This document shows, one piece after another, positions 1-28,105 of a DNA stretch of 28,105 nucleotides. This stretch comes from a virus. A program made the position numbers and the translations under genes. How positions within the stretch are numbered: position 1 is the stretch's first letter; the number at the start of each line of letters is the position of its first letter. The stretch lies in IMG/VR virus record IMGVR_UViG_3300030520_000092, positions 1 through 28,105 of that record; one strand, written 5' to 3'. The notes beneath the pieces are model-generated. The model ran no database searches. It saw nothing but the letters and a program-made list of their open reading frames with translations, and had not been told where the DNA came from.

Positions 1-584
1 TGTATCTCAAGCTCGAACGCGGTGAGGTTGACGCCATCAACAAGGCGTCATGGTCAAGCAAGGCCCGGCAATTCACCAGCGGCGCCGTCTACACGACGGA
101 TAGCCTTGGCAACCGGACCGATGTTTGGGAGGCCGTGCATACGGTCAAGCTCGACGCGCTTGCCGATATCATCGATGACGCGCAGGGTACGCCGATCCTG
201 GTGGGTTACAATTTCAAGCACGAACGGCAGCGACTACAGGCCCGTTTCAGGCACGCCGAGGTATTCGGACGGGGCAAGGTGTCAGACCGGTCCATCATCG
301 AGCGATGGAACGCCGGCAAGATTCCATTACTCCTGGTGCATCCGGCCAGTGCAGGGCATGGGCTTAACATCCAATTCGGCGGGCACATCCTGGTCTATCT
401 CTCAACGCCATGGAGCGGCGAGCACTATACGCAGCTCATCGGCCGGTTGCACCGCCAGGGCCAGCGGTCAACCGTGATCGTGCACCACATTCAGGCCCGC
501 GATACCGTTGACGCGTTGGTGCGTGCCAAGGTAGAGGGCAAGATTAAGACGCAGGATGATTTTAAAGCGGCGATGAAGCGTTAG
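1..584 (+). CDS. SNF2-like helicase, C-terminal part (5' end outside window)
   Basis: The reading frame is open from base 3 to a TAG stop at 582-584, so this is the last ~193 residues of a longer protein. It carries the second RecA-like lobe of a superfamily 2 helicase/translocase: a segment reading VLVGYNFKHE, then HPASAGHGLN (motif V region) and QLIGRLHRQGQ (motif VI with the arginine finger). This combination is typical of phage SNF2-family DEAD/H helicases, which act in phage DNA replication or recombination in the cytoplasm. The Walker A and DEAH motifs of the first lobe must lie upstream and cannot be checked. The gene converges on the minus-strand gene at 581-661 and their stop codons overlap, leaving no room for a separate terminator. 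Family is fairly certain; exact role is not. Confidence 0.85.
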   Translation, partial: YLKLERGEVDAINKASWSSKARQFTSGAVYTTDSLGNRTDVWEAVHTVKLDALADIIDDAQGTPILVGYNFKHERQRLQARFRHAEVFGRGKVSDRSIIERWNAGKIPLLLVHPASAGHGLNIQFGGHILVYLSTPWSGEHYTQLIGRLHRQGQRSTVIVHHIQARDTVDALVRAKVEGKIKTQDDFKAAMKR

Positions 585-661
585 TAAAACCACGCAGCGG
601 CCAGCAACGCCAGTCCGGCGCCGAGGAATAGACCACATATGAAGGATAGCTTGGCGTTCAT
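581..661 (-). CDS. 26-residue single-pass membrane peptide
   Basis: This tiny frame starts MNAKLSF and consists almost entirely of one hydrophobic stretch (ICGLFLGAGLALLAAAWF) after a short Lys-containing N-terminus, so it should be a single transmembrane helix with N-in topology. Its ATG overlaps the TGA of the zinc-ribbon gene (ATGA at 658-661). That is the coupling used between the other genes of this operon (1543 to 581), and it is the main reason to believe it is translated. Its stop overlaps the stop of the convergent helicase gene. Function is unknown; small phage membrane peptides can act in lysis control, inhibition of host membrane proteins or superinfection exclusion, but nothing here selects one. 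It could also be non-coding. Confidence 0.5.
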   Translation of the reverse strand: MNAKLSFICGLFLGAGLALLAAAWFY

Positions 662-843
662 TTCTTGAATCTTTCCGGCTTCATGAGGCCGACGAGTTGT
701 TGCGCGCAGATCTTGCAGCAATCCTTGATGACGACGCTCTCCCCTGCGGTTGCGAAGTCCAGGCCATGCAGCGACAGCTTGACGCGGTAGTGATTGCCCT
801 CGACGGATTCTCCGCAGCGGTCGCACGTGGCGGTTATGGTCAT
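658..843 (-). CDS. Small zinc-ribbon-like protein
   Basis: A 61-residue protein starting MTITATCDRCGE. It has CxxC at residues 7-10 and a second Cys cluster DCCKIC at residues 41-46, spaced as in a zinc ribbon that binds one Zn ion through two knuckles. Such small ribbons in phages usually bind DNA or host proteins. The ATG at 841-843 overlaps the TGA of the preceding 65-aa gene (ATGA), and its own stop overlaps the next ATG in the same way, so it is the third gene of a four-gene translationally coupled chain. Upstream in-frame codons to 978 belong to a shadow of the 65-aa gene and were excluded. Target unknown. Confidence 0.75.
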   Translation of the reverse strand: MTITATCDRCGESVEGNHYRVKLSLHGLDFATAGESVVIKDCCKICAQQLVGLMKPERFKK

Positions 844-1037
844 CGTGCGCTCCTGCGTCTGATGGTGGCGACGGCGTCGAGTTGTGCACGCATGGCGGCG
901 ATGTCGATACGCAGCCAGGCGGCATGGTCTGCCGCCGGCTCGCGCTTGAGATCGCGCTCCCGATCGGCGATGAGGCACGCGGTGTTGCAGATGAGGTCGC
1001 GCAACAGCGACTCGGGGATGGTGACGGTATCGGTCAT
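840..1037 (-). CDS. Hypothetical 65-aa helical protein
   Basis: A 65-residue protein beginning MTDTVTIPESLLRDLICNTACL. It is predicted by eye to be mostly helical and rich in Arg, Asp and Ala, with no recognisable motif or membrane segment. It overlaps the lipoprotein gene upstream by ATGA (1034-1037) and the zinc-ribbon gene downstream by ATGA (840-843), placing it second in a coupled operon. I do not recognise the family. Genes of this size and position are common in phage early regions, where many interact with host enzymes; that is context only. Confidence 0.7.
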   Translation of the reverse strand: MTDTVTIPESLLRDLICNTACLIADRERDLKREPAADHAAWLRIDIAAMRAQLDAVATIRRRSAR

Positions 1038-1543
1038 TTGAGAAAACCTTCGCGGCGTAGGCGCTCGTTTATTTCAGGATGGGTTAGGAAGAATGCGCCA
1101 TTAGGCATCAGGCAGAGCAGGTGCCAGTAGTGAGACGCGCCCGCACTGCCGAGTGCGAAGTCCTCCCGGTGCCCTTCCTCATGCAAAAGTTTGCACTGAT
1201 CGTCCAGCGTCAGGTGATGTGGATCGAAGCACCGAATTGCACAGATGGTGGCGCCATGCGGCTTCCAGACGGTGATGCCTTCAAGGTCCCAGTGCGCGCG
1301 ATCAGTATCGAACGTGTTCGGGTAGGGCTTGAAGCACCCGCCGCACTGGTCCGTGATGGAGAACATGCGGATCGGCACGTCCTGCCGGTGGCCGTGATTG
1401 AGCGCCCAGGCATCGAATGCCTGCGGGTCCATGGCGTAGGTGTGTGGTGACATTTCAACGGTTCCAGACTCGATTACGCGAGATGACGATTCACAGCCTG
1501 CGATGCATAGGACGATGATGGATAGGAGGATGACGCGGAGCAT
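1034..1543 (-). CDS. Putative phage lipoprotein with HExxH metallopeptidase-like motif
   Basis: A 169-residue protein. Residues 1-17 form a type II signal peptide: Arg3, a hydrophobic core, then lipobox I-A-G-Cys17, so the mature protein should be lipid-anchored with its domain in the periplasm. Residues 121-125 read HEEGH, an HExxH zinc-binding/catalytic motif preceded by an amphipathic helix (LTLDDQCKLL), as in gluzincin or metzincin peptidases. A third ligand is not obvious; H138, H141 or E158 are candidates. Cys67/Cys70 and further Cys residues suggest disulfides. The start has a good ribosome site (GAAGGA, 7 bases from ATG). It heads the coupled chain down to 581. Possible roles are peptidoglycan or protein cleavage at the envelope, or superinfection exclusion; none is established. 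Confidence 0.8.
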   Translation of the reverse strand: MLRVILLSIIVLCIAGCESSSRVIESGTVEMSPHTYAMDPQAFDAWALNHGHRQDVPIRMFSITDQCGGCFKPYPNTFDTDRAHWDLEGITVWKPHGATICAIRCFDPHHLTLDDQCKLLHEEGHREDFALGSAGASHYWHLLCLMPNGAFFLTHPEINERLRREGFLK

Positions 1544-1568
1544 ATGATATTCCTTCGTGCTATAAGAG

Positions 1569-2150
1569 TTATTTAAAAGGATTTTCCATCATCGTGCGCA
1601 AATGGTCAGCTTGCGCTTTTCTGGCCGCCGCCCACGCATCCCCCGCCGCCGCCCACGCAGCCCCCGCCGCCCCCGCCGCCGCCGCCGCCCGCACCGCCCA
1701 CTGCGCCGCCCGCGCCGCCGTCTCCGCCTCCGCCCCCGCCGCCCACTGCGCCGCCCACTGCGCCGCCCACTGCGCCGCCTCCGCCGCCCGCGCCGCCCGC
1801 GCCGCCGCCTGCGCCGCCGCCCGCGCCGCCGAATCTAATTCTTCGCGGGTTGCTTCGCCCCGCATGAATTTTTCAGTTATGACAATTGCGTTTCGGCTGC
1901 GTTCATCAGTAAGCAGATCCCACGTCGTGCGACCGTCTCCGAGCTGCGTGTTGCGAACGCACCAGCATGCCAACGCCACGGACACGTTCTGATCCGGCAT
2001 AACACCGTGTTCGCGCGAGGCCCATAGCATCCAATCGACGCGCGGGCAGGCGTCCCATGCCTCAGCCATGGTAGCGTAGCGCTTGGCGAATGTCTGGCCA
2101 TCGCTACACGCGCTACGATGGGAGGTAAGAAAGTCTGACGTGGTGAGCAT
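1569..2150 (-). CDS. Ala/Trp-rich helical protein of a family common in phages
   Basis: A 193-residue protein. The N-terminal third contains the segment YATMAEAWDACPRVDWMLW, followed by a Cys-containing helix and DERSRNAIVITEKF. The last ~85 residues are an extremely Ala-rich helical tract with Trp in short periods (AAQWAAQWAAQWAA). From memory, the ACPRxDWMLW segment plus Ala-rich tail marks a widespread family in phages and actinobacteria sometimes labelled putative immunity protein (Imm-5-like); this needs a profile search. Function is unknown. At DNA level the tail is a low-complexity GCC/GCG stretch (about 1620-1835) prone to slippage. The start is preceded by a hairpin leader (2174-2201) and a modest GAGAGAA ribosome site. 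The TAA stop lies 25 bases before the lipoprotein gene. Confidence 0.8.
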   Translation of the reverse strand: MLTTSDFLTSHRSACSDGQTFAKRYATMAEAWDACPRVDWMLWASREHGVMPDQNVSVALACWCVRNTQLGDGRTTWDLLTDERSRNAIVITEKFMRGEATREELDSAARAAAQAAARAARAAEAAQWAAQWAAQWAAGAEAETAARAAQWAVRAAAAAGAAGAAWAAAGDAWAAARKAQADHLRTMMENPFK

Positions 2151-2173
2151 GGTTGGTTCTCTCGACGCCTAAT

Positions 2174-2201
2174 CCCTCTGGTGCCACGACGGCACAGAGG
2201 G
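2174..2201 (-). promoter_or_regulatory. Leader hairpin upstream of the Ala/Trp-rich gene
   Basis: CCCTCT(G)GTGCC, a 5-base loop ACGAC, then GGCAC-AGAGGG forms an 11-bp stem with one bulged base. It lies about 24 bases before the start codon at 2150 in the transcribed direction and is not followed by a U run, so it is more likely a leader/translation-control or RNA-processing structure than a terminator. The stem is seen directly; the function is inference. Confidence 0.4.
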
Positions 2202-2228
2202 TGAGTTGAAGGCGGCAGGATTTGGAAA

Positions 2229-2244
2229 GAGCTTTTTAAAGCTC
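2229..2244 (-). terminator. Weak intrinsic terminator-like hairpin
   Basis: On the transcribed strand GAGCTT-TAAA-AAGCTC followed by TTTCC makes a 6-bp stem (up to 7 with a 2-base loop) and a short U tract, 37 bases after the stop of the 59-aa gene. The stem is AT-containing and the U tract is short, so termination would be partial. Confidence 0.4.
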
Positions 2245-2280
2245 GCAACGCATAGAGCCTCCGAGGGAGTGTCCAATAGG

Positions 2281-2460
2281 TTAGGCGGCTGTGCGCACCA
2301 TGGCCAGGATGCGATCGGTCAGCGCGGCGGCATTGGCTTCGAGTCGCGCCAGCTCTTGCTGCATGGAGAGGTTGGAGGGGTTGACCGCCACGGACGCGCG
2401 ACGGCTGGCGGCCAGTGCGAGGATGCGATTGCGGTTGGCTTCCATGGTGCTGAGGCTCAT
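2281..2460 (-). CDS. Hypothetical 59-aa protein
   Basis: A short gene translating as MSLSTMEANRNRILALAASR followed by RASVAVNPSN, LSMQQELARLEANAAALTDR and ILAMVRTAA, ending in TAA. The second half has heptad-like Leu/Ala spacing and should form an amphipathic or coiled-coil helix. Support for coding: a strong ribosome site (AAAAGGA, 6 bases before ATG), position in a row of same-strand genes, and a terminator-like hairpin after it. Function is unknown. A GC-rich inverted repeat (CCCCGC/GCGGGG at about 2484-2508) lies between it and the upstream 53-aa gene. Confidence 0.65.
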   Translation of the reverse strand: MSLSTMEANRNRILALAASRRASVAVNPSNLSMQQELARLEANAAALTDRILAMVRTAA

Positions 2461-2518
2461 ACAGTATCCTTTTCAATGCCGCAACCCCGCTGCACCTTTC
2501 GATGCGCGGGGCGGATGG

Positions 2519-2680
2519 CTATGTAAGATGCTTCCGACGATAGTCGGATAAGAATGCCGTGACTGACAGACCCATGATGGGGTCCGCATGTGCCTCAGCG
2601 AGGGAGAGCAGGGCGAAGAACCGGAGCGCCTGAATGTGACTCATTCCGGCAGGGCGATTGCGATAGCTGGTGATAAGCAT
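2519..2680 (-). CDS. Hypothetical 53-aa protein
   Basis: A 53-residue protein starting MLITSYRNRPAGMSHIQALR and ending SDYRRKHLT, basic at both ends with an Ala/Leu helical centre. The ATG at 2680 is chosen because GAAGGAAA lies 6 bases upstream; the longer in-frame start at 2719 has no ribosome site and runs into the promoter-like element. It is the first gene downstream of that element (2705-2747), so it likely begins a transcription unit. Family and function not recognised. Confidence 0.65.
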   Translation of the reverse strand: MLITSYRNRPAGMSHIQALRFFALLSLAEAHADPIMGLSVTAFLSDYRRKHLT

Positions 2681-2704
2681 GGCTGTTTCCTTCGGGGTAT
2701 GGCT

Positions 2705-2747
2705 ACATCCTAGGCACATGAATAGGAATGCAAGAGCTTATTTAAAT
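2705..2747 (-). promoter_or_regulatory. Conserved promoter-like element, copy 1
   Basis: Reading on the transcribed strand: an AT-rich box ATTTAAATAA, then CTTGCATTCCT, 12 variable bases, then AGGATGT. The same arrangement with identical spacing occurs at 6824-6866. TTGCAT resembles a -35 hexamer; the downstream box is a poor sigma70 -10. Because two intergenic sites share the blocks while the 12-base spacer differs, selection on a binding site is likely. It would drive the 53-aa gene and those below. Confidence 0.55.
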
Positions 2748-2774
2748 CCATATCTACGATTGGCGTAGCGGATG

Positions 2775-3404
2775 TCATATCAAATAGTCCTTCACGATAT
2801 CTCCCGCGATGTTGCGCAGTCCATCCAAGGTGCTGGCGAAGCACGCGCGATCCAAGGCCTTCATGCGGACGCCGGCCTCGCTCAGGTGGCTATAGGTGGT
2901 ATCCACGGGAGCGCCGAGCGCATCGCCATGCGTGCGCGTCAGGTGCACGACGCGACCGCCGCGCGCCCTGATCCAGTCGGCCTCGTTATCGAACCGCACG
3001 TCGGGGATGATGACGTGCACTGCTGGATCAGTCGGGAGCCGGCGCTCCATGGCGTACAGCCATATGTCGGGGTGGAACTTATTGCGGAAGCAATCGGTGC
3101 CGATGATTTGCAGGATGCGCCGGCCGGTGACGGCAGGGCCTTGCCTGGTACCGTTGCTGCAGGTGCGGAATTTGATGTCCCACCATTCGTCGATCGCCGC
3201 CTTGCTCTCCTGCGTCTCGTAGCGACTGCCGAACACAGCGGCAGCTACGTCGCGGATGGGATCGGCGAAAGACATGATGCGCATACAGGTATTCTCCCGG
3301 TAGGCCCGTCCTCTGCCATAACCCGCGCTCCGTAAGGCGTCAGCTATGTAATTCGCCAGCGTTGACTTGCCGCAACCGGCCTTGCCTGTGATTCCTACGA
3401 TCAT
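2775..3404 (-). CDS. Deoxynucleoside monophosphate kinase
   Basis: A 209-residue P-loop kinase that phosphorylates dNMPs to dNDPs, supplying precursors for phage DNA synthesis in the cytoplasm; the prototype is T4 gene 1. Walker A is GKAGCGKST (residues 7-15). The family-typical segments follow: SFADPIRDVAAAVFG (~45-60), RRILQIIGTDCFR (~95-107), a W-containing helix, and VIIPDVRFDNEADWIRARGG (~132-152) where the DVRFxNEA motif is diagnostic. Length fits the family. The ATG overlaps the TGA of the HNH gene (ATGA at 3401-3404), so translation is coupled. Downstream is a 94-base intergenic stretch with the promoter-like element. Confidence 0.9.
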   Translation of the reverse strand: MIVGITGKAGCGKSTLANYIADALRSAGYGRGRAYRENTCMRIMSFADPIRDVAAAVFGSRYETQESKAAIDEWWDIKFRTCSNGTRQGPAVTGRRILQIIGTDCFRNKFHPDIWLYAMERRLPTDPAVHVIIPDVRFDNEADWIRARGGRVVHLTRTHGDALGAPVDTTYSHLSEAGVRMKALDRACFASTLDGLRNIAGDIVKDYLI

Positions 3405-3844
3405 GCTAACTCCTGTATCAGTGCGTCAGCTCGCGCCGCGCGTTGGTTGTATTCGGTGTCACTCATCTTTAGAATTGAACGCTTACGTGCTGCGCGTCCG
3501 ACAATCGAAGCGACCCCTCGCGCGCATAGGTCGGACTGGTTGACTGAGGTGGATCCCAGCTTGAAGTTGTCGAGCCGGTTGTATGTCGAGTCGTTGTTGA
3601 TATGGCAGACGAGCACGCCTGTGCGTTGGCTTGCTGCGCCAAACACTTGGTATCCCGCCAACTGATGAACACGGACCTGGACATATTTCCCCTTATAGCG
3701 GATGGTGAACTTGTAATAGAGCGTGCGGCCAGTCGGAGTCAGGTGCAGCTTGCGCGGACCCTTGGGACCGACAACCCCACCCTCGGCGGTGACGCGATAC
3801 CCGCGACGGTAGGCGTACCGGATGATGGCTGCGCACCGGCTCAT
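3401..3844 (-). CDS. HNH endonuclease (HNH_3-like, homing type)
   Basis: A 147-residue protein starting MSRCAAIIRYAYRRGYRV. Residues 40-105 contain the nuclease fold: YKFTIRYKGKYVQVRVHQLAGYQVFG with H60, then VLVCHINNDSTYNRLDNFKL with H81, N83/84, N89 and N93, matching the HNH_3 pattern of phage homing endonucleases. The C-terminal ~45 residues are basic and may bind DNA. Such enzymes nick or cut double-stranded DNA and often behave as selfish elements. Here the start overlaps the upstream stop (TGATG at 3842-3846) and the stop overlaps the kinase start (ATGA), so it is neatly built into the operon rather than sitting as a raw insertion. The upstream in-frame extension to 4060 is a shadow of the neighbouring gene. 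Confidence 0.85.
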   Translation of the reverse strand: MSRCAAIIRYAYRRGYRVTAEGGVVGPKGPRKLHLTPTGRTLYYKFTIRYKGKYVQVRVHQLAGYQVFGAASQRTGVLVCHINNDSTYNRLDNFKLGSTSVNQSDLCARGVASIVGRAARKRSILKMSDTEYNQRAARADALIQELA

Positions 3845-4272
3845 CAGTTGACAGATGGTTGCATGCGCTCGGCGTCGCGAGGGATGGCGTACCAGGCTGG
3901 CCGCGCCACGCCGGGAGCCTCCGTGATGTAGAGAATCAACTCCATCACGTCTATCAGGCTGGTCAGCATGTCGTGTGTCTCGGGCAGCGAGAGCTGCGTA
4001 CCGATCTCGGCATGCGGCAGGGTGTCGATTACCTTGATAGCCAGGAACGCAGCGGTGCACTGGCCTTCCGCGATGTCGCGCAGCAAGCTTATGCGCTCCT
4101 CATCGTGCGGGATGTGTGCAAGGGCCAGCAGGAGGTTCGGCCGGATCTGCCTGGCGACCGGCAGAGGATCAGTAGTCCCGATGGCGCGCACGGCCGCGCG
4201 GGCATGCGATTGCCACGCGCGCGCATGTGCCACGACCGATGCTTCGTCGGTTCCGGGTAGTATGTATTTCAT
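3844..4272 (-). CDS. Hypothetical 142-aa protein
   Basis: A 142-residue protein starting MKYILPGTDEASVVAHARAW. It appears all-helical with several Leu/Ile-rich amphipathic helices (ISLLRDIAEG, DMLTSLIDVMELILYI) and no catalytic motif, signal or clear membrane span. The ATG overlaps the TGA of the Ala-rich gene (ATGA at 4269-4272) and its TGA overlaps the HNH start (TGATG), so it is coupled on both sides. Frames extending upstream to 4572 are Gly-rich mirror translations of the GCC repeat and were excluded. I do not recognise the family. Confidence 0.75.
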   Translation of the reverse strand: MKYILPGTDEASVVAHARAWQSHARAAVRAIGTTDPLPVARQIRPNLLLALAHIPHDEERISLLRDIAEGQCTAAFLAIKVIDTLPHAEIGTQLSLPETHDMLTSLIDVMELILYITEAPGVARPAWYAIPRDAERMQPSVN

Positions 4273-5021
4273 GCAGCCTCCATGAGTTCGATCATCTTGT
4301 CCGCCAGCGCTTCGTAATAGTTTTCTTTCGCCGCCCGCGCCTCCGCCTCCGCCGCCCACACCGCCGCCCGCGCCTCCGCCTCCGCCGCCCACACCGCCGC
4401 CCGCGCCTCCGCCTCCGTCGCCGTCGCCCACGCTGCCCACGCAGCCCACACCGCCGCCCGCGCCGCCGCCTCCGCCGCCGCCCGCGCCGCCGCCTCCGCC
4501 GCCGTCGCCGACGCCGTCGCCCACGCTGCCCACGCAGCCCGCACCTCCGCCTCCGCCTGCGCCGCATTCCACTCATAAAACGACGGTACGTCTCCAGCGA
4601 TCTTACGCTTATAAAGATTGCAGATATCGGTATTAGCTTTCTTCGCTGCGTCCGTTGTGTTGTACTGCGCAACGCTCTCGACAATCCAGAGCATGACCTT
4701 ATCGACAACGAGCGAGAGGACTGCGCCAGGCTTGGCCGCGCGCATGAATCGGCCAGGCAGGGCCATGGCATAGGCGTTGCTCGATCCTTCAAAGCATGCA
4801 TCTGCGATGCGCGCCAGCGCTTGCGGAATTCCTAGCTCCGTCTCGAACTTGGAATGGTCCTCGCCATGGATGCTGCAGCCTACGAGGCAGCCCTTACCTC
4901 CTTCCCAATAGAAGCCCTTGACGATCTGATCGAGCCGCCGGTGGCGATCGACACGCGCGACGTATTTCTTTTTGAGTGCGGCTTTGCCGTGGAAGGCGAG
5001 CATGGTTTTAGCAACTGGCAT
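4269..5021 (-). CDS. Ala-rich repeat protein with conserved phage N-terminal domain
   Basis: A 250-residue protein. The N-terminal ~115 residues include KTMLAFHGKAALKKKYVAR, then YWEGGKGCLVGCSIHG, EDHSKFETELGIPQALARI and a DACFEG..NA segment; from memory this block recurs in many unrelated phages and plasmids as a hypothetical protein, with the same habit of an Ala-rich tail. Residues ~150-240 are an Ala/Glu/Trp tract with 11-residue periodicity (AAVWAAEAEAR), likely a long helix or hendecad coiled coil. The start has an excellent ribosome site (AAAGGA, 7 bases upstream). It follows the methyltransferase by 24 bases. Biochemical role unknown. Confidence 0.8.
   Translation of the reverse strand: MPVAKTMLAFHGKAALKKKYVARVDRHRRLDQIVKGFYWEGGKGCLVGCSIHGEDHSKFETELGIPQALARIADACFEGSSNAYAMALPGRFMRAAKPGAVLSLVVDKVMLWIVESVAQYNTTDAAKKANTDICNLYKRKIAGDVPSFYEWNAAQAEAEVRAAWAAWATASATAAEAAARAAAEAAARAAVWAAWAAWATATEAEARAAVWAAEAEARAAVWAAEAEARAAKENYYEALADKMIELMEAA
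4331..4410 (-). repeat. 33-bp tandem repeat inside the Ala-rich gene
   Basis: A GC-rich unit encoding the 11-residue EAEARAAVWAA module is repeated in tandem at 33-bp period, with near-identical bases between copies and a decayed third copy, followed by further GCC-rich degenerate repeats to about 4560. The near identity at DNA level implies recent duplication or ongoing slippage that keeps frame. Confidence 0.7.
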
Positions 5022-5045
5022 GGGGTTATCCTTTGAAGTGATTGT

Positions 5046-5910
5046 TTAAATGGTGGCCATTACGGCTTTGATGACTTCCGCCGCGACGTGCGGTACGATG
5101 GCGTTGCCATAACCGCGCACCTGCCCCACGTCTCGGGGTAGCCCATAAGCCACCGGGAAAAGTCCGGGTTGAGTTGGGCGTTGCACGCCGTCCAAGCACG
5201 GGAGCCACGCAAGACGAGGCCAACCGCTTGCTCGTTGAGTGGACGGGAATTCCTGCGCATGGTTCGCACGCTGGCGCGACGGTCGCGCCAGTCCCGCGCC
5301 GCCGGGGTTGCCCAGCTTGCGAGCGCCACCTGTTGCGACAATGGCACGCCCCTGTCCCAGGGGCGTGCCGGCTTGACCCCGCGCCGCGCGTCCGTGACGG
5401 TTGGCGATACCCACGAACCAGAGCCGCTGACGGACATGCGGGGCTTTGACGCCCGCAGCGCATAGATCAACCGCCCCGCTGGCGTAGCCCGCGTCTTCCA
5501 GATCAGGGAGTACCAGATCGAGCCACGCAAGGCCGGGCTCGCTTGCAACCTGCTCACCAATGACGATTGGAGGGCGGCACTTGCGGATGAGGCCAGAGAA
5601 CACCGGCCAGAGGTGCCGTTCGTCTTTGACGCCTTTGCCTTTCCCCGCTTGGCTGAACGGCTGGCAGGGGCAGCTCCCCGTCCACACACACACACCGCGT
5701 ATCTTTCCATTGCGCAAGTCGGAGTGCGCAACTCCATCCGCCGATACCGGCGAAGAAATGACATTGCGTGTAGCCTTTGAGATCGCGCGGCGTGACATCC
5801 AGGATGCTCCTATCATCAACATCGCCTCGTGCGATGAGGTTGGCGGAAATGAGATTGCGGAGCCACTGCGCCGCAAAGGGGTCGTTCTCGTTGTAGTAGG
5901 CTCGGCTCAT
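5046..5910 (-). CDS. DNA (cytosine-5) methyltransferase, frame interrupted at a GT repeat
   Basis: Two overlapping frames together encode one Dcm-type enzyme that would methylate cytosine C5 using S-adenosylmethionine, normally to protect phage DNA from restriction. Frame one (start 5910, MSRAYYNEND, AGAGG ribosome site) carries SAM motif I HFFAGIGGW (residues 51-59) and then ends out of frame at 5554. Frame two, entered at the GT tract near 5683-5694, carries the catalytic loop GSCPCQPFS (Cys83 of the joined protein), motif VI IGEQV, motif VIII RQRLWFVG and motif X GYGNAIVP. One extra GT unit (or a -2 or +1 shift) would join them into a 288-residue protein, a normal size for a compact phage enzyme. 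As sequenced, translation gives a 118-aa inactive product. A sequencing error, decay, phase variation or programmed shifting all fit. Confidence 0.85.
5683..5694. repeat. (CA)6 / (GT)6 dinucleotide tract at the methyltransferase frame break
   Basis: Six perfect CA units on the plus strand followed by one more C. On the coding strand the tract reads CGG then TG six times then GAC. Seven units would give TGT GTG TGT GTG TGG ACG GGG AGC TGC, which places the catalytic PCQPFS motif in frame with motif I. The tract is therefore the natural site for slipped-strand switching or for a read error. Confidence 0.85.
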
Positions 5911-5956
5911 GCAGCCTCTATGACGCACCACACCAGTTCGTAGGGTCGTGGATCGG

Positions 5957-6748
5957 TCACGGTTTGGCCTTTTTCTTAGCTGCACGCTTGGTGAAAGCCG
6001 TAACCGTATCAACCCACGCGCAATGAGCTTTGAAGGCTCCGTAGATGCTCGCAAAGCCCCAGGTATCCCGCTCGGTGGAGTAGGCTTGTTTGCCGGCGAA
6101 CCATGCATTCCAGGCTTTGCGCGTTTTCGTCTTGCAGCCTATGCTGATGCGTCCGTCCGTCTCCGATCGGACGGACCATTTGCAGCGGATAGCGGACGCT
6201 CCGCCGCGCCAGATGCCGCCGCGCCAGTCGCCGCCGTGCCAGGTGCCGCCGTGCCAGGTGCCGCCGTGCCAGGTGCCGTCGCGCCAGGTGCCGCCGCGCC
6301 AGTCGCCGTCGTGCCAGATGCCGCCGAGCCAGGTGCCGCCGCGCCAGTCGCCGCCGAGCCAGGTGCCGCCGCGCCAGTCGCCGCCGCGCCAGATGCCGCC
6401 GTACCAGTCGCCGCCGCGCCAGTCGCCGCCGAGCCAGGTGCCGTCGCGCCAGTCGCCGCCGCGCCAGTCGCCGCCGAGCCAGGTGCCGCCGTACCAGTCG
6501 CCGCCGTGCCAGGTGCCGCCGTGCCAGGTGCCGTCGCGCCAGGTGCCGTCGCGCCAGGTGCCGCCGTACCAGTCGCCGCCGCGCCAGTCGCCGCCGAGCC
6601 AGGTGCCGTCGCGCCAGTCGCCGCCGAGCCAGGTGCCGTCGTGCCAGACGATCCAGCTGGAGGAATCCGTATACCATTCGACATCTTCATCCTCCGTACG
6701 GGCATCGGAGAGCCACCGGGGGCAGTTGGGGAGATCGGCTTTACGCAT
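5957..6748 (-). CDS. Trp-centred pentapeptide-repeat protein
   Basis: A 263-residue protein in three parts. Residues 1-35 are a Trp-containing N-terminus. Residues 36-180 are 29 uninterrupted pentads of the form [H/L/R/Y]-[G/D]-G-[T/D/I]-W. Residues 181-263 form a basic, Trp/Lys-rich C-terminal domain ending KRAAKKKAKP. In pentapeptide-repeat proteins the central position is normally Leu or Phe and the chain winds into a right-handed quadrilateral beta helix; several mimic DNA (Qnr, MfpA). Here Trp fills the central position throughout, which is unusual, and the helix would be Gly-rich. Function unknown; DNA mimicry or binding a host target is a guess. AGGA about 10 bases before ATG gives a plausible start. 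It is the first minus-strand gene after the control region. Confidence 0.8.
   Translation of the reverse strand: MRKADLPNCPRWLSDARTEDEDVEWYTDSSSWIVWHDGTWLGGDWRDGTWLGGDWRGGDWYGGTWRDGTWRDGTWHGGTWHGGDWYGGTWLGGDWRGGDWRDGTWLGGDWRGGDWYGGIWRGGDWRGGTWLGGDWRGGTWLGGIWHDGDWRGGTWRDGTWHGGTWHGGTWHGGDWRGGIWRGGASAIRCKWSVRSETDGRISIGCKTKTRKAWNAWFAGKQAYSTERDTWGFASIYGAFKAHCAWVDTVTAFTKRAAKKKAKP
6209..6643 (-). repeat. Twenty-nine 15-bp tandem repeats encoding Trp pentads
   Basis: The stretch is an unbroken 15-bp-period array on the plus strand of the form GCCGCC-GYGCCAG-YC, differing at a few fixed positions. All variation is multiples of 15 bp, so the frame is retained for 145 residues. Several short blocks of units recur in the same order, indicating multi-unit duplication. 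Confidence 0.85.
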
Positions 6749-6934
6749 GTCGTATGGTCCTGCAGGAGGAGGGAGTGTGGGCCGAGCCTGTAGCGCTGGC
6801 TCGGCGGAAGCGTTTCCTTGTGCACATCCTCTCCACTTAAAAAGGAATGCAAGGATTTATTTTAATGCGTCCATCCTATGCACCTGCCCAGGTATAGCTT
6901 GCGCCATCCTGCCCGCTACCCACAATCGGGAGCC
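6749..6934. promoter_or_regulatory. Divergent control region
   Basis: A 186-base non-coding stretch between the minus-strand pentapeptide gene and the plus-strand HTH gene. It is the only place in the window where two transcription units diverge. It contains the second copy of the promoter-like element (6824-6866), a local AT-rich patch (about 6838-6866) in otherwise GC-rich DNA, and a GGGAG ribosome site for the plus-strand gene at 6925-6930. The HTH protein may bind here, but no operator repeat could be identified with confidence. Confidence 0.5.
6824..6866 (-). promoter_or_regulatory. Conserved promoter-like element, copy 2
   Basis: On the transcribed strand ATTAAAATAA, CTTGCATTCCT, 12 variable bases, AGGATGT: the same blocks and spacing as 2705-2747. 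A following AAGGAAAC is also similar to the sequence after copy 1, where it is the ribosome site. It lies 76 bases upstream of the pentapeptide gene and is the best candidate for the promoter of the accessory cassette. Confidence 0.55.
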
Positions 6935-7144
6935 ATGACGAAGCCTCTTGATCCGAACGGCCTGATGGGCGTAACCGCCGCTGCCAGGGTGCTCAGGGTG
7001 AGCCGCAGCCGCGTGCATCAGATGATCTACGAGGGTAAGCTACCTGCTACCCTGGTAGGAATAAGCTATGCGCTCAGGCGCGCAGACGTGATCGAGCTGA
7101 AAGACAGACCAGGGCCAGGGGTGCCTGCGAAGAATCGGTCCTAG
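6935..7144 (+). CDS. Small HTH DNA-binding protein (excisionase/MerR-like)
   Basis: A 69-residue protein starting MTKPLDPNGLMGVTAAARVL. The segment GVTAAARVLRVSRSRVHQMI (about residues 12-31) is a winged-helix HTH of the excisionase/HTH_17 type, followed by a short wing region (EGKLPATLVGISYALRRADV) that matches the usual EGxLPA...YxxxxxDL pattern. The ATG at 6935 is chosen for the GGGAG six bases upstream; an ATG at 6878 lacks a site. It is the only complete plus-strand gene here, divergent from the accessory cassette and convergent with the end of the tail operon. Role is probably transcription control of the divergent promoters, or excision if the phage is temperate. Confidence 0.8.
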   Translation: MTKPLDPNGLMGVTAAARVLRVSRSRVHQMIYEGKLPATLVGISYALRRADVIELKDRPGPGVPAKNRS

Positions 7145-7173
7145 GGCGAAGTCAGGCCTAGTAGCAGGGTATC

Positions 7174-7443
7174 CTAGGGCCGGTCACTGTCGGCAGTGGA
7201 CCCCGGTTCGATGCCATAACGTTCTAATATCTTAGTTTCGGCGTAGCCCTTGCGCTCGTCCGTCAGCGGGGCCGGCGCCTGCGGGTCGTTGACGGTGCGC
7301 CGGGTAAGCGCCGCATGCCGCTCCGACCGGGGCGCGATCGGGTACGGGTGCCAGCGCTGGCAGTACGGGCACATGACCAGGGCTCGGTTGTGCTCGGGCG
7401 TCTGCTCCCCGCCATCGTCAGGAGTCGGGGCGGGAGGGGTCAT
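7174..7443 (-). CDS. Hypothetical 89-aa protein with CPYC knuckle
   Basis: An 89-residue protein starting MTPPAPTPDDGGEQTPEHNR. After a Pro-rich acidic N-terminus it has MCPYCQRWHPYP (Cys25, Cys28, His32), half of a possible zinc site, and a charged C-terminal helix. It is the last gene of the tail operon; its ATG overlaps the stop of the preceding gene (ATGA at 7440-7443). The longer in-frame extension to 7551 is a shadow. Family not recognised. Only 29 bases separate it from the convergent HTH gene, and no intrinsic terminator is visible there, just two copies of CCTAGGG. Confidence 0.65.
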   Translation of the reverse strand: MTPPAPTPDDGGEQTPEHNRALVMCPYCQRWHPYPIAPRSERHAALTRRTVNDPQAPAPLTDERKGYAETKILERYGIEPGSTADSDRP

Positions 7444-8993
7444 CCGACGCCGAGCCAACCGGGGCCTTGCCCTCCAATCGGCACCCCACCCAGACTGACA
7501 GTCGTAATCGACCCGGTCGGCGAGCTCGCCGCAATGTTTATTCCGGTCCATTTTCCGATGCTGCCAGTGGCATTTATGATAACATTGAATCCGCCATAGC
7601 TGGTCGTTACACTTGCGATGGGCGATCCGAAAGATATATTGGTAAAGATATTTGCACCGCTGATGCCAGCGTATGTCAAGCCGAAGGGGGTGGGGGCGGG
7701 CGGCACGGCCGAATTATACTGCGTCCCGTATCCGAATCCGACGATATAACCGCTGCACGTTCCGGCCCCCGTTATCTGAAAAACGATAGTACCAGAGGTC
7801 ATAGCGTTTCCGGACGGCGCTACTGAGAGCCCCCCTACAAAGGGAAGGACGATAGTCTCCCCTGAATCAAAGTATTTATTAGTCCCGAGGATTCCGCCGA
7901 CGCGGTGCGACACGACGATGGCGGGGATGAGACAGACATAGGCAGCCGATCCGTAGATGCCGCTGATGGACCATGTGAGCGGTAGGGGCAGATCGATATA
8001 CGCTCCCGTTGTCGGGCCGTTATTGAATGCCAACAGTTCAAGATAGTTGTCAACTGCCGTGCCGCTAATCGTTGTGCTGATGGCAGGGTACCCGCTGGCT
8101 GAGGAGCAGACATACCCCGGATATAGAACTGCGCCGTTGGCATCCGTAACACCCGCCCCCGATATATAAAACTCACGGGGCGGGGCCGCGCTTCCGTCCA
8201 GGGGAATGAAAACCGTCTCTATGGCACGATAGAGGGGTGTCGTTGATCGCACTCCGATAAGTTCTAGCTTGTATGCAACATTGCCAAATATCTGAGGCCG
8301 GATACTGCTTAGGAAGTCGATGGCAACGGTCTGTGGACTTCCAATTCTCGTTCCGCTGGAAAGACACACTTCCGCCTCCGATTCGTCGCCGCCTGCCTGC
8401 GTATAGTTCCATCTGACGATGCCGTAGGAGATCTGGGGCGGGGTGATGTTGACGGGGAGATTGAGGGCAGCAGTGGCCGTGTAAATGATCTCGCTCGGAG
8501 CGGTCGGAACTAGGACACTGTTGGTTGCAGAGCCGGCGACGGTGACTTGGATAAGTGCCCCCGTCGTGTCGAGAAGTCGGTTGCTGGAGTCGATGCTCCC
8601 CAGCGCCTTGGCGACGCCGAGACTGCTGTCGGGCTTGATCTCAGACGCGCGGACGGCGGCGTAGACCGGCAGGCCAGGGGACGCTGTACGGATCCCACAG
8701 ATGCTGACTTCATAGAGCGCGTACCCGAAGAGCTGCGGACGGCAGTTGAGAATCGACTGCACGGCATCGATGGAGATGGTGACGAAGGTTGACTTGCCAT
8801 TCTCGTTGCAGATGACACCAAGGCTCGTGTCTACCCCGGACGCTGTCAAATTCCACGCAATGTAGGCCAGCACGCGTCCGGGTGTACGCAGCGTACGCGA
8901 TACCGCGCGCTGGTTCGTCTTCGACACCTGATCGTCGCGTGCATCAAGCGTCGCGTCGATGTTGCTCTGGCGAGTGGAAACGGCTTGTCTCAT
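7440..8993 (-). CDS. Distal tail / receptor-region protein with duplicated domain (hypothetical)
   Basis: A 517-residue, Gly/Ser/Thr/Ile-rich, likely beta-structured protein with no signal or membrane span. Two homologous domains are visible: residues ~43-115 (IAWNLTASG ... SILNCRPQLFGYALYEV ... GIR) and ~191-262 (VRWNYTQAG ... SSIRPQIFGNVAYKLEL ... GVR). The remaining C-terminus is Gly-rich (GISGANIF, GGVPIGGQGPGW). Position after the hub-like gene and composition suggest a distal tail or baseplate component. Start ATG at 8993 overlaps the upstream stop (ATGA). I do not recognise a named family. Confidence 0.7.
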   Translation of the reverse strand: MRQAVSTRQSNIDATLDARDDQVSKTNQRAVSRTLRTPGRVLAYIAWNLTASGVDTSLGVICNENGKSTFVTISIDAVQSILNCRPQLFGYALYEVSICGIRTASPGLPVYAAVRASEIKPDSSLGVAKALGSIDSSNRLLDTTGALIQVTVAGSATNSVLVPTAPSEIIYTATAALNLPVNITPPQISYGIVRWNYTQAGGDESEAEVCLSSGTRIGSPQTVAIDFLSSIRPQIFGNVAYKLELIGVRSTTPLYRAIETVFIPLDGSAAPPREFYISGAGVTDANGAVLYPGYVCSSASGYPAISTTISGTAVDNYLELLAFNNGPTTGAYIDLPLPLTWSISGIYGSAAYVCLIPAIVVSHRVGGILGTNKYFDSGETIVLPFVGGLSVAPSGNAMTSGTIVFQITGAGTCSGYIVGFGYGTQYNSAVPPAPTPFGLTYAGISGANIFTNISFGSPIASVTTSYGGFNVIINATGSIGKWTGINIAASSPTGSITTVSLGGVPIGGQGPGWLGVG

Positions 8994-11143
8994 GGTTTCT
9001 GGTACCAGTTGTATACTTTGCGTTCGCGCTGCATCTTGAGGATCGGATGGCCCTCGATCGACACTACGTCAGGGATGACGCGCGCCGTCGTATACGACGT
9101 GCCGAAATCGTCGCCAAGCTGGAAATTCCAGGACCGGCCGGTAACGATGCAATTGGCCGTGATCGTCGTGTCGCCGCGATCGATGGTCGTTACCAGCGCG
9201 CCAGGCTGGAAGCTGCCGGCGCCGCGGGTCGTATCGATCTGGCTATGATCGTCCCATGTGGCGGTCACGGCCGGCGATCCGTACCACGTCTGCAGCACGG
9301 ACAGCCACGCCTGCAGCTTGGGGGTATCATCAACCATCAGCAGATCATTCGCCAAGTTGATAGGGGCGTAGGACGAGGCCTGCACGGTGGATAGGAACGT
9401 ATCGGACAACGCCAGCCATTGCTCGCAAAATGGGATCTTGCGCACCATCACGCGCGGTATCTCCGAGTACGGGGTTGCGGTGTTCCAGGATACGACCATG
9501 GGGTCGGATTCGTGGATGCCGATCGAGATGGCCAGGACGAATCCATTAGACGCGTTACACAGCCCGTATAGGAGCGAAATATCCCCCGACAGCACCAGCG
9601 CAGGCGGGCTGTCCTCAACCTCGACATGCAGTGTCGAGCTGACATCGTAGGCCGTGTTGGTTCCTGGGTTGTATAGGAAAACCATGGGCGCCGATAGCGG
9701 CTGCGTCATGTCGATAGAGGACGCGCTTACGCTGCCATTGGTGAACGGATAATTGTACGGCAGCGGAAAGAATCGATCGAACGTCAGCATGAGCGGCGGG
9801 ACGTAAACCTCGGACGATGACGTGGTGAACGTGCGCGCGCCCGTGTAGGCGCCTTGCGCGCCGGCACCGATAGTGAGCGCGGCACGCAATCCCGTTGTCG
9901 CGGACAAATACTGGTGTCCGTTCCAACCGTTGTTGAGCGTGAAGCGCCGCCATATGTACTCATAGGCGGGGCCTTGACTCTTTGTCAGATCCCACGGCCC
10001 CGCCGGACCGGTTGAGCCGATGCCAACCAGTGCCGTGTCCCACCCGGGCGTTAGCGCGCAGGTTGACGTATTCGCAGGATCATATGCCAGAGTCATTCCG
10101 ATGAGTGGCTTGTTTCCTCTGACTTCGATATAGTCGAAACACGACTTGCCATCTTCAACGATGGTCAGATTGCCGAGAAGGGCATTCGACATTGTGGACA
10201 GCGGGGAGAGAAGCGTGGTCGCGGGCAGCGTGACCGGGCCGGTTGTGATGGCCGAGGGGGTTGTCGAATAGACGTTGAACGTGATGACGTTGAAGGCGAC
10301 TGTGCAATACCACGTGCAACCGCGACGGGGATTGATCAGGCTGTTGATGCAGTCCAGGACGGACTTGCCGTCGAAATCGAGCTTATCGGGAACGTAGGTG
10401 AGGCAGTTGGTAGGATCCGATACCGTCCACGTCGGTCCGCTGACGGTGAAGTTAGGCGGGATCTGCGGCTGGGCGAATGCCACCAGCAGGTAGTTGACGA
10501 CTTGCAAGGCGGTCCAGGCCTTGGGGCGGTTGACGAGATCGAAATAGTAGGACGAGCCGCCGCCGATAGTAATTGGCCCGGTGCTCATCTCTCCGAGCGT
10601 ATTGTTGTACTGCGTCGGTTTGGCATTGAATAACGGCGATTCCAACGGGAACGCCAGATCAGGAACACCACTGCTGGCATTGAAGCCCAGGACCCATCCC
10701 GAGTTGACGTATATATTATCCAGAATCGACGGCAGCCCAGATATGGACAGATTTTGCAGCCCTCCCGGTTGTGCGCCGGTTGCCACCGATGAGCCGTCCG
10801 GGATCGTTTCGATGTGGTCACAGATGCCCGTGAACACAACCTCGTAAGTTGTGGAGCCGATGGTGAAGGTATGACCGCTGCCGGATGTCGGAGTCTTGAT
10901 GATCCGCATGTACTTGCCGCCCCACGTGCCAGGGCCAAATGATGAGATATTCGGACCGGTATTGCCGATCGGCCAGACGTTTCCGTAATTGTATTGCAGC
11001 TTCGCGGTGCCGTAATTCTGCCCGGCGCCCTCCTGGCCGGTGATGGGCACAATGGCAGAGGTCGTCCAGCCGGTATCGGCGGACGGCAGCGTTGAGGCAT
11101 ACTGCACCAGTATCGACGGCTGCGCTGCGGTTGGAATTGTCAT
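8990..11143 (-). CDS. Tail hub-like / baseplate protein
   Basis: A 717-residue protein starting MTIPTAAQPSILVQYASTLP. It is Gly/Thr/Pro-rich and beta-structured. The segment FDGKSVLDCINSLINPRRGC (about residues 261-280) resembles the region after the tube-contacting fold in phage tail hub proteins, where a search for a short helix followed by a PRRG loop is typical in my recollection. Size, position right after the tape measure and one small gene, and placement before the distal protein support a hub role that closes the tube and organises fibres. The ATG at 11143 (ATGA overlap) is preferred to the in-frame codon at 11167, which lies inside the upstream gene. Confidence 0.6.
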   Translation of the reverse strand: MTIPTAAQPSILVQYASTLPSADTGWTTSAIVPITGQEGAGQNYGTAKLQYNYGNVWPIGNTGPNISSFGPGTWGGKYMRIIKTPTSGSGHTFTIGSTTYEVVFTGICDHIETIPDGSSVATGAQPGGLQNLSISGLPSILDNIYVNSGWVLGFNASSGVPDLAFPLESPLFNAKPTQYNNTLGEMSTGPITIGGGSSYYFDLVNRPKAWTALQVVNYLLVAFAQPQIPPNFTVSGPTWTVSDPTNCLTYVPDKLDFDGKSVLDCINSLINPRRGCTWYCTVAFNVITFNVYSTTPSAITTGPVTLPATTLLSPLSTMSNALLGNLTIVEDGKSCFDYIEVRGNKPLIGMTLAYDPANTSTCALTPGWDTALVGIGSTGPAGPWDLTKSQGPAYEYIWRRFTLNNGWNGHQYLSATTGLRAALTIGAGAQGAYTGARTFTTSSSEVYVPPLMLTFDRFFPLPYNYPFTNGSVSASSIDMTQPLSAPMVFLYNPGTNTAYDVSSTLHVEVEDSPPALVLSGDISLLYGLCNASNGFVLAISIGIHESDPMVVSWNTATPYSEIPRVMVRKIPFCEQWLALSDTFLSTVQASSYAPINLANDLLMVDDTPKLQAWLSVLQTWYGSPAVTATWDDHSQIDTTRGAGSFQPGALVTTIDRGDTTITANCIVTGRSWNFQLGDDFGTSYTTARVIPDVVSIEGHPILKMQRERKVYNWYQKP

Positions 11144-11499
11144 GCGGACACCAGGAGCACCTTCCATGCTGCACGTAGATAGTAGCCGATGGCGTCATTG
11201 CTGACGACGCCTTCAACGCCAAGTATCAGCGAATTCGCCCACGCAACATTGACCGGATCGATAATTGTCACGGACGTCGCCATGAGCGCGCGATACCCGG
11301 CAAGCGTCGTTAATGCGTCGGCCTCACTCGACGCACGGTAGAGCGTCGGCACGACTTGCTCATCAGTCTTCAGTGCACCGAATACAACCCCATAGCCGGG
11401 GATGCCAGCTTGTTCAAACTTGCGGTAGCTGTATCCGCCGACACGCAGTTGTGTGCCCCACCCCACGAATGGGAAGGATCCGATGGTGGGAATGGTCAT
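11140..11499 (-). CDS. Small tail protein (hypothetical)
   Basis: A 119-residue protein starting MTIPTIGSFPFVGWGTQLRV. It contains an aromatic/Gly-rich N-terminus and the segment PGYGVVFGALKTDEQVVPTL with a hydrophobic C-terminus (YYLRAAWKVLLVSA). No motif identified. It lies between tape measure and hub genes with ATGA overlaps on both sides, the slot occupied by distal tail or tape-measure-cap proteins in siphoviruses and short-tailed myoviruses. Its first residues (MTIPT) match the N-terminus of the next protein, perhaps by chance. Confidence 0.65.
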   Translation of the reverse strand: MTIPTIGSFPFVGWGTQLRVGGYSYRKFEQAGIPGYGVVFGALKTDEQVVPTLYRASSEADALTTLAGYRALMATSVTIIDPVNVAWANSLILGVEGVVSNDAIGYYLRAAWKVLLVSA

Positions 11500-12668
11500 T
11501 GCTTGGCCGCAGGTGCGCCGTCGTATACGCCGGCGTTGGTGTTATCGAGGTATTGCGATGTGCGCGATTCTTTGCCGAATCCGGCCGCTGCAATCATGTC
11601 GGTAAGACGTGCCATGATGATGTTTTCCTTGTCGGCAGCTTCCTTGTCTGCGATGCGCATTTCCTCAAGTTTCTTAGTCACTTCAGCAACCGCCACGACA
11701 ACCGGTTGCGCAGAATCGGCCATCTTGAGCTTGTCACCCTTTTCGGTGCCGCCGTTCTCGGCCAAGTTTTCATCATTGCCGAGATCAGTATTCTGACGCA
11801 ACGTATGCTCGCGAAGGTTGCGCATATAGCCATCCTTCATGGTGGCGTCACGCGTGTCCCACATTTTCTCAACGCTCGTCGTGCCAGGCATTGCCCCCGA
11901 TGATGCGTCCATGCCGAACGCCACCGCTTGACCGCGCTGCCCGGCCGCGAGTGCGCCTAAGATCATCGGGTTATTTTCCGCCAGCTTCATCGCGTCCGTG
12001 TAGCTGCCGGCGCCGGTCTGCGCGAATATCCCCGCATATTGATAAATGTTAGACATGATGTCTTTATTGTTATGACCTGCCTTGACGCCGTCGAGCATTC
12101 CCTGCCGTACGTCGCTGATGGGCAGCCCGTAGAATTTTGCGTACTTCTCGGCCTGGTCTTCCATGGCCTGCCCGCCAACGGCCAGCTCCTTGCCGATCAA
12201 TCCTGCGTCCTTAAAGCCGGCCTCCGCATGCGCGGAGCGGCTGGCCTCGCCTTTCTGCTGGGCCTCGCGCAGCTCGTTAGCCGTCTCGGTTGCACGCTCC
12301 TCTAGCGCAATCTGCTTTTCGATCGATGCGTTGTAGGCCTCCATGGCGATGCCGGCGGCAGCCGCAACGGCTCCGACGGCTGCCAGGCCCATGCCGAATC
12401 GCCCGTGCGCCTCCGATACCTCGTGCACCTTGCGCAGTACTTCGCCATACGGTCCGCCGATCATCGATAGGACCTTGCTCAGCTTGGTTACTTCCTCGGT
12501 TGATTCGCGGGTGTTTGCATTGAACGACTGACCGCCCCCGCCCTGGTGGGCCTTCGACAGCCCCAGAATATGCCCCGCAACCTCGCGCGCTTTCGTGCCG
12601 AGCTTTTCGAGGCCTTCGATGGCCGCGTCGACGTTCGTCGTTATCGTGGCTTGAATGTCATTCGACAT
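11496..12668 (-). CDS. Probable tape measure protein (short)
   Basis: A 390-residue, helix-dominated protein starting MSNDIQATITTNVDAAIEGL. Features: an amphipathic N-terminus, a hydrophobic Ala/Gly segment at about 93-115 (GMGLAAVGAVAAAAGIAMEA), and long charged coiled-coil-like stretches (ALEERATETANELREAQQ, and VAEVTKKLEEMRIADKEAAD near the C-terminus). These and its place between tail tube/assembly genes and the hub gene fit a tape measure, which sets tail length and is ejected with DNA. At 390 residues it is far shorter than typical siphovirus tape measures, so the tail would be short, or this protein does only part of the job. Starts 11 bases inside the preceding gene. Confidence 0.65.
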   Translation of the reverse strand: MSNDIQATITTNVDAAIEGLEKLGTKAREVAGHILGLSKAHQGGGGQSFNANTRESTEEVTKLSKVLSMIGGPYGEVLRKVHEVSEAHGRFGMGLAAVGAVAAAAGIAMEAYNASIEKQIALEERATETANELREAQQKGEASRSAHAEAGFKDAGLIGKELAVGGQAMEDQAEKYAKFYGLPISDVRQGMLDGVKAGHNNKDIMSNIYQYAGIFAQTGAGSYTDAMKLAENNPMILGALAAGQRGQAVAFGMDASSGAMPGTTSVEKMWDTRDATMKDGYMRNLREHTLRQNTDLGNDENLAENGGTEKGDKLKMADSAQPVVVAVAEVTKKLEEMRIADKEAADKENIIMARLTDMIAAAGFGKESRTSQYLDNTNAGVYDGAPAAKQ

Positions 12669-13254
12669 GGGCGGTAGCCGTTTCGGTCGTCGGGGTAGCG
12701 CTGTGCATATCCTCTTGCATCCACTTCAATAGCAACTCTTGCGTACGGTTCGCAATCCAGTCCGCGTCGCGCCGTCCGCCTGCTCCGAAGTTGAGGAATT
12801 CATCACGATACCGGGCACCATTGGCGCCGAGTTGGTTGAGGATGCGCGCGCCGGTAACAGTGTACGTGGTGACGGCGTCGCCATGGCTGGCGCGGCCATC
12901 CGCGTTGTATCCCCCGTTCAATACCTGCTGACGCATGCTGCCCGACTCGACGCGCTTGCCCGACTTCGACAGCGACGTATACGGCGCTACGTACGGCGTG
13001 GCCGCGCCGAGTGGGGACTTGATCTGCTGCGTCTGGTAGCGCTTGGATCGGTAGGTAAGCCCCAGGCCTGCGAATGCCTCGGGGGTGAACCGGTAGGCCA
13101 GTCCGAGCCGATCGCCGGGGCTGAGCTTCGACCATTCCAGCACGGCTTGTTTCTGGGCCGTGAGCGTCAGATCCATATACTTACGACGCGCGTCTTTCGT
13201 ATCCTTGCCGAGCCACGCCATGATCTGCGCGCGGGTAATCGTCACGTTGATCAC
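12658..13254 (-). CDS. Tail assembly or tail-completion protein (hypothetical)
   Basis: A 198-residue protein beginning with GTG (MINVTITRAQIMAWLGKDTK); AGAGG eight bases upstream supports that start. It is basic, with RFTPEAFAGLGLTYRSKRY and repeated Gly-rich loops, and a C-terminal helix LLLKWMQEDMHS. Its reading frame is the same as that of the preceding gene, separated by only TGA and CCC. It sits directly before the tape measure, where lambda has the T part of the gpG/gpGT chaperone. Whether it is made alone, as a readthrough product, or is instead a minor tail protein is open. Confidence 0.6.
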   Translation of the reverse strand: MINVTITRAQIMAWLGKDTKDARRKYMDLTLTAQKQAVLEWSKLSPGDRLGLAYRFTPEAFAGLGLTYRSKRYQTQQIKSPLGAATPYVAPYTSLSKSGKRVESGSMRQQVLNGGYNADGRASHGDAVTTYTVTGARILNQLGANGARYRDEFLNFGAGGRRDADWIANRTQELLLKWMQEDMHSATPTTETATAHVE

Positions 13255-13257
13255 GGG

Positions 13258-13905
13258 TCATGCCTCTTTCCCGTAGTCGGCTGCGGCGAGTGCCTGCAAG
13301 GCGTCGTGCGCGCCAGATGCCACGGTGATGATGTCCTTGACCATGGTCGTTGTCAGCCACTCGGCTGCCGCGAGCTCGTCCAGGCTGATGGCGTAGTTGA
13401 TGGCGAGAATATCAACGGCGAGCTGGGTTGCCTCGGTATCGTCCTCGACACGTGCCGGGACCTCGCTGGCGGCGGTCAGGCTCAGAATGCCCCGTAAACG
13501 CTCCAGGATCGATCGCAGCGCGACCGGGGGCATCCACCCCGCCAGGGTGAAGACTTGCGGCACAGCGACCAAGAAGCGGGCTTCCGGCGTGATCTTGAGA
13601 AGCTGGGGGACCAGCCACGTGTGACCGCTCACCGCGCCCTTGATGGCAGCGCCGGCCAGCGTCTCCAGGCGTGCGAAGTCGCCCGGGCTGCGTCCGACCA
13701 TGGCGACATACCAGCCGGCCGCGGTGCGCACGTAGCTGGCAGCCTGTAAGGAGTCGTACCGGGCCCCGAAATGCTTGCCGGCCCCGCCATCGGGACCGTG
13801 CGCATAGATATCCATGCCGCCTTGCAGGCCGTGCCACCCCATGTGGGCCGGCACGGTGACGCCGGTCGGAACGTAGTAGCCCGGGTAGCGCGCAGCGCGT
13901 GCCAT
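13258..13905 (-). CDS. Hypothetical tail-region protein, possible assembly chaperone
   Basis: A 215-residue protein starting MARAARYPGYYVPTGVTVPA. The first half has Gly-rich loops and the second half is helical (SILERLRGILSLTAASEV, LDELAAAEWLTTTMVKDI). ATG at 13905 overlaps the TGA of the tube gene (TGATG); an earlier GTG at 13920 is less likely. Position between the major tail gene and the tape measure is that of tail assembly chaperones, which are helical. No slippery heptamer precedes its stop, but the stop is UGA followed by C, and the next gene continues in the same frame. Confidence 0.6.
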   Translation of the reverse strand: MARAARYPGYYVPTGVTVPAHMGWHGLQGGMDIYAHGPDGGAGKHFGARYDSLQAASYVRTAAGWYVAMVGRSPGDFARLETLAGAAIKGAVSGHTWLVPQLLKITPEARFLVAVPQVFTLAGWMPPVALRSILERLRGILSLTAASEVPARVEDDTEATQLAVDILAINYAISLDELAAAEWLTTTMVKDIITVASGAHDALQALAAADYGKEA

Positions 13906-14798
13906 CAGGTCACAGCCCACGACAGCGCCGAGTGTGTGGAATCGGCCACGGGGCGGATGATCAGCTTTTTCGAGCTGGGCGATGACAGCGGCGACTGCAC
14001 ACTATCCTCCAACGTCCAGCCGGCGTTGAGCGTCCAGGTAATGGTAGAGCTGCCGAGGGTGCCACCCTGCGCGGCGGCGGTGAAGACGGCCGAGACAGCG
14101 CCGACGCCTTCAGGGACGGATACGTCCCTGACTTCAGCTTCCAATCGGATGCCGATGCGGCCCTTGGGTCCGCCACCGGTGACGGCGGTCGGGTAGGGGC
14201 AGCCCAGCAGCCAATCGAAATCAAACTTGTGATCCACATTCAGCGACAGGCTGTTGCAGTTGATGACGCTGACCCCGTCGAGTGTCAGGCCAGTCAGGGT
14301 GTAGCCCTGCTGATTGAACGACTGCGCGGGCAGGGCGGCGGTGTCAGTCTGCGTCAGCGGATCTGACGTGCCGTTGAGGCTGATCGGGTAAAGTTTCATG
14401 CCCATCGTGGCGAAGCTTCCGAGCGTCCACTTGAACGACTCCATGACCGCAACGCCGTTTAAGGCGGTGCGCGTCTCATGCACGGAGCCCGCCGCATAGC
14501 CCGGCCCCTGGTTATTGGCCAAGGCGTAGGCGAGGACGGCACCCGTCGTGCCGTTGAGGGCGGCAAAAGGAATGGGCACCGTCAGACTGGACGCACCGCA
14601 CGCAGTGAGCATGACCTTAGCGGCGATGGTGTCCCACGTGGCCACCGACGCGCGCTGCAGCATCGTGTGATACGTCTCGGACATCGTGCCGTCCGCGCCG
14701 TCCGAGTCGATCTTGTTTTGACGCTGCAGGACATTCCCGCGCACGCCGACAAGAGCACTGCCGTTAAGAGATAACGCCTGGAGGCCATATGCGGTCAT
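13905..14798 (-). CDS. Probable major tail (tube) protein
   Basis: A 297-residue protein starting MTAYGLQALSLNGSALVGVR. It is rich in beta-strand patterns with alternating hydrophobic/polar residues and few charged helices; the segment YTLTGLTLDGVSVINCNSLS with a following NVDHKFDFDW is consistent with a tube-type beta sandwich. Location after the probable neck genes and upstream of the chaperone/tape measure region favours tube. A sheath protein would be larger (about 380-500 aa), and none is seen in the window. Start overlaps the upstream stop (ATGA 14795-14798). Confidence 0.55.
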   Translation of the reverse strand: MTAYGLQALSLNGSALVGVRGNVLQRQNKIDSDGADGTMSETYHTMLQRASVATWDTIAAKVMLTACGASSLTVPIPFAALNGTTGAVLAYALANNQGPGYAAGSVHETRTALNGVAVMESFKWTLGSFATMGMKLYPISLNGTSDPLTQTDTAALPAQSFNQQGYTLTGLTLDGVSVINCNSLSLNVDHKFDFDWLLGCPYPTAVTGGGPKGRIGIRLEAEVRDVSVPEGVGAVSAVFTAAAQGGTLGSSTITWTLNAGWTLEDSVQSPLSSPSSKKLIIRPVADSTHSALSWAVT

Positions 14799-15313
14799 GG
14801 GGAATGCCAATCGAGCTGGAGGAGTGCGTAACCGAGGGATGCAAGATCTGACGTGCCGTCGTACACGGAATGCGACTTGGGATAGCACGTGCCGCGCGCG
14901 AGGTATCCCGGCTGACCAAACAGCGCCTGGACCTGCTCAGCGATGGTGGAGGCGATGGTACGGACGTATTCGAGCTGATCCGATGCGCCGGTTGTTATCT
15001 GCGACACGGGAATATACAGTTGAATATTCACAACCCCATTATGGGAGAACGTGTACAAGGCTATTTCCTCGGTAGGAAACTCCTCCCCGTGCACGACGGC
15101 AGCGAAGGTCAGGCCCGCCTGGAAGTTGATAGGCGTTCCCGCCATGGACGTAGCCGACGTAGGGAGGTCGCCCTGTGTGTTGTAGCCACCAATCGAGCGT
15201 ACCGTCTGCTGGCTGGGAATGGGGGCAAGCGCCAGGAATTGTGCAGTGGCCTGCAGTTGCGCGATAGCGTACTGGATCACGTAGCCGATGTAGGAATTCG
15301 CAGTGAGGGTCAT
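14795..15313 (-). CDS. Probable neck / tail-terminator protein
   Basis: A 172-residue protein starting MTLTANSYIGYVIQYAIAQL. It mixes N-terminal helices with a beta region (GTPINFQAGLTFAAVVHGEE) and a helix ASTIAEQVQALFGQPGY. Position immediately before the tube gene matches tail terminators or tail-completion proteins, which join the tail to the head. No direct motif. ATGA overlaps at both ends. Confidence 0.5.
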   Translation of the reverse strand: MTLTANSYIGYVIQYAIAQLQATAQFLALAPIPSQQTVRSIGGYNTQGDLPTSATSMAGTPINFQAGLTFAAVVHGEEFPTEEIALYTFSHNGVVNIQLYIPVSQITTGASDQLEYVRTIASTIAEQVQALFGQPGYLARGTCYPKSHSVYDGTSDLASLGYALLQLDWHSP

Positions 15314-15792
15314 CCGGTCCTCACGGTACGAGCGCCCTGGCCGGCGATCTCGCTATGGCGTGGCTTGACCAGCAGGAGCGTCCAGCGCGCGCCGTTGACG
15401 GGCCCACGGTGCTGCAGGTACCATGTCCCGGCCATGTCGGGACTGGTGAACGTGAAGGTGTCCGCGCGCTGCGGTACGGGGACGTCATAGACCGAGACGA
15501 GCACAACGGCCATGCGGTCGTCTGTCTCGCCTGCCTGATCGATCATAATGGTTTGCATTTCCTGGCTGGCAGGAATGGCCGTGATGGTCTTGGGACTGCC
15601 AACCGATCCCTTGGCGGGCGTGTAGACGCACGCCTGCCCAAAATTGTCCTGCAACACCGCCAACCCCTCGTTGGCATTCACGTCGAATTGATTCAGGACC
15701 GGCGCACCGTTGTAGGTGCCCGGTCCGTTGTATGCCTGCCCGGGCGAGTTGTATTCGCCCGTGGGCTGCTGGGGGTTGACGGGGTTGGCCAT
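15310..15792 (-). CDS. Hypothetical head-tail joining protein
   Basis: A 160-residue protein starting MANPVNPQQPTGEYNSPGQA. The first ~35 residues are disordered, rich in Asn, Pro, Gln, Gly and Tyr. The rest looks beta-structured (TITAIPASQEMQTIMIDQ, ADTFTFTSPDMAGTWYLQHR). Its location suggests a neck or connector component or a small virion protein. Start has only a weak site. Family not recognised. Confidence 0.55.
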   Translation of the reverse strand: MANPVNPQQPTGEYNSPGQAYNGPGTYNGAPVLNQFDVNANEGLAVLQDNFGQACVYTPAKGSVGSPKTITAIPASQEMQTIMIDQAGETDDRMAVVLVSVYDVPVPQRADTFTFTSPDMAGTWYLQHRGPVNGARWTLLLVKPRHSEIAGQGARTVRTG

Positions 15793-15797
15793 CGGTC

Positions 15798-16244
15798 TTA
15801 CTCGTCCGTGTCCGCGATCTCGAATGCGGCGAATATCTCCAGGGTGAACTTGTCCGGGGCGAAGACGGCGGCACGGCTGACCTTGTCGGCATGCTCGATC
15901 GCGTAGACGACGGCGGTCTTGCAGCAGTCGCGTTGTTTGATGGACAGCTCGAACGGCTTGCCCTTGGCGGACTGCCAGACCTTGAAGGCGGCGTTGAACG
16001 CAGCGGCGCGGGCGGCGTTGGCAGCCTGCGTCTCACCTTCGACGGCGGGGAACGGCTCACCGATCTCGTACGGGGTGGACCAGCCCTCGGGCGTGAAGGT
16101 GCGGGTGTGCGACTCGTACACGCGATCCCACGTACGCGCGGCCAGACCGAGCTTGCTGGGCGTGGTCCAGGGGCCTTGCTCGGCCAGTGCTGCGACGATG
16201 CGCGCGGTTGCCTGGTTGGAGAGAGTGAAGGGGAGGGAAGCCAT
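15798..16244 (-). CDS. Hypothetical virion-module protein
   Basis: A 148-residue protein starting MASLPFTLSNQATARIVAAL. An N-terminal helix is followed by RTWDRVYESHTRTFTPEGWS, an Ala-rich helix (QAANAARAAAFNAAFKVW) and a C-terminal KFTLEIFAAFEIADTDE. The ATG at 16244 is preferred over an upstream TTG at 16262. No motif recognised. It lies between the membrane-anchored coiled-coil gene and the probable neck genes. Confidence 0.6.
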   Translation of the reverse strand: MASLPFTLSNQATARIVAALAEQGPWTTPSKLGLAARTWDRVYESHTRTFTPEGWSTPYEIGEPFPAVEGETQAANAARAAAFNAAFKVWQSAKGKPFELSIKQRDCCKTAVVYAIEHADKVSRAAVFAPDKFTLEIFAAFEIADTDE

Positions 16245-16280
16245 GGCTCGGTCTTTCAACAATGCAGCACCCGGAGTGGG

Positions 16281-16703
16281 TCAGCCGCCTAAAACGGGGT
16301 GGGGTTGCGGCGTGTTGTCCAGTGAGCGCTTGTCCAGCATGGTCAACATCTTGCTGACATCCGCCGGGTTGGCGCTGACGGACACGGCCACCGCAAGCCG
16401 GTCATTCGAGCGAGTATTCTCGCGCACGGCGGCCTTCAGCTCGATATTGCTGACGGTGTTGGCGCCGATCACTTGCTTGTAATCCTCCGCACGCTCGCGC
16501 TCCAGGACCATGAGCGCCTGCTGGCACTTGGCCTCGCGCGCAAGGGCGGCGTCTTCGCGCTCCTTCGACTTGCGTTCGATCTCTCCGATACGGTCGGTAT
16601 TGTCTTTCATCCGCTTCCAGATCAGACGCCCGAGAAGGCCCGCGACAATGACCGTGCACGGTCCGACGATGGAGGTTATGATGGCGATCCAGAGGGGCAT
16701 CAT
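16281..16703 (-). CDS. Membrane-anchored coiled-coil protein
   Basis: A 140-residue protein. Residues ~3-26 (PLWIAIITSIVGPCTVIVAG, LLGRLIW) form a single transmembrane helix, followed by positively charged KRMK and then a long Arg/Lys/Glu-rich coiled coil (DNTDRIGEIERKSKEREDAA, ALMVLERERAEDYKQV) to about residue 75. The start at 16703 overlaps the fibre gene stop (TAATG), with a second ATG directly after. Architecture resembles small phage inner-membrane proteins such as i-spanin or XhlA-like lysis accessories, but no holin or endolysin was recognised beside it. Could instead be a virion protein used at DNA entry. Confidence 0.7.
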   Translation of the reverse strand: MMPLWIAIITSIVGPCTVIVAGLLGRLIWKRMKDNTDRIGEIERKSKEREDAALAREAKCQQALMVLERERAEDYKQVIGANTVSNIELKAAVRENTRSNDRLAVAVSVSANPADVSKMLTMLDKRSLDNTPQPHPVLGG

Positions 16704-18889
16704 TAGGTGCCCAGGTATCCGAAGGCCTTGAGGTCCAGAATCAACTGCGCGACTGCTGCCGCGAGATTCGGCAGGGTGATGGAGCCGGCTGCAAAGCTGG
16801 CCTGATAGGCGTTGCCGGTGGGCGTTCCGTAGCCGGTTTTCTGGGCTGCCGGAGTTGCACCGAGAACGCCTATCGTTGATCCGGAATGAACCAACGACCC
16901 AGCGAATAGCGCGCCTCCGGACTGAACCCACAGGGCATATGAGTTGGTTATCGTGACATTGGTACCTGCCGTAGGGGAGGCAGTTATCGCAAGCGTGGCC
17001 GCAGTGGTGATTGTTTGAGATGCCGTGTTGCAGGCATAGGTCGGGGCCTGAAACAGGAACGCGCGCTGGGTGCCCGGAGTCGTCGTAGACCACGTGACGG
17101 TACGCGACATATTGACATTGGCATCAATGACTTCCGTGCCACTTGTTAATCCGGTATGCGCTCCGAAGCTGAAACTCAGCGCCAGCGGAGTGCCTGACGC
17201 GCCGGCACTCTGCGTGATATTCAGCGGATTAGTTATGCCGCTGACGATAACAGCGCCAGCAAACTTAGATGATCCGGCCTGGATCCACAGTGCGTATGAG
17301 TTGGAAATAGTGACGTTGGTACCCGGCACAGGGGCTGCCACGATAGCCAAAGTAGCCGCTGTACCGATGGTCTGCGATGCGGTATTGCAGGTATAGGTCG
17401 GATTAGAAACAATCATCGCGCGCTGCGTGGCCGGTGTCGATGTGGCAAATTGCACGCTGCGTGCCAGTGATAAATTGATGTCAGGGGCTTCCGTCCCGGA
17501 TGTCAGCGTCGTATGAGCGCCACCAGTCAGAGTCAGCCCCACGGGTGAACCCGATGTAGCTGCCGCTTGTGTTAGCGTCAGAGGGACGGTTGATCCAGTG
17601 ACTGTGACGGTGGAGCCAACTTGCAGCTGCTTCGCTACGGCCAGTCCGCCCGACATGATAACACCAGCGCTGACACTGCTGGTCGCATCGCGGGTGCCGT
17701 TGAAGATCACATCACCCGCACCAATGGCGCCGACCTGGTACTGGAGCGGCGCCCAGCCGTTCACGTTGTCGTTGAGGTACCAGCCCAAGACATTTCCGTG
17801 AGTCGTCTGCTGGATCGTTCCTGCGACGGCGAATTGCACAATTGCATCATTACCCGTGGTTCCGTTAAGCTGGATGCTGGCGGAATTGGCAGCGGCAGCG
17901 TTCACCTGGATCTGAGGTCCGCCGCCTGACAAGGTGAGCGTGGTAGCGGAGAGCGTGCTCCCGAACGTCCCGGAGGTACCAACCTGCAGTGACTTCGCTA
18001 CCGCCAGGCCGCCACTTAAAACAAATGCTGCCGTGGTCGAATTGCTGGCATCGAGGGTCAGTGGGGAGTTGATAAATCCAACACCTACAGCGCCAGCGTT
18101 GAATATGATCTGACTCTGAACATTAACGACATCAAGTATCGAAAATATGTTTGTCGTATTTTTAATTATGCGCCACTTTGATGTGCCGTTGTCTTTGAAG
18201 TCCAGCCCGGTATTGGATCCGGTGGTGCCGTTGTCTAGGGAGAGTGTGGTATTGGATCCGCCAAATAGCATGACCGTCTGATTATTTGTAAACGTTTGCG
18301 CCGTGGCGAGCAACGCTGCCGTGCCGGTTGTGGGCACGGTGAGGGTGAATGCTCCGATGGAAAGGCCCGTGACGGTGGCAGCATTTCCGCTGCATGCGGC
18401 TGCGGTAGTAGCAGTGGCCGAGTTGCCAGAGCATGCCGCCGCCGTCGTGGCCGTCGCCGCATTGCCCGTGCAGGACCCCGAGCTGCCCGAGACGTTCCCC
18501 GTAACGTTGCCAGTTACGGCGCCGGTGAGCGGGCCCACGAAGCCGGTGGTGCTGGTGATGGCACCGCTGGACGTGATCGCGGTAGCGGTCAGCCAGGGGA
18601 TGTCCAACGCGACCAGGGCGCGCATGGCGGGAGCACCAGCACCGCCTGATGCCGGGCCTGCGAATACAAAGTTTTGCGATACGGTGGACGGGATCTGCGC
18701 CTGCAAGGCCTTGATCTGTCCCGTAAGCGTGGCCTGCCCCGAGGACGAGGAAATGCCGACGTAGGCTTGCATCCCGGCAATGGCGTCATTCGCCTGCCCG
18801 TGATTCAGATTATGCGCAACCGTCGATATCGAATCGTTCGGGCCGGGGTCTACGAAGGCGTCATAGGCCGTGGGGAAAAGGGTGCTCAT
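16703..18889 (-). CDS. Fibre-like virion protein with repeated modules
   Basis: A 728-residue protein starting MSTLFPTAYDAFVDPGPNDS. The N-terminal ~60 residues (FPTAYDAF.DPGPNDS....HN..HGQANDAI.GMQAYVG) match the adaptor found at the head of many phage fibre proteins. Next comes a low-complexity Gly/Asn/Thr region (VTGNVTGNVSGSSGSCTGNA) and then beta-rich repeats, with SGGLAVAK occurring twice and a ~119-residue unit duplicated near the C-terminus. No chaperone or catalytic triad seen. It lies between head and tail genes rather than after the hub, so it may be a head or neck fibre as well as a tail fibre. GGGGG six bases upstream of ATG gives a strong start. Confidence 0.75.
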   Translation of the reverse strand: MSTLFPTAYDAFVDPGPNDSISTVAHNLNHGQANDAIAGMQAYVGISSSSGQATLTGQIKALQAQIPSTVSQNFVFAGPASGGAGAPAMRALVALDIPWLTATAITSSGAITSTTGFVGPLTGAVTGNVTGNVSGSSGSCTGNAATATTAAACSGNSATATTAAACSGNAATVTGLSIGAFTLTVPTTGTAALLATAQTFTNNQTVMLFGGSNTTLSLDNGTTGSNTGLDFKDNGTSKWRIIKNTTNIFSILDVVNVQSQIIFNAGAVGVGFINSPLTLDASNSTTAAFVLSGGLAVAKSLQVGTSGTFGSTLSATTLTLSGGGPQIQVNAAAANSASIQLNGTTGNDAIVQFAVAGTIQQTTHGNVLGWYLNDNVNGWAPLQYQVGAIGAGDVIFNGTRDATSSVSAGVIMSGGLAVAKQLQVGSTVTVTGSTVPLTLTQAAATSGSPVGLTLTGGAHTTLTSGTEAPDINLSLARSVQFATSTPATQRAMIVSNPTYTCNTASQTIGTAATLAIVAAPVPGTNVTISNSYALWIQAGSSKFAGAVIVSGITNPLNITQSAGASGTPLALSFSFGAHTGLTSGTEVIDANVNMSRTVTWSTTTPGTQRAFLFQAPTYACNTASQTITTAATLAITASPTAGTNVTITNSYALWVQSGGALFAGSLVHSGSTIGVLGATPAAQKTGYGTPTGNAYQASFAAGSITLPNLAAAVAQLILDLKAFGYLGT
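16905..17530 (-). repeat. Tandem ~357-bp duplication in the fibre gene
   Basis: The coding unit spanning about 17260-17530 (TSGTEAPDINLSLARSVQFA ... NTASQT ... GTNVTISNSYALW) recurs at about 16905-17170 (TSGTEVIDANVNMSRTVTWS ... NTASQT ... GTNVTITNSYALW). The offset measured from matching anchors at 17512 and 17155 is 357 bp, or 119 residues. Identity is high in the NTASQT and TNSYALW blocks and lower elsewhere. Confidence 0.75.
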
Positions 18890-18902
18890 GGAGCCCCCTA
18901 CA

Positions 18903-19721
18903 TCACTTGCCGGCCGCAGGCGCGGGAACGGTGAGCGGCGCCACGGGTGGCACCTTCAAGATATGCACCTTGATCAGGAGCGCCTGGAAGATGCCCGAGA
19001 CGCCCTTGGAGGTAGCGACACTGCCGTGGAACAGCTTCAGGCCCTCCGCCACACCCTCGCGCGCGGCGGTGTCGAGCGCGCTGCAGGCCTCATGGAACGC
19101 ACCGGCCAGGATGGTCCCGGCCACGATGGTCTTATGCTGGCGGCGGTAGACCACGTAGGCCCAGACGATCAGCGGGACGATGGCAGCAGCCAGGCACATA
19201 TACACGTGCGAGAGCGCAACACCAAGGCACAGGCACAGGGCCAGGACGCCGACACCGGACACCAGGACACCCTCGCCCAGCGTCTCCCCGAATGGGATCT
19301 TCCAGACCATGGACGCGATGATGTCGATAACCCCTAAGATCATGGCAACCAGGGCCAAGCATTCTGCCACGCGCAGAATGGCATGCAGGGGCGCCAGGCG
19401 GGCCTCGGTGACTGCATCGGCCTTGGCCTTGTCCGCGTCCTTTGCCTCGATCTGGGCGGTCAGGAGCTGCCCCTGCAGGGTGGCCACGTTGTCATGGGCG
19501 GCGGACGCAGCGGCCTGGGCCGATGCCACCGACTTGTCGGCCTGCGCCTGGGCGATCTTAACCGCTACGTTGGCCTTGGCGGTGGCGTCGTCCGCTGCCT
19601 GGGCGGCGAGCACGGCCGCGTGGTCCGGGGTGGCGACGGCGGATGCGATGCAGCCAGCCAGGAGCGCCAGCATGGTTACAAGGATCAGGGCGACCGTGGA
19701 TGCTAGGGTGAGTGCACGCAT
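18903..19721 (-). CDS. Polytopic lipoprotein of unknown function
   Basis: A 272-residue protein starting MRALTLASTVALILVTMLAL, with lipobox L-A-G-Cys24. Residues ~30-105 are an Ala/Asp/Lys-rich helical stretch (QAADDATAKANVAVKIAQAQ), similar in feel to an outer-membrane lipoprotein helix. Residues ~108-195 contain two or three hydrophobic spans (ECLALVAMILGVIDIIASMV; GVLALCLCLGVALSHVYMCL, AAAIVPLIVWAYVVY). The C-terminus has an amphipathic region and ends PAPAAGK. A lipid anchor combined with membrane spans is unusual. The start at 19721 overlaps the previous stop (TAATG). It may be a membrane protein involved in infection, lysis or exclusion. Confidence 0.75.
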   Translation of the reverse strand: MRALTLASTVALILVTMLALLAGCIASAVATPDHAAVLAAQAADDATAKANVAVKIAQAQADKSVASAQAAASAAHDNVATLQGQLLTAQIEAKDADKAKADAVTEARLAPLHAILRVAECLALVAMILGVIDIIASMVWKIPFGETLGEGVLVSGVGVLALCLCLGVALSHVYMCLAAAIVPLIVWAYVVYRRQHKTIVAGTILAGAFHEACSALDTAAREGVAEGLKLFHGSVATSKGVSGIFQALLIKVHILKVPPVAPLTVPAPAAGK

Positions 19722-20113
19722 TAGACGCCTTCGACTTTCACGACGTAAAAGGTGAGAGACACCACAGACGGGCCGCCGGTGGCGCACGACAGGTAGACGT
19801 AGTTTTCAGGCGTCGTGCACAGAATCGACTCGTTCGGTTTCTGCGCTGCGTTGATATTCTGCGGGCCGCTGTTGGGATCGAGCGTGCCCACATTGGCCTG
19901 CCCCGGAGGGCTGGTCTTGAATTGCAGCGCCACGGCCGAAAATATGTCCATGCGCTGCGTGATGTAGCCATTCTGGCCGGGCCCGCTCTGGATCTCCGCG
20001 AGCTGTGCGGTGGTCAGGAGCTTGGCAATCTGCGTAAACGTGCCAGCCGCCGGGGCGTTGACGTTGAACGTCAAGACCGCGTCATAGCTATTGCGGAGAT
20101 CCATCGCGCTCAT
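19721..20113 (-). CDS. Hypothetical 130-aa virion-module protein
   Basis: A 130-residue protein starting MSAMDLRNSYDAVLTFNVNA. It appears mainly beta (DAVLTFNVN, AVALQFKTSP, VSLTFYVVKVEGV) with a short helix. Position just after the capsid and a 75-aa gene suggests a head, head-completion or decoration component. ATGA overlap with the upstream gene at 20110-20113. Not recognised. Confidence 0.6.
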   Translation of the reverse strand: MSAMDLRNSYDAVLTFNVNAPAAGTFTQIAKLLTTAQLAEIQSGPGQNGYITQRMDIFSAVALQFKTSPPGQANVGTLDPNSGPQNINAAQKPNESILCTTPENYVYLSCATGGPSVVSLTFYVVKVEGV

Positions 20114-20337
20114 TTGCGGCCCTGCAGAGACTTGTCAGGAGTTGGCGGAGCCTTCTCCGCTTCGACCGGGACGAACTTCCACGCCGACCACTCGATACGG
20201 CCAAGAAAAAACATGGCGTCCTCGTGACTCTCGAACGCCATGATGGCCTTGACGGTTCCGGCGGGCACGGTCTGGTTGCGTGGGCCCCACAGGGCCTCGC
20301 GCGCGGCGGTCAATTTGTACTTGATGAGATCGGCCAC
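20110..20337 (-). CDS. Hypothetical 75-aa protein
   Basis: A 75-residue protein starting at GTG (MADLIKYKLTAAREALWGPR), chosen because AGGGGG lies 6 bases upstream; the in-frame TTG at 20358 falls in the terminator's U tract. It has an SH3-like beta pattern (VPAGTVKAIMAFESHEDAMF, FLGRIEWSAWKFVPVE) and an acidic/Pro tail. It is the first gene after the strong terminator at 20357-20387, so its expression depends on readthrough, on antitermination or on a promoter not recognised. Confidence 0.6.
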   Translation of the reverse strand: MADLIKYKLTAAREALWGPRNQTVPAGTVKAIMAFESHEDAMFFLGRIEWSAWKFVPVEAEKAPPTPDKSLQGRK

Positions 20338-20356
20338 CGGATACCCCCTGACGCCC

Positions 20357-20387
20357 AAAAACCCTCGCTACCAGGGATAGCGAGGGT
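20357..20387 (-). terminator. Strong intrinsic terminator after the major capsid gene
   Basis: On the transcribed strand ACCCTCGCTA-TCCCTGG-TAGCGAGGGT is a perfect 10-bp stem with a 7-base loop, followed at once by TTTTT (with one T shared with the stem end). It starts 25 bases after the capsid stop codon. A strong terminator here would raise capsid and upstream gene transcripts relative to tail genes. Confidence 0.9.
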
Positions 20388-20411
20388 GTCGAGTTGTTCA
20401 AAGAGCGACGA

Positions 20412-21380
20412 TCAGGAGATGAGGAGCTGCACCGCGTCGGACAGGCGGCCGTAGCCCGCGTTGCCAACGGTCTTGAGGCCGTACTGCCAGGCATCCGCGT
20501 CGTGCTCGTAATCCGAGCCGGCGCCCTTCACGGTCACGAGGCGCTCGCCGATGTTCTCCTGGAACACGAAGGGCATCGCGTTCGGGGTGATATTGACGAG
20601 GTAGACCGCCGTGCCGGTGATGCGCGTGCTGGGCAGCAAGACGAGGTTGCTGATCTGCTGCTTGAGGCCGAATACCGGGTTGTCCACGCTGCCAGAACCG
20701 GTGTCGAGCTTGGGGTTGCTGATTGCCTGGTAAAAGCTGGCCGCCTGGATCGAGCTGGCGACGATGGGCACCACGACCGCAATGGCCGTGATGTCTTCGT
20801 TGATCGGCTCACCGCGATCGTCCAGGAAACTGAGCATGGCCTGAATGCCCTTGACGATGGCCTTGGCTGCCTCGTACGGGGTCATCACGGACGGACCGCC
20901 GCCGGTGACGTAGGGGACGACGTTGTTGATGGTGATGGACTGGCCGACGCCGTAGACGTGGCTGGCGTTGAAGTACGACAGGCCGTCATACGCGAGGTAG
21001 GAGCCGCCCGTGGCGCCGTTGTTGATCAGATCCGCGATCAGCTTGGAACGCCACTGCTTCATGCGCTGGCCGAGCTGAGAAAACGTCATCATGACGTTGC
21101 TCGTCTTGTCGTTCTTGATCCAGTCCAGCAGGAGATCGGTCGTCACTTCAAACTTACGGTTTTTGACCGTGTAGTTGTACTCGATCGGCTGCATGGGCTG
21201 GCGCGCGCCGAACCATTCGCGCATCGGGCCGATGGTGCCGAGGAAGTCCAGACGCTCCGAGGATCCGGCCGGCAGCATCGAGCTGATGCTCACGGCCAGA
21301 CCGTTGAGTCCGTCCGACATCGGAGTCGTGGTGATGATCTTGTTGATCAGGCCACGGCAGTAGTAGTCAGTGATAGCCAT
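20412..21380 (-). CDS. Major capsid protein (Mu gpT-like)
   Basis: A 322-residue protein that should form the icosahedral shell. The segment FLGTIGPMREWFGARQPMQP followed by YTVKNRKFEVTTDLLLDWIK (about residues 46-88) matches the conserved N-terminal region of the Mu gpT head subunit family (W.G.....R.W.G.R.......YT.KN..FE.T......DI). A helical spine (FSQLGQRMKQWRSKLIADLI) and beta regions typical of the HK97 fold follow. It lies after protease/scaffold and decoration genes, as expected, and before a strong terminator. Length is similar to the family. The start has a GGAAAGA site. Confidence 0.85.
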   Translation of the reverse strand: MAITDYYCRGLINKIITTTPMSDGLNGLAVSISSMLPAGSSERLDFLGTIGPMREWFGARQPMQPIEYNYTVKNRKFEVTTDLLLDWIKNDKTSNVMMTFSQLGQRMKQWRSKLIADLINNGATGGSYLAYDGLSYFNASHVYGVGQSITINNVVPYVTGGGPSVMTPYEAAKAIVKGIQAMLSFLDDRGEPINEDITAIAVVVPIVASSIQAASFYQAISNPKLDTGSGSVDNPVFGLKQQISNLVLLPSTRITGTAVYLVNITPNAMPFVFQENIGERLVTVKGAGSDYEHDADAWQYGLKTVGNAGYGRLSDAVQLLIS

Positions 21381-21383
21381 GGA

Positions 21384-22148
21384 TCAGATCTTTCCGATGA
21401 CGAGCCACTGCGTGCCATCCGAGCGGATGTTCGCCATGGAGTAGTTGGCGGTAGCGGTGGCGTAGGTGTTCGAGCCGTTGATGGTTTCCGAGGCGTTGCC
21501 CTGCAGCGTGATCGCGAAGGCCGCCGACGCGGTCTTGATGATCATGAAGTTGCGGCCCGTGCACTGCGCGACCGGCGGCAGGGTCAGGGTGCGCGCGGCG
21601 GTGTTCGGCAGGTACAGCACGGTGTCGAGCTGCTGTACGGTCAGGGTGGCGGCGGCGTCCGCGAGGACTGCCGAGCCGATGCCCTGACCCAGATCGCGAT
21701 CATCCGTATGGAAGGTCTGCGCCTGGATGACGACGCCATTGGTGATGCCGTCACCGTAGTCCGTGAACAGATCGATAATACGACCGATCGGGGTGGCGCC
21801 GGCTTCAGCCGTCAGGGTGAGGTCGTTGTCCGTGGTCGCGTAGACGCGCGGGCGGCCAAGGATGGTCGTCACGCTGACGCCTGCGATGGCTGCAACGAAG
21901 GTGAAGTCGCCAGTGATGGCGAAAAGATTGGATCCGACCTGGCCATTGCTGGTCGCGGCATCCTTGGAAAGGACCGTCTTGCGGCAGATACCAGCGAAGG
22001 GCTGGCCAGCCGTCAAGCGGTCATAGTAGCCGGCGGCGTTGAGTGACAGGAACGATCCCTCGAAAGGAACCGATCCGCTGGCGCTGCGCAGATTGCGCTG
22101 AGTGCCGCCATAGATGCGGCGATCGGTCGCCTGAGAGAGTGCGGCCAT
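21384..22148 (-). CDS. Capsid decoration protein with C-terminal fibre-type domain
   Basis: A 254-residue protein starting MAALSQATDRRIYGGTQRNL. Residues ~25-145 resemble capsid stabilisation/decoration proteins (DUF2190-like): GRPRVYATTDNDLTLTAEAG, ATPIGRIIDLF and VVIQAQTFHTDDRDLGQG. Residues ~165-254 are a distinct beta module (RTLTLPPVAQCTGRNFMIIK, ITLQGNASETINGSNTYATA, SDGTQWLVIGKI) that recurs at the ends of phage fibres and surface proteins. The fused design suggests a decoration protein that projects a receptor- or polymer-binding knob from the capsid. Strong site GAGGAA before ATG. Located between protease and capsid genes. Confidence 0.7.
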   Translation of the reverse strand: MAALSQATDRRIYGGTQRNLRSASGSVPFEGSFLSLNAAGYYDRLTAGQPFAGICRKTVLSKDAATSNGQVGSNLFAITGDFTFVAAIAGVSVTTILGRPRVYATTDNDLTLTAEAGATPIGRIIDLFTDYGDGITNGVVIQAQTFHTDDRDLGQGIGSAVLADAAATLTVQQLDTVLYLPNTAARTLTLPPVAQCTGRNFMIIKTASAAFAITLQGNASETINGSNTYATATANYSMANIRSDGTQWLVIGKI

Positions 22149-22151
22149 GGG

Positions 22152-23537
22152 TTATTCCTCGTCTTTGTTGTGGGCGCCGGCCGCGATGACGGCGGACGCG
22201 CTCTTGGCGCCGCGCGCGATGGCGTCGGCGTCGATAGGGGTTAATGCGGAGCCGCCCTGGTTGATCTTGACCCCGCCCGGGAGGCCGAACCGCTGCGAGC
22301 CGCCAGGACTCAGCAGATGATTTTCGGGACCCATGGAGAGGAACGATTTGAACACCGAGAAATCGCCAAGGAACTGCGCCTGCAGCTTGGCGTTGCTCTT
22401 GAAGTGCTTTTTGAGCTGCTCATCCGACATGCTGGACAGCGCTTCGATGCTGTCGGGGCTGCCCTCTCCCTCATGCGCGCCGACATCCTTCGGGGTGCCA
22501 CTGGCCAGCTCCGCGACCTTCTGCGCGCCGGCCAGCTTGGCCTCCAGCGCGGCGAGGCGATCGGACTGGACCTTGAGGGCGGCATCATGCGCGACCTTGT
22601 CGGCGGCGCGCGCGACGCGCTCGGCCTGCAGGGCGTCGGCGGTCTGCAGCGCCTTACTGGACAGCTCGGCCTGCTGATGCGCGGCCATGGCCGCTTCGAT
22701 GGCCTTCTCGTCCAGGCCCTCCGCGAGGCATTCCATGAGCTTGGCGGAATGGGCCGCGAACTTGACGCTCAGGGCCTTGATGGTCTTGGGATCCATATTC
22801 AGCAATTCCTTCGGTGAGAGTTTTGCACTACGCGCATGGATGTACTTCGTAACAAACAATTGTAGAGCGTCAACAGTAATTTTGTTGACACCGAGAAGTT
22901 CGTCAATTCTGTCGAACCATTTCTCAGCCTCTTCAGAACTGGTTGACGAGAATAAACCATCGCGATTTGCCGCGCCTTCGCCCACAACGTCGATGGCCTT
23001 CAATTGTTTCAGTCTAGGCGAAGGCATTTGAAACTTTGCCGTAGGGGGGATTTCAATTTCGTTACCCTTTTTGTCGTATGCGCTAACTTCGGTGCCGTCC
23101 GTCAGCGGATAAACCATTCCTGACGCTTGAAAAACAATGGACATTCCCAAGTCTTCCGGGTGCTTTTCCGCCATTTTCATCACATAATCGTACAGATCGC
23201 CCTTGGGACTTTTCTTGGCGATTTGCGACATTTTGATATCCACCAGCACCTTATCCGCCGACAGGCGGGCGTTGCTGGCATGGCCGACGAGTGAGCCGAG
23301 GCCATCCTCACACATGCCGGGATGTGTGAACCTGACTTGCTTGCCATTCGAGGCGTTGACCGCGTCGCGCACCTGCCCAAGAAACACATCGTCCAGCATC
23401 ATGCCGTGGCCGAGGGCTTCGACTGCCTGCGCAGCAGACGCGCCGTAGATCATGCCTTTTGCATAATCGACTCGTTCGAGCGTTGCACCCTGCACGTCGA
23501 AGCTGAAATATTGGCTTGGGTTGCGAAAACGAATCAT
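22152..23537 (-). CDS. Prohead protease with fused scaffold domain
   Basis: A 461-residue protein. The N-terminal ~140 residues look like a herpesvirus-assemblin-type prohead protease: QVRFTHPGMCEDGLGSLVGH gives candidate catalytic His72, and EDLGMSIVF gives candidate nucleophile Ser133. A middle region (~160-265) is encoded by notably AT-richer DNA. The C-terminal half contains an Ala/Gln/Glu coiled coil (~270-345), typical of the internal scaffold that templates capsid assembly and is then degraded, and ends in a Gly-rich acidic tail. Start overlaps the portal stop (ATGA 23534-23537). Catalytic residues are inferred by pattern. Confidence 0.75.
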   Translation of the reverse strand: MIRFRNPSQYFSFDVQGATLERVDYAKGMIYGASAAQAVEALGHGMMLDDVFLGQVRDAVNASNGKQVRFTHPGMCEDGLGSLVGHASNARLSADKVLVDIKMSQIAKKSPKGDLYDYVMKMAEKHPEDLGMSIVFQASGMVYPLTDGTEVSAYDKKGNEIEIPPTAKFQMPSPRLKQLKAIDVVGEGAANRDGLFSSTSSEEAEKWFDRIDELLGVNKITVDALQLFVTKYIHARSAKLSPKELLNMDPKTIKALSVKFAAHSAKLMECLAEGLDEKAIEAAMAAHQQAELSSKALQTADALQAERVARAADKVAHDAALKVQSDRLAALEAKLAGAQKVAELASGTPKDVGAHEGEGSPDSIEALSSMSDEQLKKHFKSNAKLQAQFLGDFSVFKSFLSMGPENHLLSPGGSQRFGLPGGVKINQGGSALTPIDADAIARGAKSASAVIAAGAHNKDEE

Positions 23538-25141
23538 GCTGCCCCGACTTTCTGTCCATCAACGGATGCGGGGGCGCCATCGGCGTCCGTTCCGGTGTCA
23601 TTTCCACTGCCATCCGGCCCATTGTCGGCGTCTGGATCGTCTGCGGTGGCCTCGCCTGCGGCGGTGTTCTCGGCCAGCGGCACACCCCCTGGTACACCCT
23701 CCTGGTAGAGAATAACGCCATTTGCTGCTGCGAAATTCTCATCCTGATGTTTCTGCAAGATCTCTTGCTCGAAGTCCAGGCCGTTTCGCTCGAAAATGGT
23801 GCTATGCGACATGCCCTGCGTCAGCCGGATACCGTCTGCCGTGGCCTCGCGCACCGGATCCGGGAACGCCTGCGGCGGACGGTTGAAGCGTAGCAACATG
23901 GCATCTTGAATATTCTCGACAGGAATGCGTCGCGTCGCGATCTCCTCGATCAGTACCGACTCGCACCAGGGCGTCTCCATGCCATCGATAGCCATGCGCT
24001 GATGGCTGCAGCCGGTGCGATAGGCCGCCATGAGGGCCGCGCGCGATGCGGCGAGGTTCGACTTGCTGAGGCGGTGTTGCACAACCTCCATCGGGTATCC
24101 CCAGGCTGCTGCAACCGGTTGGATCATCGAATCCTGAAAGTCAGAATGATCCGAGCCGTTGAAATCCCAATTAAGCGTGGTGATCTTGGAATCGGCCAGC
24201 TCGTAGCGGATCATGCCGGGATACATGCGGCTGGCGTTCGTCGTGCGGGCCTTGGCGGAATCGACCGTATTGGACGCGTTGGCGTCTCCGGTCTGTACGA
24301 TCATGCCGATGCAGGCCTGGACGCGCTTGGCTGCAACGTACGCGCTGGTGACGTTGCCAAGTTGGTTGATCAGATCCATGATGGGGGCCATCCAGCCAAC
24401 GCCACGAATGGCCTCGGGACGCCCCGGGGCCTTCATGTGGATCACATTCAACTGTCCATCAGGAGCGTACCAGGGGATGTAATCCCACGTATAATCAACG
24501 TTTTGAACAGCATAGGGACTTTTGCGCTGGACCCAGAGGCCTTTTGGCCTCCCGTCCGCATCGAGTGCGATACCCTCGAATTGCTCGGGCGTGTTGTATC
24601 CCCAATTCTCATTCGAGACGCGCGATGGATCGATGATGCGCCAGCAGGTAGCCGTGGACGGATTGCCTGGCCGCTTGGGCTTCCAACAGCGGATGGCGAA
24701 GGAATCGCCCGTGACCGCCGTCGTCACCATCATCGTCGTAGACATATCCTTTTTGGATAGCTGTCCCGATGCGTCGAAATTCTTACCCGTGAACGCACGG
24801 GACAGCGCCTGATCAATCTTCATCCGCGTTACGCGGGTGTCCTGCAGCGCGTCCGTGGCGCTGATGTCTACCTTGCCCACGCGCATGCGGTCGGCATCAG
24901 TTGCATAGACGGAACGCGGGGTCAGACCATCCGCGCCAAGGCCATACTCGCACAAGGTATTGACCATTGCCACGGCATAGGGGTTGTTGCGCCAGAGATG
25001 CCAGGAGCGGTTGGCAATCGATGTATTTTCGCGCCACCAGTCGTCGTTGACTTCGGTGCCAGTAACCGGCCAGTCAAGCGTTGACGCCGACACCCGCGAG
25101 GCGGGATACGCGAAACCGGGGGACACCATGTTAGGCGGCAT
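23534..25141 (-). CDS. Portal protein (lambda gpB family)
   Basis: A 535-residue protein forming the dodecameric DNA channel at one capsid vertex and docking the terminase. The N-terminal RSWHLWRNNPYAVAMVNTLC (about 45-64) is the hallmark of lambda-type portals. Further typical segments: the beta region WRIIDPSRVSNENWGYNTPE, the helical stem-like AIRGVGWMAPIMDLINQLGN, and AAWGYPMEVVQHRLSKSNLA near the crown. Length agrees with the family. The C-terminus is acidic/Gly-rich (DDPDADNGPDGSGNDTGTDA) and probably disordered. Stop overlaps the protease start (ATGA). Confidence 0.9.
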   Translation of the reverse strand: MPPNMVSPGFAYPASRVSASTLDWPVTGTEVNDDWWRENTSIANRSWHLWRNNPYAVAMVNTLCEYGLGADGLTPRSVYATDADRMRVGKVDISATDALQDTRVTRMKIDQALSRAFTGKNFDASGQLSKKDMSTTMMVTTAVTGDSFAIRCWKPKRPGNPSTATCWRIIDPSRVSNENWGYNTPEQFEGIALDADGRPKGLWVQRKSPYAVQNVDYTWDYIPWYAPDGQLNVIHMKAPGRPEAIRGVGWMAPIMDLINQLGNVTSAYVAAKRVQACIGMIVQTGDANASNTVDSAKARTTNASRMYPGMIRYELADSKITTLNWDFNGSDHSDFQDSMIQPVAAAWGYPMEVVQHRLSKSNLAASRAALMAAYRTGCSHQRMAIDGMETPWCESVLIEEIATRRIPVENIQDAMLLRFNRPPQAFPDPVREATADGIRLTQGMSHSTIFERNGLDFEQEILQKHQDENFAAANGVILYQEGVPGGVPLAENTAAGEATADDPDADNGPDGSGNDTGTDADGAPASVDGQKVGAA

Positions 25142-25144
25142 AGT

Positions 25145-25507
25145 TCAATAGCTCGCTAGGCTGCCGTCCTGGCCGTCGCCAGGAAAAGGGCCGATGTACT
25201 CGGGCATGAGCGCGCCCGCCGGGTTGATCTTGCGCCATTCCATGCGGTAGTAATCGCGCAATTGAATAGCCTGCGCCACTGGCATCTGCTCATAAACAAC
25301 ACCGTTAGACGTAGTGGACGCGAACGGCAGGCGCACCACGCCGGAATTATTGATTAGTGCATCTGCTATCGCGCGATCGATAAGCAGATACATCGTCTGC
25401 TCGTTGAAGCCCTGCGCGACGAGAGCATTTACTTGCGTAATGGCGGATAGTACTTGCGCGTCAGTTGCCACCCGTGCAAGTCTAGTGGCTTCATGCTGGC
25501 CGTGCAA
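25145..25507 (-). CDS. Small protein in the head-tail joining (gpW) position
   Basis: An up to 120-residue helical protein (QVLSAITQVNALVAQGFNEQ; AQAIQLRDYYRMEWRKINPA) between terminase and portal, the place where lambda has gpW. It is longer than gpW (68 aa) and similarity is only by position and helical content. The start is uncertain: the longest version begins with TTG at 25507, directly after an in-frame TAG, with AGGGG too close; GTG at 25471 would give 108 residues. Confidence 0.55.
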   Translation of the reverse strand: MHGQHEATRLARVATDAQVLSAITQVNALVAQGFNEQTMYLLIDRAIADALINNSGVVRLPFASTTSNGVVYEQMPVAQAIQLRDYYRMEWRKINPAGALMPEYIGPFPGDGQDGSLASY

Positions 25508-25535
25508 CCCCTAGGTGCTACATCCTACTAGTGGG

Positions 25536-27521
25536 CTAGATCTTCCAGGCCTCGTCACTGCTGCCCAGCCACCCCCGATACTCGCCTGGCACCGCGTTCG
25601 GCTCCTGGAACGTTACGGCGCGCTGTGTGGCCGCCGCTGCCTCCGACTGGCGAAGGTGCCGCAGGAGAAGCGCTAGGGCGTATACACGGCAATCCAACCA
25701 GTCCCAGCGCTGCCCGACCTTGACCCACTTCCGTTTCGTGCCGTCCCACTGCTCCGCGCACAGGTGGCGCAGGTACGTCATGGCCGACGAATCCTTTAAC
25801 TCGATCCCGTAGGGGAGCATGGCGGACCCTGGCTGGCCGATCTGCACCAGGAACGAATTCTGAGCGAGCTGGCGTACCGGGTGCGTATCGATGTTGATGC
25901 GCGGCTGGCGCAGCTTCCAGTCCACGGCCGAGTATTCAATACATACCCCCGGAATGGTACGACGTAGCTCGCCGCGCATTCCGTTAGCCCGTTCAATCTT
26001 GGATTGTGATGCGCCGATGCACGGGACCCATTGCGGGTGCAGCGCCAGCCACGACACGATATCGTCCGTGCGATAGTTGGCATCGATGCCCTTGGCCACC
26101 ATGGGCGTGGTGCCAACGATTCCCGTTACGACCGAATCGATGCGATCGATCACAGCCCAGATCTGTGCCCGCGTCATCGGCTCACGCGATGCGGTCGCGT
26201 ACTCATACCCCCAGGCAATGTCGTACTGGCGCTGTTGGTTATCAATTCCCAATACAACCCAATACATACGATCCGCCTGTACGTCAACGCCGACACTGCA
26301 GTATTGCACATCCCTGGGAACGCTGGCGATGTGACGCGAGAAGGTTCTAAACTCGGTTCCGATGACGCGATCGGTCTGCGCTTTCATCATCGGCTCAGTG
26401 CCGGTGCCGCCCTTCTCCTGCGGCCTACCCCACTGCGATGCCATCGATCGCGCCTGCAGTTCGTTCGGTGCGAGCGTGGCCATACCGTCCGTATCCACGT
26501 CCAGAATATACTGCGATGTGAGACGGTCACGATAGAACGCACGAAGCAAATCATGGTCGCCACGCTCTTGCTTGGCGCTCTCCGCGTCGCGATAGAGCGA
26601 GCACAATCCGGGGATGGTGGGCTTGCGTCCCTCGGAAGTCATAACCGAGAATGGCGAATCAAGCGCCGTCCATCGAATTGAAAATACCGACGCGCCCTCG
26701 TTCGTGTCCTTGCGCTTCCAGAGCTTCAGCGACTGCAACCGCTCGGCGTTGCTCCAATGCTTCTCGCAGTGCGGGCAGCGGTAGGCCTCCAACTCCTGAT
26801 CGACATGTTCCCACTCCATGACTTGGAACACGCCACAATGAGAACACGGTACCGCGATACGGGTTGCGGTCCCGCGCTCCCACATGATGAGAATATTACT
26901 ATTTTTATCTTTCTTGACCGTTGACACGTAAATGGCGAGAGGGTCCGCCGCCTTGTCCACGCGCTCGGTAATGAGCTGCAGCCGATGGAGCGACGGCCAG
27001 TCGTCCACCTCGTCAACGCCGATGCAGTCACCTGACACGGACGCCTGCTGGCTTTCGCCGCGTCCGCCTGCCGCGCGCAGCATGAAGCGCCCGCCGCCGG
27101 GGAGCGTGATTACGCGCGCCGCGCCGCCCCGCGATCCACCACCGCTCTTGGGCATCTGACCGCCGTAGCGCATCAGGATCGGCATCGCCTTAGTCGTCCA
27201 GATATCCTTGGAGCTGTCGAGACTCGGGTAGGCCATCAACACCGTCTGATGCTCCACGATTGCACGACGCATGAGCGGAACCAGGGTCGCCAGCGTGCCG
27301 CCATCCTGGACCGGCTTGGCTACGACTGCGCGCGAGTAACCTGCATCAAGGGCCTGCATGAAACAGATCTGCCCCGGGTGCATGTTGGGATCGTACGATT
27401 CCCCCTTGTAGGGCCCGTCAGGCAGAATGATCGAGCTGGCGTATTCAACGTAGGTGGGAACTTCCAGCAGGAGCGTCTGCGCCGCTTCGACGCCAGCCGA
27501 TTGCATGATATCCAGGCTCAC
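25536..27521 (-). CDS. Terminase large subunit (lambda GpA family)
   Basis: A 661-residue packaging motor and nuclease. Residues 69-76 (KPVQDGGT) occupy the deviant Walker A position; IGVDEVD (167-173) is Walker B with catalytic Glu. A zinc-binding pair follows, CSHC (226-229) and CPHC (249-252), typical of GpA. The C-terminal RNase H-like nuclease begins near VGVDVQADRMYWVVLGID (first Asp) and ends with DWLDCRVYALALLLRHL. Length is as expected. Start is GTG at 27521, whose last base overlaps the small subunit's TGA (GTGA); ATG at 27506 is an alternative. It cuts concatemers and pumps DNA through the portal. Confidence 0.92.
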   Translation of the reverse strand: MSLDIMQSAGVEAAQTLLLEVPTYVEYASSIILPDGPYKGESYDPNMHPGQICFMQALDAGYSRAVVAKPVQDGGTLATLVPLMRRAIVEHQTVLMAYPSLDSSKDIWTTKAMPILMRYGGQMPKSGGGSRGGAARVITLPGGGRFMLRAAGGRGESQQASVSGDCIGVDEVDDWPSLHRLQLITERVDKAADPLAIYVSTVKKDKNSNILIMWERGTATRIAVPCSHCGVFQVMEWEHVDQELEAYRCPHCEKHWSNAERLQSLKLWKRKDTNEGASVFSIRWTALDSPFSVMTSEGRKPTIPGLCSLYRDAESAKQERGDHDLLRAFYRDRLTSQYILDVDTDGMATLAPNELQARSMASQWGRPQEKGGTGTEPMMKAQTDRVIGTEFRTFSRHIASVPRDVQYCSVGVDVQADRMYWVVLGIDNQQRQYDIAWGYEYATASREPMTRAQIWAVIDRIDSVVTGIVGTTPMVAKGIDANYRTDDIVSWLALHPQWVPCIGASQSKIERANGMRGELRRTIPGVCIEYSAVDWKLRQPRINIDTHPVRQLAQNSFLVQIGQPGSAMLPYGIELKDSSAMTYLRHLCAEQWDGTKRKWVKVGQRWDWLDCRVYALALLLRHLRQSEAAAATQRAVTFQEPNAVPGEYRGWLGSSDEAWKI

Positions 27522-28045
27522 GCGTCGGCCTTCGATTCCTCGGGCAGGATCTCCTCAGTGATGATCGCGGGAATCTCTGCCAGCTTTTTGCGGATGCGAT
27601 CGGTGACGCGCAGGAGCAGGAACCGCAACCGCTCCACTTCGCCTGGCTGCACATCCGACAGCATGCCGATCATCTCGGGAGCGGCGTCAAGGTTGCGACG
27701 AATCATCCGAAAGAGATTCGACATGTAGGCGACAGCGGTTTCCTTTTTGATCATCTCCCCCGATTCGAGCTGCAGCCGGCGAAGCTGGAGTTGAGCCTTG
27801 GCTTCGTTGGCCTTGGCGATCATCCGCACATTAAGGGCTTGCGATTCTGCGGCGTCCGCAAGTGCGGAATCGGTCAGGGCCTTCGCGTCAGTGCTGCCGG
27901 CCTTGCGCAGCTTCGCGGCAAGATGGAGTTTTGCGCCTGTCAGCATCTTGGCGCGACGCTCCTTGGCGCTCTGTGGTTTGCCAACAGGCCTGCCTACAGG
28001 GCGTTTCTTGACAGGAGACTTGATCTTGAGCATGCTGCGTGCCAT
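27518..28045 (-). CDS. Terminase small subunit (probable, Nu1-like)
   Basis: A 175-residue protein starting MARSMLKIKSPVKKRPVGRP. The N-terminus is very basic and contains GRPVGKP, an AT-hook-like motif that could bind the minor groove. The centre is helical (KANEAKAQLQLRRLQLESGE) and the part MIKKETAVAYMSNLFRMIRR matches the segment after the DNA-binding region in small terminase subunits. The C-terminus is acidic and could contact the large subunit. Placement directly before the large terminase with GTGA overlap supports the call; the expected winged HTH is not obvious. It recognises packaging sites. Confidence 0.75.
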   Translation of the reverse strand: MARSMLKIKSPVKKRPVGRPVGKPQSAKERRAKMLTGAKLHLAAKLRKAGSTDAKALTDSALADAAESQALNVRMIAKANEAKAQLQLRRLQLESGEMIKKETAVAYMSNLFRMIRRNLDAAPEMIGMLSDVQPGEVERLRFLLLRVTDRIRKKLAEIPAIITEEILPEESKADA

Positions 28046-28105
28046 TAGATAGTTATTCCCTTAATACTGTATATATAAAAACGTTGTTCGATGCGTGGCG
28101 CGGCC
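28046..28105 (-). promoter_or_regulatory. AT-rich leader upstream of the morphogenesis operon
   Basis: The last 60 bases contain, on the transcribed strand, GTTTTTATATATACAGTATTAAGGGAATAACTATCTA up to the ATG at 28045 (shown here in pieces: TTTTTATATATACAG then TATTAAGGGAATAAC). AAGGGA is a ribosome site about 10 bases from ATG. TATATAC could be a -10 box, but no good -35 is visible, and the sequence does not match the 43-bp element found in the accessory cassette. A promoter for late genes here is plausible, and the window ends before it can be judged. Confidence 0.4.

Follow-up and report, generated by a model that had tools for sequence, protein, structure and literature searches.

A phage cytosine methyltransferase gene, probably inactivated by slippage in a GT tract, overlaps a second conserved reading frame

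The window, the whole 28,105-base linear IMG/VR record IMGVR_UViG_3300030520_000092 (probably a fragment), carries a Dcm-type C5-cytosine methyltransferase (MTase) gene of PHROG 363 in two pieces on the minus strand (5046-5910), and the same DNA is predicted to encode a second selected protein, ORF2, in the +1 frame of the MTase. The break is probably a slippage-born null allele, arising from a net gain of two GT units in the phage C5-MTase gene. As a broken methylase alone this is an ordinary finding; the overlapping second gene matters more.

In the window, motif I (FFAGIGGW) is read in the frame with first-base remainder 0, in which codons begin at multiples of 3, within an ORF opened by its own ATG, and the catalytic PCQPFS in the frame with first-base remainder 2, within ORF 5046-5876 (Table 1). 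A sequence-only reading of this DNA had described one enzyme with these two motifs in different frames, every expected motif in order and the crossover inside (GT)6 at 5683-5694. That description holds: motifs I, IV (PCQ), VI, VIII and X are spread across two frames, with no continuous frame for all of them, and the GT alternation at 5683-5695 is the sole possible passage from one frame to the other. The N-terminal part matches PHROG 363 at 2.3e-27 and is 63-79% identical to relatives; the C-terminal part matches PHROG 363 at 2.3e-46 and PF00145 at 5.5e-13. Used alone as a query, the C-terminal part found no match in viral contigs, while profile queries did find relatives. Phage orphan C5-MTases of PHROG 363 (Escherichia phage N15 gp58, K1H gp32, Xanthomonas phage PhiXhv-2) carry motifs I, IV, VI, VIII and IX-X in the same order as the window and share its start region and its spacing up to within the tract, but the window frame is broken by 4 additional nt between motifs I and IV. 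Among 54 highly conserved columns, the C-terminal part keeps 91% (relatives' mean 95%; 22nd percentile), and the N-terminal part keeps 96% of its highly conserved columns, so neither part is decaying, and for the C-terminal part this leaves recent loss, reversible loss or error. As sequenced, the phage should make no working methylase, since the N-terminal part lacks the catalytic cysteine and the C-terminal part lacks the SAM-binding motif I.

Table 1. Features of the MTase region and the clearest plus-strand genes, in window coordinates.
Feature	Position	Strand	Remarks
Helicase end	3-584	+	With 6878-7144, the clearest plus-strand genes seen
MTase C-terminal part	5046..5690	-	PCQPFS, GEQV, APHVRQR, variable region, GYGNAIVP; remainder 2
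ORF2 frame as encoded, 234 aa	5060..5764	-	Unrelated N-terminus read from the third frame
ORF2 conserved part, +1 frame of MTase	5063..5682	-	Remainder 1; PHROG 1008/31772; 0 stops observed, 5 expected
Encoded product: MTase N-terminal part continuing into the third frame, 118 aa	5554..5910	-	ORF reading
GT alternation, (GT)6 plus G on the coding strand	5683..5695	-	Crossover between MTase halves
Presumed ORF2 N-terminal part	5683..5822	-	Remainder 2; ATG 5822, 5816 or 5798; severed by +4 nt
MTase N-terminal part	5695..5910	-	ATG 5910, HFFAGIGGW to ...WKDTR; remainder 0
Small HTH_17 protein	6878-7144	+	With 3-584, the clearest plus-strand genes seen

On the plus strand, 5683-5694 reads (CA)6, and with 5695 it forms a 13-nt GT alternation. 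This run is unique for its length in the window, where an 11-mer alternation is expected 0.02 times under dinucleotide shuffling; all other dinucleotide runs of at least four units are CG/GC, except one (TA)4. The site was compared in 170 relatives, comprising 10 annotated phages, 80 viral contigs and 80 bacterial genomes. Measured from the start of the motif I match to the start of the TGSCPCQ match, the spacing is 75 nt in 145 of 147 measured relatives, 72 nt in one and 69 nt in one; in the window it is 79 nt. The remaining 23, inspected by eye, likewise read in frame at the tract position, as do all 170 relatives, drawn from collections biased to intact genes. The extra bases of the window lie entirely between a CGG (Arg) and a TGG (Trp) codon. 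These codons stand 6 nt apart in the family pattern R-P-V-W, and the window has 10 nt there, all of it TG; being pure GT, the extra bases are what slipped-strand mispairing, as first proposed, would leave.

Because relatives have 75 nt where the window has 79, four GT units would give the family length, and the simplest history would be that the window gained two on balance (+4 nt). This estimate of the ancestral tract comes from the family spacing, the nearest MTases being about 50-75% identical. The earlier proposal that one added GT unit gives a full 288-residue protein is arithmetically correct, but seven units do not represent the family state. (GT)7 also restores the frame, yet adds two residues seen in no measured relative; a seven-unit ancestor would need these residues, which favours gain from four over loss from seven. 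At the site itself, none of the 147 measured relatives has more than three GT units, and among the viral contigs scanned none has six units before GGACNGG or four or more before WTG.CPCQ.

A second conserved gene, missed by the sequence-only reading, lies in the +1 frame of the same DNA. ORF2 matches PHROG 1008 at 2.4e-26 and PHROG 31772 at 3.2e-13. In 159 MTases, stops were counted from motif IV nearly to the gene end and compared with shuffles of synonymous codons within each gene. The +1 frame contains 22 stops against 441 expected and is thus open beyond the codon effect of the main protein. In the +2 frame of the same MTases, 1466 stops are observed and 1405 expected, and 144 other genes from the same loci, serving as control, give 1037 against 1064 (0.97). 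Selection bias is small, as 155 of the 159 genes had passed the openness filter. By region, counted in those 95 genes whose variable region is clear, the observed and expected +1 stops are 2/106 in the catalytic part, 0/79 in the variable region and 0/39 in the C-terminal part. Between motifs I and IV the ratio is 0/11.5; further upstream it is 229/240, with no depletion.

Peptide conservation in the variable region belongs to the +1 frame and not to the MTase frame: of 4465 pairs, 902 reach 35 bits with the +1 peptide and 89 with the MTase peptide, and the +1 score is the higher in all 902. Substitutions follow the alternative frame as well. Across 136 close pairs, which share sequences so that their counts are not independent, differences at MTase codon positions 1/2/3 number 2095/1510/3158 in the catalytic part, peaking at position 3, and 2449/1966/1727 in the variable region, where the peak falls on the +1 wobble position; the direction reverses as predicted. 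Stop depletion, peptide conservation in the variable region and this wobble reversal together show selection on ORF2: the MTase gene is dual-coding, and the predicted ORF2, which spans nearly the whole MTase length, is under purifying selection.

The start of ORF2 most likely lies upstream of the tract, since relatives have their +1-frame ATGs grouped 35-47 codons ahead of motif IV, and stop depletion already covers the motif I-IV interval. With such a start, the additional 4 nt would break the MTase and ORF2 alike. In the window, the remainder-2 frame joins the front of ORF2 to the back of the MTase, the remainder-0 frame reads on from the MTase front to a stop at 5554, and the remainder-1 frame provides the back of ORF2 with a chance front. 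By frame arithmetic, four or seven units restore both proteins, and five units pair the MTase front with the ORF2 back.

The preferred reading, a null allele born by slippage, is given somewhat better than even weight. In the proposed course of events, the frame of an MTase of PHROG 363 (Dcm-like, of the epsilon15/N15/K1-phage kind) would be broken immediately ahead of the catalytic motif, in a short stretch rich in GT, where tract slippage would add two GT units and break the MTase and ORF2 together. The break would be recent, all downstream sequence being otherwise intact, and the allele would be null or transient, revertible by slippage at a low rate and not built as a switch. The position of the insertion and its length of 4 nt are observed; its pure-repeat composition points to slippage as the cause. 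Phages often gain and lose anti-restriction methylases.

A consensus or assembly error, behind which the true phage would carry a tract that keeps the frame, with MTase and ORF2 both normal, is unlikely but deserves consideration. The rest of the gene is intact, the tract break is the sole clear frame break seen in the window, and it falls in the longest dinucleotide run of the window, all of which would suit an error. Short-read errors, however, do not usually add two units to a tract this short. The other long genes also show no frame noise: the late genes (terminase, portal, head and others) occupy about 7.4 to 28 kb of the window on the minus strand, and the coding signal stays in one frame throughout each long late-region ORF, so the contig is free of general frame noise.

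Distinctly improbable is a phase-variable locus, in which changes of the GT tract would maintain a population of MTase-on and MTase-off particles. The tract lies exactly at a frame-critical position within an ORF, the remaining gene is preserved, and its exactly six units equal the minimum length at which a Campylobacter survey listed candidate phase-variable genes, although the authors of that work warn that tracts of such length may mutate below 1e-5 (PMC6321876). As in bacterial simple-repeat phase-variable methyltransferase genes, the methylase frame depends on a tract of short units; the tracts of those genes, however, are longer or recurrent, whereas the window tract is short and confined to one genome. 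That the device envisaged by the sequence-only reading is a maintained one is not borne out by the relatives: none of the 147 measured has the tract, nor do the viral contigs scanned, and neither its retention nor length variation, nor any conserved switch, is seen among them. One sample's sequence gives a single known length, (GT)6, and the window holds no second simple-repeat candidate. A literature search of partial coverage returned no paper on phase variation of such a phage methylase, an absence that is not proof.

Recoding is very unlikely. In this case a ribosome would slip by -2 on the period-2 tract, or RNA polymerase would slip, yielding some full-length MTase and ORF2. The sequence permits exact -2 re-pairing of the P- and A-site tRNAs, the product would equal the (GT)7 product, and -2 frameshifting is used by phage Mu (PMC5009743). 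That product, however, would have two additional residues ahead of the catalytic strand, and these are absent from every measured relative. Neither a family-conserved slip site nor a stimulator is found: the site is conserved in no relative, and RNA structure downstream of the tract shows no excess over chance (z 0.2-0.5), so the frameshift site suggested earlier finds no support. Equally hard to credit, and judged a shade less probable still, is the idea that the grown GT tract acts as a slippage switch that re-pairs the halves of two selected proteins in overlapping frames, with both restored at four or seven units and hybrids at five and six. Least probable is a natural two-polypeptide MTase whose N- and C-terminal parts would be made separately and then assemble: in-frame GTG codons in the tract could restart the C-terminal part, M.AquI and M.EcoHK31I are likewise C5-MTases of two chains from two ORFs, and split C5-MTases can complement, but in those natural enzymes and in the M.SssI splits that work the division comes after motif VIII, and short N-terminal fragments failed to complement (PMC3404938), whereas here it falls between motifs I and IV, where all relatives are single-chain.

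Beyond the window, 224 phage records match ORF2, mostly from phages of Pseudomonadota hosts, and the +1 phase relative to the MTase is the same in every record checked, including three further phages. The window ORF2 matches PHROG 1008/31772, whose member K1H gp33 is listed as 'DNA methyltransferase', in the same phase; it differs from the members of this family in that its N-terminal part is severed by the insertion. The family name derives from the overlapped MTase gene and not from an activity shown here. Across the collected MTases (loci L004-L173), the +1 frame likewise holds this conserved overlapping gene, which public records name 'DNA methyltransferase' although its frame is a different one. 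Among several phage records (L004 770-1576, L008 806-1543, L005/L006), some have the +1-frame ORF alone annotated as methylase (PhiXhv-2, Cr-LKS3), and others have both frames so annotated; in the Xanthomonas phages, the ORF truly carrying the MTase motifs starts near 688. The 'double' methylases annotated in Xanthomonas and K1 phages were considered as split genes and rejected, the second ORF being the overlapping ORF2.

ORF2 has no match in Pfam, NCBIfam or PDB sequences. Its AlphaFold model (mean pLDDT 61, pTM 0.27) contains one helix and a beta hairpin that are well predicted, and this low-confidence model finds no fold match with E below 1, so structure assigns no function to ORF2. The gene overlap invites the guess that ORF2 acts with the methylase or in a counter-restriction role. 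The literature search, again of partial coverage and thus no proof of absence, returned no description of the MTase/ORF2 overlap, which as far as searched appears undescribed; ORF2 itself is already annotated and placed in PHROGs. In many phages, a gene that bears only a cytosine-methylase annotation would contain a second predicted protein under selection, some 220-300 residues long, which public families list by the name of the methylase. If ORF2 is made, the long 'variable region' of the MTase would owe its shape to another protein and not to target recognition, and this would change how the specificity and evolution of such methylases are read.

Among the MTase relatives, a Dokdonella MAG (L146, about 1501-2500) carries a Hint (intein-type) domain exactly at the catalytic cysteine (PVWSGSCPC, then FPAGTLVLTTDGY; Pfam Hint_2, E 1e-9). 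Two alphaproteobacterial relatives (L125, L136) contain a cysteine-rich stretch after PCPPFSAAGKG, just past the catalytic motif, which includes SECPSCGGKSC in L136.

No close relative of the phage itself was found among the sequences searched: the terminase returned one distant match only, 37% identical, and the major head protein and the 725-aa protein returned none. A related 11-kb contig lacks the MTase. No RNA families or tRNAs were found in the window. At 6201-6647 lies an array of 15-bp units with a higher period of 75 bp, which encodes GGDWRGGTW-type pentapeptide repeats, with no Pfam match, in ORF 5957-6748 on the minus strand. Two further minus-strand proteins, at 1569-2150 and 4269-5021, bear long Ala/Trp/Glu-rich repeat tails (AAWAAWATA..., AAQWAAQWA...).
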